Source: Brachybacterium sacelli (GTDB taxonomy: Bacteria; Actinomycetota; Actinomycetes; Actinomycetales; Dermabacteraceae). From it: a stretch of 64,000 bases of DNA. A model generated the notes under the pieces. It did no database searches and was not told where the DNA came from. It saw nothing but the letters and a program-made list of their open reading frames with translations. Both the position numbers and the translations under genes were made by a program. The stretch is from positions 2,294,001 through 2,358,000 of the forward strand of contig NZ_JAGIOD010000001.1 in the NCBI RefSeq assembly GCF_017876545.1, written 5' to 3'. Below are positions 1-64,000 of the stretch, piece after piece. How positions within the stretch are numbered: position 1 is the first letter of the stretch; each line of letters opens with the position of its first letter.

Positions 1-197
1 GCAACCGTCCCAGCCTGCTGGCGGACGTCGCCGCGGTGATCACCGAGCACGGCCTCCAGCTGCGCAGCGCCCACGTGATCACCCTGGGTCGGCGCGCCGT
101 GGACGTGCTGTACCTGACCGATCAGCACGCCCGGGCGCTCGATCCGCCGACCGTGGGCCGGATCGTCGGCGCCCTGATGGACGCCGCCGCGACCTGA
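1..197 (+). CDS. glnD: [Protein-PII] uridylyltransferase GlnD, C-terminal fragment
   Basis: An open frame runs in from the left edge and ends at TGA 195-197, giving 64 residues. They look like the last ACT domain of GlnD, the enzyme that uridylylates and de-uridylylates PII protein in response to glutamine: 'NRPSLLADVAAVITEHGL' followed by 'RSAHVITLGRRAVDVLYL'. The nucleotidyltransferase and HD domains would lie outside the window. The place directly before ffh fits the amtB-glnB-glnD-ffh order common in actinobacteria. The call rests on the ACT motif plus synteny only; another ACT-domain protein is possible but less likely. Confidence 0.8.
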   Translation, partial: NRPSLLADVAAVITEHGLQLRSAHVITLGRRAVDVLYLTDQHARALDPPTVGRIVGALMDAAAT

Positions 198-353
198 GCC
201 GGCGGCGCCGCGCCCGCTCGGTGTCCGGGAACATGGGACGGGGCGAGCGTGATGACGTCCTGATATCGCAGGAGCCGAGTCCGACCGCTGCCGCTGCTAC
301 GGTCGCAGGATGCATCGCTCCTGTGAGGGGGAGCGCCGAGGAGGGGCACACCC

Positions 354-635
354 ATGGCGAAGAAGCGGCGGCGCGACATGCTGCGGCCCGGAGGGCTCTC
401 CTCGATCCCCGAACTCTTCCCCGGTGAGAAGGAGAAGGTCGAGGGCCTCGAGATCGCGCAGGAAGCGCAGGCCGAAAGCCAGGTCGAGCCTCGCGCGGAG
501 CCGTCCTTCCTCGACGGCGGGCCGATCACGCTCCGCCTGCGGCCCGACGGCTCCGATCGCGAGGGTGATGCGGACCATGACGATTCCGCCTCCGAGGAGA
601 CCGCCCACGGGAGGGACGAGCCCGAGAAGAGCTGA
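354..635 (+). CDS. Small hydrophilic protein of unknown function
   Basis: A 93-residue protein that I do not recognise. The start ATG follows a good ribosome binding site (GAGGAGG, about 8 bases upstream). The N-terminus is strongly basic (MAKKRRRDMLRPGG), which could bind nucleic acid or lipid. The rest is acidic and Glu-rich and ends DEPEKS. No membrane segment, signal peptide or cysteine is visible. It sits alone between glnD and ffh in the same direction. The coding call rests on the ribosome binding site and the compositional bias; no function is proposed. Confidence 0.55.
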   Translation: MAKKRRRDMLRPGGLSSIPELFPGEKEKVEGLEIAQEAQAESQVEPRAEPSFLDGGPITLRLRPDGSDREGDADHDDSASEETAHGRDEPEKS

Positions 636-732
636 CCGCGTGCCCTTCGCCTCCCGGAGCCCGCTTCGGCGTGCTGGACCAGGGGGCGACCACTACACTG
701 GGGCGGTCCATACGACCAAGGGGAAGCGCTTC

Positions 733-2328
733 GTGTTCAACAATCTCTCCGATCGCATCACAGCGTCGCTCAAGGGTCTGCGCGGCCACGGCCGCCTCAC
801 CGAAGCGGACGTCGACAAGACGATCCGCGAGATCCGCCGTGCCCTGCTCGACGCCGACGTCGCCGTCTCCGTCGTGCGCGATTTCACCGGCCGTGTGCGA
901 GAGCGCGCGCTGGGCGAAGAGGTCTCCAAGGCCCTGAACCCGGCCCAGCAGGTCGTCAAGATCGTCAACGACGAGCTCGTCGAGGTGCTCGGCGGCGCCA
1001 CCGGCGAACTGCAGTGGGCGAAGAACCCGCCGACGGTCATCATGCTGGCCGGCCTGCAGGGTGCCGGCAAGACCACCCTCGCCGGCAAGCTCGCGACCTG
1101 GATGAAGTCCGAAGGACACACCCCGCTGCTGGTCGCCGCGGACCTCCAGCGCCCCAACGCCGTGAACCAGCTGCAGATCGTCGGCGAACGCGCCGGCGTC
1201 CCGGTGTTCGCCCCCGAGCCCGGCAACGGCGTCGGCAATCCGGTGCTGGTCGCCATGAACGGCGTCTCCACCGCGCAGTTCCAGCAGCACGACGTGGTCA
1301 TCGTCGACACCGCGGGCCGGCTCGGCATCGACGAGGAGATGATGCAGCAGGCGCGGGACATCCGCGATGCCGTCAATCCTCACGAGACCCTGTTCGTCGT
1401 CGACGCGATGATCGGCCAGGACGCGGCGCGGGTCGCCGAGGCCTTCCGCGACGGCGTCGGCTTCACCGGCGTGGTGCTCTCCAAGCTCGACGGCGACGCC
1501 CGCGGCGGCGCCGCGCTGTCGATCACCGGCGTCACCCAGCGTCCGATCCTCTTCGCCTCCACCGGCGAGAGCCTCGAGGACTTCGAGCGGTTCCACCCGG
1601 ACCGCATGGCCAATCGCATCCTCGACATGGGCGACGTGCTCACCCTCATCGAGCAGGCCGAGAAGGCCTTCGACCAGAAGGAAGCCGAGAAGGCGGCGCA
1701 GAAGCTCGCCTCCGGCGAGGACTTCACCCTCGAGGACTTCCTCGCCCAGATGCAGCAGCTCAAGGGCATGGGCAACATCAAGAAGATGCTCGGGATGCTG
1801 CCGAACATGGGCCAGTACCGCGAGCAGCTCGAGAACTTCGACGAGGGCGAGATCGGCCGCATCGAGGCGATCATCCGCTCGATGACGCCCGAGGAGCGCA
1901 CCAACCCCAAGATCCTCAACGGCTCCCGCCGGGGCCGCATCGCCAAGGGCTCCGGCACCACGGTCCAGCAGATCAACCAGCTGCTCGAGCGCTTCAAGCA
2001 GGCCCAGCAGATGATGCGGACCATGGGCCAGGGCATGGGCGGCGGCGGGATGCCGGGCATGCCGGGCGGCCCCGGGATGGGCATGGGCAAGAAGTCGCGC
2101 GGTCGCCAGCAGGCGCCGAAGCAGGGCAAGAAGTCCAAGTCCTCGAAGAACCCCGCCAAGGCCGCGCGCGAGCAGGCCGAGGCGGCGCGGAAGGCCGCGG
2201 CCGGCGAGGGCCAGAGCCAGGGCGGCTCCGCCTTCGGCGGCGGCAAGGCACAGGACACGCCGGACCTCGCCGACTTCGATCCCAAGCAGCTGCCGCCGGA
2301 GATGCAGAAGCTCCTCGGCGGGAAGTGA
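733..2328 (+). CDS. ffh: Signal recognition particle protein Ffh
   Basis: The SRP54-type GTPase binds signal sequences of nascent membrane and secreted proteins together with 4.5S RNA and delivers the ribosome to FtsY. The GTG start at 733 is chosen because the N domain begins there (FNNLSDRITASLKGLRGHG) after AAGGGGAAG; the frame stays open further upstream but that sequence has no family similarity. Visible features are the P-loop GLQGAGKTT near residue 107, DTAGRLG near 191, SKLDGDARGG near 249, and a methionine-rich M domain with a Met/Gly stretch near residues 425-455. It has 531 residues, normal for the family, with a Lys/Ala/Gln-rich tail. A TACACT box near 692 may be its -10 element. 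Confidence 0.97.
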   Translation: MFNNLSDRITASLKGLRGHGRLTEADVDKTIREIRRALLDADVAVSVVRDFTGRVRERALGEEVSKALNPAQQVVKIVNDELVEVLGGATGELQWAKNPPTVIMLAGLQGAGKTTLAGKLATWMKSEGHTPLLVAADLQRPNAVNQLQIVGERAGVPVFAPEPGNGVGNPVLVAMNGVSTAQFQQHDVVIVDTAGRLGIDEEMMQQARDIRDAVNPHETLFVVDAMIGQDAARVAEAFRDGVGFTGVVLSKLDGDARGGAALSITGVTQRPILFASTGESLEDFERFHPDRMANRILDMGDVLTLIEQAEKAFDQKEAEKAAQKLASGEDFTLEDFLAQMQQLKGMGNIKKMLGMLPNMGQYREQLENFDEGEIGRIEAIIRSMTPEERTNPKILNGSRRGRIAKGSGTTVQQINQLLERFKQAQQMMRTMGQGMGGGGMPGMPGGPGMGMGKKSRGRQQAPKQGKKSKSSKNPAKAAREQAEAARKAAAGEGQSQGGSAFGGGKAQDTPDLADFDPKQLPPEMQKLLGGK

Positions 2329-2333
2329 GCCTG

Positions 2334-2355
2334 CGCGCCGGGGCTACCCGGCGCG
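2334..2355 (+). terminator. Hairpin after ffh
   Basis: A perfect 9-bp stem (CGCGCCGGG / CCCGGCGCG) with loop GCTA begins 5 bases after the ffh stop. There is no T-run, as is common for terminators in GC-rich actinobacteria. Confidence 0.55.
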
Positions 2356-2370
2356 GTGCCGCCATGGCAG

Positions 2371-2431
2371 CGTCACGCGCGTCGCTTCACGTCAGGCGCG
2401 CCGCCCCACGTCACGCGCGTCGCTTCACGTC
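2371..2431. repeat. Direct repeat A, two exact 23-bp copies
   Basis: The 23 bases at 2371-2393 recur exactly at 2409-2431, 38 bases later. The core is CGCGTCGCTTCACGTC. A related stretch, GCGCTTCACGTCAG, is found near 16623 at the 3' end of the M23 peptidase gene, so this may be a dispersed family. Confidence 0.75.
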
Positions 2432-2537
2432 GCGAATGGTGCCGCCTTCCCGGTACCTTTCTCGTCGCTGGGTGGGGGCGGCCGCATGGTGCGGGAATCA
2501 CGTCGCGAATGGTTCCAACTATCCGGTACCTGTTGCG
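2426..2537. repeat. Direct repeat B, two imperfect copies of about 39 bp
   Basis: Copies at 2426-2464 and 2499-2537 share CACGTCGCGAATGGT exactly at their left ends and CCGGTACCT near their right ends, with a few substitutions between. The second copy is bounded by CGTCGC and GCGACG, a short inverted repeat. The first copy overlaps the end of repeat A. Confidence 0.7.
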
Positions 2538-2645
2538 ACGCGGCTGCTTAGGGGTTCTGCCACGAGGCGCCGCACCACCCGTCCTCCCCACCGGGGCGCC
2601 GTCCACACCGTCGTGCGCACCGGTGATTGCGAGCATGTGAGTTCG

Positions 2646-2651
2646 TACGAT
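2646..2651 (+). promoter_or_regulatory. -10 box TACGAT, leaderless arrangement
   Basis: TACGAT ends 6 bases before the ATG at 2658, so transcription would start at or beside the start codon. No good -35 box is seen. Confidence 0.4.
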
Positions 2652-2657
2652 CCGGCT

Positions 2658-3107
2658 ATGGCTCTCCATCCCCGTGACCTGCGTACCGATACCGTGTATC
2701 GCCGTACCGATCTGCTGCGCCGGGGGACGCATCGCCGGGACCGCGCGTCGTCAGCGATGCGGCGTGTGCTGCCGGGAAGGTGGGTACGTGCGGAGGCGCA
2801 GGTGACCCTCGAGCAGCTCGCCGTGTTCCTCCAGACGACGGCGAGACCGGGATCCGTCATGAGTCACGAGACAGCTGCCGAGCTGTTCGGGTTCCCGCTG
2901 CCGAAGGCCCCCACCTGGGCAGGTGGCGCTCCCCTCCAGTGCCGGGGCCCACATGCCGCCAGGACCTCGGGAGGTCTCCTCGTCGCGCATCTGCCGTCGT
3001 CGGATCCGGTCATCTCCCATCGGGGACTGACGATGTCCCATCCGCTCATCGCGATCCGTGACATCGCAGCACAGCCGGGCGGATGGCGGGCGCGCTGCCG
3101 AGGTTAG
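2658..3107 (+). pseudogene. Truncated AbiEi-antitoxin/DUF559-like protein, N-terminal part only
   Basis: The 149 residues resemble the N-terminal half of a family common in actinobacteria and usually annotated as type IV toxin-antitoxin AbiEi-like or DUF559 endonuclease-like proteins. Typical pieces are RTDLLRRGTHRRD, GSVMSHETAAELFGFPLP and the domain-ending HPLIAIRDIA. Members are usually about twice as long; here a stop follows soon after RDIA, and the C-terminal nuclease-like domain is missing. The gene lies next to intergenic repeats and its TAG stop lies inside the -10 box of the next gene. I infer decay by 3' deletion; a short functional variant cannot be excluded. Confidence 0.6.
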
Positions 3108-3110
3108 GCT
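3105..3110 (+). promoter_or_regulatory. -10 box TAGGCT for the amidohydrolase gene
   Basis: TAGGCT ends 6 bases before the ATG at 3117, giving a leaderless arrangement. Its first three bases are also the stop codon of the truncated gene upstream. Confidence 0.45.
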
Positions 3111-3116
3111 CGGGTC

Positions 3117-4265
3117 ATGAGCTCCGAGACGATCACCCGTGACGACGGCGCGGCCCAGGGCTCCACCTCGTCCGTCCTGCACCTGAGGGGGCCGATCCTG
3201 CTCGGACCGGAGCAGGAGATCCCCGAGGCCTGGGTCGTCGGCGGGCGGATGCACCACGAGAGGCCTGAGCTGCCCGCCGGGACCGAGATCCGTGAGCTCG
3301 ACGGATTCGTGCTCCCCGGCCTCGCGGACCTCCACTGCCATCTCGGCATCGGCGACGACGGCGCGGGCACCACCCTCGAACAGGCCCGCCGGCAGGCGCT
3401 GACCGACCGTGCCACCGGTGTGCTGCTGATCCGCGACGCCGGCTCCATCATCGACACCTCCCCGTTGCAGCAGCAGCACGACCTCCCGCGCCTTGTCCGC
3501 TGCGGCCGGCACCTCGCCCGTACCCGCCGCTACCTGCGCGGCTACGCCCACGAGCTCGAGCCCGAGGACCTTCCCGCCGCCGTCACCCGGGAGGCCCAGC
3601 GCGGCGACGGCTGGGTCAAGCTGGTCGGCGACTGGATCGACCGCGAGGCCGGCGACCTCACCCCCTGCTGGTCCGGCGCGGACTTCGCGGCCGCCGCTCA
3701 CGCCGCCCACGCGGCCGGGGCCCGCATCACCACGCACACCTTCGACGAGGAGACGCTCCCGCTCGTCCTCGACGCCGGCTTCGACTGCCTCGAGCACGCG
3801 ACCGGCCTGACCGACGAGACGATCCGCCGGGTCGCCGGCGCCGGCGTCCCCGTGGTCACCACGCTGGTGAACGTCGACGAGTTCGAGACCTACGCGAGCC
3901 AGGGCGAGGCCAAGTTCCCCGACTACGCCGCCCACATGCGTCGGCTGCGGGCCTCCCGCTTCGAGCGCACCCGCGCCGCCCACGACGCCGGGATCCCGCT
4001 GCTGGTGGGCACCGATGCCGGAGGAGTGCTCGGCCACGGCATCATCCACGACGAGCTCGACGAGCTGGCTCTCGCCGGGCTCGACGCCGCCGCGATCCTC
4101 GAGGCCGCCGCCTGGGCGCCCCGGCGCTTCCTCGGCGTCCCCGGGCTCGAGGACGGTGCCCCGGCGGATCTCCTCGTCGTCCCCGAGGATCCGCGGCAGG
4201 ACCACCGTGTGCTGCGCGATCTCCGGCAGATCGTGCTGGGCGGAGAGGTGATCAGCCGCCGCTGA
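3117..4265 (+). CDS. Metal-dependent amidohydrolase family protein
   Basis: A 382-residue enzyme of the amidohydrolase superfamily, in the imidazolonepropionase/prolidase-like branch, which hydrolyses C-N bonds of cyclic or acyl-amino substrates with one or two metal ions in a TIM barrel. Visible are the metal site GLADLHCHLG (H73, H75), a likely bridging position at VKLVGDW near 165, histidines in ITTHTFDEE and LEHATGL near 207 and 227, and the catalytic Asp in VGTDAGG near 300. There is no signal peptide, so it is cytoplasmic. No ribosome binding site precedes the ATG, consistent with a leaderless mRNA. The substrate cannot be read from the sequence. It is transcribed alone, ahead of the Nramp-like gene. 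Confidence 0.85.
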   Translation: MSSETITRDDGAAQGSTSSVLHLRGPILLGPEQEIPEAWVVGGRMHHERPELPAGTEIRELDGFVLPGLADLHCHLGIGDDGAGTTLEQARRQALTDRATGVLLIRDAGSIIDTSPLQQQHDLPRLVRCGRHLARTRRYLRGYAHELEPEDLPAAVTREAQRGDGWVKLVGDWIDREAGDLTPCWSGADFAAAAHAAHAAGARITTHTFDEETLPLVLDAGFDCLEHATGLTDETIRRVAGAGVPVVTTLVNVDEFETYASQGEAKFPDYAAHMRRLRASRFERTRAAHDAGIPLLVGTDAGGVLGHGIIHDELDELALAGLDAAAILEAAAWAPRRFLGVPGLEDGAPADLLVVPEDPRQDHRVLRDLRQIVLGGEVISRR

Positions 4266-4333
4266 TCCGTCGGGGACACCCCGCCGCGACGTCCCTCGAC
4301 GTCCGCGCGGCGCGGAGGGCGCCTTCCGGGCCG

Positions 4334-4339
4334 TAGCAT
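4334..4339 (+). promoter_or_regulatory. -10 box TAGCAT for the Nramp-like gene
   Basis: TAGCAT ends 7 bases before the ATG at 4347, and no Shine-Dalgarno sequence is present, so the transcript is probably leaderless. Confidence 0.4.
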
Positions 4340-4346
4340 CCCCGTC

Positions 4347-5696
4347 ATGGATTCCCGCCCTGATCCCCGCGATGACGCTCGGAACCCGTCGACGGGTGCC
4401 GCCTGCGAACCCGACCCTGCCGGCGGGGAGCCCCCGCCCCGGTGGAAGCTGATCGGCCCCGGGCTGCTGGTCGCCGCGACCGGCATCGGCGCGGGGGACC
4501 TGGTCGCGACCCTCGTCGCCGGCTCCCGCTTCGGCTACGCCCTGCTCTGGGCCGCGGTCGCCGGCGTCGTTATCAAGATCTTCCTGGTGGAGGGCGCGGC
4601 ACGCTGGACCCTCGCCACCGGGCACTCCATCTTCGAGGGTTGGCGCCGCCTGGGGCGCTGGACCTCCTTCTACTTCGGCCCGTACATCCTGGTGTGGGGC
4701 TTCGTGTACGGCGCGACCGCGATGTCGGCCTCCGCCCTGCCGATCGTCGCGCTGATCCCGAAGCTTCCGGTCATCGGGGACATCGAGATCGTCACCCAGA
4801 TCCCCCTGGGCGTCTTCGCCGTGCTGACCGGGCTGATCGGCGCGGCCCTGGTGTGGCTGGGCCACTACCGTCGGCTCGAGCTGATCATCGCCGCCCTCGT
4901 CGGCCTCATGTTCGTGACCGTCGTCGGGGCGGCCGTGGTCACCCTCCCGAACCTGGGCGAGGTCCTCACGGGACTGATCCCGCGGATCCCCGAGGGTGGG
5001 CTCCTGTACACCCTGAGCATCGCCGGCGGCGTGGGCGGCACCATCACCCTGGCCGCCTACGGGTACTGGCTGACGGAGAAGGGCTGGTCCACTCCGCGCT
5101 GGATGAGGGTCATGCGGCTGGACAACACGATGGCCTACGTCATCTCCGGGATCTTCGTGATCGCCATGCTCATCGTCGGGGCAGAGCTGCTGTACTCGGC
5201 CGGCATCGCCGTCGGGGAGGACGACCAGGGCCTGGTGGATCTCGCCGACGTGCTCGCCGACCGCTACGGCGAGTTCATGGCCGTGGTGTTCCTGCTCGGC
5301 TTCTGGGCCTCGTCCTTCTCCTCCGTCCTCGGTGTGTGGAACGGCGTCTCGATCATGTTCGCGGACTTCTTCGGCGCGGCCCGCCGCCTGCCCGAGGGCC
5401 ACCGCGACCGGGGGATCGGCGGGCGCTACTACCGGTTCTACATCCTGTGGCTGACGTTCCCGCCGATGCTGCTGCTCCTGCTCGGCAAGCCGGTGCAGGT
5501 GATCGTCGCCTACGGCGTGCTGGGCTCCTTCTTCATGCCGTTCCTGGCACTGACCCTGCTGTTCCTGTTGAACTCGCGGCACGTGCCGACCACCTGGCGC
5601 AACGGCTGGGCGCTGAACCTGGTGCTCGGCGTGGTCGCGCTGCTCTTCCTGGTCCTCGGCGTGAACCAGCTGATCGAAGCGATTGCGGGACTCTGA
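4347..5696 (+). CDS. Nramp-family transporter homologue with atypical metal-site motifs
   Basis: A 449-residue polytopic membrane protein with roughly 11 hydrophobic segments after a Pro-rich cytoplasmic N-terminus. The first segment has the Nramp family opening [15 protein letters not shown], and the LeuT-fold layout is plausible throughout. Classical Nramp proteins use an Asp-Pro-Gly-Asn motif in segment 1 and Met-Pro-His in segment 6 to bind Mn2+ or Fe2+. Here the corresponding places read GIGAGD and [15 protein letters not shown], so the usual ligands are absent. It may belong to the Nramp-related clade with altered substrates (Mg2+ or others). The family is clear from overall character; the substrate is unknown. 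Confidence 0.8.
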
Positions 5697-5786
5697 AGCG
5701 CGCCGCGCCCCGGTCCCGACGACTCCGCGCACCCGCTGTGCCCCGGTGCACATCGGCCCGGGTGGTGCCCGAGCGATGTTCCCTGG

Positions 5787-5792
5787 CATAAT
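5787..5792 (+). promoter_or_regulatory. -10 box CATAAT upstream of rpsP
   Basis: GGCATAATC is an AT-rich hexamer in an otherwise GC-rich gap. A start near 5800 would give rpsP a leader of about 120 bases. No convincing -35 box at the right spacing. Confidence 0.4.
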
Positions 5793-5922
5793 CACCGGTG
5801 TATGCGTCCGGGCCGGCCCTCTACCCGCCCGGGCACGACACCTCGAGAACCGTCAGCGCCCGCATCACCCCACAGGCTGCGGCGGGACTCACCCGAACAT
5901 CCCTGAAGGAGAGTCCACCCAC

Positions 5923-6393
5923 GTGGCTGTCAAGATCCGCCTGAAGCGCATGGGCAAGATCCGTGCACCGCACTACCGTGTCGTCGTCGCCGATTCGCGC
6001 AAGAAGCGCGACGGTGCCGTGATCGAGGAGCTCGGTCAGTACCACCCGACCGAGAACCCCTCGTACATCAAGATCGACTCGGAGCGTGCGCAGTACTGGC
6101 TCGGCGTCGGCGCCCAGCCGTCCGAGCAGGTCGCCGCGCTGCTGAAGGTCACCGGCGACTGGGCGAAGCACACCGGCGAGGGAGACCCCGCCGGCACGCT
6201 GAAGGCCTCCGAGCTCCAGAAGAGCGCCGAGGAGCTCATCGCCGAGGCCGACAAGGCCGCGTCCACCTCCCGCGACGACGCCAAGAAGGCCAAGTCCGAG
6301 GAGGCCGCTGAGGTCGCACCCGGTTCCGAGGAAGCCCCCGCCGAGGGTGAGTCCACCGAGGACGCCGAGGCCGCGACGACCGACGAGGCCTGA
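5923..6393 (+). CDS. rpsP: 30S ribosomal protein S16
   Basis: S16 is a small-subunit assembly protein. The GTG at 5923 is chosen because the conserved start [19 protein letters not shown] begins there, 10 bases after GAAGGAGAG. The S16 core ([19 protein letters not shown], then [13 protein letters not shown]) takes about 90 residues. The remaining ~65 residues form an Ala/Glu/Lys-rich tail ending EAATTDEA, giving 156 residues in total against about 80-90 in most bacteria; long acidic tails on S16 are seen in actinobacteria. The khpA start follows one base after the stop, the usual rpsP-khpA-rimM-trmD order. Confidence 0.97.
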
Positions 6394-6394
6394 G

Positions 6395-6637
6395 ATGAGC
6401 GCCCGCGCCGAAGCCCTCGACCACCTCGTCCGCGGCATCGTCGACGATCCCGAGGCCGTGAGCGTGGCCGAGAAGTCGACGCGTCGCGGCCCGCTGCTCG
6501 AGGTCCGGGTCGGCGCCGCCGATCTCGGACGTGTCATCGGACGGTCGGGCCGCACCGCCCGTGCCCTGCGCACGGTCACCGCGGCCCTGTCGGAGGACGA
6601 CGTGCGCGTCGACATCGTCGACGTCGACCGGCGCTGA
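6395..6637 (+). CDS. khpA: KH-domain RNA-binding protein KhpA
   Basis: An 80-residue single KH-domain protein. The RNA-binding GXXG loop is visible in GRVIGRSGRTARALR (about residues 49-63), followed by the short strand DVRVDIVDVD. KhpA-type proteins bind structured RNA, partner with KhpB in many Gram-positives and affect cell elongation and ribosome biogenesis. The ATG lies one base beyond the rpsP stop, so translation is probably coupled. Size and neighbours match the family. Confidence 0.93.
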   Translation: MSARAEALDHLVRGIVDDPEAVSVAEKSTRRGPLLEVRVGAADLGRVIGRSGRTARALRTVTAALSEDDVRVDIVDVDRR

Positions 6638-6683
6638 GGTGCCTCGTACGATCTCCCGGAGCGGCGCTGCCGGCAGGGAAGTC

Positions 6684-7610
6684 ATGTCCACCATGGCTGA
6701 CCTGACTGTGCAGCGCCGCTCCTGGCTCTCCACGACCCGCCGGCGTGCGCACGGTGCCGGGGCGCTGCTCGGCGCCACCCTGCTGCTGGCCGGGTGCACC
6801 GCCACTGGCGGGGGAGACCCGGAGGAGAGCGCGGCCGCCGCTCCCGAGGCCACCGAGAAGGCCACCTCCGCACCCCCCGAGCTCGCGGCCGCCTGCCAGG
6901 AGTTCTGGGGCGACCCCGACTACACCGCGCCGCTGTCCCGCGTCGTGCTCGACCGGGCGGCCACCGCCCCCGAGGCGGGCCCCTCGGACCCCTTCTTCTA
7001 TGCCATGACCGGCGACGACATCGAGGCCGCCTTCGAGGGCGCCCCCGAGAGCGCGCTCGCCGCAGCGAGCGACCTGGCGGACTGGTTCCGCAGCGAGCCC
7101 GAGCTGGGCACCGACGCCGATCTCGAGGCCTTCGCGACCGCGTGGGACGGCGTGGCCGAGTCCTGTGCGGGCTCCTCGGTCGCCGCTTCATGGGTCCTCG
7201 GCCCCGGCGAGGACGGCACCAAGCCCGCGGCTCTGACCTGCGCGGACGTCTTCGACACCCCGGGCACCCTGTCCCACTTCGCCAATGCCAACGTGCTGAC
7301 CTCGAACATGTTCAAGCTCGTCGGTCTCAGCCCGCGCACCGTCCCCACCGACCGCATGGAGGACGTGCAGAAGACCGCCGACCTGCTCAGCGCCGAGATC
7401 GCTGCGGTCGACGACGACGCGGTCCGCGAGGCCCTGACCCACGTGCGCGCCCCGTTCCAGGACGCCCTGGACGGCGACACCACCTCCGACGGGCTGCGCG
7501 ACCCCCTGACCGAGCTCGGGACTGCCTGCGACGCCGCCGGGTACTCCTCGCCGGAGCTCGGCGAGCTCGACGAGGGCGAGAGCTCCGAGGACGACGGAGG
7601 ACTGGTATGA
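6684..7610 (+). CDS. Predicted lipoprotein of unknown function
   Basis: A 308-residue exported protein. The N-terminus has basic residues (RRSWLSTTRRRAHG), a hydrophobic stretch (ALLGATLLLAGC) and a lipobox LLAGC with Cys near residue 36, so it should be lipidated and anchored outside the membrane. The mature part is acidic and Ala-rich with several cysteines (for example LAAACQEF, VAESCAG, LTCADVF, GTACDAAG) that could form disulfides. A second ATG three codons downstream is an alternative start. A TACGAT box at 6647-6652 may drive it. The gene sits between khpA and rimM and its TGA overlaps the rimM ATG. No family is recognised. Confidence 0.8.
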   Translation: MSTMADLTVQRRSWLSTTRRRAHGAGALLGATLLLAGCTATGGGDPEESAAAAPEATEKATSAPPELAAACQEFWGDPDYTAPLSRVVLDRAATAPEAGPSDPFFYAMTGDDIEAAFEGAPESALAAASDLADWFRSEPELGTDADLEAFATAWDGVAESCAGSSVAASWVLGPGEDGTKPAALTCADVFDTPGTLSHFANANVLTSNMFKLVGLSPRTVPTDRMEDVQKTADLLSAEIAAVDDDAVREALTHVRAPFQDALDGDTTSDGLRDPLTELGTACDAAGYSSPELGELDEGESSEDDGGLV

Positions 7611-8194
7611 ACACCCTGGACGTCACGATCGCCACCATCGGGCGCGCCCACGGCCTGCGCGGCGAGGTCGCACTGACCCTGCGCACCGATCAGCCCGAGG
7701 AGAGGCTGCGCCCCGGCACGACCTTCGAGGTCCCGGCCGACGGGGGAGCGCGCACCCTCACCGTGACGCGCACCCGTCTCCAGCAGGACCGCTGGTACGT
7801 CGCCTTCGACGAGGTCACCGACCGCACCGATGCGGAGTCGCTGCGCGGGAAGGATCTCGCACTGGCCGTGGACTCCGCGGAGGAGGCCGACGAGGACCCC
7901 GACGCCTGGTACCCCAGCCAGCTCAAGGGTCTGACCGTGCGCCACGTCGACGGCCACGAGCTCGGCACCGTGCTGGGCGTGGACCACTACCCGGCCCAGG
8001 ACCTGCTGGTGGTCCGCACCCGCGACCGCAGGCGCGTCCAGCTGCCGCTGGTCCAGCAGCTGGTGCCCGAGGTGGACCTCGCCGAAGGGATCGTGGTCGC
8101 AGATCCTCCCGGCGGGCTCTTCGAGGCGCTGCCGGAGGACGAGCAGGGGCCCGAACCCGAGACCTCCGCGCCGCCCGCGCGGCCTCAGGAGTGA
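7607..8194 (+). CDS. rimM: Ribosome maturation factor RimM
   Basis: RimM binds S19 and helps mature the 30S head. The protein has 195 residues with the N-terminal RimM domain ([17 protein letters not shown]) and the C-terminal PRC-barrel part ([16 protein letters not shown], then [19 protein letters not shown]). The ATG overlaps the stop of the lipoprotein gene (ATGA). A short Pro/Glu tail follows the barrel. trmD begins 7 bases after the stop, the standard pairing. Confidence 0.96.
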
Positions 8195-8201
8195 GGCCGC
8201 C

Positions 8202-8951
8202 GTGCGCCTCGACGTCATCACCCTCTTCCCGGACTACCTCGCCCCGCTCGAGCTGTCGCTGATCGGGAAGGCCCGCCGCGAAGGGCTCGTGGATCTCGTC
8301 GTCCATGACCTGCGCGACCACACCCATGACCGGCACCGCACCGTCGACGACACTCCGCTGGGCGGCGGTGCCGGGATGGTGATGAAGCCCGAGCCGTGGG
8401 CGGAGGCCTTCGCCGCGGTGCGCGACCGGGGTCAGGAGGGGCTGGGGGCCGACGTCGAGCCGCTGATCGTCTTCCCCAACCCCGCCGGCACACCGTTCGT
8501 GCAGGCCACCGCCCAGGAGTGGTCGCACTGCGAGTGGATCGTCTTCGCCTGTGGCCGCTACGAGGGCATCGACGAGCGGGTCTACGAGCACCTCGCCGAC
8601 GCCGGCTACGAGATCGCTCTCGCCTCGCTGGGCGACTACGTGCTCAACGGGGGAGAGGTCGCCGTCCTCGCGATGACCGAGGCCGTCGTGCGCCTGGTGC
8701 CCGGTGTCGTCGGCAACGCCGAGTCCCTGGTCGAGGAGTCCCACTCCGACGGGATGCTCGAGTACCCCCTGTACACCCGCCCCGCCGCCTGGCACGACCC
8801 AGTCGGCGTCGTGCGCGAGGCGCCCGGGATCCTGCTCTCGGGCGACCACGGCAGGATCGCCGCCTGGCGCCGCGAGCAGTCCGTGCTGCGCACAGGGCGG
8901 CGGCGCCCGGACCTGCTCGGACCGGCCGACGGGGACGGTGCCCCGGACTGA
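8202..8951 (+). CDS. trmD: tRNA (guanine-N1-)-methyltransferase TrmD
   Basis: TrmD uses S-adenosylmethionine to make m1G37 next to the anticodon and so prevents frameshifting. The 249-residue protein shows the SPOUT trefoil-knot elements: [12 protein letters not shown], the YEGIDERV segment and [12 protein letters not shown]. The GTG start begins [13 protein letters not shown], the family consensus. The C-terminal TrmD domain ends with [10 protein letters not shown]. Co-transcribed with rimM. Confidence 0.97.
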
Positions 8952-9279
8952 GCACCCGGTGACCTCGCCGCCCCGCGTGACGGATCCGACACCGTGAGCA
9001 CCCGCTGACCAGCGTCGTCATCGGGGCGGTCGCTTGCCGAGGCGCTCCTGCGCTGGCAGAATGGGCGCTCGTGCACACCGTGCGTGCCTCTGCCTCAGGG
9101 GAGGGACGCAGTCAGCGGTCGGGCAGGTCCGTGGCGACGGGAGTCGCCGCCAGAGGCCCAGCACACCGGTACGGGGAGTCCGCTCCTCGCCGGATCGACG
9201 GTTCATGACGGGCCCCGGTCACCCCGGGTCGCCCGACGAACACGCCGTCCGACCTGAGGCGGAGGGCTGGAGACACACC
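8952..9279 (+). other. Gap before rplS: promoter and long leader
   Basis: No gene is supported here. The right-hand two thirds would be the 5' leader of rplS, transcribed from the promoter at 9034-9062. A hairpin GGCGAC-GGGA-GTCGCC lies near 9133 and more GC-rich inverted segments lie between 9200 and 9240. Confidence 0.6.
9034..9062 (+). promoter_or_regulatory. Sigma-70 type promoter upstream of rplS
   Basis: TTGCCG (9034-9039) and CAGAAT (9057-9062) are separated by exactly 17 bases, the best -35/-10 pair seen in this window apart from the recA region. Transcription would start near 9069, giving rplS a leader of about 210 bases. Confidence 0.55.
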
Positions 9280-9630
9280 ATGCAGAAGCTCGATGAGCTC
9301 GACAAGGCGTCCCTGCGCGAGGACGTCCCCGATTTCCGCGCCGGCGACAACGTCAAGGTGCACGTGAAGGTCATCGAGGGCAACCGCTCTCGTATCCAGG
9401 TCTTCCAGGGCTACGTCATCGGCCGTCAGGGCCATGGCGTCGGCGAGACCTTCCGCGTCCGCAAGATCTCCTTCGGCGTCGGCGTCGAGCGCGTGTTCCC
9501 CGTGCACGCCCCGACCGTCGACAAGATCGAGGTCGTCACCCGTGGCGACGTGCGTCGCGCGAAGCTGTACTACCTGCGCAACCTCACGGGCAAGAAGGCC
9601 CGCATCAAGGAGAAGCGCACTCACTCCTGA
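9280..9630 (+). CDS. rplS: 50S ribosomal protein L19
   Basis: L19 lies at the 30S-50S interface. The 116-residue protein contains the family core [20 protein letters not shown] and [19 protein letters not shown], then [18 protein letters not shown]. The ATG at 9280 is chosen because the conserved start [13 protein letters not shown] begins there; the upstream open frame has no L19 similarity. The length is normal. The signal peptidase gene starts 7 bases later. Confidence 0.97.
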
Positions 9631-9637
9631 TCCCGGG

Positions 9638-10216
9638 ATGACCCGAGACGCGCAGTCCGGACGGCGGCGGCCCCACCTGGTGGTGGCCGCCGCCGTCTGC
9701 GTCGCGCTGCTCCTCGTCGGCACCGGGGCGGTGCGGCACTTCGTGGTCCGCCCGTTCCGCGTGCCGTCGGCCTCCATGGAGCCGGCCCTCGTCGCCGGCG
9801 ACGTGATCCTGGCCGATCGCTCCACCCGCGCAGCCGCGACCCGCGGGGAGGTGGTCGTCTTCGACGGCACCGGGTACTTCGCGCCCTCCGCGGCCGACGG
9901 GGACCGGTACTGGGTCAAGCGGGTGATCGCCGTCGGCGGCGACCGGGTGAGCTGCTGCGACGACGACGGGGCGATCACGATCGACGGGGTCCCGCTCGAG
10001 GAGCCGTATCTCGCCCCCGGCACGACGCCCAGCGAGATCGAGTTCGATCTGCGAGTGCCGGACGGCCGCATGTTCGTGCTCGGCGACAATCGCTCCGACT
10101 CCACCGATTCACGGCATCTGCTCGGCGCTCCGGGCGGCGGGATGATCCCCGTGGACCGGGTGGTGGGCGAGGTCGAGCGCATCGTGTGGCCTCTCACTCG
10201 CCGAAGCTCGCTCTGA
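9638..10216 (+). CDS. lepB: Signal peptidase I, first of two copies
   Basis: A 192-residue S26 type I signal peptidase that cleaves Sec signal peptides at the outer face of the membrane. One N-terminal membrane segment (HLVVAAAVCVALLLVGTGAV) is followed by box B with the catalytic serine (VPSASMEPAL), box D with the catalytic lysine (YWVKRVIAVGGD) and box E (GDNRSDSTDSR). A paired CC in VSCCDDDG is unusual. The ATG lies 7 bases after the rplS stop. The position between rplS and rnhB is typical for actinobacterial lepB. Confidence 0.93.
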   Translation: MTRDAQSGRRRPHLVVAAAVCVALLLVGTGAVRHFVVRPFRVPSASMEPALVAGDVILADRSTRAAATRGEVVVFDGTGYFAPSAADGDRYWVKRVIAVGGDRVSCCDDDGAITIDGVPLEEPYLAPGTTPSEIEFDLRVPDGRMFVLGDNRSDSTDSRHLLGAPGGGMIPVDRVVGEVERIVWPLTRRSSL

Positions 10217-10233
10217 CACGCAGGTTGTGCGGA

Positions 10234-10239
10234 TAGTAT
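10234..10239 (+). promoter_or_regulatory. -10 box TAGTAT for the second signal peptidase
   Basis: TAGTAT ends 7 bases before the ATG at 10247; the gap has no Shine-Dalgarno sequence, so this gene probably has its own leaderless transcript besides read-through from rplS. Confidence 0.45.
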
Positions 10240-10246
10240 CGCCGCG

Positions 10247-11017
10247 ATGAACGCGTCCGATGACTCCCGCCGTGCCGTGTCCGATTCCGAGGACGCCGCA
10301 CCGGAGGAGAACGCCCCGAGCCGGCACCGCAGCTCGGAGCGCCCTCGCCGCCCGCGCATGCCGCTGTGGCTGGACACGGTGGTCACCATGGTCATCGCGC
10401 TGATCATCGCGGTGCTGGTCAAGACCTTCCTGATCCAGCCGTTCTACATCCCGTCGGCGTCGATGAACCCGACGCTGCTCGAGGACGACAAGATCCTGGT
10501 CTCCAAGCTGACCCCGGGGGTGTTCGACCTGCATCGCGGCGACGTCGTCGTCTTCGAGGACCCGGACAACTGGATCCCGGGTGACGCGACCGAGGACCCC
10601 ACTCCGCGGGTGAGGGTGATGATGGTGCTCAGCCTCGTCGGCCTCGCCCCGGATCCCTCACAGGACCATCTGGTCAAGCGGCTGATCGGTCTGCCCGGCG
10701 ACCACGTCGTGTGCGCGGAGCAGGGCGCGGCGCTGACGGTCAACGGCGTCGAGCTCGACGAGCCCTACACCAATCAGGCCACCTCCCCGTGCCAGGTCGC
10801 CTTCGACGTCACCGTGCCCGAGGACCGGGTCTGGGTGATGGGCGACAACCGCCATGCCTCCGCGGACTCCGCGTGGCACGAGTCGCAGGGGGAGAACGGG
10901 TTCGTCCCCGAGGAGAACATCACCGGCAAGGCCGAGGCCGTCTTCTGGCCCGCCTCACGGTGGAGCGGCCTCGGCGAGGGCCGCGACAGCTTCGCCGACG
11001 TGCCCGATCAGCCGTGA
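10247..11017 (+). CDS. lepB: Signal peptidase I, second of two copies
   Basis: A 256-residue paralogue of the preceding signal peptidase, with a longer cytoplasmic N-terminus rich in Arg and Glu, one membrane segment (TVVTMVIALIIAVLVKTFLI), the serine box IPSASMNPTL near residue 70, the lysine box HLVKRLIGLPGD near 143 and the C-terminal box VMGDNRHASADS. Compared with the first copy it carries an insert (NWIPGDATEDPTPRVRVMM) between the serine and lysine boxes, as in many actinobacterial LepB proteins. The tandem pair suggests divided substrate preference. The stop overlaps the rnhB start (GTGA). Confidence 0.95.
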   Translation: MNASDDSRRAVSDSEDAAPEENAPSRHRSSERPRRPRMPLWLDTVVTMVIALIIAVLVKTFLIQPFYIPSASMNPTLLEDDKILVSKLTPGVFDLHRGDVVVFEDPDNWIPGDATEDPTPRVRVMMVLSLVGLAPDPSQDHLVKRLIGLPGDHVVCAEQGAALTVNGVELDEPYTNQATSPCQVAFDVTVPEDRVWVMGDNRHASADSAWHESQGENGFVPEENITGKAEAVFWPASRWSGLGEGRDSFADVPDQP

Positions 11018-11766
11018 CGCCGACGATCCCCACCCTCGACCTCGAGCTCGCGCTGGCCATGCGCTGCGGGCCGGGCCGACGCGTCGTCGTCGGCCTCGAC
11101 GAGGTCGGACGCGGCGCCCTGGCAGGTCCCGTCGCGATGGGGGCCTGTGCCCTCGAGATCGTCGACGGGCGCACCCCCGCGCTGCCCGAGGGGGTGCGCG
11201 ACTCGAAGTCGCTCACCGCCCGCCGCCGTGAGGCGCTGGTGGAACCGATCCTCGCGGCGGTGCACGCCGGTGCGGTCGGGTGGGCGAGCGCCGCCGAGAT
11301 CGACGAGGTCGGCATCATCGGGGCCCTGACCCGGGCCGCCCTGCGGGCCCTCGAGTCCCTGGGCGTCGAGCCCGATGCGATCCTCCTGGACGGCGACGCC
11401 GACGTGCTTTCCGCCGCGCTGGTCCGCCCGGACCGGCCGGCCCCGCGGGTCGAGCTGCGGGTCGCGGCTGACCGGGACTGCGCGAGCGTCTCCGCCGCCA
11501 GCGTGCTGGCGAAGGTCGCGCGCGACGCCCACATGGTCGGCCTCGACGGTCTCGCGCCCGAGTACTGCTGGGCGTCCAACAAGGGGTACGGCTCGGCCGC
11601 GCACCGGGAGGCCATCGAGCGTCTCGGCGCCCACGAGCACCACCGTCGCAGCTGGCGGCTGGGCGGCACGGCCCCGACACCCGTCGTCGTCGAGCCGGCA
11701 TCCAGCCCCGCTGGCGTACTGTGGGGCGACCAGTGGCCGCTGCAGCAGAAGGAGGAGCGCCGGTGA
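11014..11766 (+). CDS. rnhB: Ribonuclease HII
   Basis: RNase HII removes ribonucleotides from DNA and cleaves RNA-DNA hybrids with two metal ions. The catalytic acidic residues sit in VVGLDEVGRGALAGP (near residue 29) and ILLDGDAD; SVSAASVLAKVARDAHM and SNKGYGSAAHREAI are the other family signatures. It has 250 residues, slightly long because of a tail after the RRSWRL motif. The GTG start overlaps the lepB stop. The gene end overlaps the DUF2469 start, so three genes are translationally coupled. Confidence 0.95.
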   Translation: MTPTIPTLDLELALAMRCGPGRRVVVGLDEVGRGALAGPVAMGACALEIVDGRTPALPEGVRDSKSLTARRREALVEPILAAVHAGAVGWASAAEIDEVGIIGALTRAALRALESLGVEPDAILLDGDADVLSAALVRPDRPAPRVELRVAADRDCASVSAASVLAKVARDAHMVGLDGLAPEYCWASNKGYGSAAHREAIERLGAHEHHRRSWRLGGTAPTPVVVEPASSPAGVLWGDQWPLQQKEERR

Positions 11767-12065
11767 GCGCGCAGGATCTCGAGAACTACGAGTCCGACCT
11801 CGAACTCCAGCTGTTCCGCGAATACCGCGACGTGGTGAGCCTGTTCACCTACGTCGTCGAGACCGAGCGGCGCTTCTACCTCGCCAACCAGGTGGACCTG
11901 CAGGTCCGCTCCGGGGGCGGCGAGGTGTTCTACGAGCTGCGGCTGGCCGACGTCTGGGTCTGGGACATCTACCGCTCCAACCGCTTCGTCCGCTCCGTGC
12001 GGGTGGTGACGTTCAAGGACGTCAACATCGAGGAGCTCAACAAGCCGGACATCTCCCTGCCCTGA
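11763..12065 (+). CDS. DUF2469 family protein
   Basis: A 100-residue acidic protein of the actinobacterial DUF2469 family, with the characteristic segments ENYESDLELQLFREYRDV, TERRFYLANQVDL and VWVWDIYRSNRFVRSV. It nearly always follows rnhB in actinobacteria. The function is unknown; the size and absence of signal or membrane segments suggest a cytoplasmic protein. The GTG start lies inside the last codons of rnhB, with GGAGGAGCG just upstream as ribosome binding site. Confidence 0.92.
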   Translation: MSAQDLENYESDLELQLFREYRDVVSLFTYVVETERRFYLANQVDLQVRSGGGEVFYELRLADVWVWDIYRSNRFVRSVRVVTFKDVNIEELNKPDISLP

Positions 12066-12368
12066 GCAGCGGGCCGGCCCGAGCGCGGCGGCCGGAATCC
12101 GCCGGGATCATCCTTCCTCCCCAGAGGGTGCTCGTCCCCAGAACGTCCGCCGCGGCTGTGCCGAGGCCGGCGTCCGGCCACGCTGACGGGCATGAACTCC
12201 ACGGCCCACGCCCCTCGCCCCGCGACCGCCAGCCCTCCGCGCCGCCGTGCCCGGACGGCTTCCGAGCCGGCGGCCCCGCCTGCCGAGGAGACGCACCTGG
12301 TGGGATCGGCGGCCGATCCACCGGTGGCCGGGCCCTCCGCGCCTCCTCGACGGTGCCGGGTCGGCGAG
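12066..12368 (+). other. Stretch between DUF2469 and the YraN domain
   Basis: About 300 bases with no independent gene. An in-frame ATG at 12192 would add 59 Pro/Ala-rich residues to YraN, but that segment has no family similarity and no ribosome binding site, so it is left as probably noncoding. Confidence 0.45.
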
Positions 12369-12719
12369 ATGACCACGAGAGAGCTGGGCCGGGCAGGGGA
12401 GGACCTCGCCGCCGAGCACCTCGTGGCCTGCGGCTGGCAGATCCTCGAGCGCAACCTGCAGCTGTCCCAGGGTGAGCTCGACATCGTCGCGCTGGCCCAT
12501 ACGACGCTCGTCTTCGTCGAGGTCAAGACCCGCCGCACCTTCGTCACGGGTGTCCCGCAGGCCGCCGTCACCGCCGCGAAGCTGCGACGGCTGCGACGGC
12601 TCGCGGGGGAGTACCTCATGGAGCGCTCCACCCCGCACCGCGATGTCCGCATCGACGTCGTCGCTGTCCTTGCGCACCTCGACGGGACCTTCTCCCTCGA
12701 GCATCTCGAAGCGGTGTGA
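12369..12719 (+). CDS. yraN: YraN family (UPF0102) endonuclease-like protein
   Basis: A 116-residue protein with the restriction-endonuclease-like core of the UPF0102 family: LGRAGEDLAAEHLVACGW, GELDIVALAHTTLVFVEVK (Asp and the ExK pair) and HRDVRIDVVAVL. The reaction is not established; the fold suggests nucleic-acid cleavage or processing linked to recombination or DNA uptake, as it usually neighbours comM and dprA. The ATG at 12369 is chosen because it gives the usual family length; an ATG at 12192 is a longer alternative. The stop overlaps the comM start (GTGA). Confidence 0.88.
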   Translation: MTTRELGRAGEDLAAEHLVACGWQILERNLQLSQGELDIVALAHTTLVFVEVKTRRTFVTGVPQAAVTAAKLRRLRRLAGEYLMERSTPHRDVRIDVVAVLAHLDGTFSLEHLEAV

Positions 12720-14266
12720 CGATGGGCCACGCACGCACCCTCTCCGTGAGCCTCACCGGGCTCGACGGGACGCTGGTCGAGGTCGAGGCCGATGTCTCCC
12801 CGGGACTGCCGGCGTTCTCTCTCGTGGGCCTGCCCGACTCCTCCACGCTGCAGGCGCGCGAGCGGGTGCGGGCCGCCGCCGCGCGCAGCGGTGCCCGTCT
12901 CGCCCAGCGACGGATCACGGTGAACATGACCCCGGCCTGGCAGCCCAAGCGCGGCTCCGGCTTCGATCTCGCCATCGCGATGGCAGTCGTGGACGCCCAG
13001 GGTGACCTCCTGGTCCACGTCCCGGGCGACACGGTGCTGCTGGGGGAGCTCGGTCTCGACGGGCGCGTCCGTCCCGTCCCGGGGGTGCTGCCGGCGCTGC
13101 TGGCCGCGCGCGATCTGGGGATCACCCGCGCCGTCGTGCCCGAGCAGAACCTGTCGGAGGCACGGCTCGTGGAGGGGATCGAGGTCGACGGCGCCGCGGA
13201 CCTCACCGGCCTGCTGCACCGCTTCGGGGCCGACGTCCCACCCTCCCCGGCGCGCCAGGCGCTCCAGCTGGCCGTGCCGCCGAGCGAGGACGACCGGACC
13301 CGCGCCGCCGCCCCGCCGGACTTCGCCGATGTCATCGGGCAGGCCCAGGCGCGTCGGGCCGCCGAGGTCGCCGCCGCCGGCGGGCATCATCTGCTGCTGA
13401 CCGGGCCGCCCGGGGCCGGGAAGACCATGATCGCCTCCCGGATCCCCGGGGTCCTTCCCGAGCTGGACGTCGACGACTCCCTGGCCGTCTCGGCGATCCG
13501 CTCGCTCAGCGGCCGCTTCGACGCCGGCGGCGGGCTGTGCCGCACGCCCCCGTTCGAGAGCCCGCACCACACCGCCACCACCGCCGCGATCGTCGGTGGA
13601 GGATCCGGTCTCGCGCTGCCCGGGGCGATCTCCCGCGCTCATGCCGGGGTCCTCTTCCTCGACGAGGCCCCCGAGTTCTCGGCCCGGGTGCTCGAGGCAC
13701 TGCGCGAACCGCTCGAGACCGGGGACATCACCCTCCACCGGGCCCGCGCGGTGACCCGCTACCCGGCACGGTTCCAACTGGTCCTGGCGTCCAACCCGTG
13801 CCCCTGCGGCCAGGCCGTCGGCAAGGGCGCGGGGTGTTCCTGCACGGCTCTGCAGAAGCGGCGGTACCGGGGGCGGCTCTCCGGCCCCGTGATGGACCGC
13901 GTCGACATGCAGGTCCAGGTCGGGCCCGTGGATCTCCACCGCACGGCGGAGGTGGAGGCCGAACCCACCGCGGTGATCGCCGACCGAGTGGCCGCGGCAC
14001 GGGAACGGCAGCGACTGCGGTTCGAGGGCCTGCCCTGGCTCACCAATGCCCACCTGCCCGGGCCACGACTGCGCCGCGACTTCGCCCCGGAGCCGTCCCA
14101 GCGCCGCCTGCTCGACCATGCCGTCGCGCAGGGACGGCTGACCCTGCGCGGTCACGACAGGGTGCTGCGCCTGGCCTGGACCCTCGCCGACCTCGACGGA
14201 GCCGACCGCCCTGATGCCGAGCACATCGGCCACGCCCTCACCCTGCGCGAAGGAGAACCGCGATGA
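12716..14266 (+). CDS. comM: YifB/ComM family Mg-chelatase-like AAA+ ATPase
   Basis: A 516-residue AAA+ protein. In transformable bacteria ComM is a hexameric helicase that promotes branch migration during integration of foreign DNA. The N-terminal ChlI-like part (GLPAFSLVGLPDSS and RITVNMTPAW) is followed by the P-loop LLLTGPPGAGKTMIASR near residue 230, Walker B GVLFLDEAPEF, and the zinc-like cluster NPCPCGQAVGKGAGCSC. The C-terminal Mg-chelatase lid follows. GTG 12716 overlaps yraN; ATG 12722 is a close alternative. The gene is coupled to dprA by an ATGA overlap. Confidence 0.94.
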   Translation: MTMGHARTLSVSLTGLDGTLVEVEADVSPGLPAFSLVGLPDSSTLQARERVRAAAARSGARLAQRRITVNMTPAWQPKRGSGFDLAIAMAVVDAQGDLLVHVPGDTVLLGELGLDGRVRPVPGVLPALLAARDLGITRAVVPEQNLSEARLVEGIEVDGAADLTGLLHRFGADVPPSPARQALQLAVPPSEDDRTRAAAPPDFADVIGQAQARRAAEVAAAGGHHLLLTGPPGAGKTMIASRIPGVLPELDVDDSLAVSAIRSLSGRFDAGGGLCRTPPFESPHHTATTAAIVGGGSGLALPGAISRAHAGVLFLDEAPEFSARVLEALREPLETGDITLHRARAVTRYPARFQLVLASNPCPCGQAVGKGAGCSCTALQKRRYRGRLSGPVMDRVDMQVQVGPVDLHRTAEVEAEPTAVIADRVAAARERQRLRFEGLPWLTNAHLPGPRLRRDFAPEPSQRRLLDHAVAQGRLTLRGHDRVLRLAWTLADLDGADRPDAEHIGHALTLREGEPR

Positions 14267-15474
14267 CCCCCTCGAAGTCCACGACGCCGAAGGACGATGC
14301 GGCGGACCGCACGGCCCGGATCACCTGGTCGCTGATCGCCGAACCCTCCGATCCGGTCGCGCTCCTTGCCCGCAGCATGCTCGGCCCCTGCGAAGCCCTG
14401 GTCCTCGCCCGTGAGGGCACGGACACGGAGCTGACCTCCCGGCTCGGCGGCGATCTCCCCGCCGATGCCGCCGAGCCGGGTGCCCCGCACCAGCGGTCGC
14501 GCCGGGCCCTGGCCCGCTGGCGAGCCCGCCTGGGCGAGGTCGACGTCGATGCCGTCAGCGAGGCCGCCGCACGCCGCCGGATCCGCATCCTCACCCCGGC
14601 GGATGCGGAGTGGCCGACACCGCTCGAGGACCTGCAGGAGACGGGCCCTCACTGCCTGTGGGTGCAGGGCCCCGGCCGTCTCGACGAGCTCGTCGGCGCC
14701 CGCTGCGCCGCGATCGTCGGCTCGCGGGCCTCGACCCCTTACGGGGAGGACGCGGCCATGACCTTCGGGGCGGAGCTCGCCGCCCGTGGCGGCACCGTCG
14801 TCTCCGGAGGCGCCTACGGGATCGACGCGGCCGCGCACCGCGGCGCACTCGCGGCGGACGGCGGGGCGACCGTCGCCGTGCTGGCCGGCGGGCTCGACCG
14901 GCTCTACCCGCAAGGGAACACCGATCTGCTCGAACGCATCCGGGAACGCCACCTCGTCCTCAGCGAGGCGCCTCCGGGGACCGCCCCCACCCGGTGGCGC
15001 TTCCTGGCCCGCAATCGCCTGATCGCGGCGCTCGGCCAGGCCGTACTGGTGGTCGAAGCGTCCTGGCGCTCCGGGGCGCTGTCCACCGCCCGCCTGGCCG
15101 ACCACCTCTCGCGACCGGTCGGCGCGGTGCCCGGGCCGATCACCTCCGCCGCGAGCGCCGGCTGCCACCGCGTGATCCGCGAGCGGGGAGCAGTGCTGGT
15201 CACCGAGCCGTCCGAGCTGCTCGACCTGCTGCCCGGCGGTCCGGCCGCCGGGGACGGCAGCTTCGCGGTCCAGGACGAGCTCGAACTGCTCAGCGCGTCC
15301 GATAGACGGGTCCTGGACGCCGTGCCGCCGCGCTCGAGTCTCGGCATCGCCCGGATCGCTCGGGAGGTCGGCTTCTCGCAGCCCGAGGTCGACGCAGCCC
15401 TGGCACGCCTCGCTCTGCTGGGACTGGTGGTGACGGCGGGGGACCGCGCGCGACGCGCCCGTCCGGCCCCCTGA
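14263..15474 (+). CDS. dprA: DNA-processing protein DprA
   Basis: DprA (Smf) binds incoming single-stranded DNA and loads RecA during transformation. The 403-residue protein has a helical N-terminal region, then the Rossmann-like core with AAIVGSRASTPYGEDAA, VSGGAYGIDAAAHRGAL and AVLAGGLDRLYPQGN, the FLARNRLIAAL and VVVEASWRSGAL motifs, and a C-terminal winged-helix region (SLGIARIAREVGFSQPEVDA). It forms a comM-dprA pair with overlapping codons, consistent with a DNA uptake or recombination role. No other competence gene is in the window. Confidence 0.95.
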   Translation: MTPSKSTTPKDDAADRTARITWSLIAEPSDPVALLARSMLGPCEALVLAREGTDTELTSRLGGDLPADAAEPGAPHQRSRRALARWRARLGEVDVDAVSEAAARRRIRILTPADAEWPTPLEDLQETGPHCLWVQGPGRLDELVGARCAAIVGSRASTPYGEDAAMTFGAELAARGGTVVSGGAYGIDAAAHRGALAADGGATVAVLAGGLDRLYPQGNTDLLERIRERHLVLSEAPPGTAPTRWRFLARNRLIAALGQAVLVVEASWRSGALSTARLADHLSRPVGAVPGPITSAASAGCHRVIRERGAVLVTEPSELLDLLPGGPAAGDGSFAVQDELELLSASDRRVLDAVPPRSSLGIARIAREVGFSQPEVDAALARLALLGLVVTAGDRARRARPAP

Positions 15475-15513
15475 CGCGCGGACCCGGGGACGGTGTGGGG
15501 GAGGATGGGCCGC

Positions 15514-16587
15514 ATGACGCGCGAGTCGGAGCCGCCCCCGGCGGCGGTGGTGTCCGCTTTCGCCGAGCACCTCCGTCTCGAACGGGGCCGCTCGGAGCAC
15601 ACCGTGCGGGCATACTGCCGCGAGGCCACGGGACTGCTCGAGCACCTGCGCACCGTCGAACGCCTCGACCTGGAGGAGCTCGACGTGGCCGCGCTGCGAT
15701 CCTGGCTGGCGGCCCGTTCGGAGACCGGCGCCGCATCCAGCACCCTGGCCCGCTCGGCCGCCGCAGCGCGCACCTTCACCACCTGGCTCGCCACCACCGG
15801 ACGCATCGAGCAGGACGTCGGTGGACGTCTGAAGGCGCCGCGCCGGGGCCGCCATCTGCCCACCGTGCTCTCCGGAGACCAGGCCGCGGGCCTGCTTGAC
15901 GGCGTGAACGCGGCCGGCGCCCCGGAGCGCGACGCCGAGGCGGCCGGGGAGCCCCCTGCCGGACCGGCAGCGGGCCGTGTTCCCGACCCCGCAGCGGGTT
16001 CCGACCCGGCCGAGGACCCCGTCCAGCAGGCGATCGTGCTGCGCGACGCCGCCGTGCTCGAGCTGCTCTACTCCTCGGGCCTGCGCGTTTCCGAGCTGGT
16101 CGCGCTGGACCGCGCCGGCATCGACCGTTCCCAGGGCACCGTCCGGGTCCGTGGCAAGGGGGACAAGGAGCGCATCGTGCCGGTCGGGATCCCCGCGCTC
16201 GATGCCGTGCAGCGGTGGGAGCAGGATGGTCGTCCCGTCCTCGCCGCCCGTGAGAGGCGTCCGGCCGCTGCGCAGGATCCAGGTCGTCATCGGGAGGCCG
16301 GCGGCGGGGGAGGAGCGCTGTTCCTGGGGGCGCGCGGTGGCAGGCTCGGGGACCGTGCCGTGCGCACCCTGATCGATCGCTACGCGGTCCGGGCCGGCAT
16401 CGCCAAGCACGTCACCCCGCACACCCTGCGTCACAGCGCCGCCACCCACCTGGTCGAGGGCGGGGCGGACCTGCGCAGCGTCCAGGACTTCCTCGGGCAC
16501 TCCTCACTGGCGACCACGCAGATCTACACGCACGTCAGCGCTGAGCGCCTGCGCCGCACGATCGACCAGGCCCACCCCCGCGCTTGA
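15514..16587 (+). CDS. xerC: Tyrosine recombinase XerC with inserts
   Basis: XerC with XerD resolves chromosome dimers at dif. The protein has an N-terminal SAM-like domain ([19 protein letters not shown]) and a catalytic domain with Arg in [13 protein letters not shown] (near 190), Lys in [37 protein letters not shown] with the nucleophilic Tyr near residue 338. At 357 residues it exceeds the usual ~300 because of a Pro/Ala-rich insert of about 40 residues before the first catalytic motif and a Gly/Arg-rich one after the lysine strand. ATG 15514 follows GGGGGAGG; GTG 15493 is an alternative. It is not next to any phage gene. Confidence 0.93.
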
Positions 16588-16626
16588 GGCCGCTCCCGCG
16601 GGCAGTCGCTCACGTCGGCGGGCGCT

Positions 16627-17295
16627 TCACGTCAGCAGTGCGATCCGCTCGCCCACTGGCGACCCCGTCGTCGCGCGTGCGGAGGATCCCGCCGACGCGA
16701 TCCCGACTCGCGGCTCCGAGCTCCCGGCCACCGCTTGCGCACCTGCAGCCCACGGCAGCAGCACGCTGGGACCCCGGGCCCCGAGCAGCACCTGAGGATC
16801 CACGTACCCCTGGGCCCTGCGTGCCCCCAGGTGCAGGCAGACCTGCTCCTCGCAGTGGGAGGCGCCAGGCCCCGCGATCTTTCCCAGCACCTCACCGGCG
16901 CGCACCCGCGTCCCCTTCTCGAGCGAGCCCGCGACCGGTTCGTAGGTCGAGATCAGCCCGTCGGCGTGCAGCACCGAGACCACCCCGCGACCGGCCACGG
17001 TCCCGCTGAATCGCACCGTCCCCGCCTCCACCGCGTGCACCGCGGTGCCGGCGCCGGGCACGCCGACATCGATGCCGCGATGGCCCGGGCCGTAGGGATC
17101 CTCCGGCGGGTCGAAGGGATGGATGACCGGGTGCGGCGACGGGACCGGCCATTGCCAGCGCGGGGTGTCGGCACCTGCCGGACCCGGGACCGCGAGGGCG
17201 GTCAGCAGGCACAGCAGGATCAGTACGATGCGCAGCGCCCGCAGCAGGGGGCGCGGCGTCGGCGGGGCGCTCACGGACAGGTGACGAGGAGCCAT
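16627..17295 (-). CDS. Secreted M23 family metallopeptidase
   Basis: A 222-residue exported protein. A basic N-terminus and hydrophobic stretch (ALRIVLILLCLLTALAVPGPAGA) form a signal peptide, likely cut after AGA near residue 43. The mature part is an LytM-type M23 domain: HRGIDVGVPGAG gives the zinc ligands His and Asp, VSVLHADGLISTYEPV and GEVLGKIAG are typical strands, and VCLHLGARR carries the second histidine. M23 enzymes cut peptidoglycan cross-bridges or act as amidase activators. The ATG has a GAGG element about 8 bases upstream. It is convergent with xerC and divergent from rpsB. Confidence 0.9.
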   Translation of the reverse strand: MAPRHLSVSAPPTPRPLLRALRIVLILLCLLTALAVPGPAGADTPRWQWPVPSPHPVIHPFDPPEDPYGPGHRGIDVGVPGAGTAVHAVEAGTVRFSGTVAGRGVVSVLHADGLISTYEPVAGSLEKGTRVRAGEVLGKIAGPGASHCEEQVCLHLGARRAQGYVDPQVLLGARGPSVLLPWAAGAQAVAGSSEPRVGIASAGSSARATTGSPVGERIALLT

Positions 17296-17719
17296 GGCGG
17301 CATCCTCGCCCGGCGGTGCCGCGACCGTCCCGGGCCGGGACGCGGCGGTGGACGACGGGGTGCTGGGGAGGAAGGACGACCGGACCCGGCACGGTCCGGA
17401 CGCCGGAGGCGATCGACACCCCGGCCGACACCCCGGCGTGACGTATTCGGCGCCGGCGGACGCGGCGACGTCGGATAGACTCCCACCAGCATCCGGTCCG
17501 TCCGGATGACTTCGCGTGCCCTCCAGGGCTCGCCGGCCATCGGTCCTCGGCCGTCTCGCACCTCGCGTGCGGGGCATCCCCGAGGCGGCCGGCACCCGGG
17601 CACCAGGCCCCGCACCGACCGGTGTCGGGGACACAACCGAGTATGCAGGTCCTGCGCGACGACCACGGACGCCCCCGGGCGAGTCGTGCGAGCCCAGGCC
17701 CAGAACAGAGGACACCAAC
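17296..17719. other. Divergent gap before rpsB with a long leader
   Basis: No gene is supported. The left part serves as 5' region of the M23 gene and holds a hairpin GTCCCGG-G-CCGGGAC. The right part, after a TAGACT box at 17476, would be an rpsB leader of about 230 bases. Confidence 0.55.
17476..17481 (+). promoter_or_regulatory. -10 box TAGACT upstream of rpsB
   Basis: GGATAGACT is the clearest -10-like hexamer in the gap; no matching -35 is evident at 16-18 bases. Transcription would begin near 17488. Confidence 0.4.
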
Positions 17720-18706
17720 ATGGCAGTCGTCACCATGCGCCAGCTCCTGGAGAGCGGCGTCCACTTCGGTCACCAGACCCGTCGGTGGAACCCGAAGGTC
17801 CGTCGCTTCATCTTCACGGAGCGCAACGGCATCTACATCGTCGACCTCATGCAGACCCTGTCGTACATCGACAAGGCCTACGAATTCGTCAAGCAGACCG
17901 TCGCCCACGGCGGCACCGTGCTGTTCGTCGGCACCAAGAAGCAGGCTCAGGAGTCCATCCAGGAGCAGGCCACCCGCGTGGGCATGCCCTACGTGAACCA
18001 GCGTTGGCTGGGCGGCATGCTCACCAACCTGCAGACCGTCTCCGCCCGCGTGAACCGTCTCAAGGAGCTCGAGCAGATCGACTTCGAGGATGTGGCCGCC
18101 TCCGGCCGCACCAAGAAGGAGCTGCTGATGATGCGCCGCGAGAAGGACAAGCTGGAGAAGACCCTGGGCGGTATCCGCGACATGGGCAAGGCTCCGTCCG
18201 CCGTGTGGATCGTGGACACCAACAAGGAGCACCTGGCCGTCGACGAGGCGCAGAAGCTCAACATCCCGGTCGTCGCGATCCTGGACACCAACTGCGACCC
18301 CGACGAGATCGCCTACCCGATCCCCGGCAACGACGACGCGATCCGCTCCGTCACGCTGCTGACCCGGGTGGTGGCCGACGCCGTCGCCGCTGGTCTGCAG
18401 GAGCGCCACGCCAAGGCCTCCGGCGCCGAGGGCGGGGAGAAGAACGTCTCCGCCGTCGCCGCCGAGCCGCTGGCCGAGTGGGAGCAGGAGCTGCTGAAGC
18501 AGTCCGAGGTCCAGCAGCAGGACGCACCGGCCGAGGAATCGGTCGCCGCGGAGGCCGCAGAGACCGCCGAGGAGCCGGCCGGCATCTCCGCCGAGGCTCC
18601 GGCCCAGGCGGCCGACAACGCCCCCGCGTCGGACGCCGCCGCCGAGGCGGTCGCCGAGGAGAAGTCCTCCGAGGAGAAGTCCTCCGAGGCCCCCGCCGCC
18701 GAGTGA
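17720..18706 (+). CDS. rpsB: 30S ribosomal protein S2
   Basis: S2 binds the 30S shoulder and recruits S1. The core [53 protein letters not shown] and [16 protein letters not shown] match the family. The ATG at 17720 begins the conserved [11 protein letters not shown] and follows AGAGGACACC. It has 328 residues; the last ~75 form an Ala/Glu/Ser-rich acidic tail absent from most S2 proteins, like the S16 tail in this genome. The next gene is tsf, as usual. Confidence 0.97.
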
Positions 18707-18804
18707 CCCGCGGGCCCGGGGACGACACCTCGTTCCCGGGCCCCTCCACGGGGAGGCGCACTCCGCCTCCCGCCCCTCCCGCAGCTCCCACAAGGAAGAG
18801 GAAC

Positions 18805-19629
18805 ATGGCCAAGTACACGGCAGCAGACATCAAGGAGATCCGCGAGAGCACCGGCGCGGGCATGCTCGACGTCAAGAAGGCTCTCGACGAGGCCGACGGC
18901 GATCGCGCCAAGGCCATCGAGGTCATCCGCGTCAAGGGCCTCAAGGGCATCGCCAAGCGCGAGAGCCGCACCGCCTCCGAGGGCCTCATCGCCGTCGACA
19001 TCCGTGACAGCGAGGACGGCCGGACCGGCACCCTCGTCGAGCTCAACTGCGAGACCGACTTCGTCGCCAAGAACGACAAGTTCGTCGCCCTGGGCGACGA
19101 GGCCGTGGCCGCGGCCGTCGAGTCCGGGGCCGAGGAGCCCGAGGACCTCGCCGGCACCGAGTTCGGTGAGGCCCTGACCACCGCCGGCGCCTCCATGGGT
19201 GAGAAGATCCTGGTGCGCCGCATCGGCCGCGTCTCCGGCGAGGCCGTCACCTCCTACATGCACCGCACCAACAAGGACCTGCCCCCGCAGGTCGGCGTGC
19301 TCGTCGCCTCCGACTCGGCCGCCGCCGAGGTCGCGCGCGACGTCGCGATGCACATCGCCGCGTTCTCCCCGGCCTACCTCAGCCGTGAGGAGGTCCCCGA
19401 GGACATCGTCGCGAACGAGCGTCGCATCGCCCAGGAGACCGCGGAGAACGAGGGCAAGCCCGAGAAGGCGATCCCGAAGATCGTCGAGGGCCGCCTGAAC
19501 GGTTACTACAAGGAGAACGTCCTGCTCGATCAGGCGTTCGCCAAGGACCCGAAGCAGACCGTCGGCAAGATCGTCGAGGAGGCCGGCGGCTCGCTCTCCG
19601 GTTTCGTCCGCTTCCGCGTCGGCGGCTGA
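18805..19629 (+). CDS. tsf: Elongation factor Ts
   Basis: EF-Ts exchanges GDP for GTP on EF-Tu. The 274-residue protein starts with MAKYTAADIKEIRESTGAG and includes the N-terminal UBA-like module, the TDFVAKNDKF signature in the core, and a coiled C-terminal region (NERRIAQETAENEGKPEK). AAGGAAGAGG lies just upstream of the ATG. The rpsB-tsf pair ends at the strong hairpin at 19702. Confidence 0.97.
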   Translation: MAKYTAADIKEIRESTGAGMLDVKKALDEADGDRAKAIEVIRVKGLKGIAKRESRTASEGLIAVDIRDSEDGRTGTLVELNCETDFVAKNDKFVALGDEAVAAAVESGAEEPEDLAGTEFGEALTTAGASMGEKILVRRIGRVSGEAVTSYMHRTNKDLPPQVGVLVASDSAAAEVARDVAMHIAAFSPAYLSREEVPEDIVANERRIAQETAENEGKPEKAIPKIVEGRLNGYYKENVLLDQAFAKDPKQTVGKIVEEAGGSLSGFVRFRVGG

Positions 19630-19701
19630 CTCCCCGAGGGAGCCGGCGCTCGATGACTGCGGGCGCCCTCCCTGGTCGCGCGTGAGCGTGGCCACCGACC
19701 T

Positions 19702-19730
19702 GCGGCCCCGCACCATCGGTGCGGGGCCGC
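19702..19730 (+). terminator. Strong hairpin after tsf
   Basis: A perfect 13-bp GC-rich stem (GCGGCCCCGCACC / GGTGCGGGGCCGC) with a 3-base loop ATC lies about 70 bases after the tsf stop. There is no T-run. It separates rpsB-tsf from pyrH. Confidence 0.75.
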
Positions 19731-19735
19731 GCCGG

Positions 19736-19741
19736 TATCAT
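19736..19741 (+). promoter_or_regulatory. -10 box TATCAT upstream of pyrH
   Basis: TATCAT directly follows the terminator hairpin and would start the pyrH-frr-cdsA-rlmN transcript about 23 bases before the ATG. Confidence 0.35.
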
Positions 19742-19770
19742 CGCCGAGGACCCAGCGCGGAAGGACCGAC

Positions 19771-20526
19771 ATGACCCAGACGTTCACGTCACCGATACCC
19801 ATTCTCCCGAAGAAAGAGGACGGACGTCGAGTCCTCCTGAAGCTCTCCGGTGAAGCCTTCGGGGGAGGTGCCGTCGGCGTGGATCCCGACGTGGTCTCCC
19901 GCATCGCGGGCGAGATCGCCGAGGGCGTCGCCCAGGGCATCGAGTGCGCCATCGTCGTCGGCGGCGGCAACTTCTTCCGCGGCGCCGAACTCTCCCAGCG
20001 TGGGATGGACCGCCGCCGCGCCGACTACATGGGAATGCTCGGGACGGTCATGAACTGCCTCGCGCTGCAGGACTTCCTCGAGCAGCGCGGTGTCACCACC
20101 CGTGTGCAGTCCGCCATCGAGATGGGTCAGGTCGCCGAGCCCTACATCCCGCTGCGCGCCGTGCGGCACCTGGAGAAGGGCCGCGTGGTCATCTTCGGGG
20201 CGGGCGTCGGCATGCCCTACTTCTCCACCGACACGGTCGCCGTGCAGCGAGCGCTGGAGATCGGCTGCGAAGAGGTCCTGATGGCCAAGAACGGCGTCGA
20301 CGGCGTCTACAGCGCCGACCCGCGCACGGACCCCGAGGCCGTCAGGCTGGACCATCTCACCTACAACGACGCCCTCCAGCGCGGTCTGAAGGTCGTCGAC
20401 TCCACGGCTTTCAGCCTGTGCATGGACAACGCGCAGCAGATGATGGTCTTCGGCCTGGACACCCCCGGCAACATCACCCGCGCGATGCGCGGGGAGCGGA
20501 TCGGCACGGTCGTCTCGCACGACTGA
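19771..20526 (+). CDS. pyrH: Uridylate kinase
   Basis: UMP kinase phosphorylates UMP to UDP with ATP. The 251-residue amino-acid-kinase-fold protein shows [14 protein letters not shown], the phosphate loop [27 protein letters not shown], and the late motif [17 protein letters not shown]. The ATG follows GGAAGGACC. A ~20-residue hydrophilic extension precedes the first strand. First gene of a pyrH-frr-cdsA-rlmN run. Confidence 0.96.
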
Positions 20527-20604
20527 CCCCGGCCCCACCTGCCCGCCCTGGCTTGACGGTGCGGGACAATGGATCCACCACACACCGAGAACCGAGGAGC
20601 AGTC

Positions 20605-21171
20605 GTGAGCGACGACCCCGCCAGCATCCTGAAGGACGCCAAGGCCAAGATGTCCAAGTCCGTCGACGTCACCAGGGAGGAGTTCACCTCCATCCGCACC
20701 GGCCGGGCCACCGCCGCGATGTTCCAGGGCATCACGGTCGAGTACTACGGGGCGCCGACGCCGCTGAACCAGCTGGCCTCGCTCCAGTTCCCCGAGGCCC
20801 GCACCGTCATCGTCACCCCCTACGACAAGTCCGCCATGGGGCAGGTGGAGTCCGCGCTGCGGGACTCCGACCTGGGCGTGAACCCCACCAACAACGGCGA
20901 CACCCTCCGGGTGGTGCTTCCCGCGCTCACGGAGGAGCGTCGTCGCGACTACGTCAAGCTCGCCCGGACCAAGGCCGAGGACGGCCGGGTCGCCGTGCGC
21001 GGTTCCCGCGGCAACGCGAAGAAGGCGCTCGAGAAGCTGGTCAAGGACAAGGAGATCGGCGAGGACGAGGGCAACCGCGCCGAGAAGGAGCTGGAGTCCG
21101 TGACCAAGTCCTACATCGAGCAGATCGACGAGTCACTGGGCCACAAGGAGACCGAGCTCGAGACGATCTGA
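20605..21171 (+). CDS. frr: Ribosome recycling factor
   Basis: RRF, with EF-G, splits post-termination ribosomes. The 188-residue protein begins MSDDPASILKDAKAKMSKS and contains IRTGRATAAMFQGITVEYYG, PLNQLASLQFPEARTV and NNGDTLRVVLPALTEERRR. The GTG at 20605 is preceded by GAGGAGC and starts the conserved sequence; an upstream in-frame ATG adds residues without similarity. The length is typical. Confidence 0.97.
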   Translation: MSDDPASILKDAKAKMSKSVDVTREEFTSIRTGRATAAMFQGITVEYYGAPTPLNQLASLQFPEARTVIVTPYDKSAMGQVESALRDSDLGVNPTNNGDTLRVVLPALTEERRRDYVKLARTKAEDGRVAVRGSRGNAKKALEKLVKDKEIGEDEGNRAEKELESVTKSYIEQIDESLGHKETELETI

Positions 21172-21195
21172 CCCGATCGACTCCTGCCCGCGCCC

Positions 21196-22101
21196 GTGAG
21201 CACCGACCCGGACCCCTCCTCGTCCACGACCGCCTCGAGAACCGCCGAGGCGGTCATCGGTGCGGGTGGGGGCCCCTCGGCGCATGCCAAGCGCCGCGGC
21301 CCGGGGCGCAACCTCCCCGCGGCCATCGCCGTGGGAGCGGGCCTGGGCGGCGTGCTGCTGTGCGCGCTGTTCCTGGTTCCCCAGGCGTTCGCGGTTCTGG
21401 TCTCCGTCGTGATGGTGCTCGCGGTGCTCGAGCTCACCCGGGCCCTGGCCCAGGGCGGGCTGCGGGTGCCGCCCGTGCCGCTGATGGTCGGCGTGATCGG
21501 CATGGCGGTCTCGACCGTCGTTTTCGACGCCGAGGGACTGCTGGCCGCCACCGCCGTCGCGGTCTGCGTGCTGATCCTGTGGCGGGTCTCCGAATCCATG
21601 GGGCTGACCGCCCTGCGGGACGTCGCCGGGGGAGTGTTCTGCCTGGCGTGGGTCGCGTTCCTGGGATGCTTCACCCTGCTGCTGTTCGGCCTGGACCAGG
21701 GGCCGATGCTGGTGCTACTCGCCGTGCTCGGCTCCGTGGGCAACGACATCGGCGGCTACGTGGCCGGGGTGCTGTTCGGCTCGCACCCGATGGCCCCGGG
21801 CATCAGCCCCAAGAAGAGCTGGGAGGGCTTCGCCGGCTCCCTGCTCATGGGCGTCGGCGCGGTGACGACGGTGGGGATGCTCGCCCTGGACCTGCCCTGG
21901 TGGACGGGGGTCGTCCTCGGGGTCGTCCTGGTCATCGTCTCCACCTGCGGCGACCTGTCCGAATCGCTCCTGAAACGGGACCTGGGGATCAAGGACATGG
22001 GGCATCTGCTGCCCGGCCACGGGGGTGTGCTGGACAGGGTGGACTCCATCCTGCTCGCCGCTCCCACCACCTACATCATGCTGGAGGTCCTGCTGCCATG
22101 A
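21196..22101 (+). CDS. cdsA: Phosphatidate cytidylyltransferase
   Basis: CDP-diacylglycerol synthase makes the activated lipid used by pgsA, also in this window. The 301-residue protein has a Ser/Thr-rich N-terminus, about 7-8 membrane segments and the family signature at the C-terminus: ISPKKSWEGFAGSLLMG, then GDLSESLLKRDLGIKDMG and LPGHGGVLDRVDS. A GTG start is used. The stop overlaps the rlmN ATG (ATGA). Confidence 0.95.
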   Translation: MSTDPDPSSSTTASRTAEAVIGAGGGPSAHAKRRGPGRNLPAAIAVGAGLGGVLLCALFLVPQAFAVLVSVVMVLAVLELTRALAQGGLRVPPVPLMVGVIGMAVSTVVFDAEGLLAATAVAVCVLILWRVSESMGLTALRDVAGGVFCLAWVAFLGCFTLLLFGLDQGPMLVLLAVLGSVGNDIGGYVAGVLFGSHPMAPGISPKKSWEGFAGSLLMGVGAVTTVGMLALDLPWWTGVVLGVVLVIVSTCGDLSESLLKRDLGIKDMGHLLPGHGGVLDRVDSILLAAPTTYIMLEVLLP

Positions 22102-23381
22102 ACAGCACCGACGAGACACCCAGGAAGGCCCCACCCGCCGGTGCGGCCGACCTCCCCGATCTCTCCCGCGAGGCCGTGCCCGGTCAGAAGGTCGCCCTCG
22201 CTCCCGGGCAGCTGCAGCTGCGCCCCGCCCGCCGCGGCAAGCCGCCGGCGCACCTGGCGGATCTCACCCTCGCCGAGCGCATCGCGGCGGTCGAGGAGAT
22301 GGGGATGCCCGGTTACCGTGCCAAGCAGCTGTCCGTGCACTACTTCGAGCACTTCACCACCGAGCCCGACGACCTCACCGACCTGCCGAAGGACCGTCGC
22401 CAGGAGCTCACGGACCGCTTCTTCCCACAGCTGCTCACGATCGTCTCGCGCCAGTCCGCGGATCACGGCGCGACCCAGAAGTTCCTGTGGAAGCTGTTCG
22501 ACGGGTCGATGGTCGAGTCGGTCCTGATGCGCTACAGCGACCGCGTCACCCTGTGCATCTCCTCCGAGGCCGGCTGCGGCATGAACTGCCCCTTCTGCGC
22601 CACCGGACAGATGGGCCTGACCCGCAACCTCTCCACCGCAGAGATCCTCGAGCAGGTGCGGATCGCGAACAAGCTGCTCGCCGACGGGGACCTCCCCGGC
22701 GGCCCAGGCCACGTCTCCAACATCGTGTTCATGGGGATGGGCGAACCGCTGGCGAACTACCGGCCCGTGGCCACCGTGTGCCGGCGGCTGAACGCCGCCG
22801 CCCCCGAGGGCTTCGGCATGGGTGCCCGTCACATCACCGTCTCGACCGTCGGGCTCGCCCCCGCCGTGCGCAAGCTGACGGCCGAGAAGATCCCGCTCAC
22901 CCTCGCCGTCTCCCTGCACGCCCCCGACGACGCGCTGCGCAATGAGCTGGTGCCGATCAACACCCGCTTCGACATCGACGAGATCCTCGATGCCGCCTGG
23001 GAGTACTTCGAGGCCACCGGGCGTCGGGTGAGCATCGAGTACGCGCTGATCCGGGACATCAACGACCAGGCGCACCGGGCCCAGCTGCTCGCCGACCGCC
23101 TGATCGCCAAGGGCGGAGCGCACTGGGTGCACGTGAACCCGATCCCGCTGAACCCGGTCAAGGGCTCGAAGTGGACGGCCTCGGATCCCTTCGTGGAGAA
23201 GCAGTTCGTCCAGACCCTGCGCGACGCCGGACTCTCCGCGACCATCCGCGACACCCGCGGCTCCGACATCGACGGCGCCTGTGGACAGCTGGCCGCCGAG
23301 GTCATCGAGACCGACGAGCACCGCGAGGACCGCGAAGCGCGTATCGCCCGTGTCGAGGCCGTCGCAGCCACCGCCGGGTGA
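22098..23381 (+). CDS. rlmN: 23S rRNA (adenine2503-C2) methyltransferase RlmN
   Basis: This radical SAM enzyme methylates A2503 of 23S rRNA and A37 of some tRNAs. The 4Fe-4S motif CGMNCPFC gives C160, C164 and C167; NIVFMGMGEPLANY and the HVNPIPLNPVKGSKW stretch are family signatures, and the reactive C-terminal cysteine is likely in GSDIDGACGQL. The 427-residue length includes a ~45-residue hydrophilic N-terminal extension. Coupled to cdsA. Confidence 0.96.
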   Translation: MNSTDETPRKAPPAGAADLPDLSREAVPGQKVALAPGQLQLRPARRGKPPAHLADLTLAERIAAVEEMGMPGYRAKQLSVHYFEHFTTEPDDLTDLPKDRRQELTDRFFPQLLTIVSRQSADHGATQKFLWKLFDGSMVESVLMRYSDRVTLCISSEAGCGMNCPFCATGQMGLTRNLSTAEILEQVRIANKLLADGDLPGGPGHVSNIVFMGMGEPLANYRPVATVCRRLNAAAPEGFGMGARHITVSTVGLAPAVRKLTAEKIPLTLAVSLHAPDDALRNELVPINTRFDIDEILDAAWEYFEATGRRVSIEYALIRDINDQAHRAQLLADRLIAKGGAHWVHVNPIPLNPVKGSKWTASDPFVEKQFVQTLRDAGLSATIRDTRGSDIDGACGQLAAEVIETDEHREDREARIARVEAVAATAG

Positions 23382-23460
23382 GCGTGCCGCCCGCCTCCCC
23401 GAACCCCGCCCCCCGCGCCGCTACAGTGGGGCACTGACAGCACCGAGGAAGGATCCACTG

Positions 23461-24009
23461 GTGAGCACATCGTTCGAGCGTGTCTCTCGCTTCAGCGTCG
23501 GATACGACATGCGCGAGGTCGACGACTTCCTCGCCCGCGCCCGCACCGCCTACGAAGGACGCGACCCCGGCTTCTCCGGCGCCGACATCACCTCCGCCAG
23601 CTTCGGGACCGAGCGCGGCGGCTACGACATGCGGGTGGTCGACGAGGCGCTGGATCGTCTCTCCGACGCCTTCGCCCTGCAGTCACGGGACGACGCCATC
23701 GCCGAGCAGGGCGAGGACGTCTGGGTCGCCCAGCTCACCGAGCGCGCCGAGACCCTCAAGGAGCGCCTCGAGCGCCCCGCCGGGGACCGCTTCGCGCCGG
23801 CCGCGCAGGGAGAGCCTTCCTACGACAAGGTCGACGTCGATGCCCTGTGCGATCAGCTGGTCGCCTACTTCACCGACGGGCTGCCGATGAGCGTCGACGA
23901 CGTGCGGCGGGCCGCCTTCCGCCGGCGTCGCGGGGCCGAGGGCTACCGCGAGGCCGTGGTGGACGTCTACCTGGACCACGTCGCGGACGTGATGGCCTCC
24001 GTGCCGTGA
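23461..24009 (+). CDS. DivIVA-domain protein with repeated GYD motifs
   Basis: A 182-residue protein containing three short segments similar to the DivIVA/Wag31 N-terminal motif: FSVGYDMREVDDFLARA (about residues 11-27), FGTERGGYDMRVVDEALDRL (about 46-65) and a weaker AFRRRRGAEGYREAVVDVYL near the C-terminus. In DivIVA this motif binds curved membrane at poles and septa. The long coiled-coil of true DivIVA is absent. GTG follows GAGGAAGGATC, and TACAGT near 23422 may be its -10. It sits between rlmN and the site-2 protease, where dxr is found in many relatives. The exact role is unknown. Confidence 0.82.
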   Translation: MSTSFERVSRFSVGYDMREVDDFLARARTAYEGRDPGFSGADITSASFGTERGGYDMRVVDEALDRLSDAFALQSRDDAIAEQGEDVWVAQLTERAETLKERLERPAGDRFAPAAQGEPSYDKVDVDALCDQLVAYFTDGLPMSVDDVRRAAFRRRRGAEGYREAVVDVYLDHVADVMASVP

Positions 24010-24046
24010 TCCTCGCCGACGCCGCACCCTCGACCGAGCGGGTGCG

Positions 24047-25396
24047 ATGAGCGCGGCGCTGTTCGTCCTCGGCGTCCTGGTCGTCGCCGCGGGCCTGGCG
24101 ATCTCGATCGCCCTGCACGAGCTCGGGCACCTGGTCCCGGCGAAGCTGTTCGGCGTCCGGGTCACGCAGTACATGATCGGCTTCGGGCCGACGGTCCTCT
24201 CCCGTCGCCGCGGGGAGACCGAGTACGGCGTCAAAGCCTTCCCGCTCGGCGGCTACATCCGCATGATCGGTATGTTCCCGCCGCACAAGGGCGAGCCCGA
24301 GGGCACGATCCGCGAGGACTCCACCGGACTGGTGCAGCAGATGTCCCAGATCTCCGCGGACGCCAAGGCGTACGAGGCCTCCCAGTACGGTCCCGAGGAC
24401 GCGCATCGCACCTTCGTCGCGCTGTCGGTGCCCAAGAAGCTCGTGGTGATGCTCGGCGGGCCGACCATGAACCTGCTGATCTCCGTCCTGCTGATGACCG
24501 TGATGGCCTGCGGCATCGGCATGCCCGCAGTCACCCCGACGGTGCAGGCGGTCTCCGAGTGCGTGCTGCCGGCCGACGCCCCCGCCGACGCCGACTGCGA
24601 GGGTGAACAGGAGGCCCCCGCCCTCGCCGCCGGCATCCGGCCCGGGGACACCCTCGAATCCATCGACGGCCACGAGATCGAGGCCTGGTCCGACGTGACC
24701 GAGGCGGTCCGCACCAGCGGTGACCGCACCGTGCCCGTCATCGTCGAGCGCGACGGGGAGACGCTCCACCTCGAGGCGACCCCGATCGTCGACGCCCGCC
24801 CGGTGCTCGACGAGGAGGGAGCCGCGGTGCGGGACGCGGAGGGGGAGCTGGTCACCGAGCAGGTCGGCTTCCTCGGGGTCTCGGGCACGCCCGACCTGGT
24901 GCCGCAGTCCCCGGCCGTCGTGCCGGAGCTGGCGTGGACGACCTTCTCCCGCACCGGCGAATTGATCCTCACGCTGCCCGTGCGGCTGTACGAGGTGGGA
25001 CAGGCCGCCTTCGGCAGCACCGAGCGCGACCCCGACGGTCCGCTGGGCGTGGTCGGCGTGTCGCGGCTGGCCGGGGAGGTCGCCGCCGCCGATCAGCCCG
25101 GATTCGAGGTGCGCGAGAAGGTCGGCACCATGGTCTCGATGCTGGCGTCGCTGAACATGGCCCTGTTCGTGTTCAACCTGGTGCCGTTGCTGCCGCTGGA
25201 CGGCGGCCACGTCGCCGGGGCGCTGGCGGAGGGCGCACGACGACTGCTCGCGCGCCTGCGCGGGAGATCCGATCCGGGTCCGGTGGACATGTCCCGCCTG
25301 CTGCCGCTGACCAACGCGGTCGCCCTGGTCTTCCTGCTGATGACGGTGCTGCTGCTGTACGCCGACATCGTCGAGCCCATCACGCTGTTCCCCTGA
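24047..25396 (+). CDS. rseP: Site-2 protease, M50 family (RseP/Rip1-like)
   Basis: A 449-residue intramembrane zinc protease. The active site HELGH is in the first membrane segment (near residue 24) and the third ligand in LPLDGGHVAGAL near 385. A PDZ domain (AGIRPGDTLESIDGHEIEAW, near 195-215) lies between. Homologues cleave anti-sigma factors (Rip1 in mycobacteria). An acidic stretch with several cysteines (SECVLPADAPADADCEGE) precedes the PDZ. In most actinobacteria this gene is flanked by dxr and ispG; here neither is present. Confidence 0.94.
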   Translation: MSAALFVLGVLVVAAGLAISIALHELGHLVPAKLFGVRVTQYMIGFGPTVLSRRRGETEYGVKAFPLGGYIRMIGMFPPHKGEPEGTIREDSTGLVQQMSQISADAKAYEASQYGPEDAHRTFVALSVPKKLVVMLGGPTMNLLISVLLMTVMACGIGMPAVTPTVQAVSECVLPADAPADADCEGEQEAPALAAGIRPGDTLESIDGHEIEAWSDVTEAVRTSGDRTVPVIVERDGETLHLEATPIVDARPVLDEEGAAVRDAEGELVTEQVGFLGVSGTPDLVPQSPAVVPELAWTTFSRTGELILTLPVRLYEVGQAAFGSTERDPDGPLGVVGVSRLAGEVAAADQPGFEVREKVGTMVSMLASLNMALFVFNLVPLLPLDGGHVAGALAEGARRLLARLRGRSDPGPVDMSRLLPLTNAVALVFLLMTVLLLYADIVEPITLFP

Positions 25397-25426
25397 CGTC
25401 GCGGCCCATGTCCGGGACTCGGCGCC

Positions 25427-25432
25427 CATAAT
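25427..25432 (+). promoter_or_regulatory. -10 box CATAAT before the ispG-like remnant
   Basis: CATAAT ends 6 bases before the GTG at 25439, a leaderless layout that could now drive the GNAT gene downstream. Confidence 0.35.
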
Positions 25433-25438
25433 GGAGAG

Positions 25439-25564
25439 GTGACTTCCGTGAGCCCGGGCATTCCCGCTGCCGAGACGTCGCCGGCTGGTGCCCGGCGGAT
25501 CGACGCCGACCCGGAGGGCGAGGTGGGCGCCGGCTGCGGTGCTCTCTCGGTCTCCGTGGGCTGA
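25439..25564 (+). pseudogene. ispG: Possible remnant of ispG (N-terminal stub)
   Basis: A 41-codon frame starts VTSVSPGIPAAETSPAGARR and ends GALSVSVG before TGA. The start resembles the actinobacterial IspG N-terminus as I remember it (M-T-x-V-S-L-G-M-P-x-x-P, later A-P-R-R and P-V-S-V-Q-S-M), and the place between the site-2 protease and the GNAT gene is exactly where ispG normally lies. IspG is the iron-sulfur enzyme making HMBPP in the MEP isoprenoid pathway. The rest of the gene is missing. This is inferred from position plus a short similarity; it could be a chance small frame. Confidence 0.4.
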
Positions 25565-25570
25565 GCGGCG

Positions 25571-26413
25571 ATGTTCCGGCGCGGGGGCCGGGTCCGGCCG
25601 GTCCGCCCGAGCGGCGTCGACATCGCACTGACGCACGCCCTGAAGGACCCGGTGACCAATGCGCTCGCGGGCGCCCGGCTGCGTGAGGTGGGCCGCAGTC
25701 CTGCCGTCTCCCAGGAGTTCTCCTATGCCGGGGACGAGAGGCTGCCCGGGGGGCTGTTGTGGCACGGGGTGAACCTCTCACCGCTGTCGGCGACCGCGGA
25801 GGCTCTGGAGGACTTCGGTTCTCACATGGCCGCCCGCCCCCGCCGCGCCAGCTCGGTGGTGGGGGAGCGCCGGGCGATCGAGACGTTCTGGGAATCGTTG
25901 GCGGAGACCTGGGGCAGGGACGTGCGCGAATACCGCTGGAGCCAGCCGCTGCTGGTGGCGGGCGCGGCCGGCCGGGCCGGGGCGTCCCGGCTGCGCCCCG
26001 CGATGCCGGAGGAGGCGGACCTGGTCTTCCCGGCAGCGGTCGCGATGTTCCGGGAGGAGGTCGGGGTCGACCCCCTGCAGGGCGACGGTGGACGGTCCTA
26101 CCGGAACCGGGTGAGGGACCTGATCCGGCACGGTCGCACCTACGTCGTGGTCGAGGACGACCGGGTGCTGTTCAAGGCCGACGTCGGCTCCCTGTTCGGC
26201 CCCGTCGCCCAGATCCACGGGGTGTGGGTGCGCCCGGACCACCGCGGTCAGGGCCTCGGCCGCACGGCCATGGCGGACCTGGTGGGGCAAGTGCGCCGGG
26301 ACCACGCCCCGCAGGTCACGCTCTACGTCAACGACTTCAACGAGCCCGCTCGGCGGGCCTACGCGGCCTCCGGCTTCCACCAGATCGGGGAGCTCTCGAC
26401 GATCCTGTTCTGA
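25571..26413 (+). CDS. GNAT-family acetyltransferase (Rv2867c-like, DUF4081)
   Basis: A 280-residue protein. The N-terminal half (LGARLREV-like region, then GLLWHGVNLSPL) fits the DUF4081 module seen in actinobacterial GNAT proteins next to ispG. The C-terminal half is a GNAT domain with the acetyl-CoA loop VWVRPDHRGQGLGRTAM and the later strand VTLYVNDFNEPARRAYAASGF. The substrate is unknown. Its conserved place in the rip-ispG-GNAT row supports orthology. Confidence 0.87.
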   Translation: MFRRGGRVRPVRPSGVDIALTHALKDPVTNALAGARLREVGRSPAVSQEFSYAGDERLPGGLLWHGVNLSPLSATAEALEDFGSHMAARPRRASSVVGERRAIETFWESLAETWGRDVREYRWSQPLLVAGAAGRAGASRLRPAMPEEADLVFPAAVAMFREEVGVDPLQGDGGRSYRNRVRDLIRHGRTYVVVEDDRVLFKADVGSLFGPVAQIHGVWVRPDHRGQGLGRTAMADLVGQVRRDHAPQVTLYVNDFNEPARRAYAASGFHQIGELSTILF

Positions 26414-26444
26414 GGTCCCGGCGGATCACGCCCCGGCGAGCGCC

Positions 26445-26450
26445 TACGAT
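26445..26450 (+). promoter_or_regulatory. -10 box TACGAT, leaderless arrangement
   Basis: TACGAT ends 6 bases before the ATG at 26457 of the P-loop protein; no Shine-Dalgarno sequence lies between. Confidence 0.45.
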
Positions 26451-26456
26451 GCCTCG

Positions 26457-27050
26457 ATGAGTTCTTCTGCGCACGAGGACCCGGGACCGGGGAACGCGAT
26501 GGCCCCGACGGTGTTTCTGCTCGTCGGACCGCCCGCCGTCGGCAAGCTGCGCCTCGCCCGGGAGCTGGAACGACGGATCGGGGCGATCGTCGTCGACAAC
26601 CATCTGGTGAACAACGCCGTGTTCGTCCCGATGGGGCTGGGTCGCGGCGGCGTCGCCCTCGCGGACACCGACGCGCTGCGGGCCCGCGTCCTCGACGTGG
26701 TGCTCGAGGCGACGCTGGCCGCCCCCGCGCCGCGGAGCCATGTGTTCACCAACTGGCTGCCCGAGGACCCGGAGAACGCCGCGCACGTCGAGCGGCTGCG
26801 GACGCTCGCCCGGCGCCGCGGCGCACGATTCGTACCGGTCTGGCTGACGGCGACCCCGGAGGCGCTGCTGCGCCGCGTCGACGCACCGGGTCGCGCCGAG
26901 CGCAGCAAGCTCACCGACCCGGCCATCCTCCGGGAGCTGCTGGAGGTGCCGGCGATGCCCGCGCCCGCGGACGCCCTCGGGCTCGACCTCACCACCCTCA
27001 CCCCGGACGGGGCCGTCACCCGGATCCTCGAGGCCGCGACCGCTGATTGA
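26457..27050 (+). CDS. P-loop NTPase / small-molecule kinase-like protein
   Basis: A 197-residue cytoplasmic protein with a phosphate-binding loop FLLVGPPAVGKLRLA near residue 20. The position after GK, normally Ser or Thr, is Leu, so magnesium coordination must differ from a classical Walker A. DNHLVNNAVF, HVFTNWLPED and a lid-like Arg region (LLRRVDAPGRAERSKL) resemble nucleoside- or shikimate-kinase-like proteins often annotated only as AAA family ATPase. The substrate is unknown. It is transcribed alone and convergent with the GH15-like gene. Confidence 0.75.
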   Translation: MSSSAHEDPGPGNAMAPTVFLLVGPPAVGKLRLARELERRIGAIVVDNHLVNNAVFVPMGLGRGGVALADTDALRARVLDVVLEATLAAPAPRSHVFTNWLPEDPENAAHVERLRTLARRRGARFVPVWLTATPEALLRRVDAPGRAERSKLTDPAILRELLEVPAMPAPADALGLDLTTLTPDGAVTRILEAATAD

Positions 27051-27068
27051 GGGGACTGTGCGCCCCGG

Positions 27069-28406
27069 TCAGCTCCCCGCCAGCGCGTCGAGCGCCAGCA
27101 GCACGTTCGCCGCCGTCCAGGCCAAGGGGGCGACGGCAGCGGGTCGCCCGTCGAACAGCACCTTCTCCGGTAGTGAGCCGGCTGCGGTGCGGTGCTGCGC
27201 GAGCCAGGTCAGCAGGTCCCCGGCCTCCGCCGGCCGCCCGGAGCGGGCGAGGGCGAGGGCGAGCAGGCTGGTCGACGGCGTCCAGCTGATCCCGTCGTCC
27301 TTCCAGGACGCGCCGGGGGCGATCCCGCCGGCCGGGCGTGCGAGCTCCTCGCGCAGGGAGAGCAGCTGAGCGGTCGGGACGATGCCGTGGCAGCCGGTGG
27401 CGTCGAGGAAGGCCAGGGCGGAGTCGGCGCCCCCGCCGCGCCGGTGGCGCTGGTAGCCGTGGGCCCCGAAGGTCCCCGTCAGCAGGGTGGTGAAGGAGTC
27501 GGCGGCACGCCGGGCGCGACCCTCGCCGGTGAGGTCCGCCCCCGCCCGCAGGCCTGCGAGCGTGGCCGCCATGATCCCGAGCGTCACGGACCGCTCGTGC
27601 ACCTCCCAGTAGTCGGGGGAGACCGGCGGCATCACCTCCCCGTCCCCGGTCGAGGCCAGCAGCACCCGCTGGGAGGTGCCGATCAGCGCCGCCAGACGGT
27701 CCGTGACCGCGACGCGACGGTCCTCGGGCAGCGTCCCCGCGACCTCCTGGACGGCCCAGAGCACCAGCCCGGTCCCGTCGAACTGGCGTGCGCGGTCATC
27801 CGGCGCGCGATCCGTGCCGGGCACATAGCGTGCCTCGTACCAGCCGTCCACGGCCTGCAGGGACTGCAGATGCGCGAGGATCTCCACCGCCCGGTCCGGG
27901 TGCCCGATGCGGGCGAGGGCCACCGCGGCGAACGCCGCGTCCCGCGGCCAGACGAAGCGCCAGTTGCGGCTCCAGCCGGCGACCGGAGCGGCCAGCTGAT
28001 CGGTGAGCACCCACAGGTCCGCCGGCGCCGAGCCGGCGAGATCGTGCAGCTCGGGCCGCTCGGGGTGAGCGGCGGCGAGCCGCTCCGACCACGCGGCGGT
28101 GCCGGTCAGGAACTGCTCGGCCCGCTCCCGGGCCGGCGCGTCCTCGGGGACCGCCGTGAGCAGCCGGGTCCCGGGGTCCAGGGAGGCCTTCGCGCCCTCG
28201 ACCCCGACCAGCTGCCTGGTCCCGGAGGCGTCGTAGGCGACCGACTGCGAGAACAGGGGGACGACGGTGCGGGGATCGACGGGGGGCGAGAGCACCCGCG
28301 TGAGCGTGCAGCCCCCCGCGCCGGCGGCACCGAGCACGGCCAGCGCTCCGGCGCCGCGCAGGACGCGACGGCGGGAGGGCGTCTCCCGGGCTGCTGGCCG
28401 GTGCAT
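27069..28406 (-). CDS. GH15-like Tat-exported lipoprotein
   Basis: A 445-residue exported protein. The N-terminus has a twin-arginine motif ([10 protein letters not shown]), a hydrophobic stretch and a lipobox AGGC near residue 33, so it should be exported folded and lipid-anchored. The rest has the (alpha/alpha)6 pattern of glycoside hydrolase family 15: [52 protein letters not shown] and a final [19 protein letters not shown]15 enzymes release glucose from starch or trehalose. Whether both catalytic glutamates are present is uncertain; the E in DYWEVHE is one candidate. Convergent with the P-loop gene. Confidence 0.8.
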
Positions 28407-28450
28407 CCCCCCAGGGTACTGCGGGGTGGGCGGCGTGCCCGGGGAGCTGG

Positions 28451-28765
28451 TCAGTCGCCGGCGGCGACCGCGCCGGCCTCGGCCGCGAGCTCGCTGATCC
28501 GTCGCGCCATCGCGAGGTCGCGCTCCGTGATCCCACCGACGTCATGGCTGGTGAGGGTGACGCCCACGGACCCGTAGCCGAGGGTCAGGTCGGGATGGTG
28601 GTTCGCCTCCTCGGCAGCCGCACCGATGCGCTCGACGAGGGCCAGGGTGGAGGCGAAGTCGTCCGTGCGGTAGCGGGCCACGAGCACGGGGGTCGACGGC
28701 GTGAAGTCGGCGAGGCCGGCCGCGGCGACCTCGGCAGGGGTGAGGGCAGTGGTGTTCTCGCTCAT
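28451..28765 (-). CDS. 4a-hydroxytetrahydrobiopterin dehydratase-like protein
   Basis: A 104-residue protein of the pterin-4a-carbinolamine dehydratase family. The active-site signature is visible as [20 protein letters not shown] followed by [19 protein letters not shown]. The family recycles pterin cofactor after aromatic hydroxylation, or acts as a molybdopterin-related or transcription coactivator protein. No hydroxylase gene is nearby, so the role here is open. It is divergent from proS, with its start about 100 bases from the proS ATG. Confidence 0.88.
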
Positions 28766-28873
28766 GCGCGCCACGATGCCACCGGGGCGCGGCCGGCGGA
28801 AGGACGCGCACCGGACGGTTCGCCGATAGGATCCTCCGGAGACTTCCAGTCCACGAGGAGAGGCCGCCCCGCC

Positions 28874-30661
28874 ATGATCCGTTTGTCGTCGTCCTTCGTC
28901 CGCACCCTGCGGGAGGACCCGGCCGACGCCGAGGTCGCCAGCCATCGGCTGCTCGTGCGCGCCGGCTACATCCGTCGCAGCGCCCCCGGGGTGTACACCT
29001 GGCTGCCGCTCGGGTTGAAGGTGCTGCGCAAGGTCGAGCAGATCGTGCGTGAGGAGCAGGACCGCATCGGTGGTCAGGAGCTGGTCTTCTCCGCGCTGCA
29101 GCCGCGGGAGCCCTATGAGGCGACCGGGCGGTGGGAGGAGTACGGGCAGACGCTGTTCCGGCTGCAGGACCGCAAGCAGGCCGACTACCTGCTCGCCCCC
29201 ACCCACGAGGAGGTGTTCACCCTGACGGTGAAGGACCTCTTCCACTCCTACAAGGACCTGCCGACCATGCTGTACCAGGTCCAGACCAAGTTCCGCGACG
29301 AGGCGCGGCCCCGGGCGGGACTGCTGCGCACGCGCGAGTTCGTGATGAAGGACGCCTACTCCTTCGACATCGACGACGCGGGTCTGGACGTCTCCTACGA
29401 GAAGCAGCGCGGGGCCTATCAGCGCACCTTCGACCGGCTCGGACTGCCGACGGTGATCTGCCAGGCCGACGCCGGCGCCATGGGCGGCTCCCGCTCCGAG
29501 GAGTTCCTCCATCCGACCACCGTCGGCGAGGACACCTTCGTGGTCTCCGACGGCGGCTACGCCGCGAACGTCGAGGCCGTCACCACGCTCGGCCCCGCGC
29601 CGCTGGACGCCGCGGCGAGGGCCGCGCTGCCGCCCGCGCGCGACATCACCACCCCCGGGACCGGCACCATCGCGAGCCTCGTGGAGCACCTCAACGCCCA
29701 GGAGCCGCGCGAGGACGGGAGAGCCTGGGAGCGGTCCGACACGCTCAAGGCCCTCGTGTACATGCTCCATCACCCGGGCGGCTCGAGCCAGCCGCTGCTG
29801 GTGATGATCCCGGGGGACCGCGACGCCGATCCCAAGCGGCTCGAGGCGGCGCTCGCGCCGGCCACAGCGGTGCCCTTCACCGAGGCGGACTTCGCGGCCC
29901 ACCCCGTGCTCACCAAGGGGTTCATCGGACCGGTCGGACTGGGGGAGGATTCCCCCTCGGGCGTGAAGGTGCTGATCGACCCGCGCGCGGCCGAGGGGAC
30001 CCGCTGGGTCGTCGGCGCTCTGGCACCGGACGTGCACACCGTGGACGTGGTGCCCGGACGCGACTTCACCCCGGACGGCTACATCGAGGCCGCGGAGGTG
30101 CGCGACGGCGACCCCGCCCCGGACGGATCCGGCCCGCTGCGCCTGACCCGCGGCATGGAGATGGGGCACATCTTCCAGCTCGGACGCAAGTACGCCGAGG
30201 CGCTGGACCTGCGGGTCCTCGACGTGCACGGCAAGTCCGTCGTCGTGACGATGGGGTCCTACGGGATCGGGGTCACGCGGGCGGTGGCGGCGATCGCCGA
30301 GCTCCACCATGACGAGAAGGGCCTGGTGTGGCCGCGCCAGATCGCCCCGGCGCACGTGCACATCATGGCCACCGGCAAGGGGCAGGAGGTGTACGAGGAG
30401 GCCGAGCGGATCGGTGCCGAGCTCGAGGCCCGAGGCCTCGAGGTGCTCTACGATGACCGTCCGAAGGTCTCCCCGGGTGTGAAGTTCAAGGATGCCGAGC
30501 TGCTCGGCGTGCCCACCTCCGTGGTGGTCGGCAAAGGGCTGGCCACCGGGGTGGTCGAGGTCCGCGACCGCGCGAGCGGGTCCCTCGAGGAGGTCGCACC
30601 GACCGACGTGGTCGAGGCCGTCCTCGCGGCGGTCCGTTCCGGGAGCGACCACGGAGCCTGA
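28874..30661 (+). CDS. proS: Proline--tRNA ligase, bacterial type
   Basis: Prolyl-tRNA synthetase charges tRNA-Pro. The 595-residue class II enzyme shows the family opening [20 protein letters not shown], motif 2 [20 protein letters not shown] near residue 141, an insertion (editing) domain of about 180 residues, motif 3 around [18 protein letters not shown] and [14 protein letters not shown], and a C-terminal anticodon-binding domain ([20 protein letters not shown]). ATG 28874 follows GAGGAGAGG. TAGGAT near 28827 may be its -10. Confidence 0.97.
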
Positions 30662-30682
30662 CCCCCGTGGCCGGGCCGTCGC

Positions 30683-31780
30683 TCAGCCGCCGTCGCTGAC
30701 CGGGCCCTCCTCGGCCTCCAGGCTCGGCAGCGGCCGCATCTCCTCGACGCGACCCACCAGCACCTCCGCCTCCTGCATCGCCGCGAGGATGGGCAGGGGG
30801 CGGCGGGCGAAGGGAGCCGCCCCCACCAGGGCGACATGGTCGACCAGCAGCTCGCGGGCCAGCAGCGCGGGCAGAGAGTCGGCCGTCTGCTGGTCGAGCT
30901 CGCCGCCCGGCAGCGCGTAGACCGCCTGCCGCGCCACGACCGGGGCACCGTCCTCCTCGGCGATCCCGCCCAGGGTCTCGGCCCGCCGGCGATGGCGATC
31001 GCTGAGGGTCAGGTGCTCCTCGCGCTCCGCGCCGCCCGTGCGGGCGGCGAGCACCTCGTGGACGTACCCTGCATACCACTCCTGCTGCTGGGCCCGCTCG
31101 ATCGTGGAGTGGTAGTCCACCTCGGCGCCGATCGACGGGGGATCCGTCTCGGGCACCTCGCGGCTCGGCGTGATCTCCTCGGCGTTGCGGAGGGAGGGCA
31201 CCTCACCGGCCTGCGCCGCCCGCTGCAGGCCGTGCACGCTCCAGGCGGTCCGGGCGCCGATCGCGGCCACCGGCCGGGCGAGGGACCCGGAGACCTGCCG
31301 GGCGGCGTCGGCGGCGGTCTCCCGCAGCTCGACGAGGACGGCGACCAGTCCCGCCGCGTCCTGCGGCGAGTCCGGGGGAGCGGGCGAGGACGGCACCGCG
31401 GGATCCGTGGCCTTCTGCTGCTCCTGCTCGTGCTGAGCCCCGGTCAGCAGCGCGGTGCGCTGGACGGGCAGGGCCGACGCGAGGTCCTCGAGCACCGTCG
31501 CCAGCGCGGGGTCCGTCTCGCCGGTGCCGCCCGTCGCCTCCGCCAGCGCGTCACGCCCGGCGACGGCCCGGTCGAGCAGCGCCAGCAGATCGGTCCGGAA
31601 GAGGTCGTCGATCCCCGGGGGCGGGGGCGTGTACCGCTCCGGCCCGCCGAGGCGGATCGTCCCGCAGCCGGACAGCACGGCGGGCAGGGCGAGCGCGCCG
31701 ACGGCGCCCGAGGCCAGCAGCCGGCGTCGGGTCGGTCGACGGGCTGAAGGGAACCTGCGAGACGGGCGATCGGGACGCAT
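30683..31780 (-). CDS. DUF4439 ferritin-like Tat lipoprotein
   Basis: A 365-residue exported protein. The start is chosen at the ATG before RPDRPSRRFPSARR; a GTG lies one codon earlier. A twin-arginine motif (TRRRLLASGAVGALALP) and a lipobox LSGC near residue 38 mark it as a Tat-exported lipoprotein. A middle region with Ala/Pro linkers is followed by a ferritin-like helical domain: DYHSTIERAQQQEWYAGYVH, RREEHLTLSDRH-like segment, and AALLARELLVDHVA-like helix. DUF4439 proteins next to rimP are conserved in actinobacteria; their function is unknown and metal binding is only suggested by the fold. Confidence 0.82.
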   Translation of the reverse strand: MRPDRPSRRFPSARRPTRRRLLASGAVGALALPAVLSGCGTIRLGGPERYTPPPPGIDDLFRTDLLALLDRAVAGRDALAEATGGTGETDPALATVLEDLASALPVQRTALLTGAQHEQEQQKATDPAVPSSPAPPDSPQDAAGLVAVLVELRETAADAARQVSGSLARPVAAIGARTAWSVHGLQRAAQAGEVPSLRNAEEITPSREVPETDPPSIGAEVDYHSTIERAQQQEWYAGYVHEVLAARTGGAEREEHLTLSDRHRRRAETLGGIAEEDGAPVVARQAVYALPGGELDQQTADSLPALLARELLVDHVALVGAAPFARRPLPILAAMQEAEVLVGRVEEMRPLPSLEAEEGPVSDGG

Positions 31781-31910
31781 CACAGGAGGATTCTCGCATC
31801 GGGACCTCCCGGGGAGGCACCGGGGCTTCGCGGCCACTATCCTGGGAGCACACCGAGGCATCGCCCCCGGTGTGCACAGGCATCCATACGCAGGAGGAGG
31901 TGAGCGAGCG

Positions 31911-32501
31911 ATGAGCGACCTCGACGGTCCCGAGGACCACACCGCCCTGCGGGAGGCCGCGGCCGGGATCCTGGCGCCCCATGACCTCGTGCTCGAGGAG
32001 ATCGTGGTGGCGGGCCCCCGGACGCGCCCGGAGGTGAGACTGATCGTGGACCTCCCCGAGGACCGCCTGGGCAGCGCCGATCTCGACACCGTCACCACCG
32101 CCTCGCGGGAGCTGGGCGCGCTGATCGACGCCGACGACTCCCTGCTCGGGCCCGATCCCGTCGTCTTCGAGGTCACCACCCCCGGTGTGGAGCGCGAGCT
32201 CACCGCCGCCCGGCACTTCCGTCGCTCCCGGGGCCGCCTGCTGACCCTGCGCGTCGCCGAGGGCACGCAGTACCGCGCACGCCTGCTCGGCGTCACCGCC
32301 GGCGACGTGCTGCTGCTGCGCCAGGAGCCGGGACGGGACGATCGCGGCCGTCCGCGCCGTCTGCCCGCAGGCACCGCCGAGCACCTCGAGATCCCGCGTG
32401 CCGAGGTCGACTCGGCCCGGGTGGAGATCGAGTTCGACCCGCCCGACGACCTCGCGCAGCTGATCGCTGACGCCGACCACACCGCATCGAAGGAGAGCTG
32501 A
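31911..32501 (+). CDS. rimP: Ribosome maturation factor RimP
   Basis: RimP is needed for assembly of the 30S subunit. The 196-residue protein has an N-terminal domain ([26 protein letters not shown], and [18 protein letters not shown]) and a C-terminal SH3-like barrel ([19 protein letters not shown]). AGGAGGAGG lies about 10 bases before the ATG; TATCCT near 31839 could be the -10. First gene of the rimP-nusA-ylxR-infB row. Confidence 0.95.
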
Positions 32502-32502
32502 G

Positions 32503-33495
32503 ATGGACATCGACATGGGTGCCCTGCGGGCCCTCGAGCGCGAGCGGGACATCCGCCTGCCCGTCCTGCTGGACGCGATCCGCTCGGCTCTGCACGCCGC
32601 CTACCTGCACACCGATCATCCCGTGAGGGACTCTGAGGTGCTGATCGACGAGTCCACCGGCGAGGTCGCGGTGCTCGCCCGGGAGCGTGACGGGGAGGGC
32701 AACGTCCTCGAGCAGTGGGACGACACCCCCGAGAACTTCGGGCGCGTGGCCGCCTCCACGGCGCGCCAGGTGATCTTCCAACGCATCCGCGACCTCGAGG
32801 ACGACGCGGTGCTCGGCGAGTACGCCGACCGGGCCGACGACATCGTCTCCGGCATCATCCAGCAGGGCCGTGATCCGCGCATGGTGCTCGTCGATCTCGG
32901 CGAGGTCGAGGCCGTGCTGCCGCCTCACGAGCGGGTGCCGGGGGAGGACTACTCCCACGGTCGCCGGCTGCGTGCCTACGTCACCGAGGCGCGTCGCGGC
33001 CCGAAGGGCCCTCAGATCACGCTCTCGCGCTCGCATCCGAACCTGGTGCGCCGCCTGTTCGCCCTCGAGGTGCCGGAGGTCGCCGACGGCACCGTGGAGA
33101 TCGCGGGCCTGGCCCGCGAGGCCGGGCATCGCACCAAGATGGCCGTGCACGCGACCGTGCCCGGGGTCAACGCGAAGGGCTCGTGCATCGGCCCGATGGG
33201 CGCGCGCGTGCGCTCCGTGATGAACGAGCTGGCCGGGGAGAAGATCGACATCGTCGACTTCGACGAAGATCCCGCGACCTACGTCGCCAATGCGCTCTCG
33301 CCCTCGAAGGTCTCCAGCGTGACGGTGATCGACGAGGCGGGCCGTGCGGTCCGTGCGATCGTCCCCGAGGGGCAGTTCTCGCTCGCGATCGGCAAGGACG
33401 GGCAGAACGCCCGCCTCGCCGCGAAGCTCACGGGATGGAAGATCGACATCCGCCCCGAGGGCGATCCGACCGCAGGCACGGTGGTCGAAGCCTGA
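32503..33495 (+). CDS. nusA: Transcription termination/antitermination protein NusA
   Basis: NusA binds RNA polymerase and nascent RNA and controls pausing, termination and antitermination. The 330-residue protein has the N-terminal polymerase-binding domain, the S1 domain ([20 protein letters not shown]) and two KH domains ([18 protein letters not shown] and [18 protein letters not shown]). It lacks the C-terminal acidic repeats of E. coli NusA, normal for actinobacteria. It starts one base after the rimP stop. Confidence 0.96.
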
Positions 33496-33661
33496 TCGAT
33501 CAGGCGGTCGGGTCGAGCCTGAGGTGTGGCTCATACCTCCCGGGTGACGGCGGGTCGCAGCGGGTCCGCTACACTGGGGAGGCTGTTCGCCGAGGTGTCG
33601 TGCAGACCGTCCGCGGTCCTGCACCCGCCACGGCGGAGGTGCTCGGAACGGAGGTGGAGGC

Positions 33662-33967
33662 GTGGTCACCCACTCGTCCCCCTCCCGTCCCGAACGCACG
33701 TGCGTGGGCTGTCGTCAGGTGGCCCCGCGCGATCAGCTGGTGCGTCTGGTCCGGGAGTCCGCTCCCGGCGGCGCTGCCCCGCGGGTCCGTCCCGATCCCA
33801 CCGGATCGGCCGCCGGCCGCGGTGCGTGGCTCCACCCCGACACGTCATGTCTCGACCTCGCCCTGCGGCGGGGCGGCTTCGCCCGGTCCTTCCGCGGTGC
33901 GGTCGACACCGGGCCGCTGGCCCGGGAGCTCGAGAGCCCCGATTTCACCCGAACGTGGAACAGGTAG
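33662..33967 (+). CDS. YlxR/RnpM family RNA-binding protein
   Basis: A 101-residue basic protein with the YlxR signature ERTCVGCRQVAPRDQLVRLV and GRGAWLHPDTSCLDLAL. Homologues bind RNA and, in some Firmicutes, modulate RNase P; the gene sits between nusA and infB in almost all bacteria that carry it. The GTG start follows GGAGGTGGAGG. TACACT near 33570 may be a local -10. Confidence 0.9.
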   Translation: MVTHSSPSRPERTCVGCRQVAPRDQLVRLVRESAPGGAAPRVRPDPTGSAAGRGAWLHPDTSCLDLALRRGGFARSFRGAVDTGPLARELESPDFTRTWNR

Positions 33968-34063
33968 AAGAACCCATGGACATCCGATGAGTACTCACCC
34001 ATGAGCACCCTCAGGAACTAATGGTCCGCGCCCTCTTGTCGGCCGGACCGAGACAGGAGAAAA

Positions 34064-36982
34064 GTGGCTAAGGTCCGCGTCCACGAGCTCGCCAAGGAGC
34101 TCGGACACCCCAGTAAGGTCGTTCTGTCGAAGCTGCAGGACATGGGCGAATTCGTTCGCTCCGCCTCCTCGACCATCGAGGCCCCCGTCGCCCGCCGCCT
34201 GCGCGAGGAGCTCCCCGCCAAGGGTGGGGACGATACGTCCGCCGGCAACTCCGGCAAGCCGTCCCCGGCGCGCAAGCCCGGAGGCGCCCCCAAGCCCGGC
34301 GGTGCGCCGAAGCCCGGCGCGAAGCCCGCCGCGGCCCCTGCGCCGGCCGACGAGGAACCCGCTGCCCCGGCCCCCGCCGCCGAGGAGCCCTCCACCGAGA
34401 AGCCCGCCGTGTCGCAGGAGCCGGAGACCCCGGCCGAGCCCACGGCATCACAGGCCCCCGCCGAGTCCGCTCCCGCGTCGGAGGAGCTGGCCCCCGGCGC
34501 CCCCAAGCCCGGGGGCGAACGTCCGAGCGCCCCGAAGCCCGGAGGCGAGCGTCCCGCCGCCCCGAAGCCCGGCGGTGCACGCCCCGGCAACAACCCCTTC
34601 GCCAGCTCGCAGGGCATGCCCCGCGCCGGCGCCCGCAAGCCGGGCCAGGGCGGCGGACGCCCGCAGCGTGACGGCGGCGGCCCGCGTCCGGGCGGTCCCC
34701 GCCCCGGCAACAACCCCTTCGCCAGCTCGCAGGGCATGCCCCGCCCCGGATCCCGCCCGCAGGGCCAGGGTCAGGGTCGCGGCGGCGACCAGGCCGGCGC
34801 CGGTCGTCCGCCCCGCGAGGGTGCCGGGTCCGGCTCGGACGGCCCCCGTCCCGGGATGCCGACCCCCGGCATCATGCGTCAGCACTCCCACGGTGGTCTC
34901 GCCGATGCCCGCCCGGGCGGCGGCGGCGCCGGCGGCGGCGGTCGCGGTCGCGGCGGACGTCCCGGACCCGGCGGCGCTCGTCCCGGTGGCGGCGCTCCTG
35001 CCGGCGGCGGTGGCGGCGGCCCGCGCGGCCGCGGCGGTCGCGGCAGCACCCAGGGTGCCTTCGGCCGCGGCGGGAAGCCCGCGCGCTCGCGCAAGTCCAA
35101 GCGCGCGAAGCGTCAGGAGTTCGAGCAGCAGCACCAGGCGCCCGCGCCCGGTGGCGTCTCCATCCCGCGCGGTGACGGCAGCACCCCGATCCGTCTGCGC
35201 CGCGGTGCGTCGCTGACCGACTTCGCCGACCGCATCGACGTCAACCCCGCGTCACTGATCACGGTCCTGTTCGCGATGGGCGAGATGGCCACGGCCACCC
35301 AGTCCCTCGACGAGGTCACCTTCGACCTGCTCGGCACCGAGCTGGGATACAAGATCGAGATCGTCTCCCCGGAGGACGAGGAGCGCGAGCTGCTCGAGCA
35401 GTTCGACATCGACCTCGATGCCGAGCTCGCCGAGGAGAGCGCGGAGGACCGCATCCCGCGGCCGCCGGTCGTGACCGTCATGGGTCACGTCGACCACGGC
35501 AAGACCCGTCTGCTGGACACGATCCGGAAGGCGACGGTCGGCTCGGGCGAGGCCGGCGGCATCACCCAGCACATCGGCGCCTACCAGGTGCCGGTGGAGC
35601 ATGAGGACGTAGAGCGTTCGCTGACCATCATCGACACCCCGGGCCACGAGGCGTTCACCGCCATGCGTGCCCGTGGCGCCGACGTCACCGACATCGCGAT
35701 CCTCGTGGTCGCGGCCGATGACGGCGTGATGCCGCAGACCATCGAGGCGCTCAACCACGCCCAGGCGGCGAACGTGCCGATCGTGGTCGCGGTCAACAAG
35801 ATCGACAAGCCCGAGGCGAACCCGCAGAAGGTCCGCCAGCAGCTGACCGAGTACAACCTGATCGCCGAGGAGTACGGCGGCGACACGATGTTCGTCGACG
35901 TCTCCGCCCGCGAGAACCAGAACATCGAGGCGCTGCTGGAGGCGGTCCTGCTGACCGCGGACGCCGCCCTCGAGCTCACCGCGAACGCCGACAAGGACGC
36001 GCGTGGCGTGGCCATCGAGGCCAACCTGGACCGCGGTCGCGGCCCGGTCGCCACGGTGCTGGTCCAGCAGGGCACCCTGCACGTGGGTGATGCGATCGTG
36101 TGCGGCATCGGCCACGGCCGTGTCCGCGCGATGCTCGACGAGAACGGCGACACCGTCACCGAGGCGGGCCCCTCCCGGCCCGTGCAGGTGCTCGGCCTGA
36201 CCTCGGTGCCCGGCGCCGGTGACTCCTTCCTGGTCGCCCAGGACGAGCGCACCGCCCGCCAGATCGCCGAGAAGCGCGAGGCCGCCAAGCGTGCCGCGTC
36301 GCTGTCCAAGGCCCGCAAGCGCGTCAGCCTCGAGGACATCACCAAGTCCATGGCCGAGGGCAAGGTCGAGACCCTCAACCTCATCCTCAAGGGTGACGCC
36401 GCCGGTGCCGTGGAGGCCCTGGAGGAATCGCTGCTGGGCATCGAGGTCGGCGAGGGCGTGGACCTGCGCATCATCGACCGCGGCGTCGGCGCGATCACGA
36501 TGAACAACATCAACCTCGCCGTCGCCTCGGACGCGATCATCGTCGGCTACAACGTGCGGGCCGAGGGCCCCAACGCGGAGTACGCCGACCGCGAGGGCGT
36601 GGAGATCAAGTACTACTCGGTCATCTACAACGCCATCGACGAGGTGGAGCAGGCCCTCAAGGGCATGCTCAAGCCGGAGTACGAGGAGGTCGAGCTGGGC
36701 TCGGCGGAGATCCGCGAGGTCTTCCGCTCCTCCAAGTTCGGCAACATCGCCGGCTCCATCGTGCGCGGCGGCCTCATCCGGCGCGGCGGGAAGGCCCGCA
36801 TCACCCGCGACGGCGTCGTGGTCACGGAGAACCTCGAGATCGCCGGTCTGCGTCGCTACAAGGACGACGTGACCGAGGTCCGCGAGGGCTACGAGTGCGG
36901 TGTCAACCTGGGGTCGTTCAACGACCTGCAGATCGGTGACGTCATCACGACGTACGAGATGCAGGAGAAGCCCCGAAGCTGA
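34064..36982 (+). CDS. infB: Translation initiation factor IF-2
   Basis: IF-2 is the GTPase that places initiator tRNA on the 30S subunit. The 972-residue protein opens with an IF2_N domain ([20 protein letters not shown]), then a long Pro/Ala/Gly/Arg-rich linker (about residues 60-345), a second IF2_N module ([20 protein letters not shown]) and the G domain with [11 protein letters not shown] near residue 475, [15 protein letters not shown] and [12 protein letters not shown]. Domains II-IV follow. The linker holds a 45-bp duplicated segment. GTG is preceded by GACAGGAGAAA. A strong hairpin follows the stop. Confidence 0.97.
34580..34744 (+). repeat. 45-bp direct repeat inside infB
   Basis: Bases 34580-34624 recur exactly at 34700-34744, 120 bases apart and in frame, each encoding [15 protein letters not shown]. 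Such repeats in the IF-2 linker tend to vary in copy number between strains. Confidence 0.85.
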
Positions 36983-36987
36983 TCCGA

Positions 36988-37020
36988 CGACTCTCGGGCG
37001 AGCACCTCGCCCGGGAGTCG
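36988..37020 (+). terminator. Hairpin after infB
   Basis: A 15-bp stem with one G-U pair (CGACTCTCGGGCGAG / CTCGCCCGGGAGTCG) and loop CAC starts 5 bases after the infB stop and ends 20 bases before the next ATG. It may attenuate read-through into the methyltransferase, rbfA and truB. Confidence 0.65.
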
Positions 37021-37040
37021 AGGCGGGGGAGGAGAGGCGC

Positions 37041-38147
37041 ATGCACGCGACGTCCCTCCTCCTCCGTGCCCCGTCGGCCAACCGTGTCTACACCGACGCC
37101 GCCGGGCCGCTGGCCCGCGCGGAGACCCGCTGGGTCCTCGGTGCTCATCTCGGGACCGTCGCCGACGTGCGGGAGAGATGCGTGGGCGGCATGGACGCCC
37201 TGGAGATCCGCCTGCCCGACGGCGCGGACGCGGCCGTCACCGATGCTCTGCTGGGCTCCCTCTCGGCGACGCTCGGGGTGCTCGACGTCGCCCAGGACGA
37301 CCCCGAGACCCCGCTGCTGCGACCACGGTCCCTGCCCGAGGTGCTCCACCACCCCGCGGACCTGGAGACCATCCTGCGCTACCCAGGCAAGACCAACGAG
37401 CAGTTCACCGCACTGCTGGTGAACCTCGCCGCCGCCCTGAGCACGCGCCGTGCCGGCTTGTTCGACGGCTCCCTGTCCCTGCTCGACCCCCTGTGCGGAC
37501 GCGGCACCACGCTGAACCGGGCCGTGCGGCTCGGCCTCAGCCCGCGCGGAGCTGACCTCGATCGCACCGACCACGAGGCCTACCGGGCCTTCCTGTCCAC
37601 CTGGCTGAGAGAGCACCGTTACAAGCACACCCTGTCCGCCACGAAGCTCACCGTGCACGGCGAGCACCTCGGCCCCCGCCTCGACGTCGAGCTCGCGCCC
37701 GACAAGCAGGCCCTGCGGGCAGGGCGGGGCCAGACGGTGACCGTGCTCGGCTGCGACACCTCCCGCCTGGGCGAGCTGCTGCCGGACCGCAGCATCGACG
37801 CGCTCGTGGCGGATCTGCCCTACGGAGTCCAGCACGGCGCCCGTGCCGGCGGCTCCTGGCAGCGCTCCCCGCTGGAGGTGCTGCGCACCGCCGCCGCGGG
37901 ATGGCGCCGCCTGCTGCGCGACGGAGCAGGCCTGGCCCTCGCCGTCAACCGACGCACCCTCGACCACGGCGCGGCGCGCGAGGTGCTCGCCGACGCCGGC
38001 CTCCGCCTCCTCAGCCACGACGGCGCCTTCCGCCACCGCGTGGACCATTCCATCGACCGCGACGTCCTGCTCGCGGTCCCCACCGACCACCCCCAGCTCG
38101 AGCAGCTCGCCGCTCTCGACGCCGACCAGGAGGCTGACCGACCATGA
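37041..38147 (+). CDS. TRM11-like SAM-dependent methyltransferase
   Basis: A 368-residue protein. The C-terminal half has a class I methyltransferase fold with motif I LLDPLCGRGTTLNRAVRLG and a catalytic-site-like DALVADLPYGVQHG, in place of the D/N-P-P-Y of amino methyltransferases. The N-terminal half (VYTDAAGPLARAETRWVLG) has no motif I recognise. The pattern fits TRM11/RlmK-type enzymes that methylate guanine N2 in tRNA or rRNA, consistent with its place between infB and rbfA. The substrate is not known. ATG follows GGGGAGGAGAGG. Stop overlaps the rbfA start (ATGA). Confidence 0.8.
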   Translation: MHATSLLLRAPSANRVYTDAAGPLARAETRWVLGAHLGTVADVRERCVGGMDALEIRLPDGADAAVTDALLGSLSATLGVLDVAQDDPETPLLRPRSLPEVLHHPADLETILRYPGKTNEQFTALLVNLAAALSTRRAGLFDGSLSLLDPLCGRGTTLNRAVRLGLSPRGADLDRTDHEAYRAFLSTWLREHRYKHTLSATKLTVHGEHLGPRLDVELAPDKQALRAGRGQTVTVLGCDTSRLGELLPDRSIDALVADLPYGVQHGARAGGSWQRSPLEVLRTAAAGWRRLLRDGAGLALAVNRRTLDHGAAREVLADAGLRLLSHDGAFRHRVDHSIDRDVLLAVPTDHPQLEQLAALDADQEADRP

Positions 38148-38611
38148 ACGACAATCCCCGCGCCCTCAAGCTCGCCGACCGCATCAAGGTCATCGTCGCG
38201 ACGATGCTCGACACCCGGGTCAAGGACCCCCGGCTCGGGTTCGTGACCATCACCGACGTGCGCGTCACCGGCGACCTCCAGCACGCCACCGTCTTCTACA
38301 CCGTCTTCGGCTCCGAGGAGGAGCGCGAGGGCACCGCGGCCGCGCTCGTCAGCGCCACCGGGATGCTGCGCCGCGAGGTGGGCCGCCAGACCGGCGTCCG
38401 CCTCACCCCGTCCCTCGAGTTCATCGCGGACGCGGTTCCGGAGAACGCGCGCGTCATCGAGGGCCTCCTCAGCGAGGCCCGGGGCCGCGACGCCGAGCTC
38501 GCCCGCTCGAAGGAGGGTGCCGCCTACGCCGGGGAGGCGGACCCCTACCGCACCCCCCACGACGAGGACGACGAGGACACCTCCGACGAGTCCGGCCGCG
38601 AGGACGTGTGA
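38144..38611 (+). CDS. rbfA: 30S ribosome-binding factor RbfA
   Basis: RbfA is a cold-adaptation factor that helps mature the 5' end of 16S rRNA. The 155-residue protein has the KH-like core: RALKLADRIKVIVATMLDTR, RLGFVTITDVRVTGDLQHAT and GVRLTPSLEFIADAVPENA. The last ~35 residues form an acidic tail (DEDDEDTSDESGREDV). Starts and ends overlap the flanking genes, so it is coupled on both sides. Confidence 0.95.
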   Translation: MNDNPRALKLADRIKVIVATMLDTRVKDPRLGFVTITDVRVTGDLQHATVFYTVFGSEEEREGTAAALVSATGMLRREVGRQTGVRLTPSLEFIADAVPENARVIEGLLSEARGRDAELARSKEGAAYAGEADPYRTPHDEDDEDTSDESGREDV

Positions 38612-39561
38612 GCTCCCCGCACGGGATCCTGCTGGTCGACAAGGCGCCGGACCGCACCAGTCATGACGTCGTCGCCCGGGTGCGCTGGCTGCTGGGCACC
38701 AAGAAGGTCGGCCACGCCGGCACCCTGGACCCCATGGCCACCGGTCTGCTGATCCTCGGCATCGGCCAGGGAACGCGGCTGCTCACCCATCTCGTGGGCC
38801 TGGACAAGACCTACGTGGCCACGATCCGGCTGGGCCGTGGGACCACCACCGACGACCAGGAGGGCGAGGAGCTCGGGGAGGTCCGGGATGCGACCGGACT
38901 CGCCGACGCCGCGATCCAGGAGCAGCTCGAGCCCCTGCGCGGTGACATCGAGCAGATCCCCTCCACCGTCAGTGCCATCAAGGTCGACGGCCGGCGCGCC
39001 TACGCCCGGGCGCGGGCCGGCGAGGACGTGGAGCTCGCCGCACGGCCCGTGCGGATCTCCCGCTTCGAGATCACCGCCCGCCGTACCGAGGGTCCGTTCG
39101 TCGACCTCGACGCCGTGATCACGTGCTCCTCGGGCACCTACGTGCGCGCCCTGGCCCGCGACCTCGGCGCCGCACTCGGCGTCGGCGGGCATCTCACCGC
39201 GCTGCGCCGCACCCGCATCGGGCCCTTCGCCGCCCGGGACGCCGTGCACGTCCCCGCCCGCGGCGAGGGAGACGACGTCGAGCTGCCGCTGCACGGGCTG
39301 GGGGACAGCGCGGCCCGGGTGCTGGCCACCCTCGACGTCGACGAGCAGGGCGCCCGTGATCTCGCCGACGGCCGGCGCATCCCGCGCACCGCCGAGCCGG
39401 CCCCGCCGCCCACCGGCACGCGCAGGGGCCCCCGCAGCGCGGACGAGGAGGGCGAGCTGGTCGCCGCTCTCGGTCCCGGTGGCATCCTGTGCGCCGTGCT
39501 GCGTCCCCAGGGCGAGCACTGGCGCCCCGTGCTGGTGGTCCCGGCCGACGCCCGCAGCTGA
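38608..39561 (+). CDS. truB: tRNA pseudouridine(55) synthase TruB
   Basis: TruB makes pseudouridine 55 in the T-loop of tRNAs. The 317-residue protein has the catalytic Asp (D41) in KVGHAGTLDPMATGLLI, the KTYVATIRLG strand, and RRAYARARAGEDVELAARPV. The C-terminal PUA-like region carries a Pro/Arg-rich insert (PAPPPTGTRRGPRSADEE). The GTG start overlaps the rbfA stop. The run ends at the bidirectional terminator at 39605. Confidence 0.96.
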   Translation: MSSPHGILLVDKAPDRTSHDVVARVRWLLGTKKVGHAGTLDPMATGLLILGIGQGTRLLTHLVGLDKTYVATIRLGRGTTTDDQEGEELGEVRDATGLADAAIQEQLEPLRGDIEQIPSTVSAIKVDGRRAYARARAGEDVELAARPVRISRFEITARRTEGPFVDLDAVITCSSGTYVRALARDLGAALGVGGHLTALRRTRIGPFAARDAVHVPARGEGDDVELPLHGLGDSAARVLATLDVDEQGARDLADGRRIPRTAEPAPPPTGTRRGPRSADEEGELVAALGPGGILCAVLRPQGEHWRPVLVVPADARS

Positions 39562-39604
39562 CCGGCCGCCGCGGCGACCAGCGGCGACCAGCGACGACCA
39601 GCGA

Positions 39605-39645
39605 AGAAGAAGGCCTCCCCCGACGAGCGGGGGAGGCCTTCTTCT
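39605..39645. terminator. Bidirectional terminator between truB and the L,D-transpeptidase gene
   Basis: A perfect 17-bp stem (AGAAGAAGGCCTCCCCC and its complement) around loop GACGAGC. The outer A/T-rich ends give a short U-rich tract on both strands, so it can end transcription of the convergent truB and L,D-transpeptidase genes. This is the strongest terminator in the window. Confidence 0.88.
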
Positions 39646-39667
39646 CGGTGGTCCGGGCGAGGTCGCC

Positions 39668-41230
39668 TCAGGTGTGGACCTCGACGCGGGTGCCCATCGA
39701 GGCCCAGTCGTACAGCCACTTGGCATCGGAGACCGGCAGGTTGATGCAGCCGTGCGAGCCGGAGTACCCGAAGGAGGAGCGCCAGGGCGCGCCGTGGAAG
39801 CCGTACCCGTGATGGAAGTACTGCACCCAGGGCACGTCCTCGGTCAGGTAGTACTTCGGGTGCCCCTCGGGGTAGTAGGCGGCATTGGTCATGTCCTGCT
39901 GGTCGTGGCGGAGGTAGATCTCGTAGGAGCCGGTGGGCGTCTCATTGCCCTCCTTGCCGTCGACCATCGAGCGCGGACCCCACACCGGCGTGTCGCCGAC
40001 GTAGGCGGTGACGGTCTTGTTGCTGAGGTCGACGTCGATCCACTTCTCCCCGGTGGGATCGGGGGCCTGCTCGGAGTCCTCGTCGTCCTTGGACTCCTCG
40101 TCCTTGCCCTTGTCGTCCTTGCCGTCCTTGCCGTCCTTGTCCTCCGACGGGGAGTCGACCTCCTCGACCTCGGCCTCGACCTTCTTCGTCTCGAAGGCGG
40201 CCTCGAGGGGGGAGCTGCCGGTCAGCGCCGCGATCAGCTCCTCGGCGACCTTGTCGGAGTTGGTGATCTTCAGGCCGTCCTGCTTCTCGGCGACGACCTT
40301 GACGACCTTGCCGTCCTCGTCGACCTGCTCGATGCCGTCCTTGACCTCCACGGAGTCCTGCTCGGCCTGGGTGGAGACCCACTCGCGCACCGCGTCCTCG
40401 TCGACCGACACCGCCAGGGCCTTGCCCGAGTCGTCGGGAGCGACCGAGAGCCAGCTGCTGCGACGCTCGGGGGAGACGTCGTGGGTGGTGCCGTCGGCAC
40501 CCTCGATCGACATCGGCTGCTCGAGCAGGGAGGAGAGGCTGCCCACCGTCTCCTCGGCGTCCGCGGTGGTGATCGTCGGAGCGATGTCCTCGATCGGCTG
40601 CTCCACGCTGAAGTCCTCCAGCGCGGGTGCCTGCTTCTTCACGGAGTCCACCATGACCTGAGGATCCACGCCCTGGCCCGCGGTGCCGGGCACTGCCTTC
40701 CAGTCCTGCGCATCCTCGTCGAAGGTGACCTCGGCGTCGACCGGCTGGGTCTTGTCCTCGGGAACGAGCCCGGTGGCGAAGTCCGCGACAGCGGCCTCGT
40801 CGATGGTGACCACCGGATCCACGGGATGCTCGCCGGACCAGGTGGAGGAGATGATCTCGCCGAAGGAGTCCTCGGTCTCGACCGCGGCCTTCCCGGTGGA
40901 CTCCGCATCCACGCTCACCCCGAGATCCGCGAGGGAGACCTCCTGCTCCTGGTCCCCGGCGGTGACCGTCACGGTCACCGACTCGCCCTGCTCGGCCACG
41001 AGGGCGGCGATCTCCTCCGGGGTCTTCCCGCCCACGTCCTGTCCGAGCACCGTGGTGCCCGGCAGGGCCTTTCCCTCGAACTGCTTGGCATAGGCGAGTG
41101 CGCCGCCGGTGAGGACGACGGCGAGGACGGCGATGACGGCGCCGAGGATGATCAGCGCCCGTCGACGGCCGTGGCGGTCGGTGGGTCGGGACGGGCCGCC
41201 CATCGCGGCCGGGTCGGTCACGTTCGTCAT
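39668..41230 (-). CDS. L,D-transpeptidase with peptidoglycan-binding domains
   Basis: A 520-residue membrane-anchored wall enzyme. After a short cytoplasmic N-terminus a membrane segment (ALIILGAVIAVLAVVLTGGA, about 25-45) leads to extracellular VanW-like PG-binding repeats (GKALPGTTVLGQDVGGKT). A highly charged Asp/Lys/Glu linker (about residues 355-393, e.g. DKDGKDGKDDKGKDEESKDD) joins a YkuD catalytic domain with YGFHGAPWRSSFGYSGSHGC; the nucleophilic Cys is near residue 496. Such enzymes make 3-3 cross-links between diaminopimelate residues or attach proteins to the wall. The start lies in a region rich in inverted repeats. Confidence 0.92.
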   Translation of the reverse strand: MTNVTDPAAMGGPSRPTDRHGRRRALIILGAVIAVLAVVLTGGALAYAKQFEGKALPGTTVLGQDVGGKTPEEIAALVAEQGESVTVTVTAGDQEQEVSLADLGVSVDAESTGKAAVETEDSFGEIISSTWSGEHPVDPVVTIDEAAVADFATGLVPEDKTQPVDAEVTFDEDAQDWKAVPGTAGQGVDPQVMVDSVKKQAPALEDFSVEQPIEDIAPTITTADAEETVGSLSSLLEQPMSIEGADGTTHDVSPERRSSWLSVAPDDSGKALAVSVDEDAVREWVSTQAEQDSVEVKDGIEQVDEDGKVVKVVAEKQDGLKITNSDKVAEELIAALTGSSPLEAAFETKKVEAEVEEVDSPSEDKDGKDGKDDKGKDEESKDDEDSEQAPDPTGEKWIDVDLSNKTVTAYVGDTPVWGPRSMVDGKEGNETPTGSYEIYLRHDQQDMTNAAYYPEGHPKYYLTEDVPWVQYFHHGYGFHGAPWRSSFGYSGSHGCINLPVSDAKWLYDWASMGTRVEVHT

Positions 41231-41314
41231 GGAAATCGATCCGTTCTCAGCGGCCGTCGTGTCAGCCCCCGCAGGAAACTCGGGAGGGCACAGGGGTCCC
41301 TCCCCGGCACCGCC

Positions 41315-41330
41315 TTATCCGTCAGGATAA
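41315..41330. repeat. Inverted repeat TTATCC-GTCA-GGATAA
   Basis: A perfect 6-bp inverted repeat with a 4-base spacer, about 85 bases upstream of the L,D-transpeptidase start. It is AT-rich for this genome and could be an operator or contain a -10 box (TATCCT on the minus strand). Confidence 0.5.
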
Positions 41331-41412
41331 CGGAGCGCGCACGCGCGGAGACACGGCTCGGACACCGACCTTCGTCACAGCTCGGTCACGCCACGGCGGC
41401 GGGAGCCGACCT

Positions 41413-41435
41413 CGTGGCGTGCGCATCACGCCACG
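41413..41435. repeat. Perfect 9-bp inverted repeat
   Basis: CGTGGCGTG and CACGCCACG around loop CGCAT, in the divergent gap upstream of ribF. It may be a protein-binding site or a terminator-like hairpin. Confidence 0.5.
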
Positions 41436-41454
41436 ACGAGGGTCGACGGCCGGT

Positions 41455-41477
41455 CCCGCGGGCACGGCGCCCGCGGG
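41455..41477. repeat. Perfect 9-bp inverted repeat near the ribF promoter
   Basis: CCCGCGGGC and GCCCGCGGG around loop ACGGC. It ends 7 bases before the TACAGT box and covers the region where a -35 box would be expected. Confidence 0.5.
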
Positions 41478-41484
41478 CGGGCGT

Positions 41485-41490
41485 TACAGT
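41485..41490 (+). promoter_or_regulatory. -10 box TACAGT upstream of ribF
   Basis: TACAGT stands out in a GC-rich stretch and would give ribF a leader of about 100 bases. Confidence 0.4.
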
Positions 41491-41595
41491 GTGTGCCGGT
41501 GTCACGCGATATTCGGGCACCGATGCGCGTGCTCGACCGGCGCGTCGCCCGTGGGTGCGAGAGCGCACCCGGCCCTGGAAGGACATGACCGCGCC

Positions 41596-42612
41596 GTGAC
41601 CCGCACCCCCATCTGGCACTCCGTCCAGGACGTGCCCGCCGACCTCGGGGCGACGGCCGTGTCGATCGGCAACTACGACGGGATCCACCGCGGCCACCGC
41701 TTCGTCCTCGATCAGCTGCTGCGCCACGCCGAAGCCCGTTCGCTCACCCCGGTCGCCCTCACCTTCTGGCCGCATCCGCGTCATGTGATGCGCGGTGTCG
41801 CCGAACCCCCGCTGATCACCGGGCACGCGGACCGCGACCGCCTCCTGCTGCTCGCCGGGGTCGGGGGAGTGCTCGACCTCGAGTACACCCTGGAGTTCGC
41901 CCAGCACGCGCCCGAGGACTTCGTGCGGATCTTCCTCGTCGAGGGACTCGGTGCGCGGTGCGTGGTCCTCGGGGAGGACGCCCTGTTCGGGCGGGGCAAC
42001 TCGGGAGACATCGAGACCATGCGCGAGCTCGGCCGGCGGTACGGCTTCGAGGTCGTGACCGTCGCCGACCTCGGCCCGGAGGGGGAGGGCAGCGGTCGCA
42101 TCTCCTCCTCGGCGATCCGCGCCGAGCTCCTGGCCGGGGACGTCGAGAGCGCGGCGGAGGGCCTGGGCCGCCTCCACACCGTGACCGACACCGTCCGCCA
42201 CGGGTACCAGCGCGGCCGCGAGCTCGGCTTCCCGACCGCGAACCTGGGACCGACGCCAGACGGCCTGATCCCCGCCGACGGCGTCTACGCCGGCCACCTC
42301 ACCGTCATCGCGCAGGATCCCGCCCATGCCGGGACCCCGCCGCTGACCGGGGCGCCCGCGACCATTTCCATCGGGACGAACCCGACCTTCGAGGTCGACG
42401 GCACGCCGCGGCGGACCGTCGAGGCCTACGTCCACGGCGCCCATGACCTCGATCTCTACGGTGATCGGGTCCGGCTCGAGTTCGTGGCCTTCCAGCGCCC
42501 CACCCTCACCTTCGAATCGGTCGACGCCCTGGTCGAGGAGATGCGGCACGACGTCGAGGTGACCCGCCGCACTCTCGGGACGGTGCACTCCCGTCCCGCC
42601 ATGACCGACTGA
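41596..42612 (+). CDS. ribF: Bifunctional riboflavin kinase / FAD synthetase
   Basis: RibF phosphorylates riboflavin to FMN and adenylylates FMN to FAD. The 338-residue protein has an N-terminal nucleotidyltransferase domain (AVSIGNYDGIHRGHRFVLDQ, then FWPHPRHVMRG and EGSGRISSSAIRAELLAGDV) and a C-terminal flavokinase domain (HGYQRGRELGFPTANLGP and TISIGTNPTFEVDG). The GTG start gives the family-standard beginning; GGAAGGA lies a little far upstream, with a five-codon ATG-to-TGA frame between them that ends on the start codon. Confidence 0.95.
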   Translation: MTRTPIWHSVQDVPADLGATAVSIGNYDGIHRGHRFVLDQLLRHAEARSLTPVALTFWPHPRHVMRGVAEPPLITGHADRDRLLLLAGVGGVLDLEYTLEFAQHAPEDFVRIFLVEGLGARCVVLGEDALFGRGNSGDIETMRELGRRYGFEVVTVADLGPEGEGSGRISSSAIRAELLAGDVESAAEGLGRLHTVTDTVRHGYQRGRELGFPTANLGPTPDGLIPADGVYAGHLTVIAQDPAHAGTPPLTGAPATISIGTNPTFEVDGTPRRTVEAYVHGAHDLDLYGDRVRLEFVAFQRPTLTFESVDALVEEMRHDVEVTRRTLGTVHSRPAMTD

Positions 42613-42771
42613 TATCCTGCGCAGGCCGTGAAAATCGGCCGCGGAGAGTTCGTCCGCCCCTATCTGCCGCATCCGTCGAGGACGTGCGTGCTCAGCAGGC
42701 CGGGGTGACGCTCGTCCAGAGAGCCCGGGACAGCAGGTCCCGGTGCGCCGCGCAACGACCTCAGGAGAGCC
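42613..42771 (+). promoter_or_regulatory. rpsO promoter and candidate S15 autoregulatory leader
   Basis: A TATCCT box follows the ribF stop directly (42613-42618), so rpsO would have a leader of about 145 bases. The leader carries GGCCG/CGGCC at 42624-42640 and a 7-bp hairpin CCGGGAC-AGCAG-GTCCCGG at 42725-42743, 28 bases before the ATG. Ribosomal protein S15 is known to bind structured leaders of its own mRNA in several phyla, including actinobacteria; whether this leader does so is inferred. Confidence 0.45.
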
Positions 42772-43041
42772 ATGGCCTTCGACACCGCCACCAAGCAGGA
42801 GATCATCAAGGAGTACGCGACCGCCGAGGGCGACACCGGTTCGCCCGAGGTCCAGGCCGCGCTCCTGACCCACCGCATCAAGTACCTGACCGAGCACCTG
42901 AAGACCCACAAGCACGACCATCACACGCGTCGTGGTCTGATGCTGCTGGTCGGTCAGCGCAAGCGTCTTCTGAAGTACCTGCAGAGCAACGACATCGAGC
43001 GGTACCGTTCGCTGATCCAGCGCCTCGGCATCCGCCGCTGA
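42772..43041 (+). CDS. rpsO: 30S ribosomal protein S15
   Basis: S15 binds the central domain of 16S rRNA early in assembly. The 89-residue helical protein matches the family: [40 protein letters not shown] and [20 protein letters not shown]. The ATG follows CAGGAGAGCC. The length is exactly typical. Tandem hairpins follow, then pnp. Confidence 0.98.
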
Positions 43042-43047
43042 CACCAT

Positions 43048-43076
43048 CCGCCGCTCGCCCTCCGGGCGGGCGGCGG
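43048..43076 (+). terminator. Hairpin after rpsO (first of two)
   Basis: A 13-bp GC-rich stem with one G-U pair and loop TCC starts 6 bases after the rpsO stop. It could terminate rpsO transcripts or serve as a processing site for the rpsO-pnp message. Confidence 0.6.
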
Positions 43077-43084
43077 CTGCGTCT

Positions 43085-43102
43085 GCCCGCCCTCCGGCGG
43101 GC
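43085..43102 (+). terminator. Hairpin after rpsO (second of two)
   Basis: GCCCGCC-CTCC-GGCGGGC, a perfect 7-bp stem 8 bases after the first hairpin. Tandem stems between rpsO and pnp recall the RNase-processed pnp leader of other bacteria. Confidence 0.5.
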
Positions 43103-43246
43103 GATTCGACCCCCGTCCCCGACCAGGTTCGGTCCTCGGCAGTGACCTGCGGTCCGGCAACCGGGAGCTCCCGGTTCCCCGGCGCACCGCGCGTGACTGG
43201 CGAAGGCCGCACCGGCAGGGGCACCCCCTGACGAAGGAGATCACCC

Positions 43247-45508
43247 ATGGCCATGGAAGGCCCTGACATCACCGCGACGACCGCGGTCATCGACAACGGC
43301 TCGTTCGGCCGCCGCGAGGTCCGCTTCGAGACTGGGCGTCTCGCCCAGCAGGCCGCCGGCGCCGTCGCCGTCTACCTCGACGACGACACCATGCTGCTGT
43401 CGGCCACCGCCGTCTCGAACCGTCCCAAGGACCAGTTCGACTTCTTCCCGCTGACCATCGACGTCGAGGAGCGGATGTACGCCGCGGGCCGCATCCCCGG
43501 CTCGTTCTTCCGGCGTGAGGGTCGCCCCGGCACCGACGCGATCCTCGCCGCCCGACTCACCGACCGCCCGCTGCGCCCGGCCTTCGTCAAGGGTCTGCGC
43601 AACGAGGTCCAGGTCGTGCTGACTGTCCTGGCCAACGGCCCGGACGACGCCTACGATGTCGTCGGCATCAACGGCGCCTCCGCCTCCACCCAGATCTCCG
43701 GCCTGCCCTTCTCGGGGCCGATCGGCGCCGTGCGCATCGCGCTCGTGCCGACCGCCCAGGGCGGTCAGTGGGTCGCGTTCCCGACCTTCAGCCAGCTCGA
43801 CGAGGCCGTGTTCTCCATGGTCGTCGCCGGCCGCATCGTCGATGACGCGGAGGGCAACCAGGACGTCGCGATCATGATGGTCGAGGCCGAGGCCACCGAC
43901 AACTCCTGGAACCTCGTCAAGGAGCAGGGCGCGATCGCCCCCACCGAGGAGATCGTCGCCGAGGGCCTCGAGGCCGCGAAGGTGTTCATCCGCAGCCTGT
44001 GCGTGGCACAGCAGGAGCTGGCCACTGCCGCCGCCAAGCCGGTCCGCGAGTTCCCGCTGTTCCTGGACCACCAGGAGGACGCCTACGAGGTCGTCTCCGC
44101 CGCCGCCACCGACCGGCTCGCCGAGGTCATGTCGATCGCCGCGAAGACGGAGCGCGAGGAGCGCACCGAGACGCTGCTGGCCGAGGTCACCGAGGAGCTC
44201 GCCGGCCCGGACAAGCAGCTCGAGGGTCGCGCGAAGGAGGTCAGCGGAGCGTTCCGCGCGCTGACCAAGCAGGTCGTGCGTCGCAAGGTGCTCACGGACG
44301 GTGTCCGCATCGACGGCCGCGGCCTGCGCGACATCCGTGCGCTCTCCGCCGAGGTCGAGGTGCTCCCGCGAGTGCACGGCTCGGCCCTGTTCCAGCGTGG
44401 CGAGACCCAGATCATGGGCGTCACCACACTGAACATGCTCAAGATGGAGCAGCAGATCGACGCACTGTCGCCGGTCAAGCACAAGCGCTACGTCCACCAC
44501 TACAACTTCCCGCCCTACTCCACCGGTGAGACCGGCCGCGTCGGCTCCCCGAAGCGTCGCGAGGTCGGCCACGGCATGCTCGCCGAGCGGGCCCTGGTGC
44601 CGGTGCTGCCCAGCCGCGAGGAGTTCCCCTACGCGATCCGTCAGGTCTCCGAGGCCCTCGGGTCCAACGGCTCCACCTCGATGGGCTCCGTGTGCGCCTC
44701 GACCCTGGCGCTGCTCAACGCCGGGGTGCCGCTGCGCGCGCCGGTCGCGGGCATCGCCATGGGCCTGATCTCCGACCAGGTCGACGGTGAGACCCGTTAT
44801 GCGGCGCTCACCGACATCCTCGGTGCCGAGGACGCCTTCGGCGACATGGACTTCAAGGTCGCCGGTACCAGCGAGTTCATCACCGCGATCCAGCTGGACA
44901 CCAAGCTCGACGGCATCCCCGCCTCCGTGCTGGGCAGCGCCCTGTCGCAGGCCAAGGAGGCTCGCCTGGCGATCCTCGGTGTGCTGCACGAGGCGATCGA
45001 CGCGCCCGACGAGATGAGCCCGCACGCCCCGCGCGTGCTCGCGGTCACCGTCCCCGTCGACAAGATCGGCGCGGTCATCGGCCCCAAGGGCCAGATGATC
45101 AACCAGATCCAGGACGACACGGGCGCCGACATCACCATCGAGGACGACGGGACCGTGTACATCGGCGCGACCGACGGCCCCTCGGCCGAGGCCGCACGCT
45201 CTGCGGTCAACGCCATCGCCAACCCGATGGTCCCCGAGGTCGGCGAGCGCTACCTCGGCACCGTGGTGCGCGTGGTCGACTTCGGCGCCTTCGTCTCCCT
45301 CACCCCGGGCAAGGACGGCCTGCTCCACGTCACCCAGCTGCGGAAGCTGAACGGCGGCAAGCGGGTCGAGAACGTCGAGGACGTCGCCAAGGTCGGCCAG
45401 AAGCTCGAGGTCGAGATCCGCGAGATCGACGCCCGCGGCAAGATCTCGCTGGCCGTGAGCGAGGACGAGGAGACGAGCTCCGAGGAGGGCACCTCCGAGC
45501 AGGAGTGA
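43247..45508 (+). CDS. pnp: Polyribonucleotide nucleotidyltransferase (PNPase)
   Basis: PNPase degrades RNA 3' to 5' by phosphorolysis and can add tails. The 753-residue protein has two RNase PH domains ([20 protein letters not shown] in the first, [19 protein letters not shown] and [20 protein letters not shown] in the second) joined by a helical linker, a KH domain ([20 protein letters not shown], near residue 603) and an S1 domain ([20 protein letters not shown]). It ends with a Glu-rich tail. The ATG follows GAAGGAGATC. The strong terminator at 45540 follows. Confidence 0.97.
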
Positions 45509-45515
45509 GTCTCGC

Positions 45516-45532
45516 AGCGGCCTGAGGCCGCT
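45516..45532 (+). terminator. Short hairpin after pnp
   Basis: AGCGGCC-TGA-GGCCGCT, a perfect 7-bp stem beginning 8 bases after the pnp stop and just ahead of the main terminator. Confidence 0.45.
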
Positions 45533-45539
45533 CTCCTCC

Positions 45540-45577
45540 CAGGACGGGGAGGCGCCGCGCGGTGCCTCCCCGTCCTG
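45540..45577 (+). terminator. Strong terminator after pnp
   Basis: A perfect 14-bp stem (CAGGACGGGGAGGC / GCCTCCCCGTCCTG) with a 10-base loop. It separates pnp from the M16 peptidase gene. Confidence 0.8.
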
Positions 45578-45632
45578 CTGCGTGGGTGTCCGCCGGTGAC
45601 GAACCCCGCGATCACCATCTCCTCCGGCGTGG

Positions 45633-45638
45633 AACAAT
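45633..45638 (+). promoter_or_regulatory. -10-like AACAAT before the M16 peptidase
   Basis: AACAAT ends 6 bases before the ATG at 45645 and no Shine-Dalgarno sequence is present; weaker than the other leaderless boxes. Confidence 0.3.
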
Positions 45639-45644
45639 CGATCG

Positions 45645-46979
45645 ATGCCTTCCGACCTCGCCTTCGACGACCCCACCTCCGACGTGATGCTCGATGCCGC
45701 CTCCGGGGTGCGGCGCAGCGTCCTGCCCGGCGGGGTGCGCCTGCTGACGCAGACCGATCGCAGCGTGCGCAGCGCCTCCCTCGGACTCTGGCTGCCGGTG
45801 GGCTCCCGGGACGAGCGCCCCGAGCACGCGGGGTCCACGCACGCCCTCGAGCACCTGCTGTTCAAGGGCACCGGACGTCGCACCGCGATGGACATCGCCA
45901 CCGCCTTCGACGAGGTCGGCGGTGACTCCAACGCCGTCACCGCCAAGGAGCACACCCTCTACTACGGCCGGGTGCGCTCGGCCGACGTCCCGATGGCGAT
46001 CGACGTGCTCACCGACATGATCACCGCGAGCCTGCTCACCCCCGAGGCGCTGGAGACCGAGCGCGAGGTGATCCTCGAAGAGCTCGCCATGGCCGAGGAC
46101 GATCCCACCGACGTCGGCTACGAGACCTTCCTGTCCGACGTGCTGGGCCCCGACACCGCCGTCGGCCGGCCCGTCGGCGGCACCGTCTCGAACGTGAGCT
46201 CCCTGGACATCGAGGACGTGCGTGCTCACTACCGGGAGCACTACCGCCCCGACAACCTGGTGGTCACCGCCGTCGGCGACATCGATCACGACGAGCTCGC
46301 CGAGCTGTTGGGCGCGGGGCTGCGCCGGGGAGGCTGGTCCCTGGAATCCGGGTCCCTGCCCACCCACCGGCCGAGCGGGGCCGGTGCCGTCGGGCCCGCC
46401 CCCACCGTCGGCGCCGACGTCGGCGCGATCGCCCCGCACCGTCTGGTGCGCCCGGCCGAGCAGAACCACATCTACCTCGGCGGCCCCGGGATCAGCGCGG
46501 TCAGCGAGGACCGCCACACCCTGTCGGTGCTGATGTCCGTCCTCGGCGGCGGCATGTCCTCGCGCCTGTTCCAGCACATCCGTGAGCAGCGCGGACTGGC
46601 CTATTCCGTGTACTCCTTCACCGCCGGGTACCGCGACGTCGGACTGTTCGGCCTCTACGCCGCCTGCCGTCCGGGCCGCACCGGCCAGGTGGTCGACCTG
46701 CTCGCCGCCGAGCTCACGCAGATGGGTGCGGACGGCATCGGCGAGGACGAGCTGAGCCGGGCGAAGGGTCAGATCACCGGGACCTTCGCCCTCGGCCTCG
46801 AGGACACCAGCAGCCGGATGGGCCGCCTGGGCACGATCGAACTGGTCCACGGCAGATACACGAGCGTCGACGAGACGCTGGCGAAGATCTCCCAGGTCGA
46901 CGCACCGGCCGTGCGCGACCTGGCCGCCCGTCTCGGTGAGTCCTTCAGCACCCGGGTCGAGATCGGGCCCGACGCCTGA
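45645..46979 (+). CDS. M16 family zinc metallopeptidase
   Basis: A 444-residue peptidase of the pitrilysin/processing-peptidase family, orthologous in position to mycobacterial PepR after pnp. The inverted zinc motif HALEHLLFKGT (HxxEH) is near residue 66, with the downstream Glu ligand in the ETEREVILEELAMAEDD region. The C-terminal half shows HIREQRGLAYSVYSFTAGY, the other family signature. No signal peptide, so it is cytoplasmic. A peptide-clearing role is likely but substrates are unknown. Confidence 0.92.
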   Translation: MPSDLAFDDPTSDVMLDAASGVRRSVLPGGVRLLTQTDRSVRSASLGLWLPVGSRDERPEHAGSTHALEHLLFKGTGRRTAMDIATAFDEVGGDSNAVTAKEHTLYYGRVRSADVPMAIDVLTDMITASLLTPEALETEREVILEELAMAEDDPTDVGYETFLSDVLGPDTAVGRPVGGTVSNVSSLDIEDVRAHYREHYRPDNLVVTAVGDIDHDELAELLGAGLRRGGWSLESGSLPTHRPSGAGAVGPAPTVGADVGAIAPHRLVRPAEQNHIYLGGPGISAVSEDRHTLSVLMSVLGGGMSSRLFQHIREQRGLAYSVYSFTAGYRDVGLFGLYAACRPGRTGQVVDLLAAELTQMGADGIGEDELSRAKGQITGTFALGLEDTSSRMGRLGTIELVHGRYTSVDETLAKISQVDAPAVRDLAARLGESFSTRVEIGPDA

Positions 46980-47022
46980 GAGCACCCGCACCCCCTTCGT
47001 CCCCGAACCCCAGGAGAACACC

Positions 47023-47790
47023 ATGACCCCCACCGACCCCACCCCGCTGCGCGTCGCCGTGCTCGGCGCCGGAGGCCGCATGGGCTCCGAGGCCTGCCGC
47101 GCCGTCGAGGAGGCCGAGGACCTCGAGCTGGTGGCGCGGATCGGCCGCGAGGACCCGCTGGAGAAGATCGCAGAGGCCGATGCGCAGGTCGCCGTCGACC
47201 TCACCGTCCCCGCCGTCACCGCCGAGAACGTGCGCTGGCTCGTCGACCACGGCATCCACTGCGTGGTCGGCACGACGGGGTGGACCGAGGAGTCCCTCGA
47301 GGCTCTGCGCAGTCAGCTGGCGGGGGTCGGGGGAGTCGGGGTGCTGATCGCCCCGAACTTCGCGATCGGCGCCGTGCTCGCCATGCGTTTCGCCGGGGCG
47401 GCCGCCCGCTACTACGACAGCGCCGAAGTGATCGAGATGCACCACCCGGACAAGCTCGACGCCCCCTCCGGCACGGCCCGACACACCGCATCCGCCATCG
47501 CCCGCGGCCGGGCCGCCGCCGGGCTCGGCCCCGTGCCCGACGCCACCGCGAAGGATCCGGACGGTGCCCGCGGCGCGGTCGTCGACGGGATCCACGTCCA
47601 CGCGGTGCGCCAGCGCGGCCTGGTCGCGCACGAGGTGGTCCAGTTCGGCGGGCCCGGGGAGCAGTTCCAGCTCCGCCACGACTCCTTCGACCGCGCGAGC
47701 TTCATGCCCGGGGTGCTGCTGGGCGTGCGGGAGGTCGCGGCGCACCCTGGCCTCACCGTGGGCCTGGACGGCTACATGGACCTCGGCTGA
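47023..47790 (+). CDS. dapB: 4-hydroxy-tetrahydrodipicolinate reductase
   Basis: DapB reduces the DapA product on the way to meso-diaminopimelate and lysine. The 255-residue protein has the dinucleotide loop VAVLGAGGRMGSEACRAVE, the CVVGTTGWTEES strand, IAPNFAIGAVLAMRFA and the catalytic EMHHPDKLDAPSGTARH (His and Lys). The ATG follows CAGGAGAACACC. Its pathway partner dapA lies about 5 kb downstream. Confidence 0.97.
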   Translation: MTPTDPTPLRVAVLGAGGRMGSEACRAVEEAEDLELVARIGREDPLEKIAEADAQVAVDLTVPAVTAENVRWLVDHGIHCVVGTTGWTEESLEALRSQLAGVGGVGVLIAPNFAIGAVLAMRFAGAAARYYDSAEVIEMHHPDKLDAPSGTARHTASAIARGRAAAGLGPVPDATAKDPDGARGAVVDGIHVHAVRQRGLVAHEVVQFGGPGEQFQLRHDSFDRASFMPGVLLGVREVAAHPGLTVGLDGYMDLG

Positions 47791-47804
47791 GGCCGGGCGG
47801 GACG

Positions 47805-48206
47805 ATGCGACAGAAGATCTTCGTCGCCGCGCTGGTGCTGATCAGCGCTGCGTACTGCTGGGGCCTGGGCTGGATCGCCTGGGGCTTCCTGCGCGCCGGC
47901 GGCGCCCTGGGATACGGGCTCGCGCTCGGCATCGTGATCCTGCTGGCCCTGACCCTCTGGGTGATCTGGCGGGAGGTGCTCTTCGGCCTGCGCGCCGCGG
48001 GGCTCTCGCGCCGGTACTCCCCGCCGGCCCAGGCCGTCGACGGCGACCCGCGCGCCGAGTTCGAGGCCGCCCGGGGAGCGGTCCTGAGCGGCGGCGACCA
48101 GGACTGGGCGGCATGGTTCCGCCTCGCCCTCGCCTATGACGCCCTGCGCGACCGCAAGGGGGCGCGGATGGCGACCCGGCACGCGATCGACGCCGACCAG
48201 AGCTGA
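47805..48206 (+). CDS. Small two-segment membrane protein
   Basis: A 133-residue protein with two hydrophobic segments near the N-terminus (FVAALVLISAAYCWGLGWIA and ALGYGLALGIVILLALTLWV) and a hydrophilic C-terminal half, EFEAARGAVLSGGDQDWAAW followed by LALAYDALRDRKGARMATRH, which looks like a single TPR-like helical pair. The gene follows dapB at 14 bases with GGGCGGGACG upstream. I do not recognise the family by function; similar proteins follow dapB in other actinobacteria. Confidence 0.8.
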   Translation: MRQKIFVAALVLISAAYCWGLGWIAWGFLRAGGALGYGLALGIVILLALTLWVIWREVLFGLRAAGLSRRYSPPAQAVDGDPRAEFEAARGAVLSGGDQDWAAWFRLALAYDALRDRKGARMATRHAIDADQS

Positions 48207-48221
48207 CCGGTCCCCGTGGCC

Positions 48222-48536
48222 TCAGCCCCACCCGAGGGCGCGCAGGCCGGCCGCGACGAGGGCCGCCCCGATCACGACCACCAGGAACGGGGCGCGCAGC
48301 GCCAGCAGCACGACGGCCACCCCGAGCGCGGCCAGCCGGGCGTCGAGCACGATCTCGACGCCGCTGGTCGCCGCCTGGGTCGCGACCAGCGCACCCAGCA
48401 GGGCGATCGGGAGCATCGTGGTGATCCGGGCGATCCGGGGACGCTCGAGCACATCGGGTGGTGCCTGATAGCCCACCCACTTCTGGGCGAAGGACAGCAC
48501 GGACGCGGCGATCACCGCGATCCACACGATGCTCAT
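48222..48536 (-). CDS. azlD: AzlD family branched-chain amino acid export subunit
   Basis: A 104-residue membrane protein with three to four hydrophobic segments (VWIAVIAASVLSFAQKWVGY, TTMLPIALLGALVATQAATS, VVVIGAALVAAGLRALGW). AzlD-type proteins are the small subunit that partners AzlC in export of branched-chain amino acids. Its start overlaps the azlC stop (ATGA), which supports a two-subunit transporter. Confidence 0.88.
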   Translation of the reverse strand: MSIVWIAVIAASVLSFAQKWVGYQAPPDVLERPRIARITTMLPIALLGALVATQAATSGVEIVLDARLAALGVAVVLLALRAPFLVVVIGAALVAAGLRALGWG

Positions 48537-49258
48537 CGGGTCTCCTCCTGCTTCGCTCCGCGCGGGAGCAGGCCGGCCACGACCGCGACCAGCGCCGCAG
48601 CCAGCACCGGCAGCCCGGCGGGAAGCGCCGGAGTGGTCACCAGGGCCACGAAGGCCGCCGCCACCGCGATCGCGACCGCGTCGTGGGAGCGCAGGCGCGG
48701 CCACAGCAGCGCGAGGAAGGCCGCGGCCGCCGCGGCGTCGAGCCCCCAGGCCGACGGATCCGCGATGTGCTGCCCCGCGACGGCGCCCACCAGGGAGAAC
48801 ACGTTCCAGAAGACGTAGACCCACACCCCGGCGGCCCAGAACCCGGTGCGCCGGGACTCGTCGTCGGTGCCGCTCGCCGCGAGCGCCGCGGACTCGTCGA
48901 TCGTCAGCTGCACCCGGGCCAGCCCCTTCCAACCCCGTCGGGGGAGGGACGGGGCGAGGATCAGCCCGTAGAGGGTGTTGCGCACCCCCAGCAGGAGGGA
49001 GGCGAGCGCCGCGCCGAAGGCGGAGCCGCCCCCGCCCAGCACGCCGATGAAGGCGAACTGGCTGCCGCCGGTGAACATCACCGCCGAGAGGACCATCGCC
49101 TGCCAGACGTCGAGTCCCGAGGCCGTGGCGAGGGCTCCGTAGGAGATGCCGTACAGACCCGTCGCGAGCCCGATCGAGAAGCCTGTGCGGCGCAGGGCGC
49201 CGAGCCGGTCCGGGGCGTCGCGGACCGGGGGGTCCTGGGGATGCGAAGCGGCCGTCAT
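48533..49258 (-). CDS. azlC: AzlC family branched-chain amino acid permease
   Basis: The 241-residue large subunit of an AzlCD exporter. The family sequence GISYGALATASGLDVWQAMV, MFTGGSQFAFIGVLGGGGS and RNTLYGLILAPSLPRRGW is clear, followed by a helix-rich C-terminal half. On its strand a TACAGTAT stretch lies about 10 bases before the ATG, so the transcript may be short-leadered or leaderless. It is divergent from the HAD gene. Confidence 0.9.
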   Translation of the reverse strand: MTAASHPQDPPVRDAPDRLGALRRTGFSIGLATGLYGISYGALATASGLDVWQAMVLSAVMFTGGSQFAFIGVLGGGGSAFGAALASLLLGVRNTLYGLILAPSLPRRGWKGLARVQLTIDESAALAASGTDDESRRTGFWAAGVWVYVFWNVFSLVGAVAGQHIADPSAWGLDAAAAAAFLALLWPRLRSHDAVAIAVAAAFVALVTTPALPAGLPVLAAALVAVVAGLLPRGAKQEETR

Positions 49259-49333
49259 GATGGTCCATACTGTACGGGTCACCAGGGCGGACACCGAGCC
49301 TGTGTCCGCGCTGCGATGTGAGATCGTGGGGCC

Positions 49334-50062
49334 ATGACGGCTCCCGAGGACACCTCCGACGCGCTCTCGTCCACCGATGCGCTCCCGCTGCGCGCCCAGG
49401 CCCTCCTGCTGGACATGGACGGCACCCTGATCGACTCCGGTCCCTCGGTCGAGCGTGCCTGGAACACGCTGCTGCACGAGTACGACACCGACCTCGAGTT
49501 CGGGCACGCCCAGCACGGCCGGCCGGCCCGTCAGGTGCTCGCCGAGTTGATGCCCGCGCTCAGCGCCGCGGAGCTCGACGACGCGCACGCGCGCATCGAG
49601 CGGCTCGAGATCGCCGACGTCGACTCCATCGTGACGCTGCCGGGCACGCAGCGGCTGTTGCGCGAGCTGGATGCCGCGGCCCAGCAGCTGGGCCGCGATA
49701 CCTGGGCGATCGTCACCTCCTGCACCCGCCCGCTGTTCGCGGCACGCTGGGGGACCACGGGGCTGCCGGAGCCCGCGCAGCTGGTCACCGCCGACCAGGT
49801 GGAGCGCGGCAAGCCGGATCCGTCGCCGTACCTGCTCGGGGCCGAGCGACTGGGGGTCCGGCCCATGGCGAGCATCGTCCTCGAGGACTCCGTCGGCGGG
49901 CTGCGCTCCGGAGCCGATGCCGGGGCCCGCACCGTCGCCGTGACGAGCACCACGCCCGCCTCGGAGCTGAGCCCGCTGGCGGACGCCCTGGTCACCTCGC
50001 TCGATGACCTGGAGATCCTCGTCGACGGTGAGGATCTGCTACTGGTCCGCCGCGGTAGCTGA
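49334..50062 (+). CDS. HAD-family phosphatase
   Basis: A 242-residue haloacid-dehalogenase-type hydrolase of subfamily IA. The nucleophile motif ALLLDMDGTLIDSGPS (near residue 26), motif II WAIVTSCTRPL, motif III ERGKPDPSPYLL and motif IV SIVLEDSVGGLRSGADAG are all present, with a helical cap between I and II. It resembles sugar-phosphatases and phosphoglycolate phosphatase-like proteins; the substrate is unknown. Divergent from azlC. Confidence 0.88.
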   Translation: MTAPEDTSDALSSTDALPLRAQALLLDMDGTLIDSGPSVERAWNTLLHEYDTDLEFGHAQHGRPARQVLAELMPALSAAELDDAHARIERLEIADVDSIVTLPGTQRLLRELDAAAQQLGRDTWAIVTSCTRPLFAARWGTTGLPEPAQLVTADQVERGKPDPSPYLLGAERLGVRPMASIVLEDSVGGLRSGADAGARTVAVTSTTPASELSPLADALVTSLDDLEILVDGEDLLLVRRGS

Positions 50063-50190
50063 ACGTCACGCCGCGCCTGGGCTCCGCGGGGCGGCGGCGT
50101 TGATAAGCTCGGGCGGCCGATCCCGGTGCCGCGCGACCTGTGGCGATGCCCTCGCGGATCGGAGCCGTCCCCCTCGAAAGGACTCGTCCC

Positions 50191-52947
50191 ATGTGCGGAA
50201 TCTCCGGCAGCTACGGATTCGGCGCCGACTCCGAGGGCATCGCCCGGCGGATGAACAGCGCCCTCGCCCACCGCGGCCCGGACGGCGAAGGACTGTTCGT
50301 CGACGGTCAGACGGCCCTGGCGCACCGTCGCCTGTCCATCATCGACGTCGCCGGCGGCGCCCAGCCGATGACCACCGCCGACGGCCGCTACACCATCGTG
50401 TACAACGGCGAGACGTACAACTACCTGGAGCTGCGCGCCGAGCTCGAGTCCCTCGGCCACACCTTCCGCACCGCCTCGGACACCGAGGTGCTCCTCGAGG
50501 CGCACGCCGAATGGGGCACAGCGGCCTACGACCGCTTCAACGGCATGTTCGCCTTCGCGATCCACGACGCCGAGACCGGGACGGTCACCATCGCCCGCGA
50601 CCACTTCGGCATCAAGCCGCTCTATTACTGGATCGATCCGAGAACCGAGGCGGCCGCGGCGGGCCGTCCCCAGGTCCTGTTCGGCTCCGAGATACGCGCC
50701 CTGCTGGCCGCGCAGCGCTTCGAGGCCGCCCCCGACGACCGCGCGGTCTACCGCTACCTGAAGTTCCGCGTCCAGGACGACGACTCCCAGACCTTCTTCC
50801 ACGGCGTGCGCCGCCTGATGCCGGGACAGGTCCTCGAGATCAGCGCCGAGGGCACCTCGATCACCCCCTTCACCTCCTTGCAGGAGGAGCTGCGCGAGAT
50901 CGCGGGGCGCCCCAGCCGCCCCTACGGCCCCGAGGTCGTCACGGAGTACCGCGAGCGCTTCCAGGATGCCGTGCGACTGCGACTGCAGTCCGAGGTGCCC
51001 GTGGGCACCTCGCTCTCGGGCGGCCTGGACTCCAGCGCGGTCGCCGCCGTCATCGCCCGCCACCTGCGTGAGCAGCCCCAGGACGAGAGCTTCAGCGCCG
51101 TGGGCGCCCGCCAGAACACCTTCTCGGCGGTCTTCCCCAACTCCTCCAACGACGAGGAGCGGTACGTCGACGCGCTGCTGGAGGACTACACCGGTCAGAT
51201 CACCGCGCACAAGATCCATCCGCAGCCGACCTCGTTCCTCGAGGACGTGCGCGACTTCGTGCGCACTCAGGAGGAGCCGATCATCTCCACCGGTCCGTAC
51301 GCGCAGTACGCGGTGATGCGCGAGGCCAGTGACCACGTGACCGTGCTCCTGGACGGCCAGGGCGCCGACGAGATGATGGCCGGGTACAACCCGTACTTCT
51401 ATGTGTACCTGCGCCAGCTGCGCCGTCAGAAGCGGTTCAAGGAGCTCGCCGGCGAGCTCGTCGGCTCCCGCGACATCCTGCGCAAGCTCGCCCGCACGAA
51501 ATACTCGGGGCGCACCTCGGTGCCGATCGAGGCGCTGCTGAACTCCGGCTTCGTCGCCGAGCACAGCGCCGAGAAGGTCACCAGCGTGCAGGACGACCTC
51601 AAGGAGCGCCTGCTCGAGGACACCTTCCGCTCCTCGCTGCCCTCGCTGCTGCGCTACGAGGACAAGAACACGATGCGCTTCAGCATCGAGGGCCGTGTGC
51701 CCTTCGTCGACAAGGAGCTGCTGAAGTTCCTGTTCTCCCTCGACGAGTCCGCGATCATCCATGACGGCTGGAACAAGCGGATCCTGCGCGAGTCGATGGA
51801 CGGGATCCTGCCCGATGCGATCTCCCGGCGTCGCAACAAGATCGGGTTCACCACCCCGGAGGGGGAGTGGTTCCGCACCATCGCCCCGGAGCTGCTGGAG
51901 ATCTTCACCTCCGAGTCCTTCGCGTCCCGTCCCTACTTCGACGCGCCCAGCGTCATCGCGCTGTTCGAGGACTACATCGCCCATCCCGGCAACCACGGCA
52001 CGATGATGTTCTGGCGCCTGCTGAACGTCGAGCTGTGGATGCGCACCTTCTTCGACGACACCGAGAGCTCCTCGCGGTCCCTCGGGGACGAGGCCGCTGC
52101 CGAGGAGCTGGCCGCCCTCGAGGCCTCGGCCCCGCCGGTCGCCGAGCCGGAGGTCGAGGTGCCCAAGAGCGACTACGACGCCAATGCGGACAAGCAGCTC
52201 GACCTGGTCTCGGACTCGGACCGCCACACCTGGCGCCGTCTGCCCCTGCAGACCGAGCTCGTGGCGCGCGAGGACGATCTCGAGACCCTGGTGCGCGAGC
52301 GGGTCGAGCGCTTCGCCGCCACCCTGCCCGCGGACGTCGTGCCCACCGGGTCCCCCTGGTACTTCGTGATCAGCGAGAAGATCATCGCGATCACGCAGGG
52401 CCGTTCCTGGTTCACTTGGGAGATCCGCCCCCGGCCCGCCGCGAAGATCCTCAGCCGCTTCGTCACCCGCACCCCGGCCGGCATCGGGCTGGGCGATCCC
52501 ACCACCATGGAGCTGGCGATCCGCGAGGTCGGCCTGCCGCGGGTGGTGGCGGCCTCTGCGGCCGGCGCGGCCGGCAAGGTCATCGGCAAGCGCGGCCTGT
52601 TCTACGAGGTCGTGGGCGCGAACGTGCGGGCGATCGACGGACCGACGCCCTACTCGGCGTTCCCGTCGAACGTCTCCGCGAAGCTGCCCCCGAAGGATCC
52701 CGACGCGGTGGCCGCCACCCTCTCGGCGGCGATCCGCGGGGCTGACATCCCCGCCGCGCTGCGCGACAGCTTCGTGGGCACCGTCGTCATGGATGCCAAC
52801 GACATCGGGCGCAACGTGCTGGGCTCGGACGTGTCCACCCCGTACGAGCGGCTCGAGGCGACCTTCGCCGACAACCCCCTCGGTCAGGGCCGCCAGCGCA
52901 CCCCGCTGGCGATCCTGGTCGATCTCGGCGCCGCGTCACAGCGCTGA
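50191..52947 (+). CDS. asnB: Asparagine synthetase B fused to a CofE-like ligase domain
   Basis: A 918-residue two-part protein. Residues 1 to about 640 are a complete glutamine-dependent asparagine synthetase: Cys2 nucleophile (MCGISGSYGF), AHRGPDGEGLF, TIVYNGETYNY, the ATP PP-loop SLSGGLDSSAVAA near 275 and FSIEGRVPFVDKELLKFLFS. After an acidic linker (EPEVEVPKSDYDANADKQLD) residues from about 673 to the end resemble the F420-0:gamma-glutamyl ligase (CofE-like, PF01996) group: WYFVISEKIIAITQGRS, TRTPAGIGLGDPTTMELAI, GKRGLFYEVVGANVRAIDGP. One frame, no shift. The fusion suggests coupled amidation and glutamyl ligation; the target is unknown, and wall precursor is one idea because dapA and dapB flank it. 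Confidence 0.88.
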   Translation: MCGISGSYGFGADSEGIARRMNSALAHRGPDGEGLFVDGQTALAHRRLSIIDVAGGAQPMTTADGRYTIVYNGETYNYLELRAELESLGHTFRTASDTEVLLEAHAEWGTAAYDRFNGMFAFAIHDAETGTVTIARDHFGIKPLYYWIDPRTEAAAAGRPQVLFGSEIRALLAAQRFEAAPDDRAVYRYLKFRVQDDDSQTFFHGVRRLMPGQVLEISAEGTSITPFTSLQEELREIAGRPSRPYGPEVVTEYRERFQDAVRLRLQSEVPVGTSLSGGLDSSAVAAVIARHLREQPQDESFSAVGARQNTFSAVFPNSSNDEERYVDALLEDYTGQITAHKIHPQPTSFLEDVRDFVRTQEEPIISTGPYAQYAVMREASDHVTVLLDGQGADEMMAGYNPYFYVYLRQLRRQKRFKELAGELVGSRDILRKLARTKYSGRTSVPIEALLNSGFVAEHSAEKVTSVQDDLKERLLEDTFRSSLPSLLRYEDKNTMRFSIEGRVPFVDKELLKFLFSLDESAIIHDGWNKRILRESMDGILPDAISRRRNKIGFTTPEGEWFRTIAPELLEIFTSESFASRPYFDAPSVIALFEDYIAHPGNHGTMMFWRLLNVELWMRTFFDDTESSSRSLGDEAAAEELAALEASAPPVAEPEVEVPKSDYDANADKQLDLVSDSDRHTWRRLPLQTELVAREDDLETLVRERVERFAATLPADVVPTGSPWYFVISEKIIAITQGRSWFTWEIRPRPAAKILSRFVTRTPAGIGLGDPTTMELAIREVGLPRVVAASAAGAAGKVIGKRGLFYEVVGANVRAIDGPTPYSAFPSNVSAKLPPKDPDAVAATLSAAIRGADIPAALRDSFVGTVVMDANDIGRNVLGSDVSTPYERLEATFADNPLGQGRQRTPLAILVDLGAASQR

Positions 52948-53002
52948 GCGCAGCCGGGGCTGGACTAGGCTCCGGGGAGCAGACCTTTTCCGGGAGGAGA
53001 CC

Positions 53003-53941
53003 ATGACCAGCACCGACCCGCGCCCCGCCCGGCCCTTCGGCACGGTGGGCACCGCAATGGTCACGCCGCTGACCGAGGACGCCCATGGGATCGACCTCGA
53101 CGCCGCCCAGCAGCTCGCGGTGCACGTCACCGAGCACGGCAACGACATGATCGTCGTCTCCGGCACCACGGGCGAGGCCCCCACCCTCACCGATGTCGAG
53201 AAGCTGGAGCTCGCCCGCGCGGTCCGTGCGGCCGTCGGCCCCGAGATCACGGTCATCGCCGGGGTGGGCACCTACGACACGGCGCACTCGATCGACCTCG
53301 CCCGGGAGCATGCGAAGCTCGGGGTCGACGGCCTGCTGGTCGTCACCCCGTACTACTCCAAGCCCACCCAGGCCGGGATCATCGCGCACACGACCGCGAT
53401 CGCCGATTCCACGGACCTGCCCGTGATGCTATACGACATCCCCGGCCGCACCGGCACCCCGCTCGCCTACGAGACGCTGCTGCGCCTGGGCGAGCACGAG
53501 AAGGTGCTCGCGGTCAAGGACGCCAAGGCGAACCTCCAGCAGGCGTCCTTGGTGATGGAGAAGACCGATCTGACGTACTACTCCGGCGAGGACGCGCTGA
53601 ACCTGGCATGGCTGAGCATCGGCGCCTCCGGCATGGTGTCCGTGGTCGGCCAGGTGGCCGGTGACCTGGAGCGCAAGATGGTCGAGGCCGTGGACCGGTC
53701 CGACCTCGTGGCCGCGCGCGAGGCCCACCACGGCCTCGTCCCCGTGGTCGAGGCCATCATGAACCACCTCCCCGGGGCCGTCGCCGCCAAGGCCGCCCTC
53801 GCCCTGCAGGGGGTGCTTCCCCACGCCGCCATGCGAGGACCCCACGTCCCTGCCGACGCCGACCAGCTGCGGGCGCTCGCCGCGGCGCTGGAAGAGGTCG
53901 ACGGCATCCCCTCATGCGATCCCGCCCGGAGGCCCTTGTGA
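53003..53941 (+). CDS. dapA: 4-hydroxy-tetrahydrodipicolinate synthase
   Basis: DapA condenses pyruvate and aspartate semialdehyde, the first step to diaminopimelate and lysine. The 312-residue TIM-barrel protein shows VSGTTGEAPTLTDVEK, VVTPYYSKPTQ, VMLYDIPGRTG with the proton-relay Tyr, and VLAVKDAKANL with the Schiff-base Lys near residue 171. A strong ribosome binding site GGGAGGAGACC precedes the ATG; a TAGGCT box near 52966 may be its -10. The stop overlaps the rnj start (GTGA), the usual dapA-rnj pair. Confidence 0.97.
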   Translation: MTSTDPRPARPFGTVGTAMVTPLTEDAHGIDLDAAQQLAVHVTEHGNDMIVVSGTTGEAPTLTDVEKLELARAVRAAVGPEITVIAGVGTYDTAHSIDLAREHAKLGVDGLLVVTPYYSKPTQAGIIAHTTAIADSTDLPVMLYDIPGRTGTPLAYETLLRLGEHEKVLAVKDAKANLQQASLVMEKTDLTYYSGEDALNLAWLSIGASGMVSVVGQVAGDLERKMVEAVDRSDLVAAREAHHGLVPVVEAIMNHLPGAVAAKAALALQGVLPHAAMRGPHVPADADQLRALAAALEEVDGIPSCDPARRPL

Positions 53942-55632
53942 CCACTGCCTATTCCCACCGGCTCGACCAGGCGCCGGCGCTGCGCCGCGGCTCCCTGCGG
54001 ATCACGCCGCTGGGCGGGCTCGGCGACGTCGGCCGCAACATGACCGTGCTCGAGTTCGAGGGGCGGTTGCTGATCATCGACTGCGGCGTGCTCTTCCCCG
54101 AGGACGCCCAGCCCGGCGTGGACCTGATCCTGCCGGACTTCGACCTCATCCGGGACCGCCTCGACGACGTGGCCGCGATCGTGCTGACCCACGGGCACGA
54201 GGACCACATCGGCGCGGTGCCCTACCTGCTGCGCATGAAGCCGGACCTCCCGCTGGTCGGCAGCCAGCTGACGCTCGCCTTCCTCGAGGCGAAGCTGCGG
54301 GAGCACCGCATCAAGCCCTACACCTACGCGGTCACGGAGGGAGAGCAGGAGCGCTTCGGCCCCTTCGACTGCGAATTTGTCGCCGTCAACCACTCGATCC
54401 CCGACGCCCTCGCCGTGCACGTGTCGACGCCGGCCGGAACCGTGCTGCACACGGGCGACTTCAAGATGGACCAGCTGCCCCTCGACGGTCGCATCACCGA
54501 CCTGCGCGCCTTCGCCCGTCTCGGCGAGGCCGGCGTGGACCTGTTCATGACCGACTCCACCAACGCGGAGGTCCCGGGATTCACGGTCGGTGAGCAGGAG
54601 ATCGGTCCGACGCTGGACGGGATCTTCGCCAAGGCGAGGCAGAAGATCGTGGTCGCGTCGTTCTCGAGCCATGTCCACCGGGTCCAGCAGGTGCTCGATG
54701 CGGCCGCCGCCCATGGACGCAAGGTCGCCTTCGTCGGGCGCTCGATGGTGCGCAACATGGGCATCGCCTCCGAGATGGGCTATCTCGACATCCCCGCGAA
54801 CACCGTCATCGACGTCAAGAAGATCGACTCCCTGCCCGACGAGCAGGTCGTGCTCATGTGCACCGGCAGCCAGGGCGAGCCGATGGCCGCGCTGAGCCGC
54901 ATCGCCAATCGCGATCACCGTGTCAGCGTAGGACCGGGCGACCTCGTCGTCCTCGCCTCCTCCCTCATCCCGGGCAACGAGAACGCCGTGTTCCGCGTGG
55001 TCAACGGACTCATGGCCCTGGGCGCCGAGGTGGTCCACAAGGGCAATGCGAAGGTCCACACCTCGGGCCATGCGAGTGCCGGCGAGCTTCTGTACTGCTA
55101 CAACATCGTGCGGCCCAAGAACGTGATGCCGATCCACGGCGAGGTGCGCCACCTCATCGCCAACGGGAAGATCGCCGAGTCCACCGGGATCCCGCCCGAG
55201 CGGGTCCTCCTCGCCCAGGACGGTCACGTCGTCGACCTCAGGGACGGGGTGGCGCAGGTCGTCGGGGAAGTGCCCAACGGATACGTGTACGTGGACGGCT
55301 CGAGCGTCGGCGAGGTCTCCGAGGCGGATCTGAAGGACCGTCGGATCCTGGGCGACGAAGGCTTCATCTCCCTGTTCGCGGTGGTCAACTCCGAGACCGG
55401 CGCGCTGATCGCCGGTCCCGAGATCCACGCCCGCGGCGTCGCCGAGGACGACGTGGTCTTCGACAAGATCCGCCCGGAGATCGTCGAGGCCCTCGAACAG
55501 GCCGTGGCCGACCAGTCCAACCGCGGCGACACCCACCAGCTGCAGCAGGTCATGCGCCGGGTGATCGGCCGCTACGTGTCGCAGCGCCTGCGCCGGCGCC
55601 CGATGATCATCCCGATCGTGATCGAGGCCTGA
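53938..55632 (+). CDS. rnj: Ribonuclease J
   Basis: RNase J is an endo- and 5'-exonuclease of the metallo-beta-lactamase/beta-CASP type that matures and degrades RNA. The 564-residue protein has IVLTHGHEDHIGAVPYLL (zinc ligands near 85-90), HTGDFKMDQLP, the beta-CASP MCTGSQGEPMAALSRIAN and VHTSGHASAGEL. The GTG at 53938 has GGAGG 5 bases upstream and overlaps the dapA stop; an ATG at 53914 is a weaker alternative. The C-terminal oligomerisation region ends RRRPMIIPIVIEA. Confidence 0.96.
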   Translation: MTTAYSHRLDQAPALRRGSLRITPLGGLGDVGRNMTVLEFEGRLLIIDCGVLFPEDAQPGVDLILPDFDLIRDRLDDVAAIVLTHGHEDHIGAVPYLLRMKPDLPLVGSQLTLAFLEAKLREHRIKPYTYAVTEGEQERFGPFDCEFVAVNHSIPDALAVHVSTPAGTVLHTGDFKMDQLPLDGRITDLRAFARLGEAGVDLFMTDSTNAEVPGFTVGEQEIGPTLDGIFAKARQKIVVASFSSHVHRVQQVLDAAAAHGRKVAFVGRSMVRNMGIASEMGYLDIPANTVIDVKKIDSLPDEQVVLMCTGSQGEPMAALSRIANRDHRVSVGPGDLVVLASSLIPGNENAVFRVVNGLMALGAEVVHKGNAKVHTSGHASAGELLYCYNIVRPKNVMPIHGEVRHLIANGKIAESTGIPPERVLLAQDGHVVDLRDGVAQVVGEVPNGYVYVDGSSVGEVSEADLKDRRILGDEGFISLFAVVNSETGALIAGPEIHARGVAEDDVVFDKIRPEIVEALEQAVADQSNRGDTHQLQQVMRRVIGRYVSQRLRRRPMIIPIVIEA

Positions 55633-55720
55633 GCGCGGCCCGACCGCTGGCGGGCGTGAGATGCGCCCGGTGCGACGGGCCGCAGCACGCCGCCTCCTCG
55701 GTCTGAGAAGGGGCACGCGG

Positions 55721-55726
55721 TACCCT
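55721..55726 (+). promoter_or_regulatory. -10 box TACCCT for ftsK
   Basis: TACCCT ends 7 bases before the ATG at 55734, again a leaderless layout. Confidence 0.4.
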
Positions 55727-55733
55727 GGGAACC

Positions 55734-58664
55734 ATGGCGACACGTACGTCTTCCCCCGCACGTGCGTCGAAAGGCTCGTCGCGGACCTCGGCTTCCGGCT
55801 CATCCCGCACCGCCGGCTCCGCGGCCCACGACCCGTCGACGCTCCCCCTGCCGGTGCGCGCAGTGCGCTCCGGCTATCTCGCGATCGCCCACATGGCCGG
55901 CGGGCTCGTCCGCTCGATCGGCGTGGCGCGCTGGGAGGTCGCCCAGGATCAGCGGCGTGACGGCTACGCGCTGTTCCTGCTTCTGATCGCGGCCCTCGTC
56001 GCCGTCGTGGAGTGGTGGCAGTCCGCCGGGCCCGTCTTCGGGGCCGTGCACACCGTGGTCGCCGGCACCTTCGGCATCTCCTCCATGGTGATCCCGCTGC
56101 TCGCCGCCGGCTGGGCGATGCGCATGTTCCGTCGGCCCGACCAGGTCCGAGCCAACTCGCGCATCGCGATCGGCATCGCCCTGCTGCTCACCGCGATCTC
56201 CGCGATCGCCTCCGTCTCCGCGCGGCTGCCCGCCCCGGCCGACGGCATCGACGCCCTGGCCCGCGGCGGCGGCGTGCTCGGCTTCCTCGCCGCCGCCCCG
56301 CTCGAAGCCCTCGTGCCCCCGGTCGCCGTGGTCGTCCTCCACGCCGTGCTGATCGCCTTCGGCATCCTCGTGCTGACGGCGACCCCCGTGGAGTCGATCC
56401 CCTCGCGCCTGCGCGGCGTCTACGACGTGATGGTCGGCAACAGCGAGGAGGAGGACGCCGAGCGCGTCGCCTTCGGCCTGCGGCCCCGCCGCCCCGATCC
56501 CGCGGTCCACGAGCAGGCCACCGAGGCCCAGCCGGCCGGCCGGCCCCGTCGCCGCAGCCGCAAGGAGAAGGCCGAGGACGAGGCGGCCCGACGGGACCAC
56601 GAGAGCTTCGGCTACGCCGGGGACGAGGCGTTCGAGCAGGGCGTCGCCGACGAGGCGGCCGCCACGGCCGCGACGAAGAAGAGCCGCAGGAAGAGCCCGC
56701 AGCGCGGCGCCCCCTCCGACTCCACCGAGGTCTTCGACGTGATCGAGGACGAGAACAACCGCGCCAAGACGTTCCCCGGCAAGGGCGCCCAAGGTGCCCA
56801 GGGTGCCGAGGAAGCCGGCGCCGGGGCGACCACCCCGATGCCGACCGCCGCCGCCAAGAGCGCAGGGGCGACCCGGCCCGCGCCCACCAAGGCGGCTGCG
56901 ACCAAGGCGGCCGCCGAGGAGAAGCAGGAGCTGGTGCCGCCGCCGCTGGGTGACCTGCCGCGGGCAGGGGAGCAGCTGGAGCTGGCCGGGGACGTCGTCT
57001 ACACCCTGCCCGAGTCGTCCTTCCTGCTGGAGGGTCCGCCCCACAAGACCCGCTCCGAGGTCAACGACCAGGTCGTCGCGGCACTGGGCGAGGTCTTCGA
57101 GCAGTTCAACGTCAACGCCGAGGTGGTCGGCTTCTCCCGCGGGCCGACGGTCACCCGCTATGAGATCGAGCTCGCCCCGGGCACCAAGGTCGAGAAGGTC
57201 ACGGCCCTGGACAAGAACATCTCCTACGCCGTGGCCAGCGCCGACGTGCGCATCCTCTCGCCGATCCCCGGCAAGAAGGCGATCGGCATCGAGATCCCCA
57301 ACACCGACCGCGAGACCGTTGTCCTCGGCGACGTGCTGCGCAGCTCGGTCGCGCGCCGCAACGAGCACCCGCTGGTGATGGGCGTCGGCAAAGACGTCGA
57401 GGGCGGCTATGTGGTCGCGAACCTCTCGAAGATGCCGCACCTGCTGGTCGCGGGTGCCACCGGCGCCGGCAAGTCGAGCTTCGTCAACTCGATGATCACC
57501 TCGATCCTGATGCGCGCCACCCCCGAGGAGGTGCGCATGGTGCTGGTCGATCCCAAGCGCGTCGAGCTCACCATCTACGAGGGCATCCCGCACCTGATCA
57601 CCCCGATCATCACCAACCCGAAGAAAGCCGCCGAGGCCCTCGAGTGGGTGGTCAAGGAGATGGACGCCCGCTACGACGACCTCGCCGCCTTCGGGTACAA
57701 GCACATCGACGACTTCAACAAGGCGGTGCGCGCCGGGGAGATCACCCCACCCCCGGGCAGTGAGCGGCGCCTGGCCCCGTACCCCTACCTGCTGGTCGTC
57801 GTCGACGAGCTCGCGGACCTCATGATGGTCGCCCCGCGCGACGTCGAGGCCTCGATCCAGCGCATCACCCAGCTGGCCCGCGCCGCCGGCATCCACCTGA
57901 TCCTGGCCACGCAGCGTCCGTCGGTCGACGTCGTCACCGGCATCATCAAGGCCAATGTGCCCAGCCGCCTGGCCTTCTCCACGTCCTCCCTGCAGGACTC
58001 GCGGGTCATCCTCGACTCCGTCGGCGCGGAGAAGCTCATCGGCCAGGGCGACGCCCTGTTCCATCCGATGGGCAAGGCGAAGCCGATGCGCGTGCAGGGC
58101 GCCTGGGTCAACGAGTCCGAGATCCACCAGGTCGTCGACCACGTCAAGAGCCAGATGAAGCCCAACTACCGCGAGGACGTCCAGGTCGTCGCGGCCAAGA
58201 AGCAGATCGACGACGACATCGGCGACGATCTCGACGTGCTGCTGCAGGCGACCGAGCTCGTGGTCACCACGCAGTTCGGCTCCACCTCGATGCTCCAGCG
58301 CAAGCTGCGGGTCGGCTTCGCGAAGGCCGGTCGCCTGATGGACCTGCTCGAGTCCCGCGAGATCGTCGGCCCCTCGGAGGGGTCCAAGGCCCGTGACGTG
58401 CTGGTGCATCCCGACGAGCTCGGCTCGGCCCTCGCCCGGATCCGCGGCGAGGACGTCCCCGCCGGCGAGGGGGACCAGCCCTACGGCGCGGATCAGGCCG
58501 TCGAGCTCGACGAGGCCCCGGCCGCTCAGAGCGGCGGGGAGGAGGTCGAGGACCGGTACGGGTCCGATCCGCTGGCCGAGGACGGCTCCGAGCCCGCCAC
58601 CGACTACTACGACCAGGACGACGACGAGGACGGCGAGGACGCCTGGAGCCTCACCGGCCGCTGA
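55734..58664 (+). CDS. ftsK: DNA translocase FtsK/SpoIIIE
   Basis: FtsK pumps chromosomal DNA through the division septum and activates Xer recombination at dif. The 976-residue protein has a Ser/Arg-rich N-terminus, four membrane segments (about residues 75-225; for example ALFLLLIAALVAVVEWW), a charged and Ala/Lys-rich linker to about 400, the alpha/beta motor (Walker A LLVAGATGAGKSSFVNSMIT near 573, Walker B PYLLVVVDELADLMMVAP) and a C-terminal gamma winged-helix (QRKLRVGFAKAGRLMDLLES). An acidic tail (YYDQDDDEDGEDAWSLTG) ends the protein. xerC is in the same window. Confidence 0.97.
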   Translation: MATRTSSPARASKGSSRTSASGSSRTAGSAAHDPSTLPLPVRAVRSGYLAIAHMAGGLVRSIGVARWEVAQDQRRDGYALFLLLIAALVAVVEWWQSAGPVFGAVHTVVAGTFGISSMVIPLLAAGWAMRMFRRPDQVRANSRIAIGIALLLTAISAIASVSARLPAPADGIDALARGGGVLGFLAAAPLEALVPPVAVVVLHAVLIAFGILVLTATPVESIPSRLRGVYDVMVGNSEEEDAERVAFGLRPRRPDPAVHEQATEAQPAGRPRRRSRKEKAEDEAARRDHESFGYAGDEAFEQGVADEAAATAATKKSRRKSPQRGAPSDSTEVFDVIEDENNRAKTFPGKGAQGAQGAEEAGAGATTPMPTAAAKSAGATRPAPTKAAATKAAAEEKQELVPPPLGDLPRAGEQLELAGDVVYTLPESSFLLEGPPHKTRSEVNDQVVAALGEVFEQFNVNAEVVGFSRGPTVTRYEIELAPGTKVEKVTALDKNISYAVASADVRILSPIPGKKAIGIEIPNTDRETVVLGDVLRSSVARRNEHPLVMGVGKDVEGGYVVANLSKMPHLLVAGATGAGKSSFVNSMITSILMRATPEEVRMVLVDPKRVELTIYEGIPHLITPIITNPKKAAEALEWVVKEMDARYDDLAAFGYKHIDDFNKAVRAGEITPPPGSERRLAPYPYLLVVVDELADLMMVAPRDVEASIQRITQLARAAGIHLILATQRPSVDVVTGIIKANVPSRLAFSTSSLQDSRVILDSVGAEKLIGQGDALFHPMGKAKPMRVQGAWVNESEIHQVVDHVKSQMKPNYREDVQVVAAKKQIDDDIGDDLDVLLQATELVVTTQFGSTSMLQRKLRVGFAKAGRLMDLLESREIVGPSEGSKARDVLVHPDELGSALARIRGEDVPAGEGDQPYGADQAVELDEAPAAQSGGEEVEDRYGSDPLAEDGSEPATDYYDQDDDEDGEDAWSLTGR

Positions 58665-58726
58665 GCACCCCGGAACCCAGGTCCGCCCGTCGGGCACCAC
58701 CCCTCACGCACCACCCAGGAGCACCG

Positions 58727-59320
58727 ATGACCACATCTCGCACGGAGCCGGTCCCGCTCTGGAACATCGCGAACATCCTCACCCTGGTGCGGTGCGCGAT
58801 GGTTCCGCTGCTGGTGGTGCTCGCCGCCCTCTACCCGGACACCGTCCCCGGCAGGCTGGTCGTGGCCGGGGTGTTCGTCCTGGCGATGATCACGGACTTC
58901 CTGGACGGGTACCTGGCCCGCAGCCGCAACCTGATCACCGACTTCGGCAAGATCGTCGACCCCATCGCCGACAAGGCGATGACGGGAGCGGCACTGATCA
59001 TGCTCTCCGTGTGGGAGTACGTGCCGTGGTGGATGACCGTGCTGATCCTGCTGCGCGAGATCGGGATCACCGTCATGCGCTTCACGATCCTCAAGTACGG
59101 GGCGCTGCCGGCGAACATGGCCGGTAAGGCCAAGACGATGGTCCAGACGATCGCGATCACCTTCTGCCTGATCCCCGTCGAGCTGTGGTGGGGGCCGGCC
59201 CGCTGGATCGGACTCGCCATGGTGCTGCTCGCCGTCGTCCTGACCGTGTGGTCGGGCCTGGTGAACCTCAAGGACGGTCTGCGTCTGCGCCGTGAGGCCC
59301 TCGCGGGCCCCGCCTCGTGA
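58727..59320 (+). CDS. pgsA: CDP-diacylglycerol--glycerol-3-phosphate 3-phosphatidyltransferase
   Basis: PgsA makes phosphatidylglycerophosphate from CDP-diacylglycerol, the product of cdsA. The 197-residue membrane protein carries the CDP-alcohol motif DFLDGYLARSRNLITDFGKI followed by VDPIADK, i.e. D-x2-DG-x2-AR-x8-G-x3-D-x3-D, and about five membrane segments. It lies in the conserved ftsK-pgsA-pncC-clgR row. The ATG follows CAGGAGCACC. The stop overlaps the pncC start (GTGA). Confidence 0.95.
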   Translation: MTTSRTEPVPLWNIANILTLVRCAMVPLLVVLAALYPDTVPGRLVVAGVFVLAMITDFLDGYLARSRNLITDFGKIVDPIADKAMTGAALIMLSVWEYVPWWMTVLILLREIGITVMRFTILKYGALPANMAGKAKTMVQTIAITFCLIPVELWWGPARWIGLAMVLLAVVLTVWSGLVNLKDGLRLRREALAGPAS

Positions 59321-59793
59321 GCACCGACCCCGCGGCGATCATCGCCCGGGCGGCGCAGCGCGGGCTCGTGCTCGCGACGGCCGAGTCCCTGACTGCCGGG
59401 GCCCTCGTGGCGCGCCTGGTGGACGTTCCCGGTGCCAGCGCGGTGATCGCCGGGGGAGCGGCCTGCTACTCGTACACCGCGAAGACCCGGGTGCTGGGGG
59501 TCGATGCCGCGCTGCTCGAGGAGACCGGGGCGGTCACGGCGGAGGTCGCCGCGGCGATGGCCGAGGGCGCGCTCGACCTGTACGCCGCGGACCTCGCGGT
59601 CTCGACCACGGGGGTGGCCGGGCCCGGGGCCGACGCCCGCGGCGTGCCCGCGGGGACGGTGCATCTGGGACTGGCCCGGTCCGGCGCCCCCGCGCTCACG
59701 CGTGAACTGCATCTCACCGGCGGGAGAGCCCGGATCCGGGCCGCGACGGTCGCTGCGGCGATCGATGATCTGGCGGCGGCGCTCGACCTCTGA
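59317..59793 (+). CDS. pncC: Nicotinamide-nucleotide amidase (CinA C-terminal family)
   Basis: A 158-residue stand-alone CinA C-terminal domain. PncC deamidates nicotinamide mononucleotide to nicotinate mononucleotide in NAD recycling. The family pattern VLATAESLTAGALVARLVDV, GGAACYSYTAKTRVLGV and STTGVAGPGADARGVPAGTV is complete. The N-terminal CinA domain is absent, as in many actinobacteria. GTG start coupled to pgsA. Confidence 0.94.
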   Translation: MSTDPAAIIARAAQRGLVLATAESLTAGALVARLVDVPGASAVIAGGAACYSYTAKTRVLGVDAALLEETGAVTAEVAAAMAEGALDLYAADLAVSTTGVAGPGADARGVPAGTVHLGLARSGAPALTRELHLTGGRARIRAATVAAAIDDLAAALDL

Positions 59794-59997
59794 CCTGGGG
59801 CACCGGTCCTCGCGGGACGGGCCCTGCTCCGCCCCGCTGTCTCGTCATGCACATCTCCCGGTCAGCTGTGGGAGGCGTGCCACTAGACTCTGGGGAACAC
59901 TCTCGAGGGTCGGGGCGTTGTCCTAGGCGTGATGACTTCCATGCACCGCACCCCCGAGGTGTTCCACCAGTTCAACCAGAGGAAGGGAGGCAAGGCC

Positions 59998-60303
59998 ATG
60001 GTGTTGTTCCGTCAGGAGCTCGGAGACGTGCTGCGCGACGCGCGTCGTTCCCAGGGCCGCACGCTGCGGCAGGTGTCCTCCGATGCCCGCGTGTCCCTGG
60101 GGTACCTCAGCGAGATCGAACGGGGCCAGAAGGAGGCCTCCAGCGAGCTGCTGGTCTCCGTGACCGAAGCCCTGGGTCTCCCGCTGTCCTTCGTGCTGCG
60201 CGAGGTGTCCGACCGGATCGCCGTCGCGGAGCGCGTGACCATCCCCGACACCGTGCCCGAGGGCCTCGCCGACGACGCGAGCCCGCTGGTCGGCGCCCAC
60301 TGA
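59998..60303 (+). CDS. clgR: ClgR-type XRE-family transcriptional regulator
   Basis: A 101-residue protein with an XRE helix-turn-helix: [20 protein letters not shown], then [20 protein letters not shown], the ClgR/PopR signature. In actinobacteria ClgR activates clp protease genes under stress. The ATG at 59998 is chosen because AAGGGAGGCAAGG lies just upstream; GTG 59929 would add 23 residues without similarity. A TAGACT box at 59884 could give a leader of about 100 bases. The gene is in the pgsA-pncC-clgR-DUF3046-recA order seen in mycobacteria and Micrococcales. Confidence 0.94.
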
Positions 60304-60304
60304 G

Positions 60305-60529
60305 GTGCGGCGCAGCGAGTTCACGGAGCTGGCCGACCACGTGTTCGGCCCGATCCTGGCCCGCACCTACGTCCGGGACCTCGTGCTCGAGGACGCCGGC
60401 GGTCTGACCGCCGAGCAGGCCCTCGAGCGCGGGGTCCCGGTCCGTGCGGTGTGGACCGCCCTCTGCGACGCGATGGAAGTGCCCGAGCGACGACGCTGGG
60501 AAGTCCCCCTCGAGCAGCGACGCCGCTGA
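60305..60529 (+). CDS. DUF3046 family protein
   Basis: A 74-residue protein of the actinobacterial DUF3046 family: MRRSEFTELADHVFGPILAR, then LEDAGGLTAEQALERGV and VWTALCDAMEVPERRRW. The gene almost always lies between clgR and recA. No function is known; the fold is helical and cytoplasmic. It starts one base after the clgR stop. Confidence 0.92.
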   Translation: MRRSEFTELADHVFGPILARTYVRDLVLEDAGGLTAEQALERGVPVRAVWTALCDAMEVPERRRWEVPLEQRRR

Positions 60530-60591
60530 CCTCCGGCCGCCGGGGCACCGCCTCCGCGACACGCCGTGAGACGCCCCCTCCCTCGCGTGTT

Positions 60592-60605
60592 CGAACGCGT
60601 GTTCG
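60592..60605 (+). promoter_or_regulatory. SOS box (LexA site) of recA
   Basis: CGAAC-GCGT-GTTCG is a perfect match to the Gram-positive Cheo-type LexA consensus CGAAC-N4-GTTCG. It lies immediately upstream of the TATAGT -10 box, in the -35/-10 spacer, where bound LexA would block RNA polymerase. Confidence 0.9.
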
Positions 60606-60606
60606 G

Positions 60607-60612
60607 TATAGT
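60607..60612 (+). promoter_or_regulatory. -10 box TATAGT of recA
   Basis: TATAGT follows the SOS box by one base. Transcription would start near 60619, giving a recA leader of about 160 bases. Confidence 0.7.
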
Positions 60613-60779
60613 GGGTGCCGACGGTCTCCCCGGCACGACGTCCACCAACTCGCCGTTCCTCCCCAGACCCCGGTCATCCACACCGGAGACGGGGCGGCGG
60701 CGAATGTCGGGGGCCCGGCTTAGTGTGGCCGCACGGTCACCACGTCGGCTCACCCGGCCCCCTGGAAGGAACGAAGCAC

Positions 60780-61907
60780 ATGCCTGCACCGAAGTCCTCA
60801 GCCCCGAAGACCACCTCGAAGGATCGCGGCTCCTCGCTCGACAACGCCCTCGCCCAGATCGACCGCCAGTTCGGCAAGGGCTCGATCATGCGGCTGGGCG
60901 ACGAGACCCGCCCGCCCGTCGAGGTCATCCCCACCGGCTCCGTCGCGCTGGACGCCGCCCTCGGCGTCGGCGGGCTGCCCCGCGGACGCATCGTCGAGAT
61001 CTACGGTCCCGAGTCCTCGGGCAAGACCACTCTCGCCCTGCACGCCGTGGCCAACGCTCAGCGCAACGGTGGGATCGCGGCGTTCATCGACGCCGAGCAC
61101 GCGATGGACCCCGAGTACGCCAAGAAGCTCGGCGTGGACACCGACGCCCTCCTGGTCTCCCAGCCGGACACCGGTGAGCAGGCCCTGGAGATCACCGACA
61201 TGCTGATCCGATCCGGCGCCCTCGACGTCGTCGTGGTCGACTCGGTGGCGGCGCTGGTGCCCAAGGCCGAGATCGAGGGCGAGATGGGCGACTCCCACGT
61301 CGGCCTCCAGGCCCGCCTCATGTCCCAGGCGCTGCGCAAGCTCACCGGCGCGCTGTCCTCCTCGGGCACCACCGCGATCTTCATCAACCAGCTGCGCGAG
61401 AAGATCGGCGTCTTCTTCGGCAGCCCCGAGACCACCACGGGCGGTAAGGCGCTGAAGTTCTACGCCTCGGTGCGCATGGACATCCGCCGCATCGAGACCC
61501 TCAAGTCCGGCACGGACTCCGTCGGCAACCGCACGCGCGTCAAGGTCGTCAAGAACAAGATGGCCCCGCCCTTCAAGCAGGCGGAGTTCGACATCCTGTA
61601 CGGCGAGGGCATCTCGCGCGAGGGCGGGCTGATCGATCTCGGCATCGAGCACGGCGTCGTGCGCAAGTCCGGCGCCTGGTTCACCTATGAGGGCGACCAG
61701 CTCGGCCAGGGCAAGGAGAACGCCCGCCAGTTCCTCAAGGACAATCCCGACCTGGCCGTCGAGATCGAGGAGAAGATCCTGCGCACCCTCGGTGTCGGCA
61801 AGTACGCGACCGACCAGGAGGCGCAGGAGGCCCCGGCGGCCGCGGCGAGCGAGGACGCGCTCGGTGAGGACGAGTTCCTCGACGAGGACGTCCCCGCCAC
61901 CATCTGA
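60780..61907 (+). CDS. recA: Recombinase RecA
   Basis: RecA drives homologous pairing and triggers LexA cleavage. The 375-residue protein has Walker [19 protein letters not shown] near residue 76, the L1 region around [21 protein letters not shown]2 around [20 protein letters not shown], and [19 protein letters not shown]. The tail is acidic ([13 protein letters not shown]). No intein is present, unlike some mycobacterial RecA. ATG 60780 follows GGAAGGAACG. recX starts 3 bases after the stop. Confidence 0.98.
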
Positions 61908-61910
61908 CCG

Positions 61911-62588
61911 ATGGTGGATCCTCGTCCCGCCGACAGCGGCAGCGCGCCGACGTCCGCTGCCGCTGCCGTCGTCCGGGGCCACCTCCGCACGGCCGCCGAG
62001 GTCCGCGCCGACCTCTCCGGACGCACCCGGGAGATCCTGGAGGCCCCCCGCGAGGCGGAGGACCCGCAGGCGCGGGAACGCGAGAAGGCCGTCGTGCACG
62101 AGTGCCGATACCTGATGCGCCTGCTGGCGATGCGCCGGCGCTCGGCGGGGGAGATGCGCACCCGCCTCGCCCGGCGCGAGGTGTCGGCAGACATCGCCCA
62201 CGAGGTCATGGCACGCCTGGACCGCGCCGGGCTCCTCGACGACGCCGCCTTCGCCCATGACTGGGTCCAGCAGCGCCGCGCGCGGCGTTCCCTGGGTGAC
62301 GAGGCGCTGCGCCGCGAACTCGAGGCACGCGCGGTGGACGACGCGCTCATCGAGGACGCGCTGGCCGCGGGCCGGAGCGACGAGGAGGCCCGCTGCCGGG
62401 ATCTGGTCCGCTCCCGGATTGACCCCCAGGACCGCGAGCGCCTGCGCACCGACCGCGACGGCAGCCATCGTCGCCGCCTCTCCCGGCGGTTGGACGCGCT
62501 GCTGACCCGCAAGGGGTATCCGGGCTCCCTGGCGGTCCACGTCATCGCCGCCGAGCTGCGTGAGGCCGCTCGTCCCGCGGTGCACTGA
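61911..62588 (+). CDS. recX: Regulatory protein RecX
   Basis: RecX binds inside the RecA filament and limits its growth. The 225-residue protein is Arg-rich with the helical repeats of the family: CRYLMRLLAMRRRSAGEMRT, DRAGLLDDAAFAHDWVQQRR, RRSLGDEALRRELEARAVDD and GYPGSLAVHVIAAEL. The first ~50 residues are a variable Ala/Arg extension. It is adjacent to and likely co-transcribed with recA. Confidence 0.93.
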   Translation: MVDPRPADSGSAPTSAAAAVVRGHLRTAAEVRADLSGRTREILEAPREAEDPQAREREKAVVHECRYLMRLLAMRRRSAGEMRTRLARREVSADIAHEVMARLDRAGLLDDAAFAHDWVQQRRARRSLGDEALRRELEARAVDDALIEDALAAGRSDEEARCRDLVRSRIDPQDRERLRTDRDGSHRRRLSRRLDALLTRKGYPGSLAVHVIAAELREAARPAVH

Positions 62589-62618
62589 GCTCGGCCCGCG
62601 CCGTATCCTGGAGGCACT

Positions 62619-64000
62619 ATGTCCCTCAGCTCTCTCACGACCGACCCCGTGACGCCCACCCCGCGCGGGTCCGTGCCCCGCGGCACGTACCAGGTGCGCA
62701 CCTTCGGCTGCCAGATGAACGTCCACGACTCCGAGCGGCTGACCGGCCTGCTCGAGGACTCCGGGTATGTCGCCGCCCCGCCGGAGGCCGACGCCCGCCA
62801 CGGCGAGGTCGACGTCATCGTGTTCAACACCTGCGCGGTGCGCGAGAACGCCGACAACAAGCTCTACGGCACCCTCGGCGGGCTGCGCCCCGGCAAGAAC
62901 GCCAACCCCGGTATGCAGATCGCCGTGGGCGGCTGCCTCGCCCAGAAGGATCGCGCCGCCATCGTCGAGCGCGCCCCCTGGGTCGACGTCGTCTTCGGCA
63001 CCCACAACATCGGCTCGCTGCCCGTCCTGCTGGACCGCGCCCGCCACAACTCCGAGGCCCAGGTCGAGATCCTGGAGTCCCTCGAGGTCTTCCCCTCCAC
63101 GCTGCCCACCCGGCGCGAATCGGTCTACGCCGCCTGGGTCTCGATCAGCGTCGGTTGCAACAACACCTGCACCTTCTGCATCGTGCCCTCCCTGCGTGGC
63201 ACGGAGAAGGACCGCCGCCCCGGCGAGATCCTCGCCGAGGTGCGCGACGTCGTGGACTCCGGTGCCAACGAGGTCACCCTGCTGGGGCAGAACGTCAACT
63301 CCTACGGCGTCGAGTTCGGCGATCGCGGAGCCTTCGCGAAGCTGTTGCGCTCCTGCGGCGAGATCGACGGGCTCGAGCGGGTCCGCTTCACCTCTCCGCA
63401 CCCCGCGATGTTCACCGACGACGTGATCGACGCGATGGCCGAGACCCCCAACGTCATGCCGCAGCTGCACATGCCGCTGCAGTCGGGCTCCGACGACGTG
63501 CTGCGCCGCATGAAGCGCTCCTATCGCGGCAGGAAGTTCCTCGGCATCCTCGACAAGGTGCGGGCCCGGATCCCCGAGGCGGCGATCACCACCGACATCA
63601 TCGTCGGCTTCCCCGGGGAGACCGAGGAGGACTTCCAGCGCACCCTCGACGTCGTCGAGTCCTCCCGCTTCTCCAGTGCCTTCACCTTCCAGTACTCGAT
63701 CCGCCCGGGCACCCCGGCGGCGACCATGGAGGACCAGATCCCCAAGGAGGTGGTCCAGGAGCGCTACGAGCGGCTGATCGCCCTGCAGGACCGCATCGCG
63801 TACGAGGAGAACCAGAAGCTCGAGGGCAGCGTCGTCGAGGTCCTCGTGGCCGAGGGCGAGGGGGAGCGCGACGACGTCACCCAGCGCCTCTCCGGGCGTG
63901 CCCGCGATCACCGTCTGGTGCACCTGTCCCTGCCCGGTGACCTGCCGGGGACCGAGCGTCCCCGTCCAGGCGACCTGGTGACCGCGACCGTCACCCGGGC
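62619..64000 (+). CDS. miaB: tRNA 2-methylthio-N6-isopentenyladenosine(37) synthase MiaB, 3' end cut
   Basis: MiaB is a radical SAM methylthiotransferase acting on i6A37 of tRNA. The 460 codons seen contain the N-terminal UPF0004 domain ([37 protein letters not shown] give the auxiliary-cluster cysteines), the radical SAM motif CNNTCTFC (C180, C184, C187), [19 protein letters not shown] and the start of the TRAM domain. The frame is open to the right edge. TATCCT and GGAGG lie just before the ATG. recX-miaB order is usual. Confidence 0.96.

Follow-up and report, generated by a model that had tools for sequence, protein, structure and literature searches.

A Brachybacterium protein joining an AsnB-type amidotransferase to a CofE-like domain, with repeated loss of the AsnB active site and conservation of the CofE-like half

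The diaminopimelate (DAP) amidotransferases of the LtsA/AsnB type have the same domain order as the N-terminal half of the protein described here (LtsA being compared by description) and, to our knowledge, carry no C-terminal ligase domain. N-acetylglutaminylglutamine amidotransferase (TIGR03104) has GQGADE in common with the protein at 32% identity, and is likewise an AsnB-like enzyme encoded beside a peptide-bond-forming partner (L186, by annotation), which is annotated there as N-acetylglutaminylglutamine synthetase, whereas here the partner is CofE-like. CofE and the N-terminal domain of FbiB have the fold, the order of elements, and the aligned Asp816 and Asp868 in common with the C-terminal half (the C-domain), but the C-domain has an insert after TPAGIGLG, lacks a stretch before the last strand, bears other signature motifs, is fused to AsnB, and sits in hosts without CofD. 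FolC2 of chlamydiae (COG1478), compared by description rather than by alignment, is like the C-domain a CofE homologue in hosts without F420, and it replaces FolC, a case of recruitment to another carboxylate (described in a passage of PMC1971073). Literature searches in the library used returned papers on CofE, FbiB, F420 or FolC2, some unrelated ones, and none combining all the subjects sought.

The fusion gene and its AsnB half

The window, the whole 64,000-nucleotide stretch of Brachybacterium sacelli DNA that was analysed, carries the fusion as a single uninterrupted open reading frame at 50191-52947, beginning MCGISG (Table 1). The frame is open upstream as far as a GTG at 50140, and Cys at position 2 requires the start at 50191. 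A sequence-only reading had described a full AsnB and a CofE-like domain in one frame, and this was borne out by Pfam for the AsnB half (GATase_7, 149.3 bits; Asn_synthase, 237.1 bits), by hhalign and a structure model for the C-domain, and by 23 of 38 Brachybacterium genomes, the window's own included, in which one match runs through both halves without a change of frame, which excludes an assembly artefact. The gene had also been placed between dapB and dapA; dapA does follow directly, but dapB (end 47790) is separated from the fusion by an unknown gene of 137 aa, azlD and azlC on the opposite strand, and a HAD phosphatase gene, the last of which was also found upstream in five of eight extra Brachybacterium loci, the five that keep this locus.

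Table 1. Features of the fusion gene and nearby genes, in window coordinates
Feature	Coordinates	Strand	Basis or remark
AsnB/CofE-like fusion protein	50191..52944	+	918 aa; stop 52945-52947
Class II glutamine amidotransferase domain, residues 1-175, nucleophile Cys2	50191..50715	+	Pfam GATase_6/7; Cys2, R47, N72, D97 present
Asparagine-synthase-type adenylating domain, residues 252-618	50944..52044	+	PF00733, 237.1 bits
PP-loop SGGLDSS, residues 276-282	51016..51036	+	Sequence; among positions scored for AsnB intactness
DGQGADE, residues 388-394, Gln390 versus Glu in E. coli and human AsnB	51352..51372	+	Alignments
CofE-like ligase domain and linker, residues 651-918	52141..52944	+	Pfam, profile, hhalign, AlphaFold model, Foldseek
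GIGLG motif, residues 764-768, opening a segment absent from canonical CofE	52480..52494	+	Alignment, hhalign
Asp816, aligned with Asp of the canonical AGvDaSN motif	52636..52638	+	hhalign; invariant in alignment
DAND, residues 868-871, aligned with the canonical DTxGRpWR motif	52792..52803	+	hhalign; D868, N870, D871 invariant
DNPLGQ, residues 894-899, family signature near the C-terminus	52870..52887	+	Alignments
dapA, 55 bp downstream of the fusion gene	53003..53941	+	PF00701, 223.9 bits; adjacency in genus
HAD-family phosphatase, directly upstream of the fusion gene	49334..50062	+	Pfam
dapB, ORF as listed, not a direct neighbour	46936..47790	+	ORF list, Pfam

The window protein passed the asparagine-synthase equivalog TIGR01536 (415.6 bits, cut-off 267.1), with Cys2 and the PP-loop present, and scored below the cut-off of TIGR03104 (302.2 bits, cut-off 570.1). 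In alignments, Gln390 replaces the active-site Glu of E. coli and human AsnB (the Glu of GEGSDE, which we take to be E348 in the E. coli enzyme), and a 625-aa second AsnB at another locus (L097) has GEGADE at this site. Judged by sequence at DGQGADE, the AsnB half resembles N-acetylglutaminylglutamine amidotransferase rather than classical AsnB.

Relation of the C-domain to CofE

PF01996 was matched directly at residues 686-851, scoring 18 bits when the complete protein was searched and 22.5 bits (E 9e-5) when a 268-aa piece was used, under the curated gathering cut-off of 25 bits. Members with a dead AsnB half that were scanned also stayed below the cut-off (L060, 18.9 bits; L061, 19.5; L123, 21.5; L100, 13.6; L058, no match), and it was passed by two stand-alone relatives (L152, 40.9 bits; L171, 42.5 bits) and one fused to ADK (L181, 37.8 bits). 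A profile of 27 C-domain relatives searched against the PDB matched three CofE sequences (E 2.5e-7 to 3.9e-7; next match 0.14), and hhalign of the C-domain against ten canonical CofE/FbiB domains gave 98.8% (E 7.9e-16, 196 columns), covering the CofE domain. An AlphaFold model of the C-domain (pLDDT 90.4, pTM 0.87) was searched with Foldseek, giving five PDB chains, every one a CofE, at E ≤ 0.001 (TM 0.47-0.52, 13-18% identity in the alignments; next E 1.7). The assignment made from sequence alone was thus weak by direct PF01996 match and clear by profile search, hhalign and Foldseek, with the model matching solved CofE chains only; by homology over the whole domain and a predicted CofE fold, the C-domain is a member of the CofE superfamily.

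Relative to canonical CofE, hhalign placed an insert of ~30 residues and a loss of ~26 residues in the ~250-aa C-domain, with SN of AGvDaSN and GRpWR not retained. Alignment of 53 C-domain sequences reaching down to 41% identity revealed 44 invariant columns, including Asp and Asn residues aligned with canonical CofE motif positions. Given the low TM (~0.5), the 13-18% identity, the insert and the loss, the nucleotide and substrate sites could differ from those of CofE.

Distribution, decay of the AsnB half and neighbouring genes

At least 550 places of the C-domain family were confirmed in one genome scan, with no match on plasmids at E 1e-3 and none in a PADLOC run. Within Brachybacterium, the C-domain is carried by 30 genomes, and neither half was found in 7 of 38 (one just 74% complete), which indicates a product non-essential in the genus; in one genome (G003, locus L057) the two parts are encoded in separate frames. 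Of 80 named loci, 74 have an AsnB match next to the C-domain. In L040, L184 and L185 the halves are separate, adjacent genes. The fusion recurs in further actinomycetes and in Patescibacteria; the latter may instead have the two halves as adjacent genes, or a ligase with no AsnB. In a Patescibacteria sample, the C-domain was a separate gene in 13 of 18 matches, two of the 13 directly behind an AsnB gene.

Intactness of the AsnB half was scored at six positions on a single automatic alignment (123 loci with a match, of which 115 remained once identical ends had been removed; 87 of these had a long N-terminal region, and 86 were scored after exclusion of L050, a TPR fusion, while the 28 others, being stand-alone or truncated, were left unscored). 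All six positions were kept in 63 of the 86 fused proteins, glutaminase-half positions only were lost in 8, the AsnB half was catalytically dead in 13, and 2 were uncertain (truncated or no start seen). On a C-domain tree from a quick search (101 of 115 rows, those under 38% identity omitted; 34 of 98 inner branches drawn open), AsnB loss took at least 8 changes, a parsimony minimum on that tree.

For block analysis, 11 of the 13 dead proteins were used, L093 and L103, dead by fewer residues, being left out. Pairwise identity in the AsnB active-site block 361-400 was 81% among the 63 intact and 32% among the 11 clearly dead proteins, with the C-domain blocks 721-840 at 59-67% and 64-79%, respectively. 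Fifteen of 16 checked C-domain positions were unchanged in all 11, the sixteenth, G799, being Arg in three, and residues 561-640, the end of the AsnB half, were where dead forms had lost least by comparison with intact ones. Pairwise, crude dN/dS values (NG86) for the AsnB core and the C-domain were 1.17 and 0.20 (window-L060) and 1.02 and 0.26 (L060-L062), with intact pairs giving 0.19 and 0.14 (window-L073) and 0.45 and 0.36 (window-L064). One clade at the dapA-linked locus itself, where L060, L062 and L063 have dead AsnB halves, combines near-neutral change in the dead half with purifying selection on the ligase half. Older dead lineages gave 0.27 and 0.05 (L100-L104) and 0.50 and 0.19 (L123-L143), a partial constraint that suggests that these AsnB halves may do something other than amidate. 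What is new is that AsnB catalytic residues have been lost repeatedly while the ligase half was conserved; since the latter stays under purifying selection, the ligase seems to be the constant activity and amidation an optional accompaniment, with the CofE-like half kept as the core rather than as one of two equal partners, as had been supposed.

Neighbours were surveyed by ORF clustering around 66 chosen loci and reading of 15 Patescibacteria loci, some names resting on by-eye sequence reading and others being Pfam-checked. dapA adjoins the gene in 27 of the 30 Brachybacterium genomes carrying the C-domain, and was present in 18 of 131 fetched loci scanned, all 18 from Brachybacterium. Other neighbours are GMP synthase (five Intrasporangiaceae-type loci) and YebC (Sinomonas/Arthrobacter-type loci). 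Nine Patescibacteria loci (L136, L138, L145, L146, L148-L152) have the gatCAB order, with one GatA, one GatB and one GatC of these Pfam-checked, and L184 has it in part; the same clustering did not show it in L102, L108 or L147. A stand-alone form lies just upstream of mraZ and mraW in two Patescibacteria loci (L171, Pfam-checked, and L172), and in L047, L049 and L053 the adjacent gene, convergently oriented, encodes MurJ. Being lineage-specific, gene neighbourhood was dropped as a guide to the substrate.

Alternatives and a proposed function

Homology to CofE would suit an F420 gamma-glutamyl ligase, and CofD, whose presence was taken to mark a host making F420-0, was over cut-off in 9 of 30 carrier genomes searched; but all nine have a separate canonical PF01996 protein, CofD was absent in 21 of the 30 (14 of these 21 being MAGs), and none of the 38 Brachybacterium genomes had it over cut-off. 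CofD absence rules out F420 as a general substrate; as a general role this reading is refuted and very improbable, the refutation stopping short of action in some F420 makers. That the CofE-like half is a non-enzymatic binding or scaffold domain would fit its low TM to CofE and altered motifs, but is unlikely in view of the invariant columns with their motif-aligned Asp and Asn. Similarly unlikely is an asparagine synthetase of the usual kind, regulated by a domain derived from CofE: the TIGR01536 score favours it, the gene is the sole PF00733 match above 31 bits in the window's genome, and AsnA was found in 0 of 38 genus genomes, but AsnRS was over cut-off in 0 of 38 (best 167 bits, G019; cut-off 342.6), so free asparagine should be dispensable for translation. 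Where the AsnB half is dead or the gene is missing, the genomes gave no further PF00733 match exceeding 30 bits. The half cast as regulatory is the one that is kept, and the C-domain is often a separate gene in the Patescibacteria sample; asparagine supply for translation is not supported as the core role.

Also unlikely is a peptidoglycan enzyme, in which the AsnB half would amidate DAP (LtsA/AsnB type) or the ligase would supply the extra acidic amino acids that the Dermabacteraceae have in their A4-gamma cross-bridge. The position directly upstream of dapA in Brachybacterium, the stand-alone forms upstream of mraZ and mraW, and the MurJ neighbours speak for it, as do the A4-gamma, meso-DAP wall of B. 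faecium (a passage of PMC3035206) and of the family (a passage of PMC6090031) and the known AsnB-type DAP amidases (a passage of PMC8554201). However, the dapA link is limited to Brachybacterium, the gene is missing from 7 of 38 genomes of that genus, and the MurJ neighbours are convergent rather than co-directional. Carriers outside Brachybacterium presumably have other wall types, Gln390 is unlike the GEGADE of the second AsnB in L097, and dead AsnB halves at the dapA locus oppose amidation as a wall role. Peptidoglycan amidation is not supported as the core role; the sequence-only reading was right to be cautious about the wall, and action on a small carboxylate is possible, but the wall as the general setting suggested by the dap genes did not hold.

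The reading we favour, with a probability of about one half, is a two-step enzyme built round the CofE-like half. The C-domain would be a divergent, F420-independent, NTP-dependent amide ligase of the CofE superfamily, in which Asp816 and the Asp868-Asp871 motif would hold NTP and a divalent metal; from homology, we infer that a carboxylate would be activated as an acyl phosphate and joined to an amino compound. The N-terminal half, intact in this strain, is a glutamine-dependent amidotransferase that would convert a carboxyl of the same substrate or product to an amide, a common target suggested by the fusion and by gene adjacency. The ligase reaction would be the conserved function, and the amide an optional finish given up by several lineages. 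Against this two-step model stand the lineage-dependent neighbours (dapA, GMP synthase, YebC, gatCAB), the sub-threshold PF01996 match, the modest TM and identity to CofE, the partial constraint on older dead AsnB halves, and the lack of both halves in 7 of 38 Brachybacterium genomes. More tentatively, and somewhat short of an even chance, Patescibacteria and Actinomycetota may have in common an unnamed amide-ligase pathway, in which a CofE-derived, F420-independent ligase forms either a small conjugate of glutamyl or aminoacyl type or a peptide bond in the envelope, AsnB amidates the product, and amidation has repeatedly been discarded in place, leaving, if this is true, pseudo-amidotransferase chains on a living ligase. 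Retention of the C-domain where CofD is absent, together with an AsnB half that Brachybacterium does not need for translation and that is not always alive, sets a sizeable sequence group apart from both functions suggested by its domains. One gene, with natural half-losses and absence in sister species, offers an experimental handle on CofE-type ligases beyond F420 and folate.

A search of a phage collection gave two matches, both to unannotated 'Bacteriophage sp.' records that were judged likely to be cellular contigs.

AsnB-like and CofE-like halves of the fusion

The pairing of an AsnB-like amidotransferase with a CofE-like ligase is real and recurrent, and no description of it was found in the literature searched. 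In the window, a frame free of stops encodes 918 residues, of which 1–640 form a complete AsnB-like amidotransferase (Pfam GATase_7 149.3 bits, Asn_synthase 237.1 bits; TIGR01536 415.6 bits, cut-off 267.1), intact in this strain, where Cys2, DGQGADE and the PP-loop SGGLDSS are all present. The sequence-only reading had placed the gene between dapB and dapA; dapA does start 55 bp downstream, but dapB lies four genes off.

The C-terminal domain (C-domain) is CofE-like. The match to PF01996 expected by that reading was sub-threshold when searched directly (residues 651–918, 22.5 of 25 bits). Compared by hhalign with ten canonical CofE/FbiB domains from genomes carrying the C-domain (carriers), it aligned over 196 columns (98.8%, E 7.9e-16). 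A profile built from 27 relatives picked out three PDB entries of CofE (E 2.5e-7 to 3.9e-7), with no other match below E 0.1. An AlphaFold model of the domain (53 sequences, mean pLDDT 90.4, pTM 0.87) matched five PDB chains at E≤0.001, all CofE (best E 5.7e-9, TM 0.47–0.52, identity 13–18%), the next match having E 1.7. The PF01996 cut-off was passed by two stand-alone proteins (L152, 40.9 bits; L171, 42.5 bits), one fused to adenylate kinase (L181, 37.8) and two fused to TPR repeats (L048, 34.5; L050, 36.0 bits); other relatives, including some whose AsnB half lacks its catalytic residues ("dead"), fall below it. Like canonical CofE, the C-domain retains two Asp residues, Asp816 from AGvDaSN and Asp868 from DTxGRpWR, whose CofE equivalents bind the metals; unlike it, the C-domain has a segment beginning GIGLGxPxTM and lacks stretches ahead of the last strand. 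CofE itself, as described in PMC10861534, holds GTP and two Mn ions at a dimer interface and follows an acyl-phosphate mechanism.

Distribution and gene arrangements

The C-domain was found in 30 of 38 Brachybacterium genomes, an N-terminal fragment alone, at a contig end, in G026, and neither half in the other seven; the raw tally of 34/38 also counts weak matches, probably to GlmS, a different glutamine amidotransferase. In the phylum sample, 25 of 396 genomes matched, the window's own counted. A GTDB genome scan gave at least 594 pattern matches, at least 550 of them confirmed, and the best 80 retained came from Brachybacterium, Intrasporangiaceae, Dermabacter, Helcobacillus, Actinomycetaceae, Sinomonas, Arthrobacter, Salinispora, Catenulispora and Stackebrandtia, as well as a Coriobacteriales metagenome-derived genome (MAG), Saccharibacteria and other Patescibacteria. 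An AsnB match lies beside the C-domain at 74 of these 80 loci; the other six are a dead fusion (L076), a contig-end cut (L128) and four stand-alone genes (L110, L121, L148, L152). Among 239 Patescibacteria genomes, sampled from the phylum to which a Roizmanbacteria genome belongs, 18 matched (1 AsnB fusion, 1 adenylate kinase fusion, 13 separate genes, 1 contig-end cut, 2 marginal), and two of the separate genes (L184, L185), like L040, have their own AsnB gene just upstream. Since fused, adjacent and stand-alone forms all occur, these arrangements argue for a functional pair whose predicted ligase may also work alone.

In L057 (genome G003), the reading frame changes where the two halves join, by frameshift or true split. 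N-terminal TPR repeats precede the CofE-like domain in L048, L050 and L054, from other genomes of the phylum, with L054 below the PF01996 cut-off. At nine Patescibacteria loci (L136, L138, L145, L146, L148–L152), the gene sits between lemA-htpX-like genes and gatC-gatA-gatB, one example of each gat neighbour having been checked.

Coordinates of the fusion gene and of related features
Feature	Source	Position	Remarks
AsnB/CofE-like fusion	Window	50191–52947	
Canonical FbiB/CofE-type protein	L001 (G000:C2:742299-742889)	997–2190	397 aa; PF01996 154.3 bits; no nitroreductase match
CofE-like domain fused to adenylate kinase	L181 (Patescibacteria)	7576–8985	Flanking genes secY-/map-like by eye
Second, ordinary-looking AsnB	L097 (Coriobacteriales MAG)	6251–8125	Abuts fusion gene; 625 aa; GEGADE; PF00733 304 bits
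C-domain	MT835656.1 (unannotated "Bacteriophage sp." record, human faeces)	5921–6682	87.4% identity; label probably wrong, contig probably from Brachybacterium

Candidate roles

A peptidoglycan role, which the sequence-only reading held plausible, draws its best argument from dapA, which comes next downstream, in the same orientation, in 27 of the 30 Brachybacterium carriers (exceptions G012, G019, G022; gaps between matches ranging from roughly 55 bp up to roughly 1 kb). The wall is A4-gamma with meso-DAP in B. faecium (PMC3035206) and is given as such for the whole family (PMC6090031). However, dapA occurred in only 18 of 131 fetched loci, all 18 of them Brachybacterium (ten of the 131 are under 8 kb, with flanks short enough to hide a neighbour), and seven genomes of that genus have neither half. 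The dapA link therefore does not extend to carriers in general, and a wall role is improbable.

A role in F420 is unlikely. CofD was over cut-off in none of the 38 Brachybacterium genomes and absent from 21 of 30 carriers searched (14 of the 21 being MAGs, where single absences are weak), and each of the nine carriers with CofD has a separate canonical PF01996 protein. The PF01996 search found no match in the carriers Dermabacter (G445) and Helcobacillus (G450) or in two Actinomycetaceae carriers (G447, G448). A canonical FbiB/CofE-type protein is present in 37/38 Brachybacterium genomes, an orphan CofE with no F420 pathway.

Translation-linked asparagine synthesis is likewise unlikely. No AsnRS over cut-off (best 167 bits, G019) and no AsnA match were found in the 38 Brachybacterium genomes, and transamidation is therefore the presumed route to Asn-tRNA. 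PF00733 matches outside the fusion are all ≤40.1 bits in the genus, save one of 97.9 bits (G009), and none exceeds 30 bits in genomes whose AsnB half is dead or absent. Gln390 of the window protein takes the place of the Glu found in E. coli and human AsnB, and the same Gln recurs in L186 (annotated N-acetylglutaminylglutamine amidotransferase) and in the AsnB-like L187 and L188, adjoining glycosyltransferase or O-antigen genes; the position is Glu in the second AsnB of L097 and Asn in the separate AsnBs of L184 and L185. This residue pattern points away from plain aspartate as the substrate, without proving it.

Decay of the AsnB half

AsnB positions (Cys2, R47, N72, D97, PP-loop, D393-E394) were scored in 86 fused proteins, of which 63 were intact, 8 had glutaminase-half losses only, 13 were dead and 2 uncertain, and the dead state requires at least 8 changes on the C-domain tree. 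Dead members occur in Brachybacterium, both at the window's HAD-[gene]-dapA-RNase J locus (L060, L062, L063) and with no dapA within the fetched stretch (L058, L061), and in Dermabacter/Helcobacillus (L100, L104), Microlunatus (L101), Fodinicola (L115), Humibacillus (L093), two actinobacterial MAGs (L123, L143) and one Patescibacteria MAG (L103). In the 11 clearly dead (leaving out L093 and L103, with fewer residues gone), pairwise identity was 32% in active-site block 361–400, versus 81% in the intact set; it was 35% versus 36% in block 681–720, and 64, 72, 79, 57 and 56% versus 59, 67, 66, 52 and 47% in the C-domain blocks from 721 on.

Pairwise dN/dS (AsnB core, C-domain) was 1.17, 0.20 for window–L060; 1.02, 0.26 for L060–L062; 0.87, 0.22 for L060–L063; 0.58, 0.27 for L062–L063; 0.49, 0.22 for window–L063; 0.66, 0.21 for L058–L061; 0.50, 0.19 for L123–L143; and 0.27, 0.05 for L100–L104. 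Intact pairs gave 0.19, 0.14 (window–L073) and 0.45, 0.36 (window–L064), and L105–L106 was saturated. AsnB decay thus runs close to neutral in one clade, with some constraint left in the older ones; the CofE-like half shows no such decay. The predicted ligase thus looks like the core of the system and the amidotransferase like an optional part. Terrabacter/Humibacillus-type members (L084, L085, L087, L088, L091, L095, L096) retain Cys2 and the PP-loop with other glutaminase positions gone, an apparent half-way stage of loss.
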